Source: Alkalibacterium sp.
GTDB taxonomy: Bacteria; Bacillota; Bacilli; Lactobacillales; Carnobacteriaceae_A
Direction of reading: 5' to 3'
DNA: 56,264 nt
NCBI GenBank assembly: GCA_020832185.1
Contig: JAFIFE010000024.1
Location: 1 to 56,264, forward strand
Shown here: positions 1-56,264 of the stretch, one piece after another
Layout of the letters: each line of letters starts with the position of its first letter
Position numbering within the stretch: position 1 is the stretch's first letter
Notes under the pieces: model-generated
Database searches by the model: none
What the model saw: the letters and a program-made list of their open reading frames with translations, nothing else
What the model was told of the DNA's origin: nothing
Made by a program: the position numbers and the translations under genes

Positions 1-142
1 TACCTCCAGTTAAAGTGTAGGAACTCTAACTTTAGAGGATTTTCAGGTGCCTCGCAATGGCTTTTTATATTGCGTTTTGCCGTCCGCAGAGTTGTGTACT
101 TTCACCCTGCAATCTTATGTATTTTTATCTTGCCATAAACAC
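1..142 (-). mobile_element. possible mobile-element edge (group II intron-like) interrupting the aldo/keto reductase gene
   Basis: Read on the minus strand, the reductase frame keeps family resemblance up to about position 143, after which the sequence stops looking like coding DNA. From 142 the minus strand reads GTGTTTATGG and then a run that folds into small hairpins: 105-110 with 86-91 (better on minus-strand RNA because of a G-U pair), 69-74 with 53-58 (perfect 6 bp) and 32-37 with 24-29 (perfect 6 bp). A structured non-coding RNA beginning GTG inside a gene suggests the 5' end of a group II intron, but the usual GUGYG start is not exact and the rest lies outside the window. An insertion sequence end is the alternative. 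Confidence 0.25.
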
Positions 143-391
143 ATCATAACTTACCTTATCCACCCATACTTTTGTCGTGACAAAAAGGTCATCGCGAGCC
201 ACGCCAGAATTAGTGATTCCTTGACCAACCGCTTCTTCATTCATGTAGCTCTGTGCAGTGTCGATATGGCGATAACCCGCTTTAATCGCCTCTATTACTG
301 ATTTTTCAGCTTCTTTCGGATCAGTGATTTGGAAGGTTCCAAATCCTAAAATGGGTACTTCGATACCGTTAGAAAGTTTTACAGTTTTCAT
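125..391 (-). pseudogene. aldo/keto reductase, truncated after the N-terminal third
   Basis: The first 80 or so residues are a clear aldo/keto reductase N-terminus: the opening strand with VPILGFGTF, then [10 protein letters not shown] carrying the catalytic Asp and Tyr, and VTTKVW carrying the catalytic Lys. Family members are about 270-280 residues; this frame stops at 88. The (beta/alpha)8 barrel is incomplete and the catalytic His region is missing, so no active enzyme is expected unless an intron is spliced out. The start is supported by a GGAGG eight bases upstream of ATG 391. A MerR-type promoter with a 19-bp spacer lies directly upstream (435-465). The ending is non-homologous (VFMAR then stop), consistent with an insertion at about position 142. 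Confidence 0.75.
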
Positions 392-434
392 ATAAAGTCC
401 TCCAGTTATTGTTAAGTTTTTTGATTATATTTTC

Positions 435-465
435 ACTATACACCTTGGAGTTCACATCACAGCAA
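435..465 (-). promoter_or_regulatory. MerR-type promoter upstream of the aldo/keto reductase
   Basis: On the minus strand, TTGCTG (460-465) and TATAGT (435-440) are separated by exactly 19 bases. MerR-family activators work on such overlong spacers by twisting the DNA. The spacer contains GTGAACTCCA, which also occurs in the promoter at 2015-2045. This fits control by the MerR-family protein at 920-1351. Confidence 0.65.
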
Positions 466-488
466 CCCTTTTATAATATTTGTTTCTA

Positions 489-848
489 TTAATAGTTGAT
501 TCGGGTATAAGATAAGGATACAAGCTCCAGGTCTTCATTTGTTTTTGAGTAGACTTCAGTGACTACAAATGGATTAATGACTATATTTCCACCTACGACA
601 GCTGTCAATTTCATTTTATTTAATAAGACAACCGTCGTATCGAATTCGTGGATCGTTTGTTCTTCGAATGTGACATGTTTGTAGATGATCTTCCCAGCTT
701 TTAGCACGTTTATTTCTTCATCTCGTGTTAGAGTGACACCCATATGCACAAATACCGCATTTGGGTGAACCAATTCTGTTAAAGTAGTCGAATCAACATC
801 TTTTAGCGCTTGCCATATCTCTTTAGATATTTCTGTAATGCTTGTCAT
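489..848 (-). CDS. SnoaL/DUF4440-like (NTF2-fold) small protein
   Basis: A 119-residue protein with the layout of the NTF2-like superfamily: an N-terminal helix region (EISKEIWQALKDVD), then TELVHPNAVFVHMG, followed by alternating strands and a C-terminal strand ending LVSLSYTRINY. Proteins of the DUF4440/SnoaL type often accompany stress-induced oxidoreductases, but their substrates are mostly unknown. No catalytic residues can be assigned. GGAG nine to ten bases before ATG 848 supports the start. It lies between the MerR regulator and the aldo/keto reductase on the same strand, so it is probably part of the same oxidative or electrophile stress unit. Function is inferred from fold only. Confidence 0.6.
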   Translation of the reverse strand: MTSITEISKEIWQALKDVDSTTLTELVHPNAVFVHMGVTLTRDEEINVLKAGKIIYKHVTFEEQTIHEFDTTVVLLNKMKLTAVVGGNIVINPFVVTEVYSKTNEDLELVSLSYTRINY

Positions 849-919
849 ATCAGTTATCTCCTATTCATGGTTTATAGAAATTGAATTATCCATACAGAGA
901 GTTACGGTTCTATATGAAT

Positions 920-1351
920 CTATCTGCTTTCTAATTTAAAAGTATGCTTCCATAATTCTTCAACTCTATCGTCACTTTTAGATTTGTCATTTATACGAGC
1001 GATATGCTCGTCATATGTTTCAATTTTATACTGAAGTAAACTGCGGACTCTAAGCATTTCTTCTATATTTGAATCCACTTCAGCCAATTGTTCTTTCAAG
1101 ATATCTTTTTGAGCTAACCTTTCGTCTCCTGTAACTCGAGAAAGACGCGTGAATTCTATGAGAGAGTCAATGGATACACCTGCATTACGTAAACTCTTTG
1201 CCAAAAATACCCAATTCATATCTTGGGTTGTGAATTGACGATACCCATTTTCTCCCCTGTTCACCGGCGGTATGACGCCCACTTTCTCATAGTATCGAAT
1301 TGTATCTGTTGTTATTCCAAATATATCTGCAACCTGTTTGATAGATTTCAT
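920..1351 (-). CDS. MerR-family transcriptional regulator
   Basis: Begins with the typical MerR winged-helix motif (QVADIFGITTDTIRYYEKVG, then VNRGENGYRQF), followed by a helical dimerisation region ending in a highly charged tail; 143 residues, the normal size. This subfamily often sits beside aldo/keto reductase or alcohol dehydrogenase genes and responds to aldehydes or related electrophiles. No Cys-rich metal site is visible at the C-terminus, which argues against a metal sensor. The start at 1351 is chosen because GGAGGGG precedes it; an upstream in-frame ATG at 1381 has no such site. It follows the histidine phosphatase by about 50 bases. The two 19-bp-spacer promoters at 435-465 and 2015-2045 are its likely targets, the second giving autoregulation. 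Confidence 0.88.
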   Translation of the reverse strand: MKSIKQVADIFGITTDTIRYYEKVGVIPPVNRGENGYRQFTTQDMNWVFLAKSLRNAGVSIDSLIEFTRLSRVTGDERLAQKDILKEQLAEVDSNIEEMLRVRSLLQYKIETYDEHIARINDKSKSDDRVEELWKHTFKLESR

Positions 1352-1401
1352 TTTTCCCCTCCTGATCTGTCTACATTTCATCTTTCATAGTTGTTGTTAA
1401 A

Positions 1402-1986
1402 CTATCGATTCAGTACAGTGTAATCATGATTTACGATTTCTCTCAGTCTAAATAAATCGTTCTCAAATTCAAAAATCAAAATACAACAATTGGCAAGAGG
1501 CGCTTCCTGATCGATACTACTTTCATGCGCCCAATATCTCATGAACTGCCTGCATGCAGCACCATGTGATACGGCTAAAATAGTTTCACCTGTATCTTTT
1601 TGTACAATATCCATAAGTGTATCAGCCACTCTATTTTTAAACTCTGCTTCTCCTTCTCCACCGTAAGTCACAAAAAAATCGCCGTAAGGTAATGGAGGGT
1701 TTATATACTCATGTTCTGCTTCGAGGATTCCAAAGTTCCATTCTTTTAACCCTTTAACTCTTGTATAATCTTGATCTGTTAATATTTCTAATGTGTCGCA
1801 AGCTCTTTCTGACGTAGACGAATAAGCAGAGTCAATTGTAACGTTATTGTTTATGAAATACTCTTTTGCTATTTCGGCTTGCTTTCTTCCAATATCAGTA
1901 AGAGGAGAATCACACCAACCCTGTATTTTTTTCATTTTGTTGAAAAAAGTTTGCCCATGCCTGACCAGGTACACTGTTTTTTTCAT
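1402..1986 (-). CDS. histidine phosphatase family protein (phosphoglycerate mutase-like)
   Basis: The N-terminal catalytic motif VRHGQT and the later LAVSHGAACR supply the two histidines and the arginines of the phosphohistidine active site, with WNFGILEAE carrying the usual acid residue. At 194 residues it fits the cofactor-independent phosphatases related to GpmB/PhoE rather than glycolytic mutases, so broad phosphatase activity on small phosphoesters is likely. ATG 1986 is preceded by GGAGGA at a good distance, so it is preferred over an upstream frame extension. Its promoter (2015-2045) carries a MerR-type 19-bp spacer, making this the first gene of the MerR unit. The physiological substrate cannot be told from sequence. 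Confidence 0.85.
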   Translation of the reverse strand: MKKTVYLVRHGQTFFNKMKKIQGWCDSPLTDIGRKQAEIAKEYFINNNVTIDSAYSSTSERACDTLEILTDQDYTRVKGLKEWNFGILEAEHEYINPPLPYGDFFVTYGGEGEAEFKNRVADTLMDIVQKDTGETILAVSHGAACRQFMRYWAHESSIDQEAPLANCCILIFEFENDLFRLREIVNHDYTVLNR

Positions 1987-2014
1987 GTTTATTCCTCCAT
2001 TCATTCTTAGCATT

Positions 2015-2045
2015 ATTATAAACTATGGAGTTCACTTCAAGGCAA
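2015..2045 (-). promoter_or_regulatory. MerR-type promoter upstream of the histidine phosphatase
   Basis: On the minus strand, TTGCCT (2040-2045) and TATAAT (2015-2020) are separated by exactly 19 bases. The spacer contains the near-palindrome TGAAGTGAACTCCA. It shares GTGAACTCCA with the promoter at 435-465, so both probably bind the MerR-family protein encoded at 920-1351. Confidence 0.7.
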
Positions 2046-2334
2046 GAAGAAAGAATTAAATTTTATAGACTTATCCTTCACTGAACCTTGTTGTTTTAGT
2101 TTTCTATTATCAAAACCAACAAAACACAACATTACAGGATGATTTTGTGATCGACTTAACATCTGCTCTAGCTATGATAGTCCATATTCAGCAAGATTAT
2201 TTATCTTATAATTATCTAGGAATTACTCATAACTTTTTCCTATAGACAGAAAAATACTCATGGGTGTCCTCTTACAGTGACTGCCAAATTGTTTGGTTTC
2301 GTAAATAGTATAATATTAAAGTAATTATAAAAAA

Positions 2335-2366
2335 TACAGAGCAGAAAAATCTGCTCTGTATTTTTT
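2335..2366. terminator. bidirectional hairpin terminator
   Basis: TACAGAGCAG pairs perfectly with CTGCTCTGTA around a six-base loop, flanked by an A-run on the left and a T-run on the right. It can end minus-strand transcription from the RCK gene and any plus-strand transcript starting near 2320. Confidence 0.85.
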
Positions 2367-2601
2367 GTTTTTTCATTTTCCATCGAATTCTTTTATTTCC
2401 TAATCAGCAGTGTGACACTTTCCACGTGTGCTGAGATGATAGTACGTACAATCTAATAAAAGCAGAAGTAGTACTTGCTAAATTTTATCAGTTCATCCCA
2501 ATATAGGTTTAATTACACTGTTAGTGTGTAATAACCACTTCTACAGTGAGAAAAAATCTCCAGATGTTTTGTAGTATAATCTCTTTTCCTGTTCTAAGAA
2601 C

Positions 2602-3309
2602 TTATCTTTCACTAGCTAATAACTCTTTTACTTCTTCAAGTTCATTTAAATATCCCATGATAGATAAAGTATCCCCTTTACGTACTTTGGTATCAGCTTT
2701 TGGATTAAAAATATATTCATCAGTGCCAGCTCGAAGCATTCCTAGAATGATTGCCTTAGAGGTCACTAATTTCTGTATACTTTCAAAGTCCTTATTAATA
2801 AATCCAGACCGATCATCAATGATAAACTCTTCAACAAGTAGTTGTTCCTGGTCGTTTTTAGTCAGCAGATTCAAAGAATGAGATAGCGATGGCTTCTCTA
2901 TATGTGCTAACATCCGGTCCGAGATTAATCTGTCCATCATTAGAACTTTTTTTACCCCTGTTTTCTTTAAGTTTCTATAAGCTTCTTTTCCTGATGCCCC
3001 ACATACAATATCTAGGGATGAATCTAATTCTTGTACCGAAAAAACGGTATAAAGTACTTCACTGTTATTTGAATAGGTAATAACAATTCCTTGGGAATTT
3101 TTTATACCTGCTTCCATCAATGTATCGGCATTTTTAGCATTACCACAAACATGTGGTTCACTCAGTCTTTCTAACTGCTTACATTTCTTTTCATCTTTTT
3201 CAATAAAAACATATTCCTGATCATGGATTTTTAATTCAGCGGCAATTCTTTTTCCTAACTTACCATAACCACAGATAATGTATTTATTTGGGTAATTTTT
3301 AGAGTTCAT
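2602..3309 (-). CDS. stand-alone RCK/TrkA-type NAD-binding regulatory protein
   Basis: An N-terminal Rossmann fold with the dinucleotide motif GYGKLGKRIA at about residues 14-23 and an acidic residue after the second strand (VFIEKDE) marks a TrkA-N (RCK_N) domain. The last third (FINKDFESI to the KGDTLSIMGY motif) is a TrkA-C (RCK_C) domain. Such proteins sense nucleotides (NAD, ATP/ADP or c-di-AMP) and gate cation transporters. No transmembrane segment and no KtrB/TrkH channel gene is nearby; the closest membrane partner is the DUF1538 protein at 4050-5552. The start at 3309 leaves ten bases to the AGGAGGT site, whereas ATG 3318 would be almost touching it. It is the last gene of the PII/DUF1538 cluster. 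Coupling to DUF1538 is inference from position. Confidence 0.8.
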   Translation of the reverse strand: MNSKNYPNKYIICGYGKLGKRIAAELKIHDQEYVFIEKDEKKCKQLERLSEPHVCGNAKNADTLMEAGIKNSQGIVITYSNNSEVLYTVFSVQELDSSLDIVCGASGKEAYRNLKKTGVKKVLMMDRLISDRMLAHIEKPSLSHSLNLLTKNDQEQLLVEEFIIDDRSGFINKDFESIQKLVTSKAIILGMLRAGTDEYIFNPKADTKVRKGDTLSIMGYLNELEEVKELLASER

Positions 3310-3394
3310 ATTGCTCATACCTCCTAAAAGTAATAAATATATATCAGAACACTGGTAATTGTATAAATAGCTTCCTTACTGTTATGGAAAACAA

Positions 3395-4057
3395 CTAGTA
3401 AATACCATACACATTCAATGCATTTTGGGTATATATGATCCCATTACCTGGTTTATTTATTTTAAGTTTTTCACTTATAGACGATATAATAGATTCTGTA
3501 CTATCATTTTTGGCTAAAATAATTACCATTTCTTTTTCAGGTTCTATTTCCATATTGAAAAGTTTTGTTGTTTCATCCACCCCAGAACCTCTTGCATTAA
3601 TAATGGTTCCTCCTCTTGAGCCGGCACTTTTTGCTGCCTCTACAACATCGTCTGCCTTTCCTCTATCGACAATCGTCACAATAATCTGGTAGAGCGGCTG
3701 ATCAACCACTTGGCTTTTGCCTTGCTTGAGGATACTTGACCGAGAACCTATAACTTCAACTGTACTCGTAGTAAAAGCAATACCATGATGGGGTCTATCA
3801 AACTTAAATTTCTTGTTTAATTTATTCAATGTATTTCCTGCAATCTCACGATTAGCAATCATTAAAACTACTTCTTTTTTTTCATCATACAAGGATAAAA
3901 AATTTAAAAAGGGATTAATGATTGTACCTTTCCCTAAGAGAATTGTTCCACCGGAAACACCACATGTCTTAGCCTGACGCAGAACCTTTGTACCCATTCC
4001 ATGATTCACTATGACATAAATTAAATCGTATATTTTAACACCATCTAGACTACTCAT
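3395..4057 (-). CDS. tandem two-domain PII-like signalling protein
   Basis: A 220-residue protein made of two PII-like (GlnB-superfamily) domains. Domain 2 (about 121-220) is almost a copy of the single PII protein at 5628-5930, with SRGGTIINARGSG, FNMEIEPEKEMV and NKPGNGIIY. Domain 1 (about 8-105) keeps VSGGTILLGKGT and RPHHGIAF but lacks the NARGSG segment, so it has diverged in the nucleotide/T-loop region. PII domains normally trimerise and bind ATP/ADP with a small effector, then block or open membrane transporters. No classical uridylylated T-loop Tyr is seen. Its start lies inside the DUF1538 gene end (ATGAGTAG, eight-base overlap), so the two are translationally coupled, which supports a direct partnership. 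The effector is unknown. Confidence 0.85.
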   Translation of the reverse strand: MSSLDGVKIYDLIYVIVNHGMGTKVLRQAKTCGVSGGTILLGKGTIINPFLNFLSLYDEKKEVVLMIANREIAGNTLNKLNKKFKFDRPHHGIAFTTSTVEVIGSRSSILKQGKSQVVDQPLYQIIVTIVDRGKADDVVEAAKSAGSRGGTIINARGSGVDETTKLFNMEIEPEKEMVIILAKNDSTESIISSISEKLKINKPGNGIIYTQNALNVYGIY

Positions 4058-5552
4058 CTGTTTCTACATCCCCTTTCCGTTTCGATCTAATTGAGAAAAT
4101 CACACCTAGCATCTGTAAAGTAATTATAGGCATCATTGCTGCCATGGCAATCATACCAAAACCGTCTATAATGACGTCTGCCCCTTCAAATGCACCCGCT
4201 GCTCCTTGAATAAATGCCAGGATAAATGTTGCAGTCATTGGACCCGTTGCCACTCCACCGGCATCAAAGGCAATTCCCACAAACAGTTTTGGTGTAAAAA
4301 ACATTAGCCCTAAGCTTATTAAATAACCTGGTAATAAGTAATGCCACAATTGAATAGAAGGAACTAATATACGAATGACCGACAGTAACACTGCTCCTCC
4401 TACACCAGCTGACAATGAAACTAAAACAGCAGGCCGTTTGACATAACCACTCGTGACATCTTCAATTTGCTGAGTCAGTACGTGAACAGCCGGCTCAGCT
4501 AAAATAGTCGCCACACCTAAAATAAACCCAATTATGAGTATATAGACTTTGTTATCAAGTAATGCTAAATCATTCCCAATAGCAGTACCCACATCCATGA
4601 ATCCAGCATTGACTCCTACCAAAAAGATTAATAATCCGATAAAAGAATAAAGAAACCCTGTGAGTAATTTACGAAACTCTTTTTTCTTCAATTTAAAGAC
4701 TAGTTTCTGGAGAATCAGCAAAATCATTAATACTGGGAGAATGGCTATAAAGCTTTCCAGTATATATGTTGGTGTCATCTCTATAAACGGCTGAAGGATA
4801 GTTTGTGTTTCAATCACTTCCGTCTCAATCCCAGCTGATAACGGCTCTGAATTAGATACTATCTCGAGAATTAAAACGGATATGATGGCTCCTGTAGATG
4901 CTATAGCGATCAAACCGAAACTGTCTTTTTCTGAAGCTTTCGTATCCTTTTTCAGTTTAGAGATACCTACAGAGAGAGACAATATAAAGGGAACAGCTAG
5001 TATCCCCGTAGTAGATCCAGAAGCATCAAACGCAATAGCCAGAAATTCACGAGACGCAAATAAAGCTAAAATAAAAATAGTTAAGTATAACGCTACAAGT
5101 ATTTTAAACAGTGGAATGTTATAAAATATTCTAAGGAATCCTAAGGCTAACAATAGGGCTAAACCTAAAGAGACAACAATTAAAATTCTTGTTCCTGCTA
5201 TTTGACCAGAAGTGACACTTTCAACTTGATTGGCCAGCACCAGCAATCCAGGTTCTGCAATAGATATAAAAAAACCAAGGATTACTCCTGATGTTAATAC
5301 AATCCATAGCTTATTAGTCTTAGCTAAAGACTTCCCTGTATAATTTCCTAATGGAGTAATACCAAGATCTATTCCCAACAAAAAAATAGTCAAGCCAACT
5401 ATGACGGATAAAGCACCAATAAGGAACCGAGTAATATAGATAGAATCCATTGGAACAATGGTGAAATTTAATAGTAGCACTAAGAATATAATTGGCAAAA
5501 CAGCAAATAATACTTCCTTTAGTTTGGAGTTAGCAATATTCAACACAGTCAT
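4050..5552 (-). CDS. DUF1538 family integral membrane protein, internally duplicated (putative transporter)
   Basis: A 500-residue, very hydrophobic protein with two homologous halves. Motifs recur at a constant offset of about 253 residues: AEP at 99 and 352, E(S/D)VTSG at 111 and 364, AFDA(S/G)G at 174 and 428, and FG(L/M)IA(I/M)A at 212 and 465. Conserved acidic residues and Gly-rich bends inside membrane segments are what one expects of an ion or substrate pathway, so a secondary transporter is likely; the substrate is not known. Flanking genes encode PII-like proteins, the second overlapping its stop codon, and an RCK protein follows. The annotated ATG touches an AAAGG site; GTG at 5546, six bases further on, is an equally good start. 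The family was uncharacterised to my knowledge. Confidence 0.85.
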   Translation of the reverse strand: MTVLNIANSKLKEVLFAVLPIIFLVLLLNFTIVPMDSIYITRFLIGALSVIVGLTIFLLGIDLGITPLGNYTGKSLAKTNKLWIVLTSGVILGFFISIAEPGLLVLANQVESVTSGQIAGTRILIVVSLGLALLLALGFLRIFYNIPLFKILVALYLTIFILALFASREFLAIAFDASGSTTGILAVPFILSLSVGISKLKKDTKASEKDSFGLIAIASTGAIISVLILEIVSNSEPLSAGIETEVIETQTILQPFIEMTPTYILESFIAILPVLMILLILQKLVFKLKKKEFRKLLTGFLYSFIGLLIFLVGVNAGFMDVGTAIGNDLALLDNKVYILIIGFILGVATILAEPAVHVLTQQIEDVTSGYVKRPAVLVSLSAGVGGAVLLSVIRILVPSIQLWHYLLPGYLISLGLMFFTPKLFVGIAFDAGGVATGPMTATFILAFIQGAAGAFEGADVIIDGFGMIAMAAMMPIITLQMLGVIFSIRSKRKGDVETDE

Positions 5553-5627
5553 CCTTTCTTAAATTTTAATACAGTGGCTATTTTTAATGAAAATGATTCT
5601 ATAGCCATACTCATTAGATATCACATA

Positions 5628-5930
5628 TTATTCAAACATACCGTATACTTCATTTATGTTTTGAATAAAAATAACTCCTTTACCTGGCTTATCAATTTCT
5701 ACTTCTTCTCTTATTGATGAAACAATTGATTCAGTGGAATCAGAATTAGACAGAATATAAACCATTTCTTTTTCTGGTTCAATCTCCATATTGAAAATTT
5801 TATTGGTTTCGTGAATTCCTGATCCTCTTGCATTGATAATTGTTCCACCTTTTGAACCAGCCAATTTGGCAGCATCAATGACATCTTCTGCTCTTCCTCG
5901 ATCGACAATAGTAATAATCATTTGGTACAT
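5628..5930 (-). CDS. single-domain PII-like signalling protein
   Basis: 100 residues forming one GlnB-type domain: ferredoxin-like start MYQMIITIVDRG, then SKGGTIINARGSG, FNMEIEPEKEMVYIL and the B-loop-like KPGKGVIF near residue 81. It is slightly shorter than GlnB (112) with an unusual short T-loop (GIHETNKIF) that lacks the canonical Tyr51, so regulation by uridylylation is unlikely. It is first in the cluster, 75 bases before the DUF1538 gene, and closely resembles the second domain of the fused PII protein. AAAGGAG nine bases upstream supports the start. Probable role: binding a nucleotide and regulating the DUF1538 transporter. There is no adjacent amt or glnA, so a nitrogen role should not be assumed from family name. 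Confidence 0.85.
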   Translation of the reverse strand: MYQMIITIVDRGRAEDVIDAAKLAGSKGGTIINARGSGIHETNKIFNMEIEPEKEMVYILSNSDSTESIVSSIREEVEIDKPGKGVIFIQNINEVYGMFE

Positions 5931-5969
5931 TTAGGCCTACTCCTTTCCTGACGATTATTGATTCTCTTT

Positions 5970-6000
5970 ATTATACACTCTATTTTTCTAACTTTACCAA
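5970..6000 (-). promoter_or_regulatory. likely promoter of the PII/DUF1538/RCK cluster
   Basis: On the minus strand a perfect TATAAT box occupies 5970-5975, preceded immediately by TG, with TTGGTA at 5995-6000. The 19-base spacing is longer than the usual 17, so the -35 assignment is weak; the -10 is good. It lies about 40 bases before the first PII start. Confidence 0.45.
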
Positions 6001-6071
6001 TCTTTTGAGAGCCTATACACAATGGTGTTATATAAATGCTCAGCTTATTACAGTTGTTCATTATAATTTAA

Positions 6072-6107
6072 ATACCAGCGCATCTATTTTCATAGAAACT
6101 CTGGTAT
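6072..6107 (-). terminator. terminator after rlmD
   Basis: ATACCAG (6072-6078) pairs with CTGGTAT (6101-6107), with an inner CTAT/ATAG pairing. It lies just past the stop codon of the rRNA methyltransferase on the minus strand and is followed by a weak U-rich stretch. Confidence 0.5.
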
Positions 6108-6137
6108 CTAAGTCTGACTATAATATATACTTTTTTG

Positions 6138-7520
6138 TTATAGCGATAGCTTAACTACGCTCTCCACATGTGAAGTCTGTGGGAACATGTCTACTGGTTG
6201 AACTTTTTCAACAGTGTATCCACCTTCAACTAGCAAGGCTAAATCGCGCGCAAGAGTTGATGGGTTACAACTGACGTAAACCATTTTCTTCGGCTGCATT
6301 GTCAGTACGGCATCGATGAATTGTCCATCGAGTCCTTTTCTTGGAGGATCGACAACAAGCAAATCAGCTTTACGGTCCTCTTTGCTCCATTCCAGCATGA
6401 CGTCTTCAGCTGCTCCAACTTGATAAGTCACGTTCGAAATATCATTAAGCTCAGCATTTCGTCTGGCATCTATAACAGCTGGTTCGATCAGTTCGATTCC
6501 ATAAACGTGTTTCGCTTTTTCAGCTAAAGCAAGTGTAATTGTTCCAATCCCACTATAGGCATCAATAACTGTTTCTTCTCCAGTCAGTTCCGCAAATTCT
6601 AAAACTTTACTGTATAAGACTTCTGCCTGCAAAGTATTGACCTGGAAGAACGACCGATGGGAAATTTCAAATGTGTGACCTAATAATTTGTCCTGATATT
6701 TATCTTCTCCGTGAAGCACGATGACTTCTTGACCGAGAATCACATTCGTCTTCTTAGGATTTACGTTTTGAACGATACTGACCACTTCAGGGAGTGCCTC
6801 CAGGATATCTGGAACAATTTTGCTGTGTGGGAACAGTTTAGGCGTTCGCGTAACAAGAACAATCATCATTTCTCCAGTATGATACCCACGGCGAACAAGG
6901 ATATGACGCAGATTTCCGGTATTATCTTTTTCGTTGTAAGGTTTCACATTGTATTTACGCATAATGTCACGAACGACTACAACGGCTTTATCGATTTCCG
7001 GATCCTGGATTTTAAAATCTTCCATCGGAATCAAGTCGTGGCTGTTTTTTCTGAACACGCCTGTTTCCAGGTTTTCTTTGATTTTTCGGACAGGAATCTG
7101 AGCTTTGTTACGGTAGCCAAACGGCTTATCCATTCCAATAACATCGTTAACTTCTACGTCCGGTAATTTACCTATTTTAGTCAGGACATTTTCAACCTGA
7201 TTCTTTTTAAACGTCAATTGCGCTTCATAAGTCAGATGCTGCAATGGCATTGTCCCTGTCTGAGCATACGCTTTATCTTTCACTTCCACACGGTCTGGGC
7301 TTTGTTTCGTTATTTTAATAAGCTTCCCTACACCAAAGCTTTTGCCTATTTTAATGACTTTAAATTCGACTGTCTCATTAATAAGAGCTCCTTCAATAAA
7401 TAGTGGATACCCTTCTACTTTAGCTATGCCTAATCCTTCATGTGTTAAATCGATCACTTCTGCTTCGAGTACATTATTTTTTGCAACGGGTGCAGATTGT
7501 TTATTCGTATTATTCGTCAT
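6138..7520 (-). CDS. rlmD: 23S rRNA (uracil-5-)-methyltransferase, RlmD/RlmCD (TrmA) family
   Basis: An N-terminal TRAM RNA-binding domain (about residues 15-75, with the LTHEGLGIAK strand) is followed by the methyltransferase domain. The SAM-binding VIDAYSGIGTITLALA, VVDPPRKGLD and the nucleophile segment VSCNPSTLARDLALL with its catalytic Cys are all present. About 460 residues, normal for Gram-positive RlmCD/YefA, which makes m5U at 23S positions 747 and 1939; which of these this enzyme modifies cannot be told. The start at 7520 has GAGGAG seven bases upstream; the upstream ATG 7535 overlaps that site. It lies downstream of dagK, but a strong terminator (7576-7610) separates them, and a TATACT box near 7553-7558 may give its own promoter. 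Confidence 0.9.
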   Translation of the reverse strand: MTNNTNKQSAPVAKNNVLEAEVIDLTHEGLGIAKVEGYPLFIEGALINETVEFKVIKIGKSFGVGKLIKITKQSPDRVEVKDKAYAQTGTMPLQHLTYEAQLTFKKNQVENVLTKIGKLPDVEVNDVIGMDKPFGYRNKAQIPVRKIKENLETGVFRKNSHDLIPMEDFKIQDPEIDKAVVVVRDIMRKYNVKPYNEKDNTGNLRHILVRRGYHTGEMMIVLVTRTPKLFPHSKIVPDILEALPEVVSIVQNVNPKKTNVILGQEVIVLHGEDKYQDKLLGHTFEISHRSFFQVNTLQAEVLYSKVLEFAELTGEETVIDAYSGIGTITLALAEKAKHVYGIELIEPAVIDARRNAELNDISNVTYQVGAAEDVMLEWSKEDRKADLLVVDPPRKGLDGQFIDAVLTMQPKKMVYVSCNPSTLARDLALLVEGGYTVEKVQPVDMFPQTSHVESVVKLSL

Positions 7521-7575
7521 TACACGTCTCCTCATTTATCTGGTCTATTCTCAGTATACACTGGGTTTGGGCATT

Positions 7576-7610
7576 AAGAAAGCGCACAGGGACTATCTGT
7601 GCGCTTTCTT
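7576..7610. terminator. strong terminator between dagK and rlmD
   Basis: A 14-bp inverted repeat (AAGAAAGCGCACAG with its complement) closes a short loop immediately after the dagK stop codon. T-rich ends are present on both sides. It should end the gat-dagK transcript before rlmD. Confidence 0.8.
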
Positions 7611-7613
7611 CTC

Positions 7614-8621
7614 TTATTCGTCTTCCAATTGGGAGACCCCTTGTATAAATTCACTTTCTTTTTCAATGGTTACAGCGTCACGGCTATCTATCGCCAAGTG
7701 CATGCGTTTAATATCCGCCACGAGTTCCATGTGCTGCTGGTACATAATAAATTCAACGGGTGCGTCTCCACCGTATTCTCCATCAATATTGATCATCAAT
7801 TGCTGATCGTTTATGGTTTCAGCAATGACTTTGGATGTTTTAGTATAAATCACTTTAGGGTGATTCACGTGTCTGCCATCATTCAAAATCATAGTGAGTA
7901 GTCGGAGTATTTCAACGATATTGGTCGTTTTTACGATAATCAGGGTGAATTTGCCATCCCCGAGTCGTTTATCGGGTGCGATTTTTTCAAATCCGCCCAC
8001 AGAGTTTGTCAGTGCAACGAATATAATCGATGCTGTGCCTTCATAAACCCCTTCATCATAAGTGACTCTGACAGGTACTTTTCCAACCCGCGGCAGCAAT
8101 TCAGCACCTTTGACAAAGTAAGCGAGAGATCCAAATATCGATTTCATATTTGCAGGGACATCATAAGTTAGCTCAGTAAGAGACCCGGCTGCCCCAATAT
8201 TCATAAAGTAACGTTCCTGCGTAGCTGTAATAGCTTTCCCGATATCCATTTTAATAAACTGATGTGTGTTGATCAGTTCGGCCGCTTTGACGTAATCGTT
8301 GCGGGGTATTTTCAATGCTCGAGCATAATCATTAGTCGTTCCGGATGGAATGATTGCCAGTTTAGGACGGGTGGAATGAGGGGCAATTCCATTAATCACT
8401 TCATTGATCGTCCCATCCCCACCTGCAGCAATGATTAAGTCGAATCCGTCTTGGGTGCAGCGGTCAGCTTCATTTTGAGCACTTAATTCAGCCGGCGTTG
8501 TACAGAAGGCGCTGGTTTCATATCCGCATTGTTCATAGACATTTAATATATCTGGTATTGCCCGTTTAAGTGTTTCTCTTCCAGATGTAGGGTTGTAAAT
8601 GATTCTGGCTCGTCGCCTCAT
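7614..8621 (-). CDS. dagK: diacylglycerol kinase (lipid kinase family)
   Basis: 335 residues with the diacylglycerol/sphingosine kinase catalytic layout: IIYNPTSGRE near the N-terminus, the nucleotide motif GGDGTINEVINGI at residues 67-79 and LAIIPSGTTNDYARAL further on. In Firmicutes DgkB/DagK (B. subtilis YerQ) phosphorylates the diacylglycerol released when phosphatidylglycerol feeds lipoteichoic acid synthesis, returning it to the phospholipid pool; this fits the LtaS-family gene at 31990. It follows gatB by about 23 bases with GGAGGGG ahead of its ATG, in the conserved gatCAB-dagK order. The C-terminal acidic tail (SQLEDE) is unremarkable. Confidence 0.92.
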   Translation of the reverse strand: MRRRARIIYNPTSGRETLKRAIPDILNVYEQCGYETSAFCTTPAELSAQNEADRCTQDGFDLIIAAGGDGTINEVINGIAPHSTRPKLAIIPSGTTNDYARALKIPRNDYVKAAELINTHQFIKMDIGKAITATQERYFMNIGAAGSLTELTYDVPANMKSIFGSLAYFVKGAELLPRVGKVPVRVTYDEGVYEGTASIIFVALTNSVGGFEKIAPDKRLGDGKFTLIIVKTTNIVEILRLLTMILNDGRHVNHPKVIYTKTSKVIAETINDQQLMINIDGEYGGDAPVEFIMYQQHMELVADIKRMHLAIDSRDAVTIEKESEFIQGVSQLEDE

Positions 8622-8644
8622 ATACGTCCCCTCCTTTGCCTTTA

Positions 8645-10078
8645 CTATCTTTTATCAAGCTCTTCTTTTAATAGTTTGTTCACCATACCCGGATTTGCCT
8701 GACCTTTAGTTTGTTTCATGATTTGACCGACTAAAAATCCTAATGCGCGGTCTTTTCCGTTTTTGTAGTCTTCAATCGACTGCTCGTTTTTATCGAGTGT
8801 CTCTGAAATGATAGGAATAAGTTTGGATGGGTCACTTAATTGAACCAGTCCTTTTTCTTCAACGAATACTTTCACATCATCGCTGCCTTTAGTCACTAAC
8901 TCTTTAAAGACTTTTTTGGCAATCTTAGACGAAATCGTTCCGTCAGCAATCAAATTGATCATTTCTGCTAATGCTTTAGGTGTCAGTGCAGTATCAAGCA
9001 ATTCGATCTGCTCACTGTTTACATACGCTGAAACTTCTCCCATCAGCCAGTTAGAGGCTTGTTTAGGGTCTGCGCCATGCTCCACTGTTTCCTGGAAAAA
9101 GTCAGACATTTCTACTGTAGCTGTTAAAACGACAGCATCATATGCCGGCAGTCCGTATTCTTTTACGTAGCGTGCTTGTCTTTCTTTAGGCATTTCTGGA
9201 AGAGACTCTCTTGCTTCGCTGATCCATTCTTCACTGATTTCCAGGTTTGGAATATCTGGTTCAGGGAAGTAACGGTAGTCACTTGATCCTTCCTTTGTAC
9301 GCATAAGGAGCGTGCCGCCTGTCGTCTCGTCATAGCGGCGGGTCTCCTGCTGTAATTCTCCGCCTGCATTCAATACTTTCTCCTGACGATTGATCTCATA
9401 TTCCAGTCCTTTTTTAACATAAGAAAATGAGTTCAAGTTTTTGATTTCCGCTTTTGTCCCGAATTCTTCCTGACCAAACGGACGTAGAGAAATATTTGCA
9501 TCACAGCGCATAGAGCCTTCCTGCATTTTAACGTCAGATACTTTAGTAAATTGAATAAGCTGTTTAATGGTTTCAAGGTACGCATGAGCCTCTTCAGGTG
9601 AACGCATATCCGCTTCAGACACGATTTCAATTAGCGGGGTGCCCTGACGATTCAAGTCGACGTAAGAAGCGCCATCTTCTCCGTGCATATTTTTTCCGGC
9701 ATCTTCTTCTAAATGGACGCGCTCGATTCGGATTTTCTTCGTTTCGCCATTAACTTCGATCTCGATCCATCCATCATAGCCTATAGGCTGATCGAATTGT
9801 GAGATCTGGTAGGCTTTAGGATTATCCGGGTAAAAATAGTTTTTACGGTCAAACTTTGTGTGTGTAGCAATTTTACAGTTTAATGCTAACGCTGCTTTCA
9901 TTCCGAATTCGATTGCCTGCTTGTTTACGACAGGCAAGACTCCCGGATGACCCCAGTCGATCACATTTGTATTGGTATTGGGTTCAGCACCAAAATGAGC
10001 CGGGGATGGTGAAAACATCTTTGATTCTGTCTTCAATTCAACGTGGACTTCTAATCCTATAACTGTTTCTAAATTCAT
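8645..10078 (-). CDS. gatB: aspartyl/glutamyl-tRNA amidotransferase subunit B
   Basis: 477 residues, full length. The signature [16 protein letters not shown] opens the protein; [18 protein letters not shown] and the [10 protein letters not shown] motif of the amidotransferase core follow, and the C-terminal helical/YqeY-type tRNA-binding domain ends in the usual [16 protein letters not shown]. GatB binds the mischarged Glu-tRNA(Gln) (or Asp-tRNA(Asn)), activates it with ATP and receives ammonia from GatA through a tunnel. It starts three bases after the gatA stop, giving the compact gatC-gatA-gatB operon. Firmicutes lacking glutaminyl-tRNA synthetase need this enzyme for Gln-tRNA. Confidence 0.96.
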
Positions 10079-10081
10079 GTC

Positions 10082-11548
10082 TTACTCCCCTCCCTTTAAT
10101 GATGGTTTTCTTGACAGATGATCGGTTTCTTTTTCAAATGCATAAGCCACTCGGTACATCATTTGTTCATCAAAATGTTTGCTGATGATCTGCATACCTA
10201 CAGGCATATCATTTGAGAATCCACAAGGGACGGATAGTGACGGGACTCCAGCCAGGTTTACGGGTACAGTCAAAATATCTGACATATACATCGCCAAAGG
10301 ATCATCGATTTTTCCACCTATTTCGAAAGCCGTTGTTGTAGTTGTTGGTGCGACTAGTACATCGACTTCTTTAAACACTTTATCAAAGTCGTTTCTTATC
10401 AATGTCCGTGCCTGAGCGGCTTTTTTAAAGTGAGCATCATAAAACCCAGAACTCAGTGAGAATGTCCCCAGCATGATACGACGCTTCACTTCCAGTCCAA
10501 ACCCTTCAGAACGGGATTTAACGTAAATATCTTCTAATGATTCAACATTTTCAGAACGATAGCCGTAACGGATACCATCAAAACGCTGAAGGTTACTTGA
10601 GGCTTCTGAAGAAGCAATAATATAGTAGGCAGGTATGCCGTATTTAGAATGCGGCAAGCTGACTTCAACGATTTCTGCGCCCAATTTTTCGTATAAATCC
10701 AGTGCTTCACGGACAGCTTTAATCACACCGTCCTCTTTGGCATCTTCATTGTAGTATTCTTTAGGGACACCAATTCGCAGGCCTTTAACACCATTATCGA
10801 TGCCTTCCGTGAAATCAGGTGTCTCTCCCTGATAGGATGTCGAATCTCTTGAATCATGCCCGCTTATCGCATTTAATACCAGTGCGTTATCTTTAACTGT
10901 ACGTGTAAATGGTCCGATCTGATCTAAACTAGATCCGAAAGCAATTAATCCGTAACGCGATACACGACCGTATGTAGGTTTAACTCCTACCAAGCCAGTG
11001 AACGCAGCAGGTTCACGGACAGAACCTCCAGTATCAGAACCTAATGACACAGGAACTTGTCCTGCAGCAACGGCCGCAGCCGATCCTCCAGAAGAGCCTC
11101 CTGGGACTTTGTTCAGATCCCATGGGTTTCGGGTCAATTTAAAGGCAGAGTTCTCAGTCGATCCGCCCATGGCAAACTCGTCCATGTTCAGTTTCCCGAT
11201 CGTGATCATCCCGACCTCTTTTAATTTTTCAATAACAGTAGCGTCATAAACAGGCACGAAGTCTTCCAGCATCTTGGATGCAGCGGTAGTCGTCACATCT
11301 TTAGTCATAATGTTATCTTTGATGCCAATGGGCAGCCCACTTAAGATGTTGGATGGATCTATGCCTCTTTCATCCGTTTCTCTTGCTGTTTTTAATGCCT
11401 CTTCTTTATTTAAACCTAAAAAGGCGCCTATCGATTCATCTGTTTCTTCAATGCGTTTATAAGATGCTTCGACTAAATCCACAGCAGTAACTTCTTTATT
11501 CACTAATTTCTCATGCAGTTCTTCTAATGTATAATCCAAAAAGTTCAT
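10082..11548 (-). CDS. gatA: aspartyl/glutamyl-tRNA amidotransferase subunit A (amidase)
   Basis: 488 residues of the amidase-signature family. The Ser-cisSer-Lys triad is visible: Lys77 in PIGIKDNI, Ser152 in [12 protein letters not shown] and Ser176 in [11 protein letters not shown]. GatA hydrolyses glutamine and supplies ammonia to GatB for Glu-tRNA(Gln) transamidation. The start overlaps the gatC stop by one base (TAATG), so translation is coupled. A GGGGGAG in the end of gatC provides the ribosome binding site. Confidence 0.96.
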
Positions 11549-11853
11549 TAGGCTTCGCTCCCCCCATTGTCAAACATTGCAGGCACTTCAATGTAGCCAT
11601 TTTTACGTGTTTTGACATTTTTAAATAACGCTTCTTTATCCGTTCCTTTTTCAGCTTTATCTTCACGCCAAACATTATGGTGAGAGATTCCGTGATACGT
11701 CCCCTCTACGCCCTCTGTATCCAGGCCTTCAAGTTGTTCTACCATATCAATTATAGAATCTATTTCTGTCGTGAACTTATGAATATCATTTTCTTCAATC
11801 TCAAGTTTAGCCAGTTTTGCGACTTGCTTAACTGTTTCTTCGTTGATCGCCAT
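11548..11853 (-). CDS. gatC: aspartyl/glutamyl-tRNA amidotransferase subunit C
   Basis: About 101 residues, the usual GatC size: [20 protein letters not shown] at the N-terminus, then DIVEQL-like helix and the C-terminal [11 protein letters not shown]. GatC wraps around the GatA/GatB interface and stabilises the complex. The start at 11853 (MAINEE) is chosen because AGAAGGG lies nine bases upstream; ATG 11862 directly abuts that site. The reading frame continues upstream into the end of camS, but that part is not GatC-like. First gene of gatCAB, 32 bases after the CamS gene. Confidence 0.93.
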
Positions 11854-11884
11854 CTTGATCATCCCTTCTTTCTTTGAATTCATT

Positions 11885-13108
11885 TTAGTTAAAGATGTAT
11901 ACTTCGTATTCCTCTGCCTCATTGTCTTTGTATAGGAAGGCTTCCATGCCATTCAAGGATTCAATCCTGATCTCAATTGGAATATCCGCAGGAAGAAAAT
12001 TGGTCGCTGCTTCATTAATAAACTGCGTAAAGGCTATGATTTCTCCTTTTCCGTAAAATTGAGTCATGATATCGATTTGTAAATGAACCAGCTGCTCTTC
12101 TATATAATGAGCCACACCAGTGATCCCACTCACATTCGGGAAGAACCCTTCTACTTCTGAGCGGAAATTAGCAAAGTTGTTTCCTTCAGCACTTTGCATA
12201 TTTTCTAAAGGAAAGACTATTCGACTTTCATTCATCCCATTCCAGTTGGAGATGGAGGTGCTTCCGTTTTCGCTTATTCCTTCAGCAATATACGTGCCTG
12301 CTGCCAGATTGTCCTGTCTTGACTGTTCAAATAAGGCAACCATGATAGGCACTTCTTCCAGTCCAGTCAGTTCTCTCATTTGAGACACAATCTCATCAGC
12401 CATTCGCTGACCTTCCTGCATTAACTCCTGTGTGGATATTTCCTGTTCAAGTGTTGGTCCAAACTGATATGCAGGATAATAATCAACAGAGTTCAGTGCA
12501 AGTCCAATACTGACTCCTGACAATTCCAGGCCATCTTCAGTTTGGATATAAAAATCATGTTCCAGAATCGAACTCAAATAGTTAGGATTGCGTTCGTTTG
12601 GATCCGTGCTCCCTGTTGCTTCAGGGTTAAGACCTAAATCTTCTGTTTCATCTCCATCTTCAGTCTCTGTCTCTTCCTCATCTTCTGATTCATCGGTTTC
12701 AACAGCTTCCTGACGTCTCAACCAGCTCGTCACTAGATCAGAAGGAATAAACTGCCCCTCCTGAAAAAAGTGCGTATCTGTAGGAAAATACTTTTGAGAC
12801 AGACGCATCAAGTCGCTTTCAAATATCTTAATGTTGATATTTGAATTTAAATTTCGCGTAATGCCTCTGGATTGACTGGGTGCATAGGTCCCATCCTCAT
12901 TGATGACCGGACGATAGTACCCTGAGTCGATCTGTACTTCAACTATAGATGTTTCATCTTCAGTTTGTCCATTGCTTTCCCCTTCTTCAACTTGATCGAT
13001 GTCTTCTTGAGCCGGCTGATCAGGATCAACTGGATCCGGGAAGAAGCCACATGCTGATAGGAACAAAGCAGTTGCCAGCAGTAAACTATAAAGCTTTTTC
13101 TTTCTCAC
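11885..13108 (-). CDS. camS: CamS family sex-pheromone precursor lipoprotein
   Basis: A 407-residue exported lipoprotein: a short basic N-terminus, a hydrophobic core and the lipobox LSAC with Cys20, then a very acidic low-complexity linker (about residues 25-50 and again near 125-150). The rest matches the CamS family found between ligA and gatC across Firmicutes. In Enterococcus faecalis the signal peptide of CamS is processed to the heptapeptide pheromone cAM373; here the stretch before the lipobox Cys reads TALFLSA, which resembles it. The function of the mature protein is not established. It is preceded by ligA by about 20 bases. Confidence 0.9.
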   Translation of the reverse strand: MRKKKLYSLLLATALFLSACGFFPDPVDPDQPAQEDIDQVEEGESNGQTEDETSIVEVQIDSGYYRPVINEDGTYAPSQSRGITRNLNSNINIKIFESDLMRLSQKYFPTDTHFFQEGQFIPSDLVTSWLRRQEAVETDESEDEEETETEDGDETEDLGLNPEATGSTDPNERNPNYLSSILEHDFYIQTEDGLELSGVSIGLALNSVDYYPAYQFGPTLEQEISTQELMQEGQRMADEIVSQMRELTGLEEVPIMVALFEQSRQDNLAAGTYIAEGISENGSTSISNWNGMNESRIVFPLENMQSAEGNNFANFRSEVEGFFPNVSGITGVAHYIEEQLVHLQIDIMTQFYGKGEIIAFTQFINEAATNFLPADIPIEIRIESLNGMEAFLYKDNEAEEYEVYIFN

Positions 13109-13130
13109 TCGTTGCCACTCTCATTTCTAT

Positions 13131-15170
<2,040 letters not shown>

Positions 15171-17426
15171 TTAATTAATTTTATCGATTGGAGCAAAACT
15201 AGCAAGTAATGGCTTGATTCCAATTCCAGGGAAAGCAATATCCAGCTGGAGATCGTCTCCTGTGCCGCTTACTTTTACAATTGTTCCAATTCCCCATACT
15301 TTATGTTTCACTTTTTCTCCCACAGTCCAGTCCAGTTTTTCTGCCCCGCTGTTGCCCGTTGGATGAGCAGTTATCTTGGGTGCTTTAGCTTTTTTGGCTG
15401 TTTTAGAAAACGGATCATTGACACTGCTGCCGAATCCTTTGTACATCCCATTTGAAAACGGACGGATAGAATTCGATTCTTCTTTCTCTACTGCATCGTC
15501 ACTGATTTCATCTAAGAATCGTGAGACTCTATTCGACTGGACGCGGCCATAGAGAGTCCGAGTAGACGCATTAGTCATAAATAATTTTTCTTCTGCTCGT
15601 GTAATTCCCACATACGCCAGTCGTCTTTCTTCTTCCATTTCATCTTCATCCATTTCAGCTCTTGAAAGAGGGAACAGCCCTTCTTCCATGCCGATCAGAA
15701 AGACGATTGGAAATTCCAGTCCTTTAGCCGCATGCAGAGTCATCAGGGTCAGTTCACTCGTCGGTTCTTCTTCAAGCCGGTCGATGTCTGAAATCAGTGA
15801 CAGATCCGTCAGGAAATCGATCAGACTTTTATCCTCCTGTGGTGACTCGTCGTACTGATTGGTCACGGTCAACAGTTCCTGGATATTCTCAATACGTGTT
15901 TCTGATTCAAGGGTCCGTTCTTTTTTCAAAGTCGGAAGGTAATCGGATTTATCCAGTACTTCTTCTGTCAATTCTGTAATCGGCAGAAATTCTGACATCT
16001 TTCGGAAATCCTGGATCATTAAAGCAAATTCTTCCACTTTTTTTGCAGCTCGCGCAGACAGGTTCATGCTTGAGGCATTGAGGGCAGCCTCGTATAAGCT
16101 CCAGCCCATTTCTTCAGCTGCAGCAGCCAGTTTTTCAACCGTGCTTGCACCGATCCCTCTCTTAGGCTCGTTCACTATACGGGCGAAACTCAAGTTATCC
16201 TTTGGATTTGCAATTAATGTCAGATACGCTAAGGTATCTTTTATTTCTTTACGGTCATAGAATTTGTGACCGCCAACCATTTTGTAAGGAATATTTGTCT
16301 TTATCAATGTTTCTTCCATTACTCGTGACTGAGCATTCGTTCTATACAGGACTGCGAAATCCCCGTACTGTTTCTTTGAATCATTCTCGATTTCTTTTTG
16401 AATCTGCTGAACGACGAAACGAGATTCTTCGTGCTCATTCCCCGCTCTATAGTATGTGATTTTTTCTCCACTATGGTTATCTGTCCACAGGCTTTTATCT
16501 TTACGATTCAAGTTATTTGATATGACATCATTGGCCGCTTTTAAAATGGTTTGAGTGGACCGGTAATTCTGTTCCAAAAAGACCACTCGCGCATCTGGAT
16601 AGTCTCGTTCAAAGGTCATGATATTTTCCATGTCAGCTCCACGCCACCCATAAATACTCTGGTCCGCATCTCCTACTACACAGATGTTGCGCAGACGGTC
16701 AGCCAGCATTTTAACCAATTTATACTGAGCATGGTTTGTATCCTGATACTCATCTACGTGAATATACTGAAATTTACTCTGATAGTATTCAAGTACATCT
16801 TTGTGGTCCTCAAACAGCTTCACTGTCAGCATGATCAGGTCATCAAAATCGACTGTTTCAGCTTGTCTGAGTTCTCGCTGATAGTGAGTATAGCAATCTG
16901 CCACGATTTTTCCGAAAAAATCATGGGCCTGATTATTATATTCTGAGGCGTCCTGCAGTTTATTTTTAGCGTTGCTTATTTCTGAAATAATAGCTCTTGG
17001 ATTATATTTTTTAGGATCGATATTCAATCGTTTTAGTATTTTTTTCATCAAAGTCAACTGTTCGGATGGATCAGCTATGGTAAAGGAAGAGCTGTAACCT
17101 ATACGGTCGATTTCTCGTCTCAGTATGCGTACACACATGGAGTGAAATGTGGATACCCATACATCGCTCCCGCCTTCCTCAGAGAGTTTTGCTACTCTGT
17201 TTTTCATTTCAGAGGCTGCCTTATTAGTAAAGGTGATCGCCAGGATATTCCAGGGATTGACTCCCTTTTCCTGGATCAAGTAAGAGATTCGATGGGTCAA
17301 GACTCTCGTTTTACCAGAACCGGCTCCGGCCATAATCAATAAAGGTCCGTCAGTGTGTTTAACTGCCTCTTTTTGCTTAGGGTTCATACCCGTTAATATA
17401 TCGTCTCGCAGTACCACTTTCTTCAT
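15171..17426 (-). CDS. pcrA: ATP-dependent DNA helicase PcrA (UvrD/Rep family)
   Basis: About 750 residues of superfamily 1 helicase. Walker A AGAGSGKT is at 33-40, Walker B is VDEYQDTN, motif III is GDADQSIYGWRGAD, motif IV is QNYRST and motif VI is VGITRAEEKL. The C-terminal Tudor-like module (KVKHKVWGIGTIVKV) that contacts RNA polymerase is present. PcrA translocates 3'-5' and acts in repair, rolling-circle replication and removal of RecA. ATG 17426 abuts the AAAGG site, so GTG 17417, nine bases downstream of it, may be the true start. First gene of the pcrA-ligA-camS-gatCAB block. Confidence 0.96.
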   Translation of the reverse strand: MKKVVLRDDILTGMNPKQKEAVKHTDGPLLIMAGAGSGKTRVLTHRISYLIQEKGVNPWNILAITFTNKAASEMKNRVAKLSEEGGSDVWVSTFHSMCVRILRREIDRIGYSSSFTIADPSEQLTLMKKILKRLNIDPKKYNPRAIISEISNAKNKLQDASEYNNQAHDFFGKIVADCYTHYQRELRQAETVDFDDLIMLTVKLFEDHKDVLEYYQSKFQYIHVDEYQDTNHAQYKLVKMLADRLRNICVVGDADQSIYGWRGADMENIMTFERDYPDARVVFLEQNYRSTQTILKAANDVISNNLNRKDKSLWTDNHSGEKITYYRAGNEHEESRFVVQQIQKEIENDSKKQYGDFAVLYRTNAQSRVMEETLIKTNIPYKMVGGHKFYDRKEIKDTLAYLTLIANPKDNLSFARIVNEPKRGIGASTVEKLAAAAEEMGWSLYEAALNASSMNLSARAAKKVEEFALMIQDFRKMSEFLPITELTEEVLDKSDYLPTLKKERTLESETRIENIQELLTVTNQYDESPQEDKSLIDFLTDLSLISDIDRLEEEPTSELTLMTLHAAKGLEFPIVFLIGMEEGLFPLSRAEMDEDEMEEERRLAYVGITRAEEKLFMTNASTRTLYGRVQSNRVSRFLDEISDDAVEKEESNSIRPFSNGMYKGFGSSVNDPFSKTAKKAKAPKITAHPTGNSGAEKLDWTVGEKVKHKVWGIGTIVKVSGTGDDLQLDIAFPGIGIKPLLASFAPIDKIN

Positions 17427-17545
17427 CCTTTCAGGTCTTCATACATTGTTTTATTATACAGAAAATACCAGTGGCTTACCACAACTGTCTTGTATAGTTT
17501 ACACTTTCGTCATCAAGTGTTCGCTCGTTTGAAAGCAAAAATAAT

Positions 17546-17577
17546 CCCTCTAGCGGTGGGCTTCACCAGTTAGAGGG
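17546..17577 (-). terminator. terminator after the GntR gene
   Basis: CCCTCTA pairs with TAGAGGG, with an inner GTG/CAC pairing, just downstream of the GntR stop codon on the minus strand. A T-rich stretch follows in that direction. Confidence 0.7.
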
Positions 17578-17592
17578 GGGAAATTGTTTTAG

Positions 17593-18243
17593 TTAATCAT
17601 CTACGCCTTGAATCAGATTTATCAGTAACTGATTTAACAGGATACGGACTTCTCTTCTCGCATAAATATAATCATTTCTGCTGATCAGTTCCGCTAGTGT
17701 TTTATAATGAGTCAGTTTGACTGGTCTGCTCTTTTTGAGAATGTCAGACGCAAATTCACTCGACGATACAATTGATGTCAGTGTATTAATGATCGAGTCG
17801 TTCATATAGGTGTTTTCATGATGACTTAATACATCTACCCAGAACTCTTTTTCTAATAATTCGAAGTGATCAGACCTGCTAGTCACAGATTTTTCCATTA
17901 ACTGGACCTTGTCTATAAACCCTTGTGACTTAATCGTTTTTTCTGATAGCTCCAGAGTGTAAAGAACATGCTGAAGGAGGGCCTCGAGGTAATACAGTCT
18001 TTCTTTTACCCCTTTAAAATCAATAACTGCGTTCGCTACAAAGACACCTTTATTCGGGGTAATTGAAACGAACCCTTCTTTTTCCAGCCGAATAAAGGCA
18101 TTTCTGATTGGCGTACGACTGATTTCCAGTGACTCGGCAATTTCCATTTCCTTTATCTGCCTGCCTTCAAGCCAGTTATCTGTCGTTATTTGTCTTTTTA
18201 TATAAGCGTATGCTTTCTCTTCAACTTTTCGTCTGCGTTCCAT
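17593..18243 (-). CDS. GntR-family transcriptional regulator (FadR-like)
   Basis: About 216 residues. The winged helix-turn-helix is clear at the N-terminus (EMEIAESLEISRTPIRNAFIRL then GFVSITPNKGVFVA), followed by an all-helical C-terminal region of FCD type that usually binds a carboxylate or other small ligand. Metal-ligand histidines of FCD proteins are only partly recognisable. ATG 18243 sits six bases after GAAGGA; an upstream TTG (18249) would touch it. It follows the PurK-like gene by about 12 bases and is probably co-transcribed with it, so the natural guess is that its ligand relates to that pathway. Confidence 0.85.
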   Translation of the reverse strand: MERRRKVEEKAYAYIKRQITTDNWLEGRQIKEMEIAESLEISRTPIRNAFIRLEKEGFVSITPNKGVFVANAVIDFKGVKERLYYLEALLQHVLYTLELSEKTIKSQGFIDKVQLMEKSVTSRSDHFELLEKEFWVDVLSHHENTYMNDSIINTLTSIVSSSEFASDILKKSRPVKLTHYKTLAELISRNDYIYARREVRILLNQLLINLIQGVDD

Positions 18244-18254
18244 AGGCAATCCTT

Positions 18255-19373
18255 CTATTCGAAGATTTCTTTTAAAGACACCAGTGTATCTGATACATTT
18301 TCCGTTTTTACGGTTACATAACCTGCCTCAGTCGTTGATCCATTTGCATGGTTTTCGTAAAATGTGAAAACCCAGTCCGGCTTGAGCTGCGCTTGAGTGA
18401 ATGCCACATGTTCATGCTTCTTGTCTAAGAGCTGCATCACAACGGACTGATTGAGAGCATGTTCCAATGAAAGAGGCCATCCTGTTATTGCTTTGACATG
18501 AGTTTCATATTGCGAAAGATCAGAAAAATCACTCGTGTAGTGATTGGACCGATGGGGGTGCGCCACAATTTCATTAACATACAATGCACCACTTTCAATA
18601 CTGAACAGCTCTAACGCAATAACTCCGACAAAGCTTAATGCTTCCGCAATAGACACTCCAATTCGCTCGACTTCCATTCTCATTTCGTCGCTGATTCGGG
18701 CTGGTGCAATAGACTGAACCAGGTTATTTTCACTGTATCTCATTTCATTGACAGGATAAGTGGCTACGCTGCCCGTTCTGTCTTTTACTAACCCAATACA
18801 TAACTCTTTATCTGCTGGAATCCAGGCCTCTAACACACATGTCCCCTGTGACAAGAAGTCCTCTGCTTTCTTTATTTCATTCTCTTCATACAAAATCAGA
18901 TGATCCTTGAATCGCTCATCCGTCGTGTTCGTTTTAAGCACACAAGGAAACCCTATCCCTTGAACCGCTTCTTCGATGTCACTTAAAGAAACAATAGTAG
19001 CATAAGGGGCAATGTTTACTCGAACGGATTCCAGGAAAGCTTTCTGAAGGACTCTATCCTGCGAAACGGTTAGTATTTCTTCTCCTTGCGGCACTGGAAC
19101 TGTGCGTCTGATTTTTTTGATTGCTTCATGATGAACAGCTTCCGATTCGTAGATAACCACATTGCTTTTCATTGCTAACTCATTCAATGCTTTGTCATTG
19201 TTCAAATCGGCTTTCATATGCCAGTCAGCCATAGGCGCTGCCAGTGGTGTATCGTCAGGATCAAGTATCCCGATGCTATACCCCAGTCGCTTAGCTGCAA
19301 TTGCCAATAATCTGGCAACACTTCCTCCACCAATAATACCAATGGTACTTCCCGGTTGGATCCAATTAGTCAT
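18255..19373 (-). CDS. PurK-like ATP-grasp enzyme, orphan paralogue
   Basis: 372 residues with the three-part ATP-grasp layout of N5-carboxyaminoimidazole ribonucleotide synthase: GIIGGGSVARLLAIAA at the start, a mid ATP-grasp domain (GFPCVLKTN) and the metal/ATP motif near residue 268, NEIVAHPHRSNHYT. True PurK has NEIAPRPHNSGHYT there, so two key positions differ (AP-RP to VA-HP), and the N-terminal glycine loop has SV in place of QL. It sits outside any purine operon and next to a GntR regulator. It may be a second PurK or an ATP-grasp ligase acting on another carboxylate. Family assignment is firm, substrate is not. Confidence 0.7.
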   Translation of the reverse strand: MTNWIQPGSTIGIIGGGSVARLLAIAAKRLGYSIGILDPDDTPLAAPMADWHMKADLNNDKALNELAMKSNVVIYESEAVHHEAIKKIRRTVPVPQGEEILTVSQDRVLQKAFLESVRVNIAPYATIVSLSDIEEAVQGIGFPCVLKTNTTDERFKDHLILYEENEIKKAEDFLSQGTCVLEAWIPADKELCIGLVKDRTGSVATYPVNEMRYSENNLVQSIAPARISDEMRMEVERIGVSIAEALSFVGVIALELFSIESGALYVNEIVAHPHRSNHYTSDFSDLSQYETHVKAITGWPLSLEHALNQSVVMQLLDKKHEHVAFTQAQLKPDWVFTFYENHANGSTTEAGYVTVKTENVSDTLVSLKEIFE

Positions 19374-19392
19374 ATCTCTTCACTCCAATAAT

Positions 19393-19980
19393 TTACTCTT
19401 CACTAAAAGGACTTTCCTGCGGATTGTCTTTGACCTGTTTTTTGTTGGTCTTCATCCGTTTCGTCCAGAATCCCCCGTTGATATACTTAGGTTCATAAGA
19501 AATCACAAACGCTCTAGGTTCGATCTCGTGAATCAATTTGTATAAACTTCTCTCATTTGACCTAGGTGTCAGAATTTCCAGGACAAACCGGTTGCCTTCT
19601 CTTCCATACGCCTGCGATATCGTTACACCAAATCCATTCCCTCTGATTTCCTCGGCGATTTCCCATCCGTTCTCTGGCAAGATCGTGGTCACTAGAATAT
19701 GACCCAGTGCCAGTTTATCTTCAATTTTCATACCTGTATATATTCCTGCACCAAATCCGACTGAGTAGACTATAATATTCAAGACATTGTCTAAATTGTC
19801 CAATACTAATCCTAATCCCACAACATAAATGGCAACTTCTACCATTGCTACTAAGGGGGCCACAGACTGATACCCTTTCATCGTCAACATTAGTCTCACC
19901 GTACTTAACGTAACGTAAACCACGTTAATGACAAAAATCGCAATAAGTATTCCCCAATTTATTTCCACAACTATATTCAC
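19393..19980 (-). CDS. UPF0316 membrane protein (DUF5698 plus DUF2179)
   Basis: 195 residues. The first 90 are hydrophobic with three membrane segments (LIAIFVINVVYVTLSTVR onward and IIVYSVGFGAGIYTG). The cytosolic part contains the DUF2179-like ferredoxin fold with NGFGVTISQAYGREGNRFVLEI and PRAFVISYEPKYINGGFW. The layout matches Firmicute UPF0316 proteins such as B. subtilis YebE. DUF2179 domains are distantly PII/ACT-like and some bind nucleotides, but no role is established. The start appears to be GTG at 19980 with AAAAGG close upstream. It lies 20 bases before the PurK-like gene and may form an operon with it. Confidence 0.85.
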   Translation of the reverse strand: MNIVVEINWGILIAIFVINVVYVTLSTVRLMLTMKGYQSVAPLVAMVEVAIYVVGLGLVLDNLDNVLNIIVYSVGFGAGIYTGMKIEDKLALGHILVTTILPENGWEIAEEIRGNGFGVTISQAYGREGNRFVLEILTPRSNERSLYKLIHEIEPRAFVISYEPKYINGGFWTKRMKTNKKQVKDNPQESPFSEE

Positions 19981-20005
19981 TACCTTTTCTCAATAATAAG
20001 AATAA

Positions 20006-20034
20006 TGGCTGAGGCAACTAGTCTGCCTCAGCCA
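20006..20034 (-). terminator. hairpin terminator after the CNNM-family gene
   Basis: TGGCTGAGGCA pairs perfectly with TGCCTCAGCCA around a seven-base loop, 28 bases beyond the stop of the CNNM/CorC-type gene on the minus strand. The U tract is modest. Confidence 0.7.
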
Positions 20035-20061
20035 ACAATAAGAGTACAGGTTAGTTTCCCG

Positions 20062-21417
20062 TTATGACTCTTCATCCATTCCATTCTTTTCAGTTTCTTC
20101 TTCATCTATCTGTATTCTCTCAACAATTAAACTGCTGATTCTAGAGCCTTCCATTTTGTTCACTGTCAGACGCAGCATCTGTACTTCAATAAATGCGGCT
20201 TCCTCTTCACTTGGAATACTTCCAAATTCAGTTATAAAATAGCCGGCTATTGTGTCCACATCTTCCGAATCAATAGTCGTGTCGAAAAAGTCATTAAAGT
20301 AATCCAATGGAGTGGCCCCATCTACACTATAATGAATCTCGTCGATTACTTCAATTAAATTGTTTGACTCGTCATACTCATCGTCTATTTCTCCGACGAT
20401 TTCTTCCAGCAAATCTTCTAATGTAACGATTCCAACGACACCGCCATATTCATCATTCAATATGGCCATTTGATTTTGAGTCCGTTTCATCTGGAAAATC
20501 AAGTCATCAATATAGATCGTTTCAGGGACAAACAGCGGATCATTACTGATCTCTTTTAAATCTATCGAATAGAGCGGTTTGTGTTTGGACGCTTTCAACA
20601 AATTCTTAACGTGCACGATCCCCAGTATATTATCTTTATCTTCGAAATATAGCGGGACACGCGAGTGAGGTGTTTCCAGCATCTCCTGAATATTTTCTTC
20701 ATTAGGATCATCATAATCCAGCATGAAGGCATCCGTTCTGGGTACCATGACTTCTCTGGCAATCTTATTATCTAGAGAAAGCACACCTTTAAGCATGGAA
20801 AACTCGTCCACATCAATAACCTCGTGCTGATGACTGTGTTCCAGAAACGAACGAAACTCATCACGGGTAATCGACTCTTCACTGGTACTGAACTCCATCG
20901 GAATGATTCGTTTCAATCCTCTTAAAAGGACATCGATCACCCACACGAATGGCGCTGTTAAAAGCTTAAGTACAGTTACTATTCCTGATAATGCAATCGC
21001 AGTATTGTCTGGGTTTTGAGCTGCTATAGATTTGGGTAACTTATCGCCTAACAGCAGTAAAAAAACTGTAGCTATGATTGAACTGATCAATAAAGTAATC
21101 CCTTGATTCATAATTAAAGGTAATTCTATTGTAGAGAAGAACATTGAAAAAATATAAATTGAAAAACCACTTATCAGCAGGGCTGTCAAAGTCAATCCTA
21201 TTTGAATAGACGTCAGCAAGACATCTGATTTTTCCAACAGCTGCAGAACACGTTTTGCTTTTTTATTTCCTTCAATGGACTGTTCCATCATTTTAGAAGG
21301 ATTCATCGATACCATGGCAATTTCTGCAGCTGCAAAAACACCATGTATAATAATCAAACTAATTACCATTAAAATCGGCCCAATAAAGGGCTGTATACTC
21401 CCAGGGTCACTATTCAT
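20062..21417 (-). CDS. CNNM/CorC-family transporter (hemolysin C-like)
   Basis: 451 residues in the order DUF21 membrane domain (about 10-195, four segments), tandem CBS domains (about 215-345; the VMVPRTDAFML and GIVHVKNLL motifs) and a C-terminal CorC_HlyC domain (IDEIHYSVDGATPLDYFN). These proteins export Mg2+ or Co2+, or help control Mg2+ homeostasis, with CBS domains binding ATP-Mg; the old name hemolysin is misleading. AAGGAGATAG precedes the ATG. It is followed by a terminator and precedes the UPF0316 gene. Confidence 0.9.
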   Translation of the reverse strand: MNSDPGSIQPFIGPILMVISLIIIHGVFAAAEIAMVSMNPSKMMEQSIEGNKKAKRVLQLLEKSDVLLTSIQIGLTLTALLISGFSIYIFSMFFSTIELPLIMNQGITLLISSIIATVFLLLLGDKLPKSIAAQNPDNTAIALSGIVTVLKLLTAPFVWVIDVLLRGLKRIIPMEFSTSEESITRDEFRSFLEHSHQHEVIDVDEFSMLKGVLSLDNKIAREVMVPRTDAFMLDYDDPNEENIQEMLETPHSRVPLYFEDKDNILGIVHVKNLLKASKHKPLYSIDLKEISNDPLFVPETIYIDDLIFQMKRTQNQMAILNDEYGGVVGIVTLEDLLEEIVGEIDDEYDESNNLIEVIDEIHYSVDGATPLDYFNDFFDTTIDSEDVDTIAGYFITEFGSIPSEEEAAFIEVQMLRLTVNKMEGSRISSLIVERIQIDEEETEKNGMDEES

Positions 21418-21521
21418 AACTATCTCCTTTTTATCTAACGTACGTTTATAAAAAACAAAGTCACTATATCATACAACTGTAGTCTATACAATACCTATTT
21501 TCTCGGACTTCTAACTAGCAG

Positions 21522-23600
21522 TTACTCTCCAGCTGAATAATCTGACACTAGCGGTTTTAACTCCTCAAAAAACGAGTTGAACCGGTCGACTACATCCCCG
21601 CTTCGCTGACCTTCCAGGAAGCCCACAAATGAGTAGGTCAAGTCATCCGCATCGAATACATAAAGGAATCCATTTGTGTCATTGCCTTCTTCACCCGCAA
21701 TCTCGGCAGTTCCCGTTTTCGCTCCAACAGAATAACTCAACCCGTTCAGGTCATTGGCTGTTCCATTGGCATCCGTTACCGTCCTGATCAAATAGTCTCT
21801 CACACGATTAGCTGATTCACTGCTAAATAACTGATCCGAACTCCCTCTCCCTTCTTCAAGCAGAAGAGTAGGTAAAGTCAGCTGACCCTCATTGACAGCT
21901 GGTGAATAAAAAACAAGCTGGTGAATGCTGTTCATGAGTACCTGCCCCTGACCATAAGCTGTGTCAGCAAGCAACGTATCTCGGTCAATGGTATTTTCAT
22001 TCGCATACTGAGCGGGCTGCATGTCAAACGGCAACTCAAAACTTTCGCCAAATGGAAGTCGGTCGAGTGCCTCACTAAAGGCCTCCTGCCCCATATCCAA
22101 CGCTTCCATTGCAAAATAAATATTATCTGAGTAGATCATTGCCGTCGCTAAATCTACTTCACTTACACTGTCATTGACTCTAGTGATTTGATGGTCTCCA
22201 AAGGCATCTGTACCAGGCGACCACTGTAAGCCTTCAATCTGATTGGTCTCTTCAGGAGTCACTTCGCCTTCTTCAAGCAATACTAGTGAGGACAAGATTT
22301 TAAAAGTAGAGCCTGGGGCATAGCGTCCTGTATAACGATTAACGAAAGGCGTATGCTCATCATCCATATACGCAGAATAATCTTCTGATGAAATCCCTCT
22401 GGCAAAAGCCTGAGGACTATAAGACGGTGCACTGACTAAGGCAATGATTTCTCCAGTAACAGGGTGCATGATTGCTCCCGATCCCGGTTCATCTTCAAAT
22501 GTATTATAAAGCAGCTCTTGTACATCACTGTCAATGGTCAGTCGAATGGATTGCCCATTCTCTTTTTCATTTTCAACAACAACAGATTTCACTTCATCAT
22601 TTGCATCTACTATAGTAATCTGTCCCCCAGTATGCCCTCTTAACTGAGAATCAAATACCGACTCAAGACCGGCCTTTCCAACAATTTGACCAGATGCGAG
22701 GGAGGGATCCCTCTCAATATCTTCAGCCGTTACTTCTCCAATATAGCCAACCAGATGTGCAGCTGCTTCATCTAGTGGATACAAGCGGTCACTCGTTCGC
22801 TGATAACGAACACCTGTCACTTCGGGTGTTTCACCTTCATCTACAATTGCAAACGGCACAAGACTTTCTTCCGTTACCCAGCTTTGCTCGAGCAGCGTTT
22901 TTAGCCGTTCGACAGATACATCGAAAGTGTCACTGATCAGACTCAAATTCTGGTCGCGTTCTTCCCCTTCCCCAACCATCACTGGATATAATCCAGCCTG
23001 AAAAGCATCCCCTTCCCCTGCCAGCATATTGCCGTGACGATCATAGATGGATCCTCTATCTGGTTCAGTAAAAGATAAACGGACACTGTCTCCTTCCTCC
23101 ATATCAGGAAGAATCAGGGAAGGATCCCACTGTATCGTTGTGCCTTCTTCTGTTTCTTCAATAATGGCTTCATAAGAAAGACCAGACAATGACCCAAGTA
23201 CCGTATCCATGTTCATAGAATACTGGACAGAGTACACATCCGTTTCCTCATCCAGTTGAACGCTGTGTTCCTGAACAGACAGGTTGTTTGCTCCAATACC
23301 TTGATAAACAGTAGTATATCTTTCAGCTAAGTCACTTTCAGAATAGTCAAAGTCCGCTACAGACTGGGGTGATAAGTAAGACACGAAAGAGTCGAAGTCA
23401 CCCTCTGTTTTAGCAGACAGATACTCTTCAACTGTTGCTTCGACTTCTTCTTGTCTTTGAATGGCTCGTTGTTCCTCTCTCCAGTTCGAATAGAAGAACC
23501 AGCCCCCGATTGCAAGAGCAATCAGCAGGAAGACACTTATGCCGATCACTATCCCTCGTTTTGATTTCCCGTTGGTCGTCACTCTTTTATTTGAATTCAA
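21522..23600 (-). CDS. class B3 penicillin-binding protein (PBP5/MecA-like transpeptidase)
   Basis: 692 residues with a single N-terminal membrane anchor (about 17-36), an NTF2-like MecA_N domain (about 45-160), a dimerisation domain starting PDRGSIYDRHGNML and a transpeptidase domain. The three catalytic motifs are STFK at 431-434, SDN at 491-493 and KTG at 628-630. This architecture is that of low-affinity PBPs such as enterococcal PBP5 and staphylococcal PBP2a. It cross-links peptidoglycan and likely tolerates cephalosporins better than other PBPs; the level of resistance cannot be read from sequence. The start is an unusual TTG at 23600 with AAGGAG eight bases upstream. Confidence 0.9.
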   Translation of the reverse strand: MNSNKRVTTNGKSKRGIVIGISVFLLIALAIGGWFFYSNWREEQRAIQRQEEVEATVEEYLSAKTEGDFDSFVSYLSPQSVADFDYSESDLAERYTTVYQGIGANNLSVQEHSVQLDEETDVYSVQYSMNMDTVLGSLSGLSYEAIIEETEEGTTIQWDPSLILPDMEEGDSVRLSFTEPDRGSIYDRHGNMLAGEGDAFQAGLYPVMVGEGEERDQNLSLISDTFDVSVERLKTLLEQSWVTEESLVPFAIVDEGETPEVTGVRYQRTSDRLYPLDEAAAHLVGYIGEVTAEDIERDPSLASGQIVGKAGLESVFDSQLRGHTGGQITIVDANDEVKSVVVENEKENGQSIRLTIDSDVQELLYNTFEDEPGSGAIMHPVTGEIIALVSAPSYSPQAFARGISSEDYSAYMDDEHTPFVNRYTGRYAPGSTFKILSSLVLLEEGEVTPEETNQIEGLQWSPGTDAFGDHQITRVNDSVSEVDLATAMIYSDNIYFAMEALDMGQEAFSEALDRLPFGESFELPFDMQPAQYANENTIDRDTLLADTAYGQGQVLMNSIHQLVFYSPAVNEGQLTLPTLLLEEGRGSSDQLFSSESANRVRDYLIRTVTDANGTANDLNGLSYSVGAKTGTAEIAGEEGNDTNGFLYVFDADDLTYSFVGFLEGQRSGDVVDRFNSFFEELKPLVSDYSAGE

Positions 23601-23624
23601 CTTAGCAGCTCCTTCGATTTAATG

Positions 23625-24317
23625 TTAGTCTTCTTCTTCGAATCGATCCTTCTCTCTTTCTCTGTAATCCATCATTTTACGACTGAATAGTTCACCATTT
23701 GAAGGAGGTGTGTAGGTAATAGCATTTGCGCCCGCTTCAATCGCTTCCAGGATACTTTCATTCGTCGGACCGCCTGTTGCAATAATCGGAAGATCCGGAT
23801 ACTTTTCACGCATTTTTCTGACAATTTTACTGGTTTTACTTGCACCGGAAATATTAAGGATATCGACCCCTGCCTGCAGTTTTTCTTCGATATCTGTGTA
23901 CTCAGATACAACAGTAAGGATGATCGGTATATCGATCACTTCATTAATTTTTTCAATTGTTTCAGTGGGTGTGGGTGCATTGATTACGACGGCCTTACAC
24001 CCATGAGACTCTGCAAACAAAGCCATATTGGCTGATCTGATTCCCTGAGTCGTCCCCCCTGCAATCCCCGCAAAGATAGGGATTGTTGAAACAGCTGTGA
24101 TAGCTTCAATAATTGCGGGATGCGGAGTGAAAGGATACACTGCCATAATTGCATCTGCGTCATTGTTCATGATCAGTGCAATGTCCGTTGTAAACATTAA
24201 TGCTTTAAACCGCTTCCCGTTGATTAAGATGCCGCTGGATTTTCTTATAACCTCAGGGACCGCAATATAATCTTTAAATAAGTGTGTGCGTACGTGTGGA
24301 TATTTCTTATTCGTCAT
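23625..24317 (-). CDS. TIM-barrel protein of unknown function
   Basis: 230 residues with alternating strand-helix units of a (beta/alpha)8 barrel: ADAIMAVYPFTPHP, VSTIPIFAGIAGGTTQG, CKAVVINAPTP, DIPIILTVVS, VDILNISGAS and the standard phosphate-binding turn PIIATGGPTNESI followed by GANAITYTPPSN. It resembles glycerol-3-phosphate antiterminator or thiazole-synthase-like barrels in outline but lacks their specific motifs. Related proteins in Lactobacillales are annotated only as hydrolase. The start at 24317 follows GAGGTAACTATT; an upstream in-frame ATG would overlap the glucosaminidase gene. It lies between a cell-wall hydrolase and a PBP. I cannot assign a substrate. Confidence 0.65.
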   Translation of the reverse strand: MTNKKYPHVRTHLFKDYIAVPEVIRKSSGILINGKRFKALMFTTDIALIMNNDADAIMAVYPFTPHPAIIEAITAVSTIPIFAGIAGGTTQGIRSANMALFAESHGCKAVVINAPTPTETIEKINEVIDIPIILTVVSEYTDIEEKLQAGVDILNISGASKTSKIVRKMREKYPDLPIIATGGPTNESILEAIEAGANAITYTPPSNGELFSRKMMDYREREKDRFEEED

Positions 24318-24342
24318 AATAGTTACCTCTTCATTCTTAAGT

Positions 24343-24942
24343 TTAGTTATCGTACTGATCAAGATCGTAGAGTTCAACGATTTCAATTAATTTAGCAGGG
24401 TAATTTGGATCAGTTGCATAGCCTGACTCCTGCAGTGCGTATGCGGCTTCTCTATAGTTTTCTGCATCGATGACTGGCTGGTACAAGTCCGGATTCCAGT
24501 TAGTCCCGCCAGCTATCAGTTCCGCATAATCTTCCACTGATTCTTCAAGTGAGGCATAGCTCCTGAATGAAGCCTGTATTTCGATCCACTCCTCATCATA
24601 TTCCAAAGTAGCATATGTGGGTTGAGTTGACGCCCCTTTGATTCCAAAATAATTCTGATCATTCACTGCCAATCCACTTTCTCCCCAGTTCGATTCAACA
24701 ATCGCCTGGGCTATCGCTATACTTGGTTTTATGCCGTGTGACTCCTGTAAGGGCACAGCATAAGAGGCCACATTTTCTATAAATGCCTCTCTATCTCCAT
24801 TGTTTCCTTTTAAAGGCTGGGTCAAATTCTCTCTGTCTATCGACGAAGCGAGCAGTGCGAGTGTACCAATAAAGGCTACGAAGATTAACGCCATACTACT
24901 GAAAAGGTTGACTCCTTTGCGCTTTTTTTTCTTCTTTGCCAA
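24343..24942 (-). CDS. membrane-anchored glucosaminidase-domain peptidoglycan hydrolase
   Basis: 199 residues: a strongly basic N-terminus (KKKKKRKG), one membrane segment (about 15-34) and an extracellular glucosaminidase (FlgJ/LytG type) domain. Catalytic Glu83 is in AQAIVESNWGESGLA, followed by NYFGIKG and the later FRSYASLEESVEDYAELI. It cleaves N-acetylglucosaminyl bonds of peptidoglycan and lacks LysM or other wall-binding repeats, so it should act close to the membrane. The start is TTG at 24942 with GGAGG seven bases upstream. It probably precedes the TIM-barrel and PBP genes in one operon, all on the minus strand with gaps under 30 bases. Confidence 0.88.
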   Translation of the reverse strand: MAKKKKKRKGVNLFSSMALIFVAFIGTLALLASSIDRENLTQPLKGNNGDREAFIENVASYAVPLQESHGIKPSIAIAQAIVESNWGESGLAVNDQNYFGIKGASTQPTYATLEYDEEWIEIQASFRSYASLEESVEDYAELIAGGTNWNPDLYQPVIDAENYREAAYALQESGYATDPNYPAKLIEIVELYDLDQYDN

Positions 24943-25122
24943 AGTCGTCCCTCCTATAAATCTTTTTTAGATAATTATTTAAATGGAGCTGAGTGATATA
25001 TGGGCTTCTTACTTATTTTCCCTCTCTACTAAATATGTCGTTCGTTTCTATTTTACCACAAGTTTTTTTCACTCGATAGTAACCAAAACATATTCATAGA
25101 CCTCATGTAAGAGTTTTTTTGT

Positions 25123-25128
25123 TATAAT
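25123..25128 (+). promoter_or_regulatory. -10 box upstream of the Gfo/Idh/MocA gene
   Basis: A perfect TATAAT, preceded by a T-run and GT, lies about 35 bases before the start codon. No convincing -35 box is seen at 16-18 bases upstream, so this is a partial promoter call. Confidence 0.45.
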
Positions 25129-25163
25129 CAGACTCATACACCACTTAGGAAAGAAGGATGAAA

Positions 25164-26132
25164 ATGACTAAAATTAAATGGGGAATGATCGGGTTAGGTG
25201 ATATTGCTCATCAGTTTGCCCAATCTTTTCAATCAGATAACGCAGAGTTGGTAGCTGTAGGATCACGAACACTTCAGAAAGCCTATGATTTCTCAGAAAC
25301 CTATGACATTAAAAAAGCTTACGGAAGTTACGAAGAACTCGCCTATGACCCTGAAATCGATATCGTTTACCTTGCTACACCAAACAGCTCTCATAAAGAG
25401 AATATGATGATGCTTTTAAAAGCAGGCAAACATATTTTGTGTGAAAAAGCGATCACCATGACGAAAAAGGAATTAGATGAGGTCCTTGCCTTTGCAGAAA
25501 AGACTGATCGTATAGTTGCTGAAGCTATGACTATATACCACATGCCCCTGTATGCTCATCTGAAAGAACGCATCGCATCCAATGAATTTGGCAAATTAAA
25601 AATGGTACATGCCCTCTTCGGCAGTCTGAAACCAGATGATCCGGCAAACAGGTTCTTCAATCCGGGACTTGGTGGAGGCGCACTTCTCGATATAGGTGTA
25701 TACGCCCTTTCCTTCATGAGGTACTTCTTGTCCAGTCAGCCTATAGATAAAATGACTATGGTCTCTTTTCACGAAAGTGGCGTCGATGAACGCAGTAGTT
25801 TCCAGTTCTCAAATGCAGAGGGAGAAATGAGTACAGTATCTCTCAGTTTCAGGTCAAAAATGCCTAAACAGGGAGTCATCGTATGTGAAGAGGCTTATAT
25901 TACAATAATGGACTACCCTAGAGCTGACAAAGCAGTTATAACCTACCCTGATGGAAGGACAGAGAATGTAGGCGCTGGTGAACACAGTAAGGCACTTTCT
26001 TACGAAATTGCCAATCTGACCGAGACGCTGCTTTCACAGAATGATTTGACGCACATCCAACTTACTAAAGACGTTAATGCCTTAATGGATTGGGCTGCAC
26101 ATGAATGGAGAGTGGATTGGCTGACCCGTTAA
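25164..26132 (+). CDS. Gfo/Idh/MocA family NAD(P)-dependent oxidoreductase
   Basis: 322 residues. The N-terminal Rossmann fold has GMIGLGDIAHQF, VAVGSR, the AYGSYEEL strand-helix and CEKAITM, the usual EKP-type lysine motif with Ala in place of Pro. The C-terminal domain starts at GALLDIGVYALSF with the conserved Asp and downstream tyrosine region. Members oxidise sugars, inositols or dihydrodiols with NAD(P); this one most resembles dihydrodiol/xylose dehydrogenase-like proteins. ATG 25164 lies six bases after GAAGG, better than ATG 25158, which abuts it. It is a single-gene unit on the plus strand with a terminator at 26140-26175. Substrate unknown. Confidence 0.88.
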   Translation: MTKIKWGMIGLGDIAHQFAQSFQSDNAELVAVGSRTLQKAYDFSETYDIKKAYGSYEELAYDPEIDIVYLATPNSSHKENMMMLLKAGKHILCEKAITMTKKELDEVLAFAEKTDRIVAEAMTIYHMPLYAHLKERIASNEFGKLKMVHALFGSLKPDDPANRFFNPGLGGGALLDIGVYALSFMRYFLSSQPIDKMTMVSFHESGVDERSSFQFSNAEGEMSTVSLSFRSKMPKQGVIVCEEAYITIMDYPRADKAVITYPDGRTENVGAGEHSKALSYEIANLTETLLSQNDLTHIQLTKDVNALMDWAAHEWRVDWLTR

Positions 26133-26139
26133 ATGCAAT

Positions 26140-26175
26140 GAAGCGATGAGAGGCTCTTGGGCGGTTCATCGCTTT
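26140..26175 (+). terminator. terminator after the Gfo/Idh/MocA gene
   Basis: AAGCGATGA pairs with TCATCGCTT about ten bases past the stop codon, followed by TCTTTG. Confidence 0.7.
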
Positions 26176-26282
26176 CTTTGTGGTGTTTTCTGAACGGACG
26201 TACTGTCAGTCATTCGCTTTTAATCCCGGCCCTGTCCAACCGTTCCTTCCCTCTTACTTTCTATATAACTGAATACTGTCAA

Positions 26283-26333
26283 AAATAAGCAGTGACTAGG
26301 CCTCTGTAAAAGACGGATAGTCACTGCTTATTT
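26283..26333 (-). terminator. long inverted-repeat terminator after the thioredoxin-like gene
   Basis: Sixteen bases (26283-26298, AAATAAGCAGTGACTA) have an exact inverted copy at 26318-26333 across a 19-base loop. Reading the minus strand a run of Ts follows the stem. It ends the ABC/thioredoxin transcript and separates it from the converging oxidoreductase gene. Confidence 0.75.
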
Positions 26334-26393
26334 AATGTCTGTCAAATCTTCAGTTTGAGAGACACTCTACTCATGTGCTGCTGTAAAGGTTCC

Positions 26394-26729
26394 TCACCCA
26401 TTTAACGCATGCAGGATTTTTTCGATTTGGTGTTTCAGTTTTTCTTTTTCAATAAAGCGAGCAAAACGAACCACTTCTTTTCCTTCAAGAAATAAGAGGA
26501 CAGCTGGAACAGTAAATACTGTAAATTCACCCGATAGAGAAGGGATTTTCTCAATATCGGCTTGTATCGATGTGATTTCACTGTAGCGGTCGATCAGGGG
26601 CTTGATTTGAGGAAGCACCCCATGACAAACGGAGCAGTGCTCCCCGTAAACAAACAGAAAGACTAGTTTTTCCTGTTGGATCGTGTCTGTTGCCTCTATC
26701 AGCGTATCCACTTCTTTAAACCCATCCAT
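26394..26729 (-). CDS. thioredoxin-like protein with a CSVC active site
   Basis: About 111 residues with the thioredoxin fold: LVFLFVYGEHCSVCHGVLP gives a CxxC motif (Cys-Ser-Val-Cys) in place of Cys-Gly-Pro-Cys, then IQADIEKIP and the cis-proline strand TVFTVPAVLLFLEGKEV. It should be a cytosolic thiol-disulfide or bacillithiol-linked protein; no signal peptide is present. Both GTG 26732 and ATG 26729 are possible starts. It follows the ABC permease by about 49 bases and is probably its operon partner. The permease contains no cysteine at all, so a direct redox target there is excluded. Confidence 0.85.
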   Translation of the reverse strand: MDGFKEVDTLIEATDTIQQEKLVFLFVYGEHCSVCHGVLPQIKPLIDRYSEITSIQADIEKIPSLSGEFTVFTVPAVLLFLEGKEVVRFARFIEKEKLKHQIEKILHALNG

Positions 26730-26778
26730 CACCTGTACACCCCTTTCTAAAAGTAAATAGGTTGTTTCATTCCATTCA

Positions 26779-29763
26779 TCAATCCTGTGTTTTCAGAGCT
26801 TCGACCATATCGATTCTTTTCAGCTTAAAGTGCATGACGACCATGACCAAACTTGAGAAAAAGAACATCAGCAGGAATGAGTAAAGATAACTGTTCATCG
26901 AAATTTGTCTGGAAAAACGCATGATGTCAATTTCCGCTGTCTCCAGTACGAATCTGTGCATGATAAAGCCTAACACGAACCCTACAAGAATCCCAAGTAC
27001 TGTCAGCACAAAATTTTCTCTATACACATATAGAGTGACTTCTTTATCAAAAAATCCAAGTACTTTGATTGTGGACAACTCTCTCACTCTTTCTGACACA
27101 TTGATGTTCGTCAGGTTATAGAGGACCACAAAGGCTAACGAGGCAGCCGATACGATAAGCACCAGCGTCACGACATCCAAGCTATCCATGGAGTCCTGGA
27201 ATGTATCTTGTATGGACCCTGCAAACGCCACTCCCTGAACAGCATCTTGGCTAGTCAGCAATTGGCCTAACTCATCATCATCAACTAATTCTGTGTCGTA
27301 TGTCAGCAGTCTCGTGTTAAATTCAGCCTCATTGCCTGTCAGATCAGTATACACTTCAGGAGCCAAGTAAATGTAATGCTGCAGATAATGTTCGACAACT
27401 TCAACTATTTCAACTTCAAACGACTCAGAGTCATTGGGTTCAACGCTTATCACATCTCCTGCCTCACTGTTCAGTAAGTCAGCTAATTTATCAGTAATAA
27501 TAGCTCCTTCACTTGGAAGTTCAAGCACCCTGGACTCATCATCCACATCTCTTAAGACCACAAAATCATTTAAACGATCTGGTTCACTAGGAACAAATAC
27601 GTTTACTTCCTGAGACGATTCCCCTGTCTCTGCTGTTGCGTTCTCCTGCAGAATGGAAAGGTCTCCTTCATATCCATCGATACTTTCCAGCGTCTCATTG
27701 TACTCATTCATTTGAGTATCAGATGCATCGGTATTTTCAGATATAATTGCCTGATACAGATTGATTTCTCCAAATTGGATATCTCCAATATCAGCGATGG
27801 AATCTGACAGTCCATAGCCAGTCAGCAGTAAGGCTGTTCCCCCTGCTACTCCAAATAACGTCATCAGCATACGGCGTTTATATCTAAACAGATTCCTAGA
27901 TGCCACTTTTTGTGTAAAGGTAAATCGATTCCAAATGAACGGCACATATTCCAGAAAGATACGCTTTCCTTTTTTAGGTGCTTTCGGTCTCAGCAAATCT
28001 GCAGAGTTACTTCTGAGTGATAATCTTACAGATACCACTGTCGATAATCCAGTCGCTAAGAGAGCCCCTAGAATCGAAATGACAGCATAATTCCAGTAAA
28101 ATCCGGTTTGAGCAGGCGGGAGATTATAGAGTGAACTGTATGCATCTATAATGACATTGGGAAAAATCCAATACCCTAAAAATACTCCAATGATTCCCCC
28201 GGCAACTGTTGCGATAAAGGCATAAACGAAATATTTAGCTGCAATCGCAAAATTCCCATAGCCCAACGCTTTCAATGTCCCCATTTGGTTACGTCCCTCA
28301 TCAACCATTCGTGTCATGGTGGTCAGGGATATCAATGCAGCCAGCAAGAAAAAGAATACAGGGAAAATTTGAGCAATGGAACTGATTCTTTCTGCATTTT
28401 CTTCAAACTCGGAATATCCCTGTAAGTCTGTACGGTCTTGTACATAATAGTCAGGCTCCTCGAGATCAGCCAGTGCTTCTTCTGCTTCTTCCAGATCAAC
28501 TAGTGCTTCTTCAATCTCTTCATTTGCCGTTTCACGTTCGTCCTCGAATTCTGCCAGTCCTTCTTCGTATTCAGCTTCCGCTTCCTCTAACTCGATTCTC
28601 GCGGTTTCCAGTTCAGCTTGAGCGTCTTGAATACTGTTATCCAATTCCGTTTCTGCCTGACTGACTTCAGCTAGCCCCTGTTCGATCTGCAGTTCCTGAG
28701 CTTCGATTTCTGCCCAGGTTTGAGGATCTTCTATTTGAGCAGCTTCGAGCTGACTTCTGGTATCCTCCAGTTCGGACTGAGCATTCAGCAACTGGTTACG
28801 CTGATTGTTGATCTCATTTCGCGCTTCTGCTTCTTCCTGTTCCAGCTCAGTCAGTCCAGCTTCATACTCTTCAAAGCCTTCATCGATTTCTACTCTAGCT
28901 TCTTCAAGTTCAGTTTCCGCATCCGCTAATTCCTGTCTGGCTTCTTCAATGTCATCATACCCATCTTCGATCTCGGCTTCGATTTCCTCATAGAGTTCTT
29001 CGTATCGCTCGACGGACCGATCAGCCAAGAGTGATTCTACTTCAGTGGTACGTTCGTCAATATAGTTTCTATAGTCTTGTGAGTATACATCGAAGGCTCT
29101 TGCATTCTCAAATAAAAGATACGCATCCGTATAGACATCCATATCGAATGCGTCTTCCAGTACAACTGAGAATCCTTCAAGCGTTCCCGTTCCTACCTGT
29201 GTATTTCCCCGTCCCCCGTTTTCAATATATTGAGGATGGTTGACAAATCCGACTACCTCGAAACGTGTCTGAACAAATGACTCTTCAAATTCATCAGGAG
29301 TTCCTTCCTCGATTTGAATAGTATCTCCTATGTCGTACTCATTAATATAGTTTTGTGTGTAATCGAGTGCAATTTCGTCTATCTGTTCAGGGAGTCTTCC
29401 CTCGGTGACAACGAGCTGGTTGATTCCTGCGTCCTGATCAGGCAGGCCCATGACTTTAGATGATGATCCTGTTTCTTCAAAGATAACGTCTACACTGTAT
29501 GTAGGGTGTAAAATGGCATCTTCAATAGAATTCAAAAGAGCAATGTCTTCATCTTCCAGTCCCATTGTTGAGAACACGTGGAGGTCACTCAGGTTCTGAT
29601 CTGAATAATACTCACCCGCCGTGTTGATCATAACTGGCCCAGTCGCACTCAACCCTGCAAAAAAGGCTACTCCCAGCAGAATAATTGCGAAAATCGACAA
29701 AAATCGTGTTTTCGTGCGCCAGATTTCTCTTATCGTATCTTTTCTTAAAGCTTTAAGTCTCAT
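26779..29763 (-). CDS. FtsX/MacB-type ABC transporter permease with a long extracellular coiled coil
   Basis: 994 residues. The first membrane segment is at about 20-42; a large extracytoplasmic region follows, with a Glu-rich coiled coil from about 236 to 436 made of heptad-like AEAELEEA repeats. FtsX core segments are at about 463-485, 510-535 and 560-580, then a second FtsX unit starts near 620, with final segments around 860-985. The acidic bias is extreme and there is no cysteine. Such large single-chain permeases (two FtsX domains) pair with a LolD-like ATPase and perform mechanotransmission or lipid/peptide extrusion rather than import. The ATPase gene lies 30 bases upstream. Substrate unknown. 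Confidence 0.85.
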   Translation of the reverse strand: MRLKALRKDTIREIWRTKTRFLSIFAIILLGVAFFAGLSATGPVMINTAGEYYSDQNLSDLHVFSTMGLEDEDIALLNSIEDAILHPTYSVDVIFEETGSSSKVMGLPDQDAGINQLVVTEGRLPEQIDEIALDYTQNYINEYDIGDTIQIEEGTPDEFEESFVQTRFEVVGFVNHPQYIENGGRGNTQVGTGTLEGFSVVLEDAFDMDVYTDAYLLFENARAFDVYSQDYRNYIDERTTEVESLLADRSVERYEELYEEIEAEIEDGYDDIEEARQELADAETELEEARVEIDEGFEEYEAGLTELEQEEAEARNEINNQRNQLLNAQSELEDTRSQLEAAQIEDPQTWAEIEAQELQIEQGLAEVSQAETELDNSIQDAQAELETARIELEEAEAEYEEGLAEFEDERETANEEIEEALVDLEEAEEALADLEEPDYYVQDRTDLQGYSEFEENAERISSIAQIFPVFFFLLAALISLTTMTRMVDEGRNQMGTLKALGYGNFAIAAKYFVYAFIATVAGGIIGVFLGYWIFPNVIIDAYSSLYNLPPAQTGFYWNYAVISILGALLATGLSTVVSVRLSLRSNSADLLRPKAPKKGKRIFLEYVPFIWNRFTFTQKVASRNLFRYKRRMLMTLFGVAGGTALLLTGYGLSDSIADIGDIQFGEINLYQAIISENTDASDTQMNEYNETLESIDGYEGDLSILQENATAETGESSQEVNVFVPSEPDRLNDFVVLRDVDDESRVLELPSEGAIITDKLADLLNSEAGDVISVEPNDSESFEVEIVEVVEHYLQHYIYLAPEVYTDLTGNEAEFNTRLLTYDTELVDDDELGQLLTSQDAVQGVAFAGSIQDTFQDSMDSLDVVTLVLIVSAASLAFVVLYNLTNINVSERVRELSTIKVLGFFDKEVTLYVYRENFVLTVLGILVGFVLGFIMHRFVLETAEIDIMRFSRQISMNSYLYSFLLMFFFSSLVMVVMHFKLKRIDMVEALKTQD

Positions 29764-29792
29764 TTAAACACCTCTTTCGTATCTGCATAGCC

Positions 29793-30497
29793 CTACCACT
29801 CAATGCTTTCTACAGATTGAGGATGCTCATTGATCGTCACTTTCCTTACTTTCGCATTATTTATATCGATCACTCTGTTGGCCATGGGGGCTATCGCTCT
29901 GTTATGCGTGATAACGACAACGGTAGCTCCATACTCTTCTTTAGAGCGGTTCAGTAAGTCTAATACCTTTTTACCCGTTTCATAATCAAGTGCTCCAGTT
30001 GGTTCATCACATAATAAAAGTTTAGGCTGTTTGGCCAGTGCTCTGGCGATCGCCACACGCTGCTGCTCTCCACCAGAAAGTTGAGCGGGAAAATTATCCA
30101 TGCGGTGTTCTAGACCCACACTGATCAGAACTTCTTCTGCATCCAGCGCATCAGGGGAAATCTCAGCAGCTAATTCGACATTTTCTTTTGCCGTCAAGTT
30201 AGGGATCAGATTATAATTCTGAAAAATGAATCCGACATCGTTGCGTCTGTATTCTGTCAGTTTTTTCGCTCCAAACCCGACAATATTAGTGCCATCTATA
30301 ATGACTTCTCCTTCATCAGCAGCATCCATCCCGCCTAGGATGTTCAAAACAGTTGTTTTACCGGCACCACTTGGGCCTACAATAACTGCAAATTCATTCT
30401 GTTCAATATCGAAAGTTATTTTATCATTGGCTATAACAACCGTTTCTCCCGATTTATATTTCTTTACTTCATTTTTTACACTGATATAAGCAGTCAT
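29793..30497 (-). CDS. ABC transporter ATP-binding protein (LolD/MacB family)
   Basis: About 234 residues. Walker [11 protein letters not shown]-loop IFQNYNLIP, signature [15 protein letters not shown] and Walker [13 protein letters not shown] are all intact, followed by the H-loop VVITHN. This family drives FtsX-type permeases, here the 994-residue protein directly downstream. ATG 30497 is nine bases from AAAGG, and the upstream ATG 30506 abuts that site. Likely first gene of the ATPase-permease-thioredoxin operon. Confidence 0.93.
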
Positions 30498-30608
30498 ATT
30501 TTTCATCCTTTCTTTCTACGCCTACTTATTTTATCATAATTTCCTGTCCTATCATCTAAGCTAGGCCTAAACTCTTTAAATCTTCACACATTAATCAAAT
30601 TATAAAAA

Positions 30609-30649
30609 GGCATTGCAGAGCATTCAATTAAGAAAAGCTCTACAATACC
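30609..30649 (-). terminator. terminator after the RlmI-like methyltransferase
   Basis: GGCATTGCAGAGC pairs with GCTCTACAATACC (two G-U pairs), just past the stop codon on the minus strand. A T-run follows in that direction. Confidence 0.7.
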
Positions 30650-30670
30650 TTCTGCTGTTATATTAGACTA

Positions 30671-31849
30671 TTAATTTGTACGCTGCAGCACAAACACTTT
30701 CAGATAATGGCCTTCTGGGTAAGCCTTGCTTACTGCAAAGTCTTCCGGAAGGTCGTGTTCATCGATCAGGTAAGCATCCACATCCAGTTCTTCAAACGCG
30801 TCATTGACCATTTCATAGAAATCGTCTCGACCAAGTGCCCAGGAATTGGTCGATGTAACAATCACACCGTCTTTAGCCAAGACCTGAATAGCGTCTTTTA
30901 CTAACGCCGTGTAGTCTTTTTCCACACTGAATGTGCGTTTTTTGGCGCGGGCAAATGTGGGAGGATCCAAAACAATCAAGTCAAATTTCAATTGATGCTT
31001 CTTGGCATAGTCCAGATAATCCAGAACGTCCATTACGCGGATTTCGTGATCATCCGGATCCAGTCCGTTAATTTCAAACTGCTCACGTGTGCGCTCTTTG
31101 CTTCTGTTCGCGACATCTACGTTTACAGTCTTCACAGCGCCACCCATGGCAGCAGCTACTGAGAATGCTCCAGTGTAACTGAAGGCGTTGAGTACTTTAC
31201 GTCCCATGCCCCATTCTTCCATTATTTTATTTCTGACGTTTCGCTGATCGAGGAAAATCCCAGTCATCCATCCTTCATCCAGATAAACATTATAGCGAAT
31301 CCCGTTTTCAAGAATGGTCATGGGTTCCTCAGCTTTTTTGCCTTCAACAAATTTGGATTTAACAGATGCTGATGGGTAGCGCAGTTTCTCATAAATCCCT
31401 TTAAAGTCTGGAATAGCTACTTTAAATGCCTGTAAAATCATATCTCTGTGCTGGTATATGCCTGCACTGTACCAGGAAAAGACATAGTAGCCTTCATAAT
31501 AATCGATGGTCAGTCCGCCAATTCCATCGCCTTCTCCATTGAAAAAGCGGAATGCTGTCGTGGATGTGTCAGCGTAGAATGCTGATCGTTTTTGTCTGGC
31601 TACTCTAAACTGTCTGTCAAAAAAGTTTGTATCCAGTGTGTCAGAATCATCTAATGAAAGTACCCATCCAACAGTTTTCTTCTCATCACCAATGTAACCC
31701 AACCCAACAAACTTTTTATGGGTGTCAGTCAATCGGACGAAATCCCCTTCGTTATTATCCAGTTTGTTTTTAAAATCGAAACTTTCCAGAGCCGGGTACC
31801 CTTTTCTAATGCGGTCGGCTGCCAGTTTTTTTACTTGTAAAGTTATCAT
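30671..31849 (-). CDS. class I SAM-dependent rRNA methyltransferase (RlmI/YccW-like)
   Basis: 392 residues. A PUA domain (about 1-75) is followed by a Rossmann methyltransferase: GIFLDQRNVRNKI, VLNAFSYTGAFSVAAAMGG for SAM binding and LIVLDPPTFARAKK for catalysis. E. coli RlmI makes m5C1962 in 23S rRNA; Gram-positive homologues are annotated by analogy. AAAGGGG precedes the ATG by six bases. A TATAAT with an extended TG lies at 31895-31900, so it is probably a single-gene unit ended by the hairpin at 30609-30649. Confidence 0.88.
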   Translation of the reverse strand: MITLQVKKLAADRIRKGYPALESFDFKNKLDNNEGDFVRLTDTHKKFVGLGYIGDEKKTVGWVLSLDDSDTLDTNFFDRQFRVARQKRSAFYADTSTTAFRFFNGEGDGIGGLTIDYYEGYYVFSWYSAGIYQHRDMILQAFKVAIPDFKGIYEKLRYPSASVKSKFVEGKKAEEPMTILENGIRYNVYLDEGWMTGIFLDQRNVRNKIMEEWGMGRKVLNAFSYTGAFSVAAAMGGAVKTVNVDVANRSKERTREQFEINGLDPDDHEIRVMDVLDYLDYAKKHQLKFDLIVLDPPTFARAKKRTFSVEKDYTALVKDAIQVLAKDGVIVTSTNSWALGRDDFYEMVNDAFEELDVDAYLIDEHDLPEDFAVSKAYPEGHYLKVFVLQRTN

Positions 31850-31894
31850 ATAGTACCCCTTTAAATTTATAATCGTTTTTTTGATGGTAGTTTA

Positions 31895-31900
31895 ATTATA
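31895..31900 (-). promoter_or_regulatory. extended -10 promoter of the RlmI-like gene
   Basis: On the minus strand TGCTATAAT reads as an extended -10 element (TG, one base, TATAAT), about 45 bases before the start codon. No good -35 is present, as is usual for extended -10 promoters. Confidence 0.5.
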
Positions 31901-31938
31901 GCATAGATGATGTGCGTTTTTTAGCCACACCCTAAAAA

Positions 31939-31972
31939 AGAAGAATGGGTGATTTAAGCACCTCATTCTTCT
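31939..31972 (-). terminator. terminator after the LtaS-family gene
   Basis: AGAAGAATG plus GGTG pairs with CACC and CATTCTTCT, located just past the LtaS-family stop codon. A run of six Ts follows on the minus strand. Confidence 0.8.
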
Positions 31973-31989
31973 CAGTTGATGTTTAATTG

Positions 31990-34125
31990 TCAGTCGGTTA
32001 ATTGAGTAGGCTGACTAGTTGAATTGTATAGATTTTGCGGTGTCCCTTTCAATTCAGGGGCATCTGTTTCATACAAATACAGCGATGAAACACCGTCGTT
32101 CTCCTGCAGTAAACTCGTATCCCTTAATGGATTGGCTTCAAGGACTTCTAACTGGTTAGTGTACAGGTAATCATTTTTCTGAATATCTCTAAATGGTTCA
32201 GGTGTATAAAAACGCAGGAGATCCATTGACAGAAGATTGTCTGAATACGTCAACTCTTCTCTAGCTCTATTGCGCTGGTCAATTAATTTATTATACTCGT
32301 CTTCAGACATACTTTCAGAAATAAGCTCTCCAGTATCCGTGTCATAAATAGAATCACTGATAAATGTATAGTCCGGAGTGATCACCCGGCCATTTCTCAA
32401 AGGCACTTTATTGTTATGTTCATCTGATAAAATATCTTGTCCCATAAACAAATAATCATCTGTTTGCAGTCCCAGCAGGTGCATCAGTGTGGGAAGCATA
32501 TCGACTTGCCCACTGTAGGTATCAGAGACTTGTCCATTCTCGACTCCCGGCACGTGCATGATCAGAGGAACGCGCTGAATCTGGGCATTCTGAAATTCTC
32601 CCCATTCTTCGGCATCTTCTCCGACAAGAGGCGCCAAGTGTGGATTCCTCATGTTAGACACCCCATAGTGATCGCCATATAACATAATGATCGAGTTATC
32701 ATACAGGCCAGATGATTTCAGATAATTAAAGAATTCTTCAATTGCCTGATCCGCATAATTAGCCGTTGCAAAGAAATCGTTGACAGTATTATCATCAGTT
32801 TGAGCTAACGGGAACCCTGCATTCTGGTCATCAAGCGGAAATGGGAAGTGGTGTGTGACCGTCACGAATTTTGTATAAAACGGCTGTGGAAGCTGCTCTA
32901 AATACTCGACCGAATCCCGGAAAAACAACTTGTCTTTTAATCCATATTCAAGTGCACGATCTTCTGAAAGGTCATAAAATTCCGAATCAAAAAAGTAATC
33001 ATATCCAAATGCGTTGTACGTATCTGTACGATTCCAAAATGACCCTACGTTTCCGTGAAAGGCTGCAGTTGTGTACCCTGCGGTCTCTTTCAGAATATTT
33101 GGAGCAGCATGAAACGTATTTGTCGATCCTAAAGACTGGAATGCACTGCCTTGTGGCAACCCATATAGTGACGTCTCACCGAGCACTTCTGCGTCAGATG
33201 ATTTCCCCTGACTTGTCTGATGGAAAAAGTTTTCAAAACTGTAAGATGATTCACTGTGGAACAAGCTGTTGACGAATGGCATCACTTCATGTAATTCGCC
33301 ATTTTCATCTTCCAGCTCAAAGTCGATCAGAAATTGCTGAACACTCTCAAGTGAAATGACAATAACGTTTCGGTCTTCTGCCACCCCAAAGTATTCAGGA
33401 TTGGGTTCTGCATGATTTTCTTTAGTAAATTTTATAATCTCATTAATGTCAGATTCGTCTGCCAATGCTCTGATTTGAGTGTTCTTCAGAGTGTGGACGA
33501 CATCATATCCTGTAAAAAAGTTGATGCCGAGGTATTTAACGATGTAATTACGGTCAAATGTTCTCGTCAGCAACTGTGGACGACTGATTTCTGCCAGTGT
33601 TATATTTCCAAGGAGAAAAGCAGCACCGATAATCAATACTGGCTTGACGCTCCTTACTTTCACTGACTGCTTCTCTCTCATTAAAGACGGTCTGTTTTTG
33701 ATCAGGAGATGGGACAGCAACAAAACATCGAGCCAATAAAGAATGTCCCACGGTCTCATCATTGCAATAGTAGAGGCAATCAGCCCTCCTGAGAGATTAT
33801 TTGACCCCACTAGGATAGTGGTCGTGAGAAAATCAGAAAACTCTCTATAATAGAGAATATTAGCATAAAGTACGATCGACGCTAACACCAGCAGGGATAG
33901 CAAAATTTTCTGTGATCTCCGGCTGTCCTTACTAAATAAGGATAATGAAAAGAGCAGCATGGCAATTCCAATAGGATTGATCACTAGAATAAACTGCTGT
34001 AGCGGACCTGTTACTCCCAAGTTAAATTCTGCCTGATAGGAAAAGTAGGTCTTCAGCCAAAACAAGATGACGAAAAGACTGTAGTAATCAAATTGATGTT
34101 TGATTATTTTTTTTATTTTTATCAT
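31990..34125 (-). CDS. LtaS-family lipoteichoic acid synthase (sulfatase-fold glycerophosphotransferase)
   Basis: 711 residues. Five membrane segments fill the first 185 residues, then an extracellular sulfatase domain. The metal site and nucleophile are visible: Glu260 in VISLESVQQF, Thr304 in FHQTSQGKSSDAE, and Asp485-His486 in YGDHYG. These match Glu255, Thr300, Asp475 and His476 of S. aureus LtaS, which polymerises glycerophosphate from phosphatidylglycerol onto lipid anchors. Whether it is the main synthase or a primase-like or YqgS-like paralogue cannot be told. The start at 34125 has AGAAGG seven bases upstream. It is separated from the upstream kinase gene by a terminator at 34283-34332. 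Confidence 0.88.
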   Translation of the reverse strand: MIKIKKIIKHQFDYYSLFVILFWLKTYFSYQAEFNLGVTGPLQQFILVINPIGIAMLLFSLSLFSKDSRRSQKILLSLLVLASIVLYANILYYREFSDFLTTTILVGSNNLSGGLIASTIAMMRPWDILYWLDVLLLSHLLIKNRPSLMREKQSVKVRSVKPVLIIGAAFLLGNITLAEISRPQLLTRTFDRNYIVKYLGINFFTGYDVVHTLKNTQIRALADESDINEIIKFTKENHAEPNPEYFGVAEDRNVIVISLESVQQFLIDFELEDENGELHEVMPFVNSLFHSESSYSFENFFHQTSQGKSSDAEVLGETSLYGLPQGSAFQSLGSTNTFHAAPNILKETAGYTTAAFHGNVGSFWNRTDTYNAFGYDYFFDSEFYDLSEDRALEYGLKDKLFFRDSVEYLEQLPQPFYTKFVTVTHHFPFPLDDQNAGFPLAQTDDNTVNDFFATANYADQAIEEFFNYLKSSGLYDNSIIMLYGDHYGVSNMRNPHLAPLVGEDAEEWGEFQNAQIQRVPLIMHVPGVENGQVSDTYSGQVDMLPTLMHLLGLQTDDYLFMGQDILSDEHNNKVPLRNGRVITPDYTFISDSIYDTDTGELISESMSEDEYNKLIDQRNRAREELTYSDNLLSMDLLRFYTPEPFRDIQKNDYLYTNQLEVLEANPLRDTSLLQENDGVSSLYLYETDAPELKGTPQNLYNSTSQPTQLTD

Positions 34126-34282
34126 TAGAGTACCTTCTTTATTCAAATTTAAATTATGTATCTGTATAGACTTTTAGGGTCATGATTCATTTACTCGTTC
34201 TCTTCAATCTTATACTATAGCCTTAATGTAATAAGATGTAAAGCATTATCCCCTTAAACTAGACCCGTTTCTATTAAAAAAT

Positions 34283-34332
34283 GAAAACCTATAATAACAT
34301 GACTAGTAGACGGTCACGTATTATAGGTTTTC
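34283..34332 (-). terminator. terminator after the sensor kinase gene
   Basis: GAAAACCTATAATA (34283-34296) is exactly inverted at 34319-34332, with further pairing inside. The minus strand then runs into TTTTTT. It lies directly after the histidine kinase stop codon. Confidence 0.75.
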
Positions 34333-34344
34333 AGCTGTATGAAT

Positions 34345-35760
34345 TCATTCCTTTTCAGGATCGGGAAATTCTATAATGAAAGTTGTCCCTTTATCTACTT
34401 CACTTTCTACTTCAATTTTTGCCTTATGCAGTTCGACTAGCTGCTGCACGATTGCCAGTCCCAAACCGGATTCCCCGTATTTAGTGTTGACTCTTGAACT
34501 GTCTGCTTTGAAGTAGCGCTCCCAGATAAAGCGTAGTTCTTCTTCACTCATCCCTATCCCAGTATCTTTAATACTGATTCGTATCCCCTCTGCCGTTTTA
34601 TTTCCTTTCACAATAATGGTTCCATCATGTGTAAACTGCATGGCATTCTTTATCAGATTAACGAGGATTTGTTTGAGTCGATCATAGTCAGCATATATAA
34701 TTAGATGTTCAAAATCCTGGATAATCAGTTTGTTGGTCGAATCTCTAACCATATCTCTCATTTGTTCCTTGATTTCTTCCATCAGCTCTTCCAGAGGAAT
34801 TGACTGCTTATTTAAAACGATCCGATTTGATCGGATGTTTTCGTAATCCATATTTTCGTTGACTAACCGGATAAGCCTTCTGGTTTCTTTTCTCATTAAC
34901 TGAATACTTCTCAGCTTCTGTTTTTCCGGGATAACATTGTACTCAAGCCCTTCAAGTAATCCATTGATCGTCGTCAACGGCGTCCTCATTTCATGGGCGG
35001 CATCCTGCATAAATGTCTTGCGTCGTTCTTCCTGCCGGTTGACTTCTTCCTGAGAAAGTTTTAGTGCACTGACCATCCGGTTGAAATCTCTTGAAAGATA
35101 ATCAATCTCATCTCTTTCTTTATGATCAAGTCTGATGCTGTATTCCCCTTCAGCAACCTGGTGAGCAGCTTTACGCAACCGGTTCACTCGATTCACCTGA
35201 TAGCGAGCAAAAATGGCACTCATGATCATCGCAAGTATGGCCGATAATAAGAAAGCATTAAACAGATTTTCTTTCAGATCTTCCATCTGGGCATCAACGT
35301 GACTGACGGGTGAGCTCACTGTAATAAAACCGGCGTATTCCCCACTCTGGTCATCAAAGTAAGGAGAATAAATCAATGAGGTTTCCCTAGGATTGCCCAG
35401 CATATCTTCCTGACTGGTAATCAGTGACAGACTTTCCCCAGACTGAAGCCTCTCGATGTACTCAGGGGATACTCTAGCCTCAACTTCAGAAGATAGAAAA
35501 GGATAAATCAACGTCCCCTCTTCGTTGAACACAAAGAACGAAACCCCCTGATCATTCAGTAGCTGCTGTATTACCAGTAAATCTTCATATTGTAACCGTT
35601 CATCAGTGACCGATTCAGCATATTGAAATAACCGGTTTTCTACACTTCGAATAGCTGATTCTCTTCCAAAATGAACAAGAGAAATAATTGTGACGGTCAT
35701 CAGCAGAATAATAACGGCCAGAAAGCCCAGAAACTGCTGATAAAAATATGGGAGTTTCAT
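34345..35760 (-). CDS. sensor histidine kinase (OmpR-type two-component system)
   Basis: About 471 residues: membrane segment at 9-29, an extracellular sensor domain of about 135 residues (PDC/Cache-like appearance), a second segment at 168-187, a HAMP linker, the dimerisation domain with His256 in AAHEMRTPLTTI, and the ATPase domain with KNAMQFT (N box), DTGIGMS (G1) and YGESGLGLAIV (G2). It autophosphorylates on His256 and passes the phosphate to the regulator encoded just upstream. The likely start, ATG 35760, lies one base beyond the regulator stop codon (TAAG-ATG), so the pair is translationally coupled. The stimulus is unknown; no adjacent target operon identifies it. Confidence 0.9.
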   Translation of the reverse strand: MKLPYFYQQFLGFLAVIILLMTVTIISLVHFGRESAIRSVENRLFQYAESVTDERLQYEDLLVIQQLLNDQGVSFFVFNEEGTLIYPFLSSEVEARVSPEYIERLQSGESLSLITSQEDMLGNPRETSLIYSPYFDDQSGEYAGFITVSSPVSHVDAQMEDLKENLFNAFLLSAILAMIMSAIFARYQVNRVNRLRKAAHQVAEGEYSIRLDHKERDEIDYLSRDFNRMVSALKLSQEEVNRQEERRKTFMQDAAHEMRTPLTTINGLLEGLEYNVIPEKQKLRSIQLMRKETRRLIRLVNENMDYENIRSNRIVLNKQSIPLEELMEEIKEQMRDMVRDSTNKLIIQDFEHLIIYADYDRLKQILVNLIKNAMQFTHDGTIIVKGNKTAEGIRISIKDTGIGMSEEELRFIWERYFKADSSRVNTKYGESGLGLAIVQQLVELHKAKIEVESEVDKGTTFIIEFPDPEKE

Positions 35761-35761
35761 C

Positions 35762-36469
35762 TTAATCGATCGATCCCGTGTCATCAAATTTATATCCAAC
35801 ACCCCAAACTGTCTGGATCACTTGTGGTCCATTTTCAAATAATTTTTGTCTTAATTTTTTTATATGAGCATCTACTGTTCGTTCGTCTCCAAAGTACTCA
35901 TAATCCCAAACCAGCTGAAGCAGCTGTTCTCTAGAAAAGACACGTCTAGGACTATTCGCTAATGTATACAATAAATCAAATTCTTTTGGTGTCAAATTGT
36001 CTAATGATTTGTTATACAGAATAACTTCTCGTGTCGTGCGGTCCATTTTCAAGTGTTCTGTTTCAATTTCATACACCACTTCTTCGGAGTCTGTTTCATT
36101 ATTCTTGACTCGTCTGAGGAGCGACTTGATTCTGGCCATCAACGTCAGCGGACTAAATGGTTTCGTGACGTAATCATCCGCACCTACTTCCAGTCCAATC
36201 ACTTCATCGCTTTCTGAATCTTTTGCTGTCAGCATGATAATAGGTACAGATTTAGACTGCTTTCTGATTTCCTTGCAGATCGTTATTCCATCCATTTCAG
36301 GGAGCATGATATCCAGCACGACCAGGTCAAACCTGTTCTCATTATTCTGATAAAGCTCAAGTCCTTCTTTGCCATTATGAACAAACGTTGCTTCCCATTC
36401 TTCTTTTAGAAAAAACATTTCAATCATTTCACATACTGATTCATTATCTTCAATCATTAAAATATGCAT
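35762..36469 (-). CDS. OmpR-family response regulator
   Basis: About 235 residues. The receiver domain has the acidic pocket MIEDNE, phospho-acceptor Asp53 in LVVLDIMLPEMDG, LTAKD and the KPFSP lysine. The C-terminal winged helix (LTPKEFDLLYTL through TVDAHIKKLRQKL and VWGVGYKF) binds DNA. GAAGGA seven bases before ATG 36469 decides the start. It forms an operon with the histidine kinase and probably controls its own transcription. Targets are unknown. Confidence 0.93.
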   Translation of the reverse strand: MHILMIEDNESVCEMIEMFFLKEEWEATFVHNGKEGLELYQNNENRFDLVVLDIMLPEMDGITICKEIRKQSKSVPIIMLTAKDSESDEVIGLEVGADDYVTKPFSPLTLMARIKSLLRRVKNNETDSEEVVYEIETEHLKMDRTTREVILYNKSLDNLTPKEFDLLYTLANSPRRVFSREQLLQLVWDYEYFGDERTVDAHIKKLRQKLFENGPQVIQTVWGVGYKFDDTGSID

Positions 36470-36643
36470 AGTTATCCTTCTTTCTATAATACGGGCTAAG
36501 CTTATTATACCTAACATAGTTGAATTTTTTATGTAAATCAATGCAATTAATAAAGAATTTAATCTGTTTTGTTATTTTATCAGCTAAAAATGAAAAGAAC
36601 AGGATGCGAAGGACCTGCCGTTGGAAGATTACTCTATAAAAAA

Positions 36644-36675
36644 ACAGGCAAGCCGAGGTCATCGGTCTTGCCTGT
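36644..36675 (-). terminator. terminator after ssb
   Basis: ACAGGCAAG(A)CC pairs with GGTCTTGCCTGT just past the ssb stop codon, and the minus strand continues into a T-run. Confidence 0.8.
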
Positions 36676-36680
36676 ATAAA

Positions 36681-37034
36681 CTATACAGTAGGGATCATCT
36701 CTTCGGATACTTTTTCAGGTGCTTTCTTTTGGATAAATTCGATTTCTTCTACGAGCATTTCTACAATATATTTAGTCTCATCAGATTCATTCGTATATGA
36801 TCTTGACTGCATTCTTCCTGTCAGGGCTACCAGGTCCCCTTTTGAGCAGTACTCTTCCAACAATTCTGCGCGCTTTCCCCAAGCTACAAATGGAATGAAA
36901 TCTGCTTCTGTTGTGCCTTCTTTCTTGTACGTTTTTCTGACTGCAATCGTGTTATTAGTCACTAAACGTCCTTCTCCCACCTCTCTCAATACTATATCTT
37001 TAGTCAATCTGCCTACGAATGCTGTGGAATTCAT
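36681..37034 (-). CDS. ssb: single-stranded DNA-binding protein, short SsbB-type
   Basis: 117 residues with one OB fold: MNSTAFVGRLTKDIVLRE, then TNNTIAV, DFIPFVAWGKRAELLEEYCSKGDLV and SYTNESDETKYIVEMLVEEI. It ends EMIPTV without the flexible linker and acidic DDDLPF tip of main SSB proteins, so it should bind single-stranded DNA but not recruit partners through that tail. This matches B. subtilis SsbB (YwpH), used in competence. It sits beside mbl and epuA, not in an rpsF-ssb-rpsR operon, supporting a paralogue role. Transformation ability is inference. Confidence 0.88.
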   Translation of the reverse strand: MNSTAFVGRLTKDIVLREVGEGRLVTNNTIAVRKTYKKEGTTEADFIPFVAWGKRAELLEEYCSKGDLVALTGRMQSRSYTNESDETKYIVEMLVEEIEFIQKKAPEKVSEEMIPTV

Positions 37035-37122
37035 ACTTTTCCTCTTTTCTCAATTAAAGTAGAAAGATAATTCTTTCTCTACTTATACATATTGTTAAAA
37101 GAAACAAAAGCTCACGAAAAAA

Positions 37123-37148
37123 AGACGCTTATCCGAAGATAAACGTCT
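37123..37148 (-). terminator. terminator after epuA
   Basis: AGACG and CTTATC pair with GATAAACGTCT directly downstream of the epuA stop codon, followed by a run of Ts on the minus strand. Confidence 0.75.
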
Positions 37149-37157
37149 AAAGCATTG

Positions 37158-37346
37158 TTAGAATATAAAGTCTAATATGTGCTGCCAAAGTTCGGGGTTA
37201 AAAACGTCCATTGGATCCCCTGCTCCACCAATGACGCTATACCCTAACATTGTTCCTCCAATAAACGCAACAGCGATCAGCAGTAAAACAACAAGAATTT
37301 TCAGTATATAAAAAAATACATCTTTTAAAATAACTTTCCACGTCAT
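37158..37346 (-). CDS. epuA: EpuA-like small membrane protein
   Basis: 62 residues: a basic N-terminus (TWKVILKD), one hydrophobic segment of about 25 residues (VFFYILKILVVLLLIAVAFI) and a C-terminal GAGDPMDVF-NPELWQHILDF motif. This is the PF11772/EpuA family, often mislabelled RNA polymerase subunit beta and found downstream of mbl/mreB in Lactobacillales. Function is not established. ATG 37346 has GGGGTG seven bases upstream. It follows mbl by 50 bases and is probably co-transcribed with it. Confidence 0.75.
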   Translation of the reverse strand: MTWKVILKDVFFYILKILVVLLLIAVAFIGGTMLGYSVIGGAGDPMDVFNPELWQHILDFIF

Positions 37347-37396
37347 TAATGAACACCCCAATTATAACATTAAAACCCATTTAGTTAGAAATACGG

Positions 37397-38389
37397 TTAA
37401 TATAATTTATTTCTTTTCTTTAAGTTTTCAAGTAATATCCCTGTTCCCAGCGCAACAGAATCAAGCGGATCTTCTGCTTTAAAGACTGGAACTTTTAATT
37501 CTTCTGCAAATAAAAGTTCGATTCCGTCAAGCATTGCTCCTCCACCAGTCAGAATAATGCCTCGATCGATAATATCAGCCGATAATTCTGGCGGTGTCTG
37601 CTCAAGGACAGCTTTTGCCTGTTCGACCACTACGACCATTGATTCTTTAGTCGCTTCCATTACCTCTAAAGAAGTGATGGATACTGTTCGAGGTAAACCT
37701 GTTACCATATCACGTCCGCGCACATCCATCTCATCATTACGGCCATGATCAAAAATCACACCAATTTCTTTCTTAACTGTTTCAGCTGTACGTTCACCAA
37801 TCAGCAGATTGTGTTTTTTCTTGATATATTGAGTTATGTCGTTATCTAGAGTATCTCCGGCAATTTTAACGGAGCGGCTAGTTACAATTCCGCCCATGGA
37901 TAAAACCGCAATATCACTTGTTCCCCCACCGATATCGATGACCATGTTCCCACTTGGCTGGAATATATCCATTCCTGCTCCAATTGCAGCTACTTTAGGT
38001 TCCTCTTCTAGATAAACGTTCTTTCCTCCACTTTTTTCTGCTACTTCAATAATCGCTTTTTGTTCAATTGCAGTGATATTAGTTGGGCAGCAAATCAAAA
38101 TATTAGGTTTTGACAAAAACCCTTTTACGTTTAATTTATCAATAAAATAAGTGAGCATTGCTTCAGTAATGTCAAAATCAGCAATGACTCCTCCTTGTAA
38201 TGGACGAATCGCTTTAATATTTCCTGGTGTGCGTCCCACCATCATATAAGCGTCTTCTCCAACTGCAAGGACTTCATTGGTTTTTGTATCCAGTGCGACC
38301 ACTGAAGGTTCATTCAATACGATTCCTTTACCTTTAACATGAACAAGCACATTTGCTGTTCCTAAGTCGATGCCAATATCTCTAGCCAT
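37397..38389 (-). CDS. mbl: MreB-like actin homologue Mbl
   Basis: About 330 residues of the actin/Hsp70 fold: DIGIDLGTANVLVHVKGKGI for phosphate 1, MVIDIGGGTSDIAVLSMGG for phosphate 2, and GIILTGGGAMLDGIE for the adenosine motif. The sequence follows B. subtilis Mbl closely (SKPNILICCPTNIT, TPPELSADIIDRG), not MreB itself. It forms membrane filaments that guide lateral wall synthesis, so a rod shape is suggested. The start at 38389 has GAGGAG before it. It lies downstream of murA, from which a terminator (38531-38566) separates it. Confidence 0.93.
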   Translation of the reverse strand: MARDIGIDLGTANVLVHVKGKGIVLNEPSVVALDTKTNEVLAVGEDAYMMVGRTPGNIKAIRPLQGGVIADFDITEAMLTYFIDKLNVKGFLSKPNILICCPTNITAIEQKAIIEVAEKSGGKNVYLEEEPKVAAIGAGMDIFQPSGNMVIDIGGGTSDIAVLSMGGIVTSRSVKIAGDTLDNDITQYIKKKHNLLIGERTAETVKKEIGVIFDHGRNDEMDVRGRDMVTGLPRTVSITSLEVMEATKESMVVVVEQAKAVLEQTPPELSADIIDRGIILTGGGAMLDGIELLFAEELKVPVFKAEDPLDSVALGTGILLENLKKRNKLY

Positions 38390-38530
38390 CGTTTGTCTCC
38401 TCTCAACTTCCAGTTGCTTAGTTTTCAAATACGAGATTCTTTTTCAAAAAATGTTTTCACTCTATCTATGATACTTAAGATATAAAAAAAGAGCAACCAT
38501 TAATTTCAAATAAAATCAGGATGATCATAC

Positions 38531-38566
38531 AAAAAAACGAGAGCAGAATATGCTTCTCGTTTTTTT
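38531..38566. terminator. terminator between murA and mbl
   Basis: A-run, CGAGAGCA, short loop, TGCTTCTCG and T-run give a bidirectional hairpin terminator 16 bases after the murA stop codon. Confidence 0.8.
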
Positions 38567-38581
38567 AAAGGTTGGCTTTAA

Positions 38582-39886
38582 TTAGCTGATTGTAACAGTT
38601 GATGTATTCTCAACGGTCACTTCTTCATCAGAAATTCTTTCAATGTCAGCTCCAAGCTGCTTCATCTTCATGTGGAAGTTAGCATACCCTCTATCCAAGT
38701 GACTTAAGTTAGTCACACGGGTATACCCTTTGGCTACTAGCCCGGCCAGTATCAATGCAGCGGATGCGCGTAAGTCACTAGACGCCACTTCAGCTCCCTG
38801 CAAGTTGCTTCCGCCCTGAATAATAATACTTTGGCTATCGACCTGGAATGATGCATTCATTTTTCTTAACTCTTCCATATGCATGTATCTATTTTCAAAT
38901 ACTGTTTCGCGCATAATGCTAGTTCCTTCAGCAACTACCTGAGCAATAGTCATAGGTGCCTGTAAATCTGTAGGGAACCCTGGATGAGGCATCGTCTTCA
39001 CATCAGTCGCTTTTAGTTTGTCAGGGCCAATGACTCTTAACCCCTCTGAAGATTCAATGAACGTCACGCCCATTTCTTTCAGTTTTGAAATCAACGGTTT
39101 GTTGTGCTCTGCAACACATTCTTTGATCAAGATATCACCTTGTGTGATAGCCGCCGCAACCATGAACGTTCCACTTTCGATGCGGTCTGGAAGCACTGAA
39201 TGCTCGATTCCTTTTAGAGAGTCGACGCCTTCGATCCTCAATGTCTCAGTACCTGCTCCAACAACTTTTGCACCCATTTTATTTAAAAAGTTGGCTAAGT
39301 CAACGATTTCAGGTTCTCTTGCAACGTTTTCGATAGTTGTCGTTCCTTCAGCTAAAGTAGCAGCCATCATAATATTCTGAGTAGCTCCTACACTTGGGAA
39401 GTCTAGATAGATATGAGCTGCTTTCAGTTTGTCCACAGTGGCTTCAATGTGACCATTGCCAATATGTATCTCGACACCCATTGCTTCAAAACCTTTTAAA
39501 TGTAAATCGATTGGGCGAGATCCAATGGCGCATCCACCAGGAAGTGCAACTTTAGCATACCCTGTACGAGCTAACAACGGTCCCATAACAACTATTGATG
39601 CACGCATCTTACTCATAAAGTCAAAAGGTGTCTCGCTGTTCAATTCATCTGTTGCATCTACACGGATTTCTTTCTTTTCTTCATCAAAATCCACTGTCAT
39701 ATTTAAGTGAGTCAATACTTCTTTCATAATATATATATCTGATAATAACGGAATATTATTTATGATATTTTGACCCTTACTAGCGAGTACTGTAGCAGCT
39801 AATATAGGTAATGCAGCATTTTTCGCTCCATCTATATCTACAGCTCCCGATAATTTCTGGCCTCCGTTAACTAAAATCTTATCCAT
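38582..39886 (-). CDS. murA: UDP-N-acetylglucosamine 1-carboxyvinyltransferase
   Basis: 434 residues, full length. Lys22-Asn23 in DGAKNAALP, the catalytic/fosfomycin-reactive Cys119 in [13 protein letters not shown] and the later FPTDLQAP with its catalytic Asp mark a functional MurA. It adds enolpyruvate to UDP-GlcNAc, the first committed step of peptidoglycan synthesis. The Cys is kept, so no target-based fosfomycin resistance is predicted. Gene order DUF1146-murA-mbl-epuA is the conserved Lactobacillales arrangement; low-GC Gram-positives usually carry a second murA elsewhere. Confidence 0.96.
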
Positions 39887-40104
39887 TCTATGCCCTCCAT
39901 TTTTTCGTTCCCAACTTATTCGTTACTTAGCAACTGTCTTTTATGATCGACTATTAACATTAGATTATCTGTTTTAAGCATTCAATTGATGAATGACTGA
40001 TATAGTATAACAGATACTATCTTAAAGAGATACTATTTGAAATCCCTTTATTGATGACATCTTTGTTACAGATTGCTTGATTTTGACCAATCTGTGACTT
40101 TCCT

Positions 40105-40335
40105 CTATAAAAAGAAGAATAAGTTCTGTATTGAAAGAATAAAATCTATAAAAAAATTACTGACAGTGTACCCTATAGCAATTGCTAATAATATATATAA
40201 CGTGCGGGCCTGAGGTATATGATACTTTTTAATAAATGTATCGGTGCGTAATGCCTGTAAAGACCAGAACGCGATCAGGACAAAAAAGACGTGCGAAACC
40301 AAATTAACAACTGACTGTAAAGCAACTAAGGTCAT
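40105..40335 (-). CDS. DUF1146 family membrane protein (YwzB-like)
   Basis: 76 residues with two hydrophobic segments: LVSHVFFVLIAFWSLQAL and TLYILLAIAIGYTVSNFF, separated by a charged KKYHIPQAR loop. This is DUF1146/YwzB, usually found right after atpC and before murA in Firmicutes. The start at 40335 is nine bases from AAAGG; ATG 40344 abuts it. Here no atp genes precede it, and upp lies upstream of it on the minus strand, after only about 168 bases. Function is unknown. Confidence 0.8.
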   Translation of the reverse strand: MTLVALQSVVNLVSHVFFVLIAFWSLQALRTDTFIKKYHIPQARTLYILLAIAIGYTVSNFFIDFILSIQNLFFFL

Positions 40336-40441
40336 ATCCTTCATCCTTTCGAAACTATAATAGCACACCTGTTGATATATTTCATTTGTTATGCTTATAA
40401 CACAATTGTTACATTATTTGCGAATTGTCAAATAAAAAAGC

Positions 40442-40468
40442 TTCGAAAGAGGGCATCACTCTTCCGAA
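40442..40468 (-). terminator. terminator after upp
   Basis: TTCGAAAGAG pairs with CTCTTCCGAA just past the upp stop codon on the minus strand, one G-U pair, followed by a T-run. Confidence 0.75.
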
Positions 40469-40503
40469 ACTTTCATTCTTATTCATTTTTTATACTTAAT
40501 TTC

Positions 40504-41133
40504 TTACAGAGTCCCAAACAATCTGTCACCGGCATCCCCTAATCCAGGAAGGATGTAGCCTTTCTCGTTTAATTTCTCGTCTAGAGAAGCAGTATAAATA
40601 TCCACATCCGGGTGTGCATCCTGCAGGACTTTTACCCCTTCAGGTGCAGCTACCAGACAGACAAATTTTATATTTGTTGCCCCACGTTTTTTAAGGGCAT
40701 CGATTGCTGCAACTGCTGATCCACCTGTCGCAAGCATTGGATCCACAACTAATAATTCTCTTTCCGGTAAATCGGAAGGCATCTTGATAAAGTACTCAAC
40801 AGGCTCCATTGTCTCGTGGTCGCGGTACATCCCGACGTGACCAACTTTTGCTGCAGGAATCAAATCAAGCATTCCGTCGACCATTCCTAAACCGGCTCTT
40901 AATATAGGGACGATCACTACTTTTTTACCGGCCAGTCTTTTTTGAGTCGATGTAACTAAAGGTGTTTCGATTTCAACATCTTCCAGTGGCATCTCTCTTG
41001 ATACCTCGTAAGCCAGTAAACGTGCAATTTCATTTACTACTTCTCTAAAGTATTTTGTACCAGTATTCTTGTCTCTGATAATAGTCAATTTATGTTGAAT
41101 GAGCGGATGATCAATTACTTGAAAATTTCCCAT
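40504..41133 (-). CDS. upp: uracil phosphoribosyltransferase
   Basis: 209 residues. [15 protein letters not shown] is the uracil-binding/PRPP region, [19 protein letters not shown] is the PRPP motif and [14 protein letters not shown] is the C-terminal uracil loop. It converts uracil and PRPP to UMP (pyrimidine salvage). AAAGGAGCCAAATC precedes the ATG. In related genomes glyA is upstream and the atp operon downstream; here neither is present. Confidence 0.96.
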
Positions 41134-41217
41134 GATTTGGCTCCTTTATTCTATACTATTTAAATCCTCTTCCATTGTACAGAAAGACCCGGAAAGATTC
41201 CAGATAAATCCGAATTT

Positions 41218-42237
41218 TCATAAAGACTCGCTGATCCATTCAGCTGCTTTTTCCAGTCTGTTCATATAAGCACTTCCAATGCCTAAAGGTTTATAAGGCT
41301 CCGCAAGTATGACGGTAGCACTCGATTCATCCAGCCCTCTTAATCCATCATATAATCTGCTTGCTGCCTCACTTGGTTTATTCTTATCACCTAAAGAGAA
41401 GAAAACAGTTTTGTCCTGATTTAACAGTGCGGCAGATTGTTCACTGACTAAGAGACCGGGAATGTGTCCTTTTCTTTTTAACTGGTCCACTATGTGTTCC
41501 GCCTGTACACTATCTTCAGGCAGGATATAGACTGGTTTATCTGGTGAATAATGACGGTATTTCATTCCAGGAGACTTGGGTGCCTGCGTATCGTCCTGTA
41601 AATGAGCATCCATATAAACGTCCCCTAAAACCTCGCTCAATTCCTCCAAAGACACGCCACCGGGTCTTAGTATAGTGGGCGTTTCAGGGTCTGTCAGGTC
41701 TAAAACCGTTGACTCCAGCCCCACTCCTGTTGCTCCTCCATCAATAATCCCTCTGATTCTGCCATTTAAGTCATCTAAGACATGAGCGGCTGTCGTTGGA
41801 CTAGGTTTCCCGGATGAATTCGCACTCGGAGCAGCCAAAGGCACACCCGCTTTTTCAATTAAGGCCAATGCAACGGGATGATCTGGCATACGTATCCCAA
41901 CTGTTCCCAGACCTCCAGTGACTGACTGTGCAAGAGGGCCTTTTTTATTCAAGACAATCGTACAGGGGCCTGGCCAAAAGTGAGACATGATCAGTTTAGC
42001 TTCTTCTGGAATATGAGTAACGAACTCATTCACTTGAGATAGACTAGATACGTGAATGATAAGCGGATTATCACTCGGTCTTCCTTTAGCTGAGTATATT
42101 TTCTGAACGGCTTCTTCATTTGTTGCATCTGCTCCAAGTCCATAAACCGTTTCTGTCGGAAAAGCGACGACTTCGCCTTTCTTGAGCCAATCTGCCGCTT
42201 CATCGACCTGAGCTGGATTCCAGTTAATTGTTTCCAT
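41218..42237 (-). CDS. ywlC: L-threonylcarbamoyladenylate synthase (Sua5/YwlC type)
   Basis: About 339 residues. The N-terminal YrdC domain (GEVVAFPTETVYGLGADA, KGRPSDNPL, AAPSANSSGKPSPTTA) is followed by the C-terminal Sua5 domain (SPGMKYRHYSP), so this is the long Sua5 form, not TsaC. It makes threonylcarbamoyl-AMP for the t6A modification of tRNAs that read ANN codons. The start at 42237 has GGTGGGA upstream and overlaps the prmC end by 14 bases. It forms an operon with prfA and prmC. Confidence 0.93.
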   Translation of the reverse strand: METINWNPAQVDEAADWLKKGEVVAFPTETVYGLGADATNEEAVQKIYSAKGRPSDNPLIIHVSSLSQVNEFVTHIPEEAKLIMSHFWPGPCTIVLNKKGPLAQSVTGGLGTVGIRMPDHPVALALIEKAGVPLAAPSANSSGKPSPTTAAHVLDDLNGRIRGIIDGGATGVGLESTVLDLTDPETPTILRPGGVSLEELSEVLGDVYMDAHLQDDTQAPKSPGMKYRHYSPDKPVYILPEDSVQAEHIVDQLKRKGHIPGLLVSEQSAALLNQDKTVFFSLGDKNKPSEAASRLYDGLRGLDESSATVILAEPYKPLGIGSAYMNRLEKAAEWISESL

Positions 42238-43114
42238 CGTTGTTCCCACCTTTAGTCGATTGTAAGGTCACATAAATCGCACGGTTATGTCCGGACATGT
42301 CTTTCCAGATTTCCACATCGGATTCCGGGAAAGCGTTCTGAAACAATGCCTTCACTTTCTTTCCCTGCTGGTACCCGTATTCCATAATAATTAAACTCGA
42401 AGGCTTCATCACACGCGGGAGCTGTTTTGCCAGTTCTTTATAAAAGTATAACCCGTTATCTTCTGCAAAAAGTGCCAGATGCGGCTCATGAAGCAAAACT
42501 GATGCATCCATTACTTCTTTCTCATCCTGACTAATATAAGGAGGATTAGAGATGACCAGATCAAATGACTGATCGATCTCCTCAGTTAAATCACTAATCA
42601 TGAATATCACTTCAGCCTCAAGACTTCCGGCATTTTCTTCTGCTATTTTCAAAGCTGCAGAACTTATATCTACGGCAGTCACCTCATCTTGAGGACGTTC
42701 AAGTTTATGGCTGATTGCCAGTACACCCGAACCCGTTCCAATATCGAGAACACTAAGGGATCTATCCGGCAGCATTTTCAGATATCGGTCAAACCACTCT
42801 TCTGTCTCAGGTCTGGGAATGAGTGTATCAGAGGTGACTTTAAATTTTCTGTCATAAAACCATTCATGGCCTATGACATGCTGAGGGGGCATCCCAGTTG
42901 AACAAGCTTCTATAGCCGATACATACCTATCCTTCTGATCTTTTTTGATAGGGTGGTTTCTCATTGTAACAAGCTGTGTTGTATTCCAGTCAAACAGTTC
43001 TTTCATGACCCATTCTGATATATGCGGGTCACATTCTTTGTGTTTTAAAAAAGAAGAAGCCCAATTGAGGACTTCTCCATATGTTGTGTGCTGATCATCA
43101 GATTTAATAATCAT
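42224..43114 (-). CDS. prmC: release factor glutamine methyltransferase
   Basis: 296 residues. An N-terminal helical bundle is followed by the methyltransferase domain, with [14 protein letters not shown] for SAM and [11 protein letters not shown] as the catalytic NPPY motif. PrmC methylates the Gln of the GGQ motif in release factors, here most obviously PrfA, encoded immediately upstream; the genes overlap by 11 bases. The 3' end overlaps the sua5-type gene. Confidence 0.95.
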
Positions 43115-44186
43115 TTTTGAGCTGCTCCATTTTTTTAGACTGCTCCCACATCAATAAGGCATCAATGATTTCGCCTAATTTCCCGGATAAAATCTGATCC
43201 AGTTTCTGGATAGTCAAATTGATTCGGTGATCGGTCACTCTGCTTTGAGGGTAATTGTACGTACGGATACGTTCCGAACGGTCCCCCGTTCCAATAGCTG
43301 ATTTTCTTTCCGCATCAACTTCAGCCTGCGCCTCAGTAGTTATTTTGTCATAGATACGTGAGCGCAGAACTTTCATGGCTTTTTCTCTGTTTTTCAGTTG
43401 TGACCGTTCATCCTGCATAGCCACAACGATGCCGGTCGGCTCATGAGTCAAACGTACAGCGGACGCCGTTTTATTGACGTGTTGTCCTCCCGCGCCACTT
43501 GCCAGATAAATATCCACTCGAATATCATTTTCGTCAATATCCACTTCTACCTCTTCGGCTTCGGGCATGACTACTACAGTAGCGGTCGACGTATGAATAC
43601 GCCCCTGTGATTCCGTCTGCGGCACACGTTGAACACGGTGAGCACCGTTCTCATATTTCAGTTTAGAGTACACGTTGCTTCCTGTAATCATTAACGTTAT
43701 CTCTTTATAACCACCGATTCCGTTGGAAGTCGCATCTAAAATTTCAGTCTTCCAGCCCTCATTGGCCGCATATTTCTGATACATCTCTAAAAGGTCACTC
43801 GCAAACAGCTGAGCTTCGTCTCCCCCAGCTGCTCCACGGATTTCCATTATGACGTTCCGGGAATCATTCTCGTCTTTAGGTAAAAGCATCACTTTCAGCT
43901 GGTCTTCCAGTGCTTCTTTTTCCTCGATCAGAGATTTACGTTCCTCTTTGGCCATCTCTTCCATCTCTTTGTCCAGCGATTCTTTTAACATCTCTTCAGT
44001 ATCTTCAAGCTCTGAAAGAATAGCCTGGTACTTCCTGTATGAAGAGACCGTTTCTCTCAGATTAGATTCTTCTTTACTCAATTTCATCAACCGATCCGTA
44101 TCTTTAATAACCTCCGGATCACTCAACAATTCATTTAACTCATCGTAGCGTATGGCTACTTCATCTAAGCGATCAAGCATGCTCAT
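43104..44186 (-). CDS. prfA: peptide chain release factor 1
   Basis: 360 residues, full length. The domain order is normal: N-terminal coiled coil, the codon-recognition region with [15 protein letters not shown], the peptidyl-hydrolysis loop [16 protein letters not shown] and the C-terminal [12 protein letters not shown]-like segment ([12 protein letters not shown]). It ends translation at UAA and UAG. AAAGGAG nine bases upstream supports ATG 44186. First of the prfA-prmC-sua5 group, directly downstream of tdk. Confidence 0.96.
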
Positions 44187-44203
44187 AGATAGTCGCTCCT
44201 TTC

Positions 44204-44782
44204 TTATTCACTTTTGACAGGTGGGTTATGATAGTGTTTGCGGCAGACAGGATAATACGATTCATTTCCACCAATTACTATCTGTTCTCCTGTATACACT
44301 GGTTCTCCATTGTGCATGCGCATATTCATGATTGCTTTTTTATGACAGAACCAGCAGATCGTTTTCATTTCTTCGATCTTATCGGCTAATATCAGCAAGC
44401 GTTCTGATCCTTCAAACAACTGGTTCATGAAATCATTTTTTAATCCAAAAGCCATCACAGGAATAGACAGGTCATCTACAATTTTCGCCAGCTGATCAAC
44501 ATGTTCTTTCTTTAAAAATTGAGCTTCATCGATCAAGACACAGGCAATTGGTTTGTCCATCTCTTTGACCATTTGAAAAATATCTGTATCTTCATTCACT
44601 GGAATTGCCTTGCGTTTAATTCCAATACGACTGGAAATAACGCCTACTTCCTCCCTGTTGTCCAGGCCACTTGTAAACAAGACCACAGGCTTGTCCTGCT
44701 CTTCGTAATTATGAGCCACTTTTAAAATTTCAATTGATTTTCCACTATTCATCGCGCCATAACGAAAAAATAGTTGTGCCAT
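44204..44782 (-). CDS. tdk: thymidine kinase
   Basis: 192 residues of the type II thymidine kinase family. The P-loop is [14 protein letters not shown] (Asn where many have Phe or Tyr), Walker B is [19 protein letters not shown], the zinc site uses CWFC and a later Cys-His pair (VCRKH), and the lasso loop follows ([16 protein letters not shown]). It phosphorylates thymidine for salvage. It is 18 bases upstream of prfA and divergent from manA. A TATAAT lies near 44801-44806 on the minus strand, with no clear -35. Confidence 0.93.
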
Positions 44783-44973
44783 GAAATACCCTACTTTCTT
44801 TATTATACTCTAATGTGATTTGATTAATAGAATGAATGGGTCAATCCTTATAAATTATAAGTGAAGAGGATAAAAAGTACAAGCTTAGTATCCGCATTAA
44901 AAGATGAATCGATTCATCCACAGCGTCAACTAAATATGCTAAACTGTATAAAACAGATGAAAGGGGTCTACGC

Positions 44974-45942
44974 ATGTCTGAACCATTATTTTTAAAAGGG
45001 GTCTTACAAGAAAAAATCTGGGGGGGAGATAAATTAAAAAAAGAATTCGGGTACCCTTCCCCTAGTAACAAAACAGGTGAATTGTGGGCAATCAGTGCAC
45101 ACAAAAACGGTCCTGCCACTGTCTCCAACGGAATATATGAGGGACATACTCTCGATGAGCTCTGGAAAGAACACAGAGAGTTATTTGGTAACCAAGAGGG
45201 AGAGGTTTTTCCGCTTCTGACAAAAATCATCGATGCGACGGATGACCTATCTGTCCAAGTCCATCCGGATGATGCTTATGGTCTTGAACACGAAGGTGAA
45301 TTAGGCAAAACAGAATGCTGGTACATCATTGATGCCGAAGAAGAGGCTGAAATTATATTCGGTCATCACGCACAGACCAAAGAAGAGTTTACCCGTATGA
45401 TCGATGAAGGCCAATGGACTGATTTGCTGCGTTATGTAAAAGTAAAAGCAGGAGACTTCTTTTACGTCCCCAGTGGAACAATCCATGCAATCGGGAGTGG
45501 CATCATGATTCTTGAAACTCAGCAATCAAGTGACACAACTTACCGTGTGTATGATTACGACCGTACAGATGATGAAGGAAATACCCGTCCGCTGCATATT
45601 CAGCAATCGATTGATGTAACAACCATTCCGCATACTGATCCAGTACCGGCACAGACCATTAGAAACGTCGGAGACTCAACACTGACTACTCTCGTCACCA
45701 ATGCTTTTTTCACTGTTCAGAAATGGATGATTAAAGAGAGGACTCCCTTCACTGCCGAAGGAGCCTATACTCTGGTAAGTGTATTAGAGGGCAGTGGTCA
45801 ATTAATGATCGATGGGTCTTCTTATAATTTAAACAAAGGCATGCACTTCATTATCCCTTCAGGAATCAGCCGCTGGGAAATCGAAGGAGACCTCATGATC
45901 ATCGCTTCTGTTCCTGGAAAAGAAGCTGACCAACTAGACTAG
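44974..45942 (+). CDS. manA: mannose-6-phosphate isomerase, class I
   Basis: 322 residues of the cupin-type isomerase: EKIWGGDKLKKEFGYPSP at the N-terminus, zinc ligands in LSVQVHPDDAY (Gln, His) and GKTECWYII (Glu), and VPSGTIHAIGSGI with the last His. It interconverts mannose-6-phosphate and fructose-6-phosphate. The size fits short Firmicute ManA/YvyI-type enzymes. AAAGGGG precedes the ATG. It is a single plus-strand gene, divergent from tdk and convergent with amt, with a shared terminator at 46001-46037. Confidence 0.93.
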   Translation: MSEPLFLKGVLQEKIWGGDKLKKEFGYPSPSNKTGELWAISAHKNGPATVSNGIYEGHTLDELWKEHRELFGNQEGEVFPLLTKIIDATDDLSVQVHPDDAYGLEHEGELGKTECWYIIDAEEEAEIIFGHHAQTKEEFTRMIDEGQWTDLLRYVKVKAGDFFYVPSGTIHAIGSGIMILETQQSSDTTYRVYDYDRTDDEGNTRPLHIQQSIDVTTIPHTDPVPAQTIRNVGDSTLTTLVTNAFFTVQKWMIKERTPFTAEGAYTLVSVLEGSGQLMIDGSSYNLNKGMHFIIPSGISRWEIEGDLMIIASVPGKEADQLD

Positions 45943-46000
45943 CAGACAGAGCTAATCGAAAGATACATGAGATGAGGCCATTTCCTTAATGTTTAGCATT

Positions 46001-46037
46001 AAAAAAGCGTTCAGACCTTACATTCTGAACGCTTTTT
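46001..46037. terminator. bidirectional terminator between manA and amt
   Basis: AAAAAAGCGTTCAG pairs with CTGAACGCTTTTT, a perfect stem with A- and T-runs on either side, between two converging genes. Confidence 0.88.
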
Positions 46038-46052
46038 CTTTAGCTTATTTGA

Positions 46053-47309
46053 TTACGCCTCTGGCAGTTTGTGTGCCGGAGCAATAGCAGGAAGTGCAAA
46101 ATCCGGATAACTGCTGTTTAAACCGTGCTCACTCACGTCCATACCGGCTTCTTCTTCTTCAGCTGTGACACGCAATCCAATCGTTGCATCGATCAGTTTG
46201 AAGACAAGTGTCATTGTAACGATGACCCATAACGCCACCGCCCCTACTCCGACAAGCTGAATCCCTAACATTGCAAAGCCGCCGCCATATAGCAGGCCAC
46301 CTTCTACTGCAAAAATCCCGACTAAAATCGTTCCTAGCCCGCCGGCGATTCCGTGAACACCAAATGCTCCAACAGGGTCATCGATTTTAGCTTTATGTTC
46401 AACAAACTCACTCCCATAAATCATCGCTACAGATGATACCAGACCAATGGCAACTGCTCCAAATGGATTGACGACGGCACATCCTGCAGTGATTCCCACT
46501 AAACCAGCTAATGCTCCGTTCATAGTCAAACCCAAATCTGGTTTTCCCTGTCTTACCCATGAGAGTACCATGGCAATCAGTGTGCCTGTGGCTGCCGCCA
46601 AGTTTGTATTTAAGAGTATTGTGCCAATTAAACTTAGAGATCCTGCATCCGATGCTTCAAGGGTAGAGGCCCCATTGAAACCAAACCAGGCAAACCAGAG
46701 AATAAATACACCTAACGCTGCGAGCACCAGGTTATGCCCCGGTATCGTTTGCGCTTTGCCGTTCTCATCATATTTACCTGCTCTAGGTCCCACGATTTTC
46801 GCTCCTACCAGTGCGGTCACACCTCCCACCATATGAACAGCTACTGAACCTGCAAAATCTTCGAAACCTAACGAGGCCAACCAGCCTCCTCCCCAGATCC
46901 AGTGGCCTGAAATAGGATAAATCAATCCTGAAATAATCACTGTGTATAAGAGATAGGAGCTGAATTTAGTTCGCTCAGCCATTGCACCAGATACAATAGT
47001 GGCTGCCGTTGCACAAAACACTGTCTGGAACATGAGAAAGACATATCCCGGGATGTTTGAATCATAATTTTGAGTAACGAAAAAATCAGGCGATCCAATA
47101 AATCCGTATAAGGACGGTCCAAACATAATTCCAAAACCGACAAACCAGTAGAGTAAAGACCCCGTAACAAAATCCATCAGATTTTTCATAATAATGTTAC
47201 CTGAATTCTTTGCTCGTGTTAATCCTGATTCTAAAATAGCAAAACCCGCCTGCATGAAAAAAACTAAAATCGTTCCCAATAAAACCCATAATGTATCTGT
47301 AGCTGACAT
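46053..47309 (-). CDS. amt: ammonium transporter (Amt/Rh family)
   Basis: About 418 residues with 11 membrane segments. LESGLTRAKNSGNIIMKN holds the conserved N-terminal region, then ISGHWIWGGGWLASLGFEDFAGSVAVHMVGG with the first pore His, and GVHGIAGGLGTILVG with the second. It conducts ammonium or ammonia. The start at 47309 has GAGGAGGG upstream; the longer frame has no such site. No glnK gene is adjacent, although amt-glnK pairs are common. The only PII-like proteins in the window are tied to the DUF1538 gene 40 kb away. Confidence 0.94.
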   Translation of the reverse strand: MSATDTLWVLLGTILVFFMQAGFAILESGLTRAKNSGNIIMKNLMDFVTGSLLYWFVGFGIMFGPSLYGFIGSPDFFVTQNYDSNIPGYVFLMFQTVFCATAATIVSGAMAERTKFSSYLLYTVIISGLIYPISGHWIWGGGWLASLGFEDFAGSVAVHMVGGVTALVGAKIVGPRAGKYDENGKAQTIPGHNLVLAALGVFILWFAWFGFNGASTLEASDAGSLSLIGTILLNTNLAAATGTLIAMVLSWVRQGKPDLGLTMNGALAGLVGITAGCAVVNPFGAVAIGLVSSVAMIYGSEFVEHKAKIDDPVGAFGVHGIAGGLGTILVGIFAVEGGLLYGGGFAMLGIQLVGVGAVALWVIVTMTLVFKLIDATIGLRVTAEEEEAGMDVSEHGLNSSYPDFALPAIAPAHKLPEA

Positions 47310-47502
47310 GATGTAACCCTCCTCTTTTATGATGATGTTCATTCTAGACTTCCATTTTTAATTAAGCAATAGAGTGAAAACGATTAGAAAAAGATTAAAG
47401 TTACGAGAGCTTATACTTGTATTAACAAAAAATGTAACCGCTATTTGATTAGATATTTTCGTGCACTCATTCGGCTATCCTGCGTCATATTCTTTTGAAC
47501 AC

Positions 47503-47574
47503 AAAAAAAGAGACCGGGTTCAGGTAGTCAGGCAGGACTCTCCCTCCTTGACTATTCTAAATGACCGCTCTCTT
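47503..47574 (-). terminator. terminator after the ABC exporter operon
   Basis: AGAGACCGG at the left pairs with CCGCTCT at the right, and nested TAGTCA/TGACTA pairing lies inside. The minus strand continues into TTTTTTT. Located just past the stop of the second ABC gene. Confidence 0.7.
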
Positions 47575-47586
47575 GTTTCTCCCTTA

Positions 47587-49461
47587 TTAGACAGCTTTTA
47601 ACTGCTCTTCGGGTGTCTGGAATTGTGAGTTATAAAGTTCAGCATAGAATCCATTTTGAGACATCAGCTCATCATGATTTCCTGTCTCAATCACATCACC
47701 ATGGTTCATTACAATAATTTTGTCTGCGTCTCTTATCGTAGACAATCTGTGCGCAACGACGAAACTCGTTCTGTTTTGAAGCAAGTTTTCCATCGCTTTC
47801 TGAATCAGGATTTCAGTACGTGTATCGACTGATGAGGTCGCTTCGTCCAGAATCAGAATGTCAGGGTCAGCCAGAAATGCTCGGGCAATCGTAATCAGTT
47901 GACGCTGCCCTTGAGAAATATTTGTCCCTTCTTCATTCAAGACCGTTTCATACCCATCAGGCAGGCGTCTGACAAAATCATCGACGTGTGCTGCTTTAGA
48001 TGCCTGAAGAATACGCTCTTCACTTAAATTATCCTGATCGTGACTTCCATATGAAATGTTGTCCCATATGGTTCCGTTAAATAACCAAGTGTCTTGAAGC
48101 ACCATCGAGAATCGGCTTCTCAATTCGTGACGGTCAATATCTCTCACATCTACGCCTTCGTACCTGATGCTTCCGCCTTTTACATCATAGAACCGTTCAA
48201 GCAGATTGATCAGTGTTGATTTACCGGCACCCGTTGGACCGACGACCGCAATCATTTCTCCTTCTTCAACTGTTAAGTTGAAATCAGTCATCAGCAATTC
48301 AGCATCTGGAGTTTCTTCATACCCAAACTGAACATGTTCGAAACTGATTTTGTGGGGAGTCTGCAGATTGGGTTCCAATCCAGATTCGATTTCTTCCATT
48401 TCATCTTCATCCAGTATTTCAAATACTCGTTCACATGATGCAATGGTCACTTGGATCGTATTAGCCAGGTTCGCAATTTGTCTGACCGGTTGAGAAAACT
48501 GATTGACATATTGGATGAAGGCCTGGACATTACCTAATGATACTGTTCCGTTAGCTACTCCGATTCCTCCGACTATAGCTACACCAAAGTATCCCAGATC
48601 TCTTGAAAAACTGACTAGCGGCATCATGATACCGGAAAGGAACTGCGCTTTCCAGGACGCATCATTTAACTTGGCGCTCTGCACGATGAATTTTTCGATT
48701 TCATCTTCTTCGCGATTATACGTTTTGACGATCGTATGACCTGAGAATGTTTCTTCTACCTGGTCATTTAAAACACCCAGTTCTCTCTGCTGACTTGCAA
48801 ATTGTTTCTGTGACTTGGGGGCAACCCACGCAATCAGAAGAAAACTGATCGGTACAGTCACAATAGTCACAAGTGTTAGACGAATATCGATTACCGTCAT
48901 AACCGTCAGTACGGTAACGAACTGTACCACACTGATAATAAATTGAGACAGTGACTGCTGCAATGTATTGGCAATCTGATCCATATCGTTGATTGCTCGA
49001 GACATAATGTCTCCGTTTGAATGCGTGTCGTAATATTTAATTGGTAATCTCGACATTTTATCTTTTAGTTCTTTACGCATGTCATAAACAGTCTTTTGCG
49101 CAATTCGAGCGGTAATGATTGACTGGAAATACTGAAAAATCGATTGAGTGATATAAACAATCCCTACAATAATAAGGATATTCGTTATCACGTCAAAGTC
49201 GATTGGAAATACTTGAATCGTTTCCCCTGCATCGCGCAGCGCATTTCCTTCTTGAAGACCTCTGTATATTTCAGTAGTCGCCAGTCCTAGAATATAAGGT
49301 GCCAGTGTGCCCATGATGGTTGCAGCTATAACCAGAACAAAGGTTAATACTAATCCCCAGAAACGAGTGGACATATATTTAACGAGTCTGAATGTCGTGC
49401 CCCAGAAATCTTTTGCTTTTTTTGCTTTCAAATGAGCCGGACTTTTCGTCTGATTTTTCAT
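47587..49461 (-). CDS. ABC exporter half-transporter with canonical ATP site (LmrD/BmrD type)
   Basis: 624 residues: a six-helix exporter domain (about 25-345) and an ATPase domain with Walker A GPTGAGKST, signature NISQGQRQLITIARAF, Walker B ILILDEATSSVD with catalytic Glu and H-loop VVAHRLSTI. Its signature motif carries SQG instead of SGG. It overlaps the upstream ABC gene by one base (TAATG), and together they should form a heterodimer. Such pairs export drugs or lipids and are often induced by their substrate. Controlled by the TetR-family gene at 51179. Confidence 0.9.
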   Translation of the reverse strand: MKNQTKSPAHLKAKKAKDFWGTTFRLVKYMSTRFWGLVLTFVLVIAATIMGTLAPYILGLATTEIYRGLQEGNALRDAGETIQVFPIDFDVITNILIIVGIVYITQSIFQYFQSIITARIAQKTVYDMRKELKDKMSRLPIKYYDTHSNGDIMSRAINDMDQIANTLQQSLSQFIISVVQFVTVLTVMTVIDIRLTLVTIVTVPISFLLIAWVAPKSQKQFASQQRELGVLNDQVEETFSGHTIVKTYNREEDEIEKFIVQSAKLNDASWKAQFLSGIMMPLVSFSRDLGYFGVAIVGGIGVANGTVSLGNVQAFIQYVNQFSQPVRQIANLANTIQVTIASCERVFEILDEDEMEEIESGLEPNLQTPHKISFEHVQFGYEETPDAELLMTDFNLTVEEGEMIAVVGPTGAGKSTLINLLERFYDVKGGSIRYEGVDVRDIDRHELRSRFSMVLQDTWLFNGTIWDNISYGSHDQDNLSEERILQASKAAHVDDFVRRLPDGYETVLNEEGTNISQGQRQLITIARAFLADPDILILDEATSSVDTRTEILIQKAMENLLQNRTSFVVAHRLSTIRDADKIIVMNHGDVIETGNHDELMSQNGFYAELYNSQFQTPEEQLKAV

Positions 49462-51182
49462 TAAATGTCCTCTCCTTTCATTTGAGAATCCATGATTTCC
49501 TGGTAAATTTTATTCGACCGTTTCAGTTCTTCATGAGTGCCTTTCCCAACAACTTTCCCATTATCCAGGACGATGATCTGATCGGCATCCACAACGGTAC
49601 TGATTCGCTGAGCAATGATCACTACAGCAGAATTCTTTGTCTCCGGTTTAAGTGCTTCTCGTAATTTTGCATCTGTTTTAAAATCCAGTGCAGAAAAAGA
49701 ATCATCAAAGACCAGGATATCTGCTTTTGTCACTAAGGCTCTAGCTATACTTAGACGCTGTCTTTGTCCCCCAGAGAAGTTCCCTCCTCCGTGTTCGACT
49801 CTCGAATCTAATCCATTAGGCAAGCTTGAAACGAATTCTTTGCCTTGAGCAATCTCAAGAGCATGCCAGATTTCTTCGTCAGTTGCATCAGGTTTTCCAT
49901 ACTTTAAATTGCCTCTTATTGTTCCGGCAAATAGAACAGCTTTTTGCGGAGCAAACCCAATCAGTTGTCTCAATGCTCCTTGAGCCACTTCTCTAATATC
50001 AATGCCGTTGACTTCTATCGATCCCGTTTCGATATCATATAGACGTGGAATCAAGTTGGCTAATGTCGTTTTACCTGAACCTGTCCCTCCAATAATAGCT
50101 AAACGTTGCCCTTTTTCGAGGGTGAAATCGATGTTTTCCAAAGCCAGCGCTTCTGCACCTGGGTAACGGTAGTTGATTTTATTGAATTTCAGAGACACAT
50201 TTCCATCTGATTTCAAATCTTTAGGCTGATCTGGGTCTTTAATAATATTCGGGGTATCAAGCACTTCCAGCACACGTGCTGCCGCCACTTGTCCTCTAGG
50301 CAGAAAGAACAGAACAAAAGAAACCATCATGATTCCCAGTAGTATCTGCATGGCATAAGTCATGAATGCAACTAAATTCCCAACTTGCATATCTCCTACG
50401 CTAATAAACTGAGCGCCGAACCATATAATCAAAACATTGGTTATACTCACTGCTAATACCATTGAAGGCATCATAAAAGCTAGAATCGTTTGAGCTTTTA
50501 TTGACGTTGCAGCGAAGTCCTCGTTCACTTCGTCGAAACGTTCTTTTTCGTATTCATCTTTATTGAACGCACGGATTACTCGAATACCTGTTAAGCCTTC
50601 TCTGAAGACTCGATTAAGGTTATCCGTTTTTAACTGAAGTGATTTAAAAATCGGACTAGTTAATCTCAAGATCAAAAAGAGTAACCCAATCAGAATTGGC
50701 ATAGAAATCAAGAAGACAAATGCCAGATCTGGTTCTCTTGAATAAGCCATGATTCCGGCGCCAATCATTAGAAAAGGAGCGAGAGTCATGATTCGAATAA
50801 TCATCATCATGACGAATTGTATCTGCATCACATCATTTGTTGTTCGAGTAATCAGTGTTGAAGTCCCAAACTTATCCAATTCCTCATTTGTGAAATACGT
50901 GACGATTTTATATATTTTTCGGCGAATGGTATCTCCAAGACCCTGAGATTCTTTTGCCCCATAGTACACATTCAATAATGCTGCGATAATCGTCAAAAAA
51001 GTAAAGCCGAGCATTATAAATCCAGTTCGAATAATATAATCGATATCCCCGTCTGCTACTCCATAGTCAATAATATTTGCTGTGATTGTGGGCATAGCCA
51101 GCATTCCTACCACTTGCAAAGCCATAAAGACTAGACTTAGAGTTACTCGCCAGGGGTTCATCCATTTTGCTAATTTAATCAT
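49461..51182 (-). CDS. ABC exporter half-transporter with degenerate ATP site (LmrC/BmrC type)
   Basis: 573 residues: a six-helix exporter domain (about 15-310) and an ATPase domain with Walker A GGTGSGKTT, signature NFSGGQRQRLSIARAL, but Walker B ILVFDDSFSALD, where Asp replaces the catalytic Glu, and AQRISTV where the H-loop His should be (Gln in its place). The ATP site paired with this Walker B is therefore expected to be non-hydrolytic, as in LmrCD, BmrCD and TM287/288. It overlaps the tetR stop codon by four bases (ATGA). Confidence 0.9.
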   Translation of the reverse strand: MIKLAKWMNPWRVTLSLVFMALQVVGMLAMPTITANIIDYGVADGDIDYIIRTGFIMLGFTFLTIIAALLNVYYGAKESQGLGDTIRRKIYKIVTYFTNEELDKFGTSTLITRTTNDVMQIQFVMMMIIRIMTLAPFLMIGAGIMAYSREPDLAFVFLISMPILIGLLFLILRLTSPIFKSLQLKTDNLNRVFREGLTGIRVIRAFNKDEYEKERFDEVNEDFAATSIKAQTILAFMMPSMVLAVSITNVLIIWFGAQFISVGDMQVGNLVAFMTYAMQILLGIMMVSFVLFFLPRGQVAAARVLEVLDTPNIIKDPDQPKDLKSDGNVSLKFNKINYRYPGAEALALENIDFTLEKGQRLAIIGGTGSGKTTLANLIPRLYDIETGSIEVNGIDIREVAQGALRQLIGFAPQKAVLFAGTIRGNLKYGKPDATDEEIWHALEIAQGKEFVSSLPNGLDSRVEHGGGNFSGGQRQRLSIARALVTKADILVFDDSFSALDFKTDAKLREALKPETKNSAVVIIAQRISTVVDADQIIVLDNGKVVGKGTHEELKRSNKIYQEIMDSQMKGEDI

Positions 51183-51820
51183 TGTGACGCCTCTTTTTCT
51201 TTAATAATTTTTACTCCGTACGTAATCCATTCCAAGCGTTTAACAAATAGTTCCTGTGTTTGTGTAATTGATAATTCCTTCCAGAAGCCTTCCATGATCG
51301 TGTCATTCAGCATGCTTAAAATATAGCGTAATATATCGATAATATCTTTATCGGTCGCCATTTTAAGCTGGGACTTATCGACCACATCGATGATCCTCTT
51401 TCCTTCAGGCAGTTTCTGGTGATCGGCATGATCAAAATCAACACGTGCTTCCTGGTTGATCTGATAGTTCATATGCATATACATATTTTCGAAGAAACCA
51501 AACTTTTCAGATTCCATGATCAAGCGAATGTATTTCTCTCCAAAAGCTTTATACCCTTTAAAAAAGTCTCCCTCTTCTTCCTGGAAACATTTAAACATAA
51601 GCTGACGGTAATTGTACCTGAATTTTCCAATTAAATAGAAATATAAATCTTTTTTATCTTCAAAATACTGATAGAAACTTCCTCTGGAAATTTTGGAGTT
51701 CTTTACAATATTTGAGATAGATGCATCATTTAATGATTTGGAAGAGAATTCTTTCATTGCACCTGCAATTAATCTTTTTTTCTTTTCTTCTGACAAGTTA
51801 AAAAATGTCTGAGATGGCAC
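51179..51820 (-). CDS. TetR-family repressor of the ABC exporter
   Basis: About 213 residues. The N-terminal helix-turn-helix (AGAMKEFSSKSLNDASISNIVKNSKISRGSFYQYFEDKKDLYFYL, given as positions about 21-64) is typical of TetR proteins; the ligand-binding C-terminal half is variable and helical. GTG 51820 has AAAGGA ten bases upstream, whereas ATG 51829 abuts it, so GTG is preferred. Two near-identical palindromes, TGACAA-N-TTGTCA, bracket its promoter (51851-51865 and 51881-51895), so it is autoregulated. It shares an operon with both ABC genes through four- and one-base overlaps. Confidence 0.9.
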   Translation of the reverse strand: MPSQTFFNLSEEKKKRLIAGAMKEFSSKSLNDASISNIVKNSKISRGSFYQYFEDKKDLYFYLIGKFRYNYRQLMFKCFQEEEGDFFKGYKAFGEKYIRLIMESEKFGFFENMYMHMNYQINQEARVDFDHADHQKLPEGKRIIDVVDKSQLKMATDKDIIDILRYILSMLNDTIMEGFWKELSITQTQELFVKRLEWITYGVKIIKEKEASQ

Positions 51821-51850
51821 GGGATTCATTCCTTTCAAATTCAAGATAAC

Positions 51851-51895
51851 ATGACAACTTGTCATGTTATGTTATTATATGTGACAAGTTGTCAT
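51851..51895. promoter_or_regulatory. two TetR operator palindromes
   Basis: ATGACAACTTGTCAT at 51851-51865 and GTGACAAGTTGTCAT at 51881-51895 are near-perfect palindromes sharing TGACAA-N-TTGTCA, with centres exactly 30 bases (about three turns) apart. One lies inside the promoter spacer and one just downstream of the expected transcription start. Confidence 0.85.
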
Positions 51896-51902
51896 TAATC
51901 AA
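51874..51902 (-). promoter_or_regulatory. promoter of the tetR-ABC operon
   Basis: On the minus strand TTGATT (51897-51902) and TATAAT (51874-51879) are separated by 17 bases. The second operator fills 15 of those 17 bases, so repressor binding should exclude RNA polymerase. Confidence 0.8.
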
Positions 51903-51919
51903 GTCAAAAATAAAAAAAC

Positions 51920-51943
51920 GTTCACTCTTTTTGAAGAGCAAAC
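51920..51943 (-). terminator. terminator after the AI-2E-family gene
   Basis: GTTCACTCTT pairs with AAGAGCAAAC (with G-U pairs) and is followed on the minus strand by a long T-run, between the AI-2E-family stop codon and the tetR promoter. Confidence 0.7.
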
Positions 51944-51950
51944 ATTTTAT

Positions 51951-53153
51951 TTATTTTCTGTTCTTCACCTTCACAAGAGCCTCTTGAGTATTGATTGGCG
52001 CTTCATTCACATCGTACCATCCTGTAGTGTCACGGTACCAGTCAAAAGCCATTGATACGATTATTTTAATAATGGCATATCCCGGTATCCCAAAAACAAT
52101 GCCCATCAGTCCGAATAATCTTCCCCCTATCAACAGGAGAAAAATAATATTGACCGGGTGAATTTTTAAGGTATTCCCTATAATTTGAGGAGAAATGATT
52201 CTGTTTTCCAGTATCTGTTCGATTCCAAAAACAATCAGCACTTTAACGAGCATGAACGGGGAATGAACAATCGCTATGATCAAGGCTGGAATACTTGCAA
52301 TAAACGACCCCAGGTAGGGGATCAAATTCATGAATCCAGCAAATATTCCCAGCGTTAGTGCAAAATCGAGACCTACAATGGAAAAGCCGATCCAGAATAT
52401 AATGCCGACAGAAATAGCTACAATCAGCTGCCCTCTCACGTAAAAACTCACTTGTTTGTTGATCTCTGAAAATAATTCATTTACCCTTGGTCTGGCTTGA
52501 ATAGGAATATATTTGGTAACGAAGGGAGGTATTTTTCGTGCATCTTTAAGCAGATAATATAAGACAAACGGCATTGTAAAAAGAGTGATGAAAATTTGAG
52601 TGACCGTTCCAATAAAACTTCCGATGCTTCCCATAGTGGCGTTCACTACGGAGGTGGTCTGGTTTGTTACTGTTTCGAGTAGTGTGGTATCCCCAAGCTG
52701 ATTCATGAACTCGGTAAAAGCCTGTGTATTGAGCAGACTGTCGAGCTGAAGCATCAAGTTATTCCAGTAAGTTGGCCAGTTCGATATTAACGACTCCAGC
52801 TGATCTCGAATAATCGGAAAAATAAAATTCATTCCCCCAACGATACCCAGTATCAACAGACTGAAAACAAATGCAATGGCTGTGTTTCGAGAAAACCGCT
52901 TGCGTTCAAGCCAGTCTACGATCGGATTAAGCAGGTAATAAAAGATGATTGAAAAAATCATGGGCGGACCAACGATACTAAAAATAATCCCAATCGGTCT
53001 GAATATATAAGAGATCCTAGTCACCATATAAATATTTATGAATATCAGAAACAGTATAACTAAAGCAGATACTAGTTTATTATTGATCACGCTGCGCCAT
53101 AACCATGTTTTGCTCCATGGTGCAGTGTGCTTCTCATCAGATTCCCGATCCAT
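51951..53153 (-). CDS. AI-2E family transporter
   Basis: 400 residues with about seven to eight membrane segments and the family signature near the C-terminus (FAGFMNLIPYLGSFIASIPALI, positions about 285-305, and LLLIGGRLFGLMGIVFGIPGYAI). The long soluble region between segments 3 and 4 (IIRDQLESLISNWPTYWN) is typical. The family name comes from E. coli TqsA; other members act as Na+/H+ antiporters or export small molecules, so an AI-2 role should not be assumed. GGTGAG lies about five bases before the ATG. Single-gene unit. Confidence 0.87.
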   Translation of the reverse strand: MDRESDEKHTAPWSKTWLWRSVINNKLVSALVILFLIFINIYMVTRISYIFRPIGIIFSIVGPPMIFSIIFYYLLNPIVDWLERKRFSRNTAIAFVFSLLILGIVGGMNFIFPIIRDQLESLISNWPTYWNNLMLQLDSLLNTQAFTEFMNQLGDTTLLETVTNQTTSVVNATMGSIGSFIGTVTQIFITLFTMPFVLYYLLKDARKIPPFVTKYIPIQARPRVNELFSEINKQVSFYVRGQLIVAISVGIIFWIGFSIVGLDFALTLGIFAGFMNLIPYLGSFIASIPALIIAIVHSPFMLVKVLIVFGIEQILENRIISPQIIGNTLKIHPVNIIFLLLIGGRLFGLMGIVFGIPGYAIIKIIVSMAFDWYRDTTGWYDVNEAPINTQEALVKVKNRK

Positions 53154-53277
53154 ATCGACTCACCATCCTTATTGACTACTCTTACAGTTTATCATAATCC
53201 TTTTCGTTTTAGGTAAGAATCCACTCCTATCCTTTATTGAATTGGTTGTTTTCTTTCATCCCTATTAAATAGTTTGT

Positions 53278-53283
53278 TATACT
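53278..53283 (+). promoter_or_regulatory. extended -10 promoter of the lactonase-like gene
   Basis: TGTTATACT reads as an extended -10 (TG, one base, TATACT). The matching -35 position holds only TTCATC. It lies about 40 bases before the start codon. Confidence 0.5.
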
Positions 53284-53320
53284 GTGATTAGCACTCAAAA
53301 AAATTATAGGAGGTCCCTGG

Positions 53321-54355
53321 ATGACTCAGACATTACTTCTAGGAACATACACAAAAAGAGACAGCAAAGGTATTTACAGTATTGAACTGAATACTGACTC
53401 AAAAACCTTGACTCAGTTAAAGCAGGAAGTCCACATTGGCAACCCTACTTACATTGATGGAAATAAAGACTATTCATTTTTATATTCTGTCGTGAAAACA
53501 GATGATGGCAAAGGTGGCATTGCTTCATTCAAACGATCTGCTGCCGGTGAGTTTGAGAAAGTCGACGAATGGCTTGAAGAAGGCGCTCCCCCCTGCTATG
53601 TAGCATTCGATGAAGATAAGCATTTGCTGTATACGGCTAATTACCATAAAGGAGAAGTGTCTGTATTAAAAAGCACACCAGACGGGCATCTTTCTTTAGT
53701 TGACACAGTCACGCATGCTGGTCACTCAGTTCATGAAAACCAGACATCCCCACATGCACATTATTTTGATTTAACTCCAGACAAACAGTTTTTAGTAGCC
53801 TGCGACTTAGGAACTGACGAAGTATATACCTACACTTTAACTGATGAAAAGTCGCTACAGGAAGTGGCCGTATTTAAGACTGCTCCAGGAAGCGGCCCAC
53901 GTCATATCGCTTTCCATCCTAACGGTCAGATCGCATACCTTTTCGCTGAGCTGAGTAGTGATGTGATCACTTTGTCATATGATGCAGAAAGTGGTCGTTT
54001 TACACACCTTCAGACCCTTTCGTCTATCCCAGAGGAGCACACAGGATTTAATGGTGGTGCAGCTATACGCGTCACGTCCGATGGACACTTCGTGTATGCA
54101 TCAAATCGTGGACATGATTCACTAGCTGTTTTTCAGGTAAATGAAGATGGCACACTGACCCTTAAAGAATATGTTTCCACTGAAGGAGAAGTGCCTAGAG
54201 ATTTCAATTTGGATCCAACTGAAGCATTCGTTGTCGTGGGTCATCAGGATTCTGATAACCTGACTCTATTTGAACGAAATGCCTCCGATGGATCATTGAC
54301 CTTGCTTCAAAAAGATGTGTACGCTCCTGAAGTCATTTGTGTTAAATTTGTTTAG
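53321..54355 (+). CDS. lactonase family protein (seven-bladed beta-propeller, Pgl/YkgB-like)
   Basis: 344 residues of repeating beta-propeller blades: LLGTYTKRDSKGIYSIEL, APPCYVAFDEDKHLLYTANYHKGEVSVL, SPHAHYFDLTPD, GPRHIAFHPNG and YASNRGHDSLAVF. These match the 6-phosphogluconolactonase Pgl/YbhE family. Many members hydrolyse lactones, but in Firmicutes without an oxidative pentose phosphate gene nearby the substrate is open. GGAGGTCCCTGG precedes the ATG. A terminator follows at once (54361-54385), so the downstream VOC gene is at least partly separate. Confidence 0.9.
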   Translation: MTQTLLLGTYTKRDSKGIYSIELNTDSKTLTQLKQEVHIGNPTYIDGNKDYSFLYSVVKTDDGKGGIASFKRSAAGEFEKVDEWLEEGAPPCYVAFDEDKHLLYTANYHKGEVSVLKSTPDGHLSLVDTVTHAGHSVHENQTSPHAHYFDLTPDKQFLVACDLGTDEVYTYTLTDEKSLQEVAVFKTAPGSGPRHIAFHPNGQIAYLFAELSSDVITLSYDAESGRFTHLQTLSSIPEEHTGFNGGAAIRVTSDGHFVYASNRGHDSLAVFQVNEDGTLTLKEYVSTEGEVPRDFNLDPTEAFVVVGHQDSDNLTLFERNASDGSLTLLQKDVYAPEVICVKFV

Positions 54356-54360
54356 TCGTA

Positions 54361-54385
54361 AAAGAGAGGATTCCCTCTCTTTTTC
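54361..54385 (+). terminator. terminator after the lactonase-like gene
   Basis: AAAAGAGAGG, a short loop and CCTCTCTTTTT form a hairpin with a T-run five bases past the stop codon. Confidence 0.85.
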
Positions 54386-54432
54386 AATTGTTAACCAGAG
54401 ACAGTCAATCATGCATTAAGGAGGTCCATATC

Positions 54433-55440
54433 TTGACTCAAACAGAATTAAAAGGGATACACCACGTCACCGCTATAACAAGTAGTGCAGAAAAGATCAT
54501 TCCGTTATTTACCGATGTTCTTGGAATGAGACTTGTTAAAAAGACAGTTAACCAAGACGATATTCAGACCTATCACTTGTTTTTTGCGGATGATACAGGC
54601 TCTCCCGGAACGGATATGACTTTCTTTGATTATTCCAAGAGCCATTCCCATCAGAAAGGGACCGATTCTATTTCCAGAGTTTCTTTTCGTGTTCCCTCTG
54701 ACCTTGCCCTACTGTATTGGGAAAAACGATTGTCAGACTATCATATCTCTCATCATCCAATTGAACAGTGTTTCGGAAGAAAAATCATGTATTTCGAAGA
54801 TTTTGACCAGCAACAGTACGCCCTTGTTTCTGATGAAAATAATAAAGGGATTGAGTCAGGAACCCCTTGGGGAAACAGTTCAGTTCCTGTCCAGTTCGCC
54901 ATTACCGGCCTTGGGCCAGTATGGCTGACAGTCTCTGATATTAAACATATGAGATCTGTTCTGGAATCCGTCCTTCATTTTTCTCTGGTTTCTACTGACG
55001 GCCCTTCCCATTTGTATGAATGCGGCATGGGCGGGAACGGTGCATCCCTGATTATAACTGAAGATACACAGTCGCCATCTTATATAGAAGGACACGGCGG
55101 TATTCATCATGTCGCCTTCAGAGTTGATGATCAATATGCTTTAGATCACTGGATCAATACATTTGATGATTTAGATCATCGTCATTCTGGATTCATCGAC
55201 CGTTTTTATTTTCAGTCCCTCTACGCAAAACTGTATGATAATATACTGTTCGAATTTGCGACCGAAGGACCTGGTTTCTTAGACGATCAGGAAAATAGCC
55301 ATTCTCTAGGAACAACTCTCGCGCTTCCACCCGCATTAGAATCTGAGAGGGAAGCAATTGAGGCAATGGTTCGACCCATCGATACGTCTAAAGTAAACAC
55401 AGCACGGACTAAAGACTATCTAGGATTTGAAAAGGAGTAA
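54433..55440 (+). CDS. VOC-superfamily ring-cleaving dioxygenase-like protein (MhqO type)
   Basis: 335 residues made of two glyoxalase/VOC halves: GIHHVTAITSSAEK opens the first and GHGGIHHVAFRVDD the second, each with the metal-binding His; ILFEFATEGPGF near the C-terminus supplies the third ligand Glu. This is the layout of hydroquinone-type 1,2-dioxygenases such as B. subtilis MhqO. The start is TTG at 54433, eight bases after AAGGAGG; the frame upstream of it is not homologous. A flavin reductase-like gene follows 11 bases later, forming a probable quinone or aromatic detoxification pair. Confidence 0.85.
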   Translation: MTQTELKGIHHVTAITSSAEKIIPLFTDVLGMRLVKKTVNQDDIQTYHLFFADDTGSPGTDMTFFDYSKSHSHQKGTDSISRVSFRVPSDLALLYWEKRLSDYHISHHPIEQCFGRKIMYFEDFDQQQYALVSDENNKGIESGTPWGNSSVPVQFAITGLGPVWLTVSDIKHMRSVLESVLHFSLVSTDGPSHLYECGMGGNGASLIITEDTQSPSYIEGHGGIHHVAFRVDDQYALDHWINTFDDLDHRHSGFIDRFYFQSLYAKLYDNILFEFATEGPGFLDDQENSHSLGTTLALPPALESEREAIEAMVRPIDTSKVNTARTKDYLGFEKE

Positions 55441-55451
55441 TCAATCACATC

Positions 55452-56075
55452 ATGTATCATTTTAAAACATCCGAATTATCAACTAAGCAACAATATAAAT
55501 TCCTGACAGGCAGCATCATCCCACGTCCTATCGCATGGATCACCTCTTTAAATAAAGAAGCGAATGTAGTCAACGCTGCCCCGTTCAGTTTTTTCAGTGT
55601 GGCATCGAACCAGATTCCGCTACTCACGGTCTCTATTTTAAGGACTGACGGTAAAGCTAAAGATACGGCGACTAATATTCTAGATCAGAAAGAAGCCGTG
55701 GTTCATATTGTGAGCCGCAACTTAACCGAAGCAATGAATGAAACATCAGCGCCTCTTGATTCAAATGAAAGCGAACTGGACCGCACTGATCTATCTCTCG
55801 TCGACAGTTCAACTGTCACTGTTCCTGGAATCAAAGAGGCATTGATCCGTTTCGAAACCACGCTTTATCAGCATATTCCGATAAAAAATGAAGCAGGCGA
55901 AATACTGACTGATCACTTCTTATTAAAAGTGACTGATGTTCATATCGATTCCTCTGTTTACGATCCTGAAAAAGAATATATTCTTCCAGAGGAGCTGGAG
56001 CCTATTGCCCGTTTAACTGGAAATGCCTATTCCGAAATTGGATCCATCTTTTCAGTAACCCGACCACTAAATTAA
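55452..56075 (+). CDS. flavin reductase-like FMN-binding split-barrel protein
   Basis: 207 residues. LTGSIIPRPIAWITSLNKEANVVNAAPFSFFS holds the FMN phosphate contact region (positions about 18-49), followed by PLLTVSILRTDGKAKDTATNI and the C-terminal HFLLKVTDVHIDSSV. Members reduce flavin with NAD(P)H for two-component monooxygenases or reduce quinones directly. AAAAGGAG is about 14 bases from ATG 55452, longer than usual, so translation may be coupled to the VOC gene. It ends in a perfect palindromic terminator (56091-56122). Actual electron acceptor unknown. Confidence 0.88.
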   Translation: MYHFKTSELSTKQQYKFLTGSIIPRPIAWITSLNKEANVVNAAPFSFFSVASNQIPLLTVSILRTDGKAKDTATNILDQKEAVVHIVSRNLTEAMNETSAPLDSNESELDRTDLSLVDSSTVTVPGIKEALIRFETTLYQHIPIKNEAGEILTDHFLLKVTDVHIDSSVYDPEKEYILPEELEPIARLTGNAYSEIGSIFSVTRPLN

Positions 56076-56090
56076 ACTAACCGGATACAC

Positions 56091-56122
56091 AAAAAACCTG
56101 GAGCAGCTGCTCCAGGTTTTTT
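56091..56122. terminator. perfect palindromic bidirectional terminator
   Basis: Sixteen bases are followed immediately by their exact complement (centre CAG-CTG), with A6 at one end and T6 at the other. It is placed after the flavin reductase-like gene. Confidence 0.9.
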
Positions 56123-56138
56123 GGGTTCTATAATATTT

Positions 56139-56179
56139 GGTGTTGGTGAGTTCCTTTGGAACTTACTGGCACCTTTTTT
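56139..56179 (+). terminator. terminator-like hairpin in front of the putative insertion sequence
   Basis: GGTGTTGGTGAGTTCC (56139-56154) pairs with GGAACTTACTGGCACC (56158-56173) around a TTT loop, with only G-U pairs in between, and is followed by six Ts. It would insulate the downstream element from outside transcription, or it may be part of the element terminus. Confidence 0.7.
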
Positions 56180-56200
56180 GTATTTCAATAGAAAAAGGCC

Positions 56201-56253
56201 TGTAGATTCCCTTATACTTAAGTCGACCAAAACCAAATAAAGGAGAATCTACA
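56201..56253 (+). promoter_or_regulatory. hairpin sequestering the ribosome binding site of the partial gene
   Basis: TGTAGATTCCCTTAT (56201-56215) is complementary to ATAAAGGAGAATCTACA (56237-56253), with two bulged bases. The right arm contains the AAAGGAG ribosome binding site and the A of the ATG. A transcript entering from outside would fold the site shut; one starting inside, at the TATACT box (56213-56218) or further down, would lack most of the left arm. Confidence 0.65.
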
Positions 56254-56264
56254 TGACCTACTCT
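56253..56264 (+). CDS. start of a gene cut by the window end (possible transposase)
   Basis: Only four codons (M-T-Y-S) are visible after a good AAAGGAG. MTY- starts are common in IS30-family transposases and MxYS- in IS630-type proteins, but four residues cannot decide. The RBS-masking hairpin and the terminator in front of it are what make an insertion sequence likely. Confidence 0.35.

Follow-up and report, generated by a model that had tools for sequence, protein, structure and literature searches.

A PII protein subfamily is a near-constant genomic neighbour of DUF1538 (UmpAB-family) membrane proteins, suggesting a nucleotide-switched exchanger

The window analysed here is the whole 56,264-nucleotide stretch of Alkalibacterium sp. 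contig JAFIFE010000024.1 (positions 1 to 56,264, forward strand). It contains a block of four minus-strand genes, the order of which, together with an eight-base overlap between two of them, had been described in an initial annotation and is borne out by the open reading frame (ORF) coordinates and Pfam domains. The block and its features are as follows.

5628-5930, minus strand: single PII-like protein, 100 aa (ORF; Pfam P-II, 1.2e-10)
4050-5552, minus strand: DUF1538 protein, 500 aa (ORF; two Pfam DUF1538 stretches, 4.4e-132)
4860-5492, minus strand: UmpA-like half of the DUF1538 protein (NCBIfam)
4914-4958, minus strand: conserved K/D/S-rich loop (KLKKDTKASEKDSFG) in the UmpA half; candidate docking site for PII
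4098-4733, minus strand: UmpB-like half of the DUF1538 protein (NCBIfam)
4050-4057, minus strand: eight-base overlap of the DUF1538 stop and the tandem-PII start (ORF coordinates and sequence reading)
3395-4057, minus strand: tandem PII protein, 220 aa (ORF; Pfam P-II in the C-half only, 1.9e-11)
about 3746-4036, minus strand: N-domain of the tandem PII
about 3398-3694, minus strand: C-domain of the tandem PII
3530-3610, minus strand: T-loop region (aa 150-176) in the C-terminal PII domain (conservation)
2602-3318, minus strand: stand-alone RCK protein, 238 aa (ORF; Pfam TrkA_N, 3.4e-22)
2327-2368, listed on the plus strand: symmetrical terminator-like hairpin past the RCK gene (19 pairs and a T tail)

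The RCK gene starts 76 bases after the tandem PII gene on the same strand, and the TrkA_C domain of its product falls just under the Pfam cut-off (26.6 versus 27 bits). As read from the sequence, the hairpin is followed by a T run on the minus strand as well. The window gave no Rfam match of any kind at the gathering score, and thus no riboswitch of the c-di-AMP, Na+ or Li+ classes. The block looks horizontally acquired.

The DUF1538 protein contains two PF07556 modules (E 4.4e-132) and belongs to the DUF1538/UmpAB family. Its first half is best matched by the NCBIfam UmpA model (4.8e-53) and its second by the UmpB model (2.5e-42), with scores under both NCBIfam equivalog cut-offs (179.9 versus 490 bits and 145.1 versus 500 bits); judged by sequence, it is a family member that falls short of a proven UmpA or UmpB equivalent. 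The initial annotation had taken DUF1538 for the transporter, which holds for the family through these relatives and was already published, because antiport by UmpA/UmpB had been shown in Halomonas; PMC5484666 reports assays in which Halomonas UmpAB acts as a Na+(Li+,K+)/H+ antiporter. According to the same text, umpAB is active in antiport assays in E. coli KNabc without its own PII gene. PII therefore looks like a regulator rather than an ion-carrying subunit. For the window protein, Na+(Li+,K+)/H+ antiport is predicted by analogy with Halomonas UmpAB, a distant, two-gene member of the family. The AlphaFold2 model of the window protein (pLDDT 84.4) resembles no solved fold by Foldseek up to E 0.001, and a sequence search up to E 1 returned no solved relative. 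Mean conservation reaches 0.90 in the K/D/S-rich loop versus 0.71 across the whole protein, and the positive net charge of this loop suggests that it lies on the cytoplasmic side.

Apart from the two PII genes of the block, none in the assembly exceeded the Pfam P-II cut-off. The C-half of the tandem protein and the single PII both score over that cut-off, each tandem half has a ferredoxin-like arrangement in the AlphaFold2 model, and the best Foldseek matches of this model are PII/GlnK structures, placing the proteins in the PII superfamily. Although Pfam P-II does not recognize the N-half, this half shares 28% identity with its C-terminal counterpart (blastp 9e-14) and is, as judged solely from that similarity and from the model, a diverged PII domain. 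The single PII is probably a local, lineage-specific duplicate of the tandem C-half, since the two are 68% identical, as against 28% identity to the N-half.

We compared 59 PII sequences with canonical GlnB/GlnK, using the canonical numbering and roles of the B-loop lysine, the C-terminal arginine pair and the T-loop. The proteins depart from the canonical type: where the B-loop lysine would align, all 59 sequences have I, V or L; G218 stands at the first arginine position in every one of the 59, and the second is usually Y, with R in 6 sequences; and the tandem-PII T-loop is shorter than the long canonical one. Within the protein, conservation peaks in this T-loop region (mean 0.87, versus 0.67-0.72 elsewhere in the C-domain and 0.59-0.69 in the N-domain). 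T151, G157 and G159, which in the alignment fall on the adenine-binding side of the pocket, and G204 and G206 of the B-loop are invariant in all 59, a pattern only suggestive of a trimer that binds an adenine nucleotide. With the canonical phosphate-binding residues apparently lost, a different ligand is conceivable, including a metal ion.

The neighbourhood survey proposed in the initial annotation shows that the pairing of PII with DUF1538 recurs in Bacillota, in Flexilinea (Chloroflexota; loci L083 and L093) and, as umpA-umpB-PII, on plasmids of two Alphaproteobacteria, Chelativorans and Methylocystis. Among named genome loci we used the best 80 of 550 confirmed ones, a choice that favours close relatives of the window protein; in 79 of these 80, DUF1538 has a PII protein of one subfamily, mostly tandem, next to it, and 78 of the 79 neighbour pairs lie within 100 bases. 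Across a set of 112 DUF1538 loci, a PII gene of this subfamily is present in 107 (105 with stricter clustering). Among the five PII-less loci, DUF1538 is truncated in L044, the gene lies near a contig end in L045, L060 and L062, making these uninformative, and L075 is a true exception, in which DUF1538 is complete and the contig covers the genes on either side, but PII is absent.

Genome samples gave a concordant picture, with the PII profile (A2) having been built from DUF1538-neighbouring PIIs and thus finding that subfamily rather than PII in general. In a class sample of 200 genomes, both families occur in 14, adjacent by eye in 14 of 14, and PII alone in 1. The corresponding phylum sample (n=299) contains 100 genomes with both, 1 with DUF1538 only, 1 with PII only and 197 with neither; the Fisher p of 3.7e-78 overstates independence, as the genomes share ancestry. 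G303 has DUF1538 matches without a PII of this subfamily, and G296 the reverse. Adjacency in this sample was computed for the 82 of 101 DUF1538 genomes with listed DUF1538 places: PII lies within 1 kb in 80 of the 82 (median gap 41 bases), the pair is adjacent at a contig end in an 81st (G329), and the two genes are on different contigs in G460. Linked genes, as in a PII-gated transporter pair, were thus found in 79/80 (of the best 80 of 550), 14/14 (by eye) and 80/82 cases. Because 107 of 112 loci have PII and the families occur jointly in the genome samples, the association is beyond chance. Gene order is not fixed (DUF1538 first in 86 of 103 pairs, PII first in 17), and partner distances correlate (Mantel r 0.90, 103 pairs, 0/999 permutations); co-inheritance of an operon would likewise produce both adjacency and correlated distances without any contact between the proteins.

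No other recurring neighbour approached the PII frequency (105/112) in the 112-locus survey. Recurring neighbours such as those identified by eye as ABC ATPase-like, LacI-type regulator-like, MATE-like and CPA2-like genes lie on both sides and both strands; the few neighbour groups with a fixed side are confined to 8, 7, 5 or fewer loci, from small locus sets. Riboswitch control was rejected: a scan of 25 loci, drawn from the 111 named L032-L142, gave as Rfam matches only RatA (L043) and a fluoride riboswitch (L048).

In two loci of one genus (L052 and L054), a PII domain stands at the C terminus of DUF1538 itself (single-pass phmmer, 3.9e-9 and 1.1e-9), below the reach of Pfam P-II; phmmer found no further fusion among 109 DUF1538 proteins. 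A 609-aa DUF1538 protein in G313 was discarded as a second case, as its extension misses the PII profile and the PII genes there are separate. The natural fusion is a convenient object for structural studies, and no solved fold is recognizable for DUF1538.

The RCK gene behaves differently from PII. The initial annotation had counted three sensor chains of two unrelated families as one system; in the same survey, RCK lies within 3.5 kb of DUF1538 in only 3 of 112 loci (the window, a congener and Tindallia), and, with the single PII 68% identical to the tandem C-half, that description is not supported. We rejected RCK as a conserved component, two of the three loci being one lineage and the Tindallia RCK being a different gene, a complete K+ channel; the window RCK looks like a local addition outside the conserved system. 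It aligns over its full length with the MthK RCK (about 1e-9), nearer than with KtrA, and is 27% identical (1e-23) to a K+ channel of its own genome. A KtrB/TrkH partner nearby, usual but not strictly defining for KtrA/TrkA, was not found beside it: all three TrkH matches are on contigs other than this one.

Taken together, the near-constant PII neighbour suggests that this little-studied exchanger is switched by the nucleotide state of the cell. We consider it likely, with a probability of about 0.7, that the core of the system pairs a UmpAB-type Na+(Li+,K+)/H+ antiporter of the DUF1538 family with a dedicated PII sensor that docks on and gates it, in the manner of GlnK on AmtB and SbtB on SbtA. 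The natural fusion and the conserved T-loop are indirect signs of such docking. In the mechanism that we infer (docking, ligand and direction of control alike), the PII modules would assemble as a ring below the cytoplasmic face of the antiporter, and their T-loops would dock on it, perhaps at the K/D/S-rich loop of the UmpA half. Ion exchange would then be blocked or released according to the adenine-nucleotide-like ligand held by PII, tying Na+/K+/pH balance to energy state. More tentatively, and at less than even odds, the system may represent a class of PII-gated monovalent-cation/proton antiporters, in which the two-half transporter (UmpA, UmpB) would be matched by two unlike PII domains, each of the partners being fused or split depending on the bacterium, in a heteromeric PII ring that couples Na+/K+/pH to the nucleotide state, the third PII and RCK having been added in the window lineage.

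PII proteins have many targets. This general versatility, the separated genes of G460 and the PII-less L075 would fit a PII that is an operon-mate sensing the same stress and acting elsewhere, whether on an enzyme, on a transcription factor or on a different channel, but we regard this as rather improbable: a regulator with other targets should outlive loss of the antiporter more often, whereas the subfamily occurs without DUF1538 in just 1 of 299 and 1 of 200 genomes, and the natural fusion in L052/L054 also argues for action on DUF1538. The cargo is a separate matter. That the ion or solute moved by DUF1538 in the window branch is none of Na+, Li+ and K+ is unlikely but deserves some weight, as Halomonas UmpAB is the only assayed member that we found, the window protein lies under the UmpA/UmpB cut-offs and its model matches no solved fold within the Foldseek threshold; against this, it has the same two-half architecture, with halves best matched by the UmpA and UmpB models in turn.

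PII might instead sense the transported or toxic cation itself, in the style of CutA or PII-NG, rather than a nucleotide. According to PMC7726332, PII-NG is found clustered with CzcABC proton/metal antiporters and a metal-sensing role is proposed for it; in the proteins studied here, the B-loop lysine position holds I, V or L; this idea is nonetheless quite improbable given the invariant T151, G157, G159, G204 and G206. Similarly doubtful is a working unit of all four genes, as the initial annotation proposed, with the antiporter under the control of a PII ring and an RCK ring together. The 76-base spacing on one strand favours it, as does a 91%-identical congener stretch of 2338 bases with the DUF1538 C-half, the tandem PII and RCK, and the window RCK has no other obvious partner, because each of the three TrkH-type K+ transporters has a nearby RCK gene of its own. 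However, the three RCK-bearing loci are those described above, the RCK pieces of L063 and L065 lie about 5 kb from DUF1538, and the congener copy is decayed, with the first half of DUF1538 missing and the RCK frame broken near its start.

If PII does gate the antiporter, this family of Na+/H+ antiporters, so far studied without its regulator, would have a sensor of its own, and the known reach of PII would widen from the uptake of nitrogen and carbon to the balance of salt and pH. The initial annotation knew of no described system of this composition; the antiporter itself is described, as UmpAB, and that part falls, whereas our literature search, judged partly from listings, found no paper linking DUF1538/UmpAB to PII.

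Two different PII subunits acting as a pair are familiar from NifI1/NifI2, which are encoded by separate genes and target nitrogenase. GlnK–AmtB, of which the solved complex 2ns1 is among the Foldseek matches, shares the PII fold, but the window PII has a shorter T-loop and a replaced B-loop lysine. KtrA/MthK RCK proteins align full-length with the window RCK, which differs in being poreless, beside an antiporter instead of a K+ channel, and not conserved in position. Halomonas zhaodongensis UmpAB has the same DUF1538 family membership and UmpA and UmpB halves; its halves are two separate genes, whereas the window has one fused gene, and the words PII and P-II are absent from the main text of PMC5484666. 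In PII-NG/CzcABC, a PII subfamily is likewise genomically tied to a proton/cation antiporter, there the metal pump CzcABC, with PII-NG as the proposed metal sensor (PMC7726332). A similar layout is seen in cyanobacterial SbtA–SbtB, an operon of a Na+-coupled transporter (a Na+/bicarbonate symporter) with a PII-like sensor, in which, according to PMC10117731, SbtB sits under trimeric SbtA in a manner likened there to GlnK–AmtB. The DUF1538 model resembles no solved fold and its neighbouring PII is mostly a tandem of unlike domains, in contrast to SbtA–SbtB; T-loop docking is the analogy that we propose between the two systems.

In a 2.64-Mb genome assembled in 28 contigs, the window makes up contig C17. 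Open reading frames (ORFs), each with Pfam support, bear out the four minus-strand genes proposed in the initial annotation, and the nucleotide sequence confirms its eight-base overlap between the start of the tandem PII gene and the DUF1538 stop. The features are as follows.

5628–5930, minus strand: single PII (ORF, Pfam support)
4050–5552, minus strand: DUF1538 (ORF, Pfam support)
3395–4057, minus strand: tandem PII (ORF, Pfam support)
2602–3318, minus strand: RCK (ORF, Pfam support)
2327–2368: symmetrical terminator-like hairpin

The spacers between the single PII and DUF1538 genes and between the tandem PII and RCK genes are only 75 and 76 bases, respectively, so transcription of the block as one unit is plausible. 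At positions 125–391, the window also contains an aldo/keto-reductase-like ORF (named by eye) of only 88 amino acids, apparently truncated.

The association of DUF1538 with a PII subfamily extends far beyond this contig. We searched the contigs of one genome per species with a profile from an 18-member DUF1538 alignment and compared the best 80 of 550 confirmed loci. The neighbourhood survey called for by the initial annotation showed that the pairing recurs: in 79 of these best 80 loci, DUF1538 has a PII ORF of this subfamily as its neighbour. The two overlap or touch in 73 loci and are at most 100 bases apart in 78, and L075 is the sole genuine exception. We also examined co-occurrence in both directions by running PF07556 and a PII profile against each genome of two further samples. 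In the class sample, DUF1538 scored over the cut-off in 14 of 200 genomes, all 14 of which have the PII, with the pairs adjacent by eye in every case; PII alone was represented by a weak match with an in-frame stop (G135), and DUF1538 alone by a match below the cut-off (G158). Among the 299 genomes of the phylum sample, DUF1538 occurs in 101, PII in 101 and both in 100, with DUF1538 lacking PII only in G303 and PII lacking DUF1538 only in G296. The two lie within 1 kb of each other in 80 of the 82 phylum-sample genomes with listed DUF1538 positions; in the remaining two, the pair is adjacent at a contig end (G329) or the genes are on separate contigs (G460). DUF1538 is absent from all 14 named control genomes, 13 of which, including Escherichia coli, encode a P-II protein. 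The pair is likewise present in Flexilinea of the Chloroflexota (L083 and L093), and umpA–umpB–PII is carried on plasmids of Chelativorans and Methylocystis. The tie between this known family of antiporters and a PII subfamily is real and widespread.

The two partners occur in several arrangements. Among the 14 class-sample genomes with both, as read from open-frame lengths (with a profile check for L171 (G096) and L172 (G163) only), four combine a fused DUF1538 with a tandem PII (G161, G206, G221 and G000, the last being the genome of the window), six combine split umpA and umpB genes with a tandem PII, and four combine split genes with two consecutive PII genes. In Vescimonas, a fused DUF1538 gene accompanies a tandem PII; L048 has split genes with one PII, and L061 has a tandem and a single PII. 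Two DUF1538–PII pairs stand back to back at L123 (3624–8125), and one DUF1538 is followed by two tandem PIIs at L104 (6001–9004). A RatA antitoxin RNA match (L043, 5949–6034) and a fluoride riboswitch (L048, 8655–8728) also lie near DUF1538 loci.

The proposal that DUF1538 is a transporter was right and is already known from Halomonas, since antiport by UmpA and UmpB is published: the Halomonas zhaodongensis proteins are reported to form a hetero-dimer that mediates pH-dependent Na+(Li+,K+)/H+ antiport with an optimum at pH 9.0 (PMC5484666). Each half of the window DUF1538 matches PF07556 over its length, and the NCBIfam UmpA and UmpB models score best in the first and second halves, respectively, both below their equivalog cut-offs. 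In its AlphaFold model (pLDDT 84.4, pTM 0.83), the two halves show helix breaks where the conserved AEP motifs lie and immediately following their FDASG/FDAGG motifs. Among solved structures, none resembled the model at a Foldseek E-value of 0.001 (best 0.035), and no solved sequence matched the protein up to an E-value of 1. Positive-inside reasoning suggests that the K/R-rich segments (residues 198–212, 285–292 and 366–372) are cytoplasmic; an acidic segment spans residues 233–252.

Two loci of one genus carry a PII domain fused to the DUF1538 C terminus, besides a separate tandem PII gene; in a set of 109 DUF1538 proteins with lengths of 450 amino acids or more, these two alone showed the fusion.

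L054, 4266–6107, minus strand: DUF1538 with C-terminal fused PII domain
L052, 4694–6538, plus strand: DUF1538 with C-terminal fused PII domain

This fusion provides the strongest hint of physical contact between PII and DUF1538; should the C-terminal region of DUF1538 face the cytoplasm, the fusion would place PII there as well.

The AlphaFold model of the tandem PII (pLDDT 81.8) shows a ferredoxin-like fold in each half, with a connecting linker that is poorly predicted. Foldseek ranks PII and GlnK structures highest for this model, with some proteins of similar topology interspersed. We mapped its residues onto MJ0059 GlnK1 by alignment, using the residue roles and numbers that we take to be canonical for PII. 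T151, G157 and G159, at positions on the adenine side, and the B-loop residues G204 and G206 are invariant in 59 of 59 sequences. The canonical B-loop lysine position is I, V or L in these sequences; of the two C-terminal arginine positions, one holds an invariant G218 and the next is Y in most sequences, with R in 6 of 59. Because the adenine-side residues and B-loop glycines are invariant and the lysine and arginine positions are changed, an adenine nucleotide is a plausible ligand, but not one bound in the canonical manner of ATP/2-oxoglutarate. Conservation peaks in the C-domain T-loop (0.87 versus 0.67–0.72 elsewhere in the C-domain), as would be expected of a docking loop. In the N-domain the T-loop differs, and 56 of 59 sequences lack the first B-loop glycine. 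The genome assembly (95% complete) yielded no canonical GlnB or GlnK, and none of its remaining genes exceeded the Pfam P-II cut-off; its one weak P-II match (21 bits; G000:C23:26261–26512, in a 124-residue frame) might, as a guess, represent a PstA/DarA-like protein.

The four-part system envisaged in the initial annotation, in which three PII and RCK sensor chains control the transporter, is not conserved, as an RCK gene adjoins DUF1538 in only 3 of 112 loci (the window, L035 and L116). RCK pieces lie about 5 kb from DUF1538 in L063 and L065. The congener locus L035 is a 91%-identical stretch in which the first half of DUF1538 has been lost and the RCK gene has a frame interruption close to its beginning. 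At L116, the RCK gene encodes an entire K+ channel that bears two RCK modules (25% identity). The window RCK resembles MthK RCKs over its whole length about as closely as it does the N-terminal part of one KtrA entry, and other KtrA entries are more distant; the nearest relative of the window RCK in its own genome is a K+ channel (27%). Since the three TrkH matches of this genome each have RCK genes near them, the window RCK appears to be an orphan with no visible partner besides this operon, a hint at most of a link to it. At one TrkH gene of the genome (G000:C26:17455–19950), two short RCK genes (151 and 221 amino acids) adjoin, resembling a TrkA divided between two genes. Identity between the single PII and the C-half of the tandem PII is 68%, and the single PII is probably a local copy.

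The nearest relatives of the window DUF1538 among the best 80 of 550 loci are 73% identical and belong to a Lachnospiraceae MAG, Alkalithermobacter, Lacrimispora and Streptococcus plurextorum (L063–L066). A copy from the same family (L037) shares 66% identity with it, and six copies from its genus, each with the opposite gene order, share 46–47%. The gene upstream of the block (6138–7535), an RNA methyltransferase by Pfam, is present in all 11 other congeners searched (L176–L186), where the downstream ORFs differ and no block genes follow within the <500 to ~1500 bases read. The site flanking the RNA methyltransferase is apparently variable, and the block was most likely acquired into it sideways, judging from these comparisons. 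In one congener (G007), L035 4735–7067 is a decayed copy of part of the block with a recombinase-like ORF nearby (named by eye), and the same genome also has a PII-first copy (L036).

In the mechanism that we propose, PII would dock onto the cytoplasmic face of the antiporter and gate ion exchange, acting as its modulator. PII is probably a modulator because UmpAB functions in E. coli without its own PII gene (PMC5484666); E. coli does, however, encode PII proteins. Neither PII nor P-II is mentioned in the main text of the Halomonas UmpAB paper, the growth-pH paper or two cable-bacteria papers. Our searches, whose scope excluded most subscription papers and all bioRxiv preprints, found no literature linking PII with DUF1538 (UmpA/UmpB); as far as they reach, the pairing is undescribed, and it would extend PII-controlled transport to a known antiporter family. 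GlnK–AmtB and SbtB–SbtA (PMC10117731) provide models for such gating, and by analogy with SbtB we would guess that AMP or ADP closes the antiporter and ATP opens it. The nearest case known to us of a PII protein tied to a proton/cation antiporter is PII-NG with CzcABC (PMC7726332).
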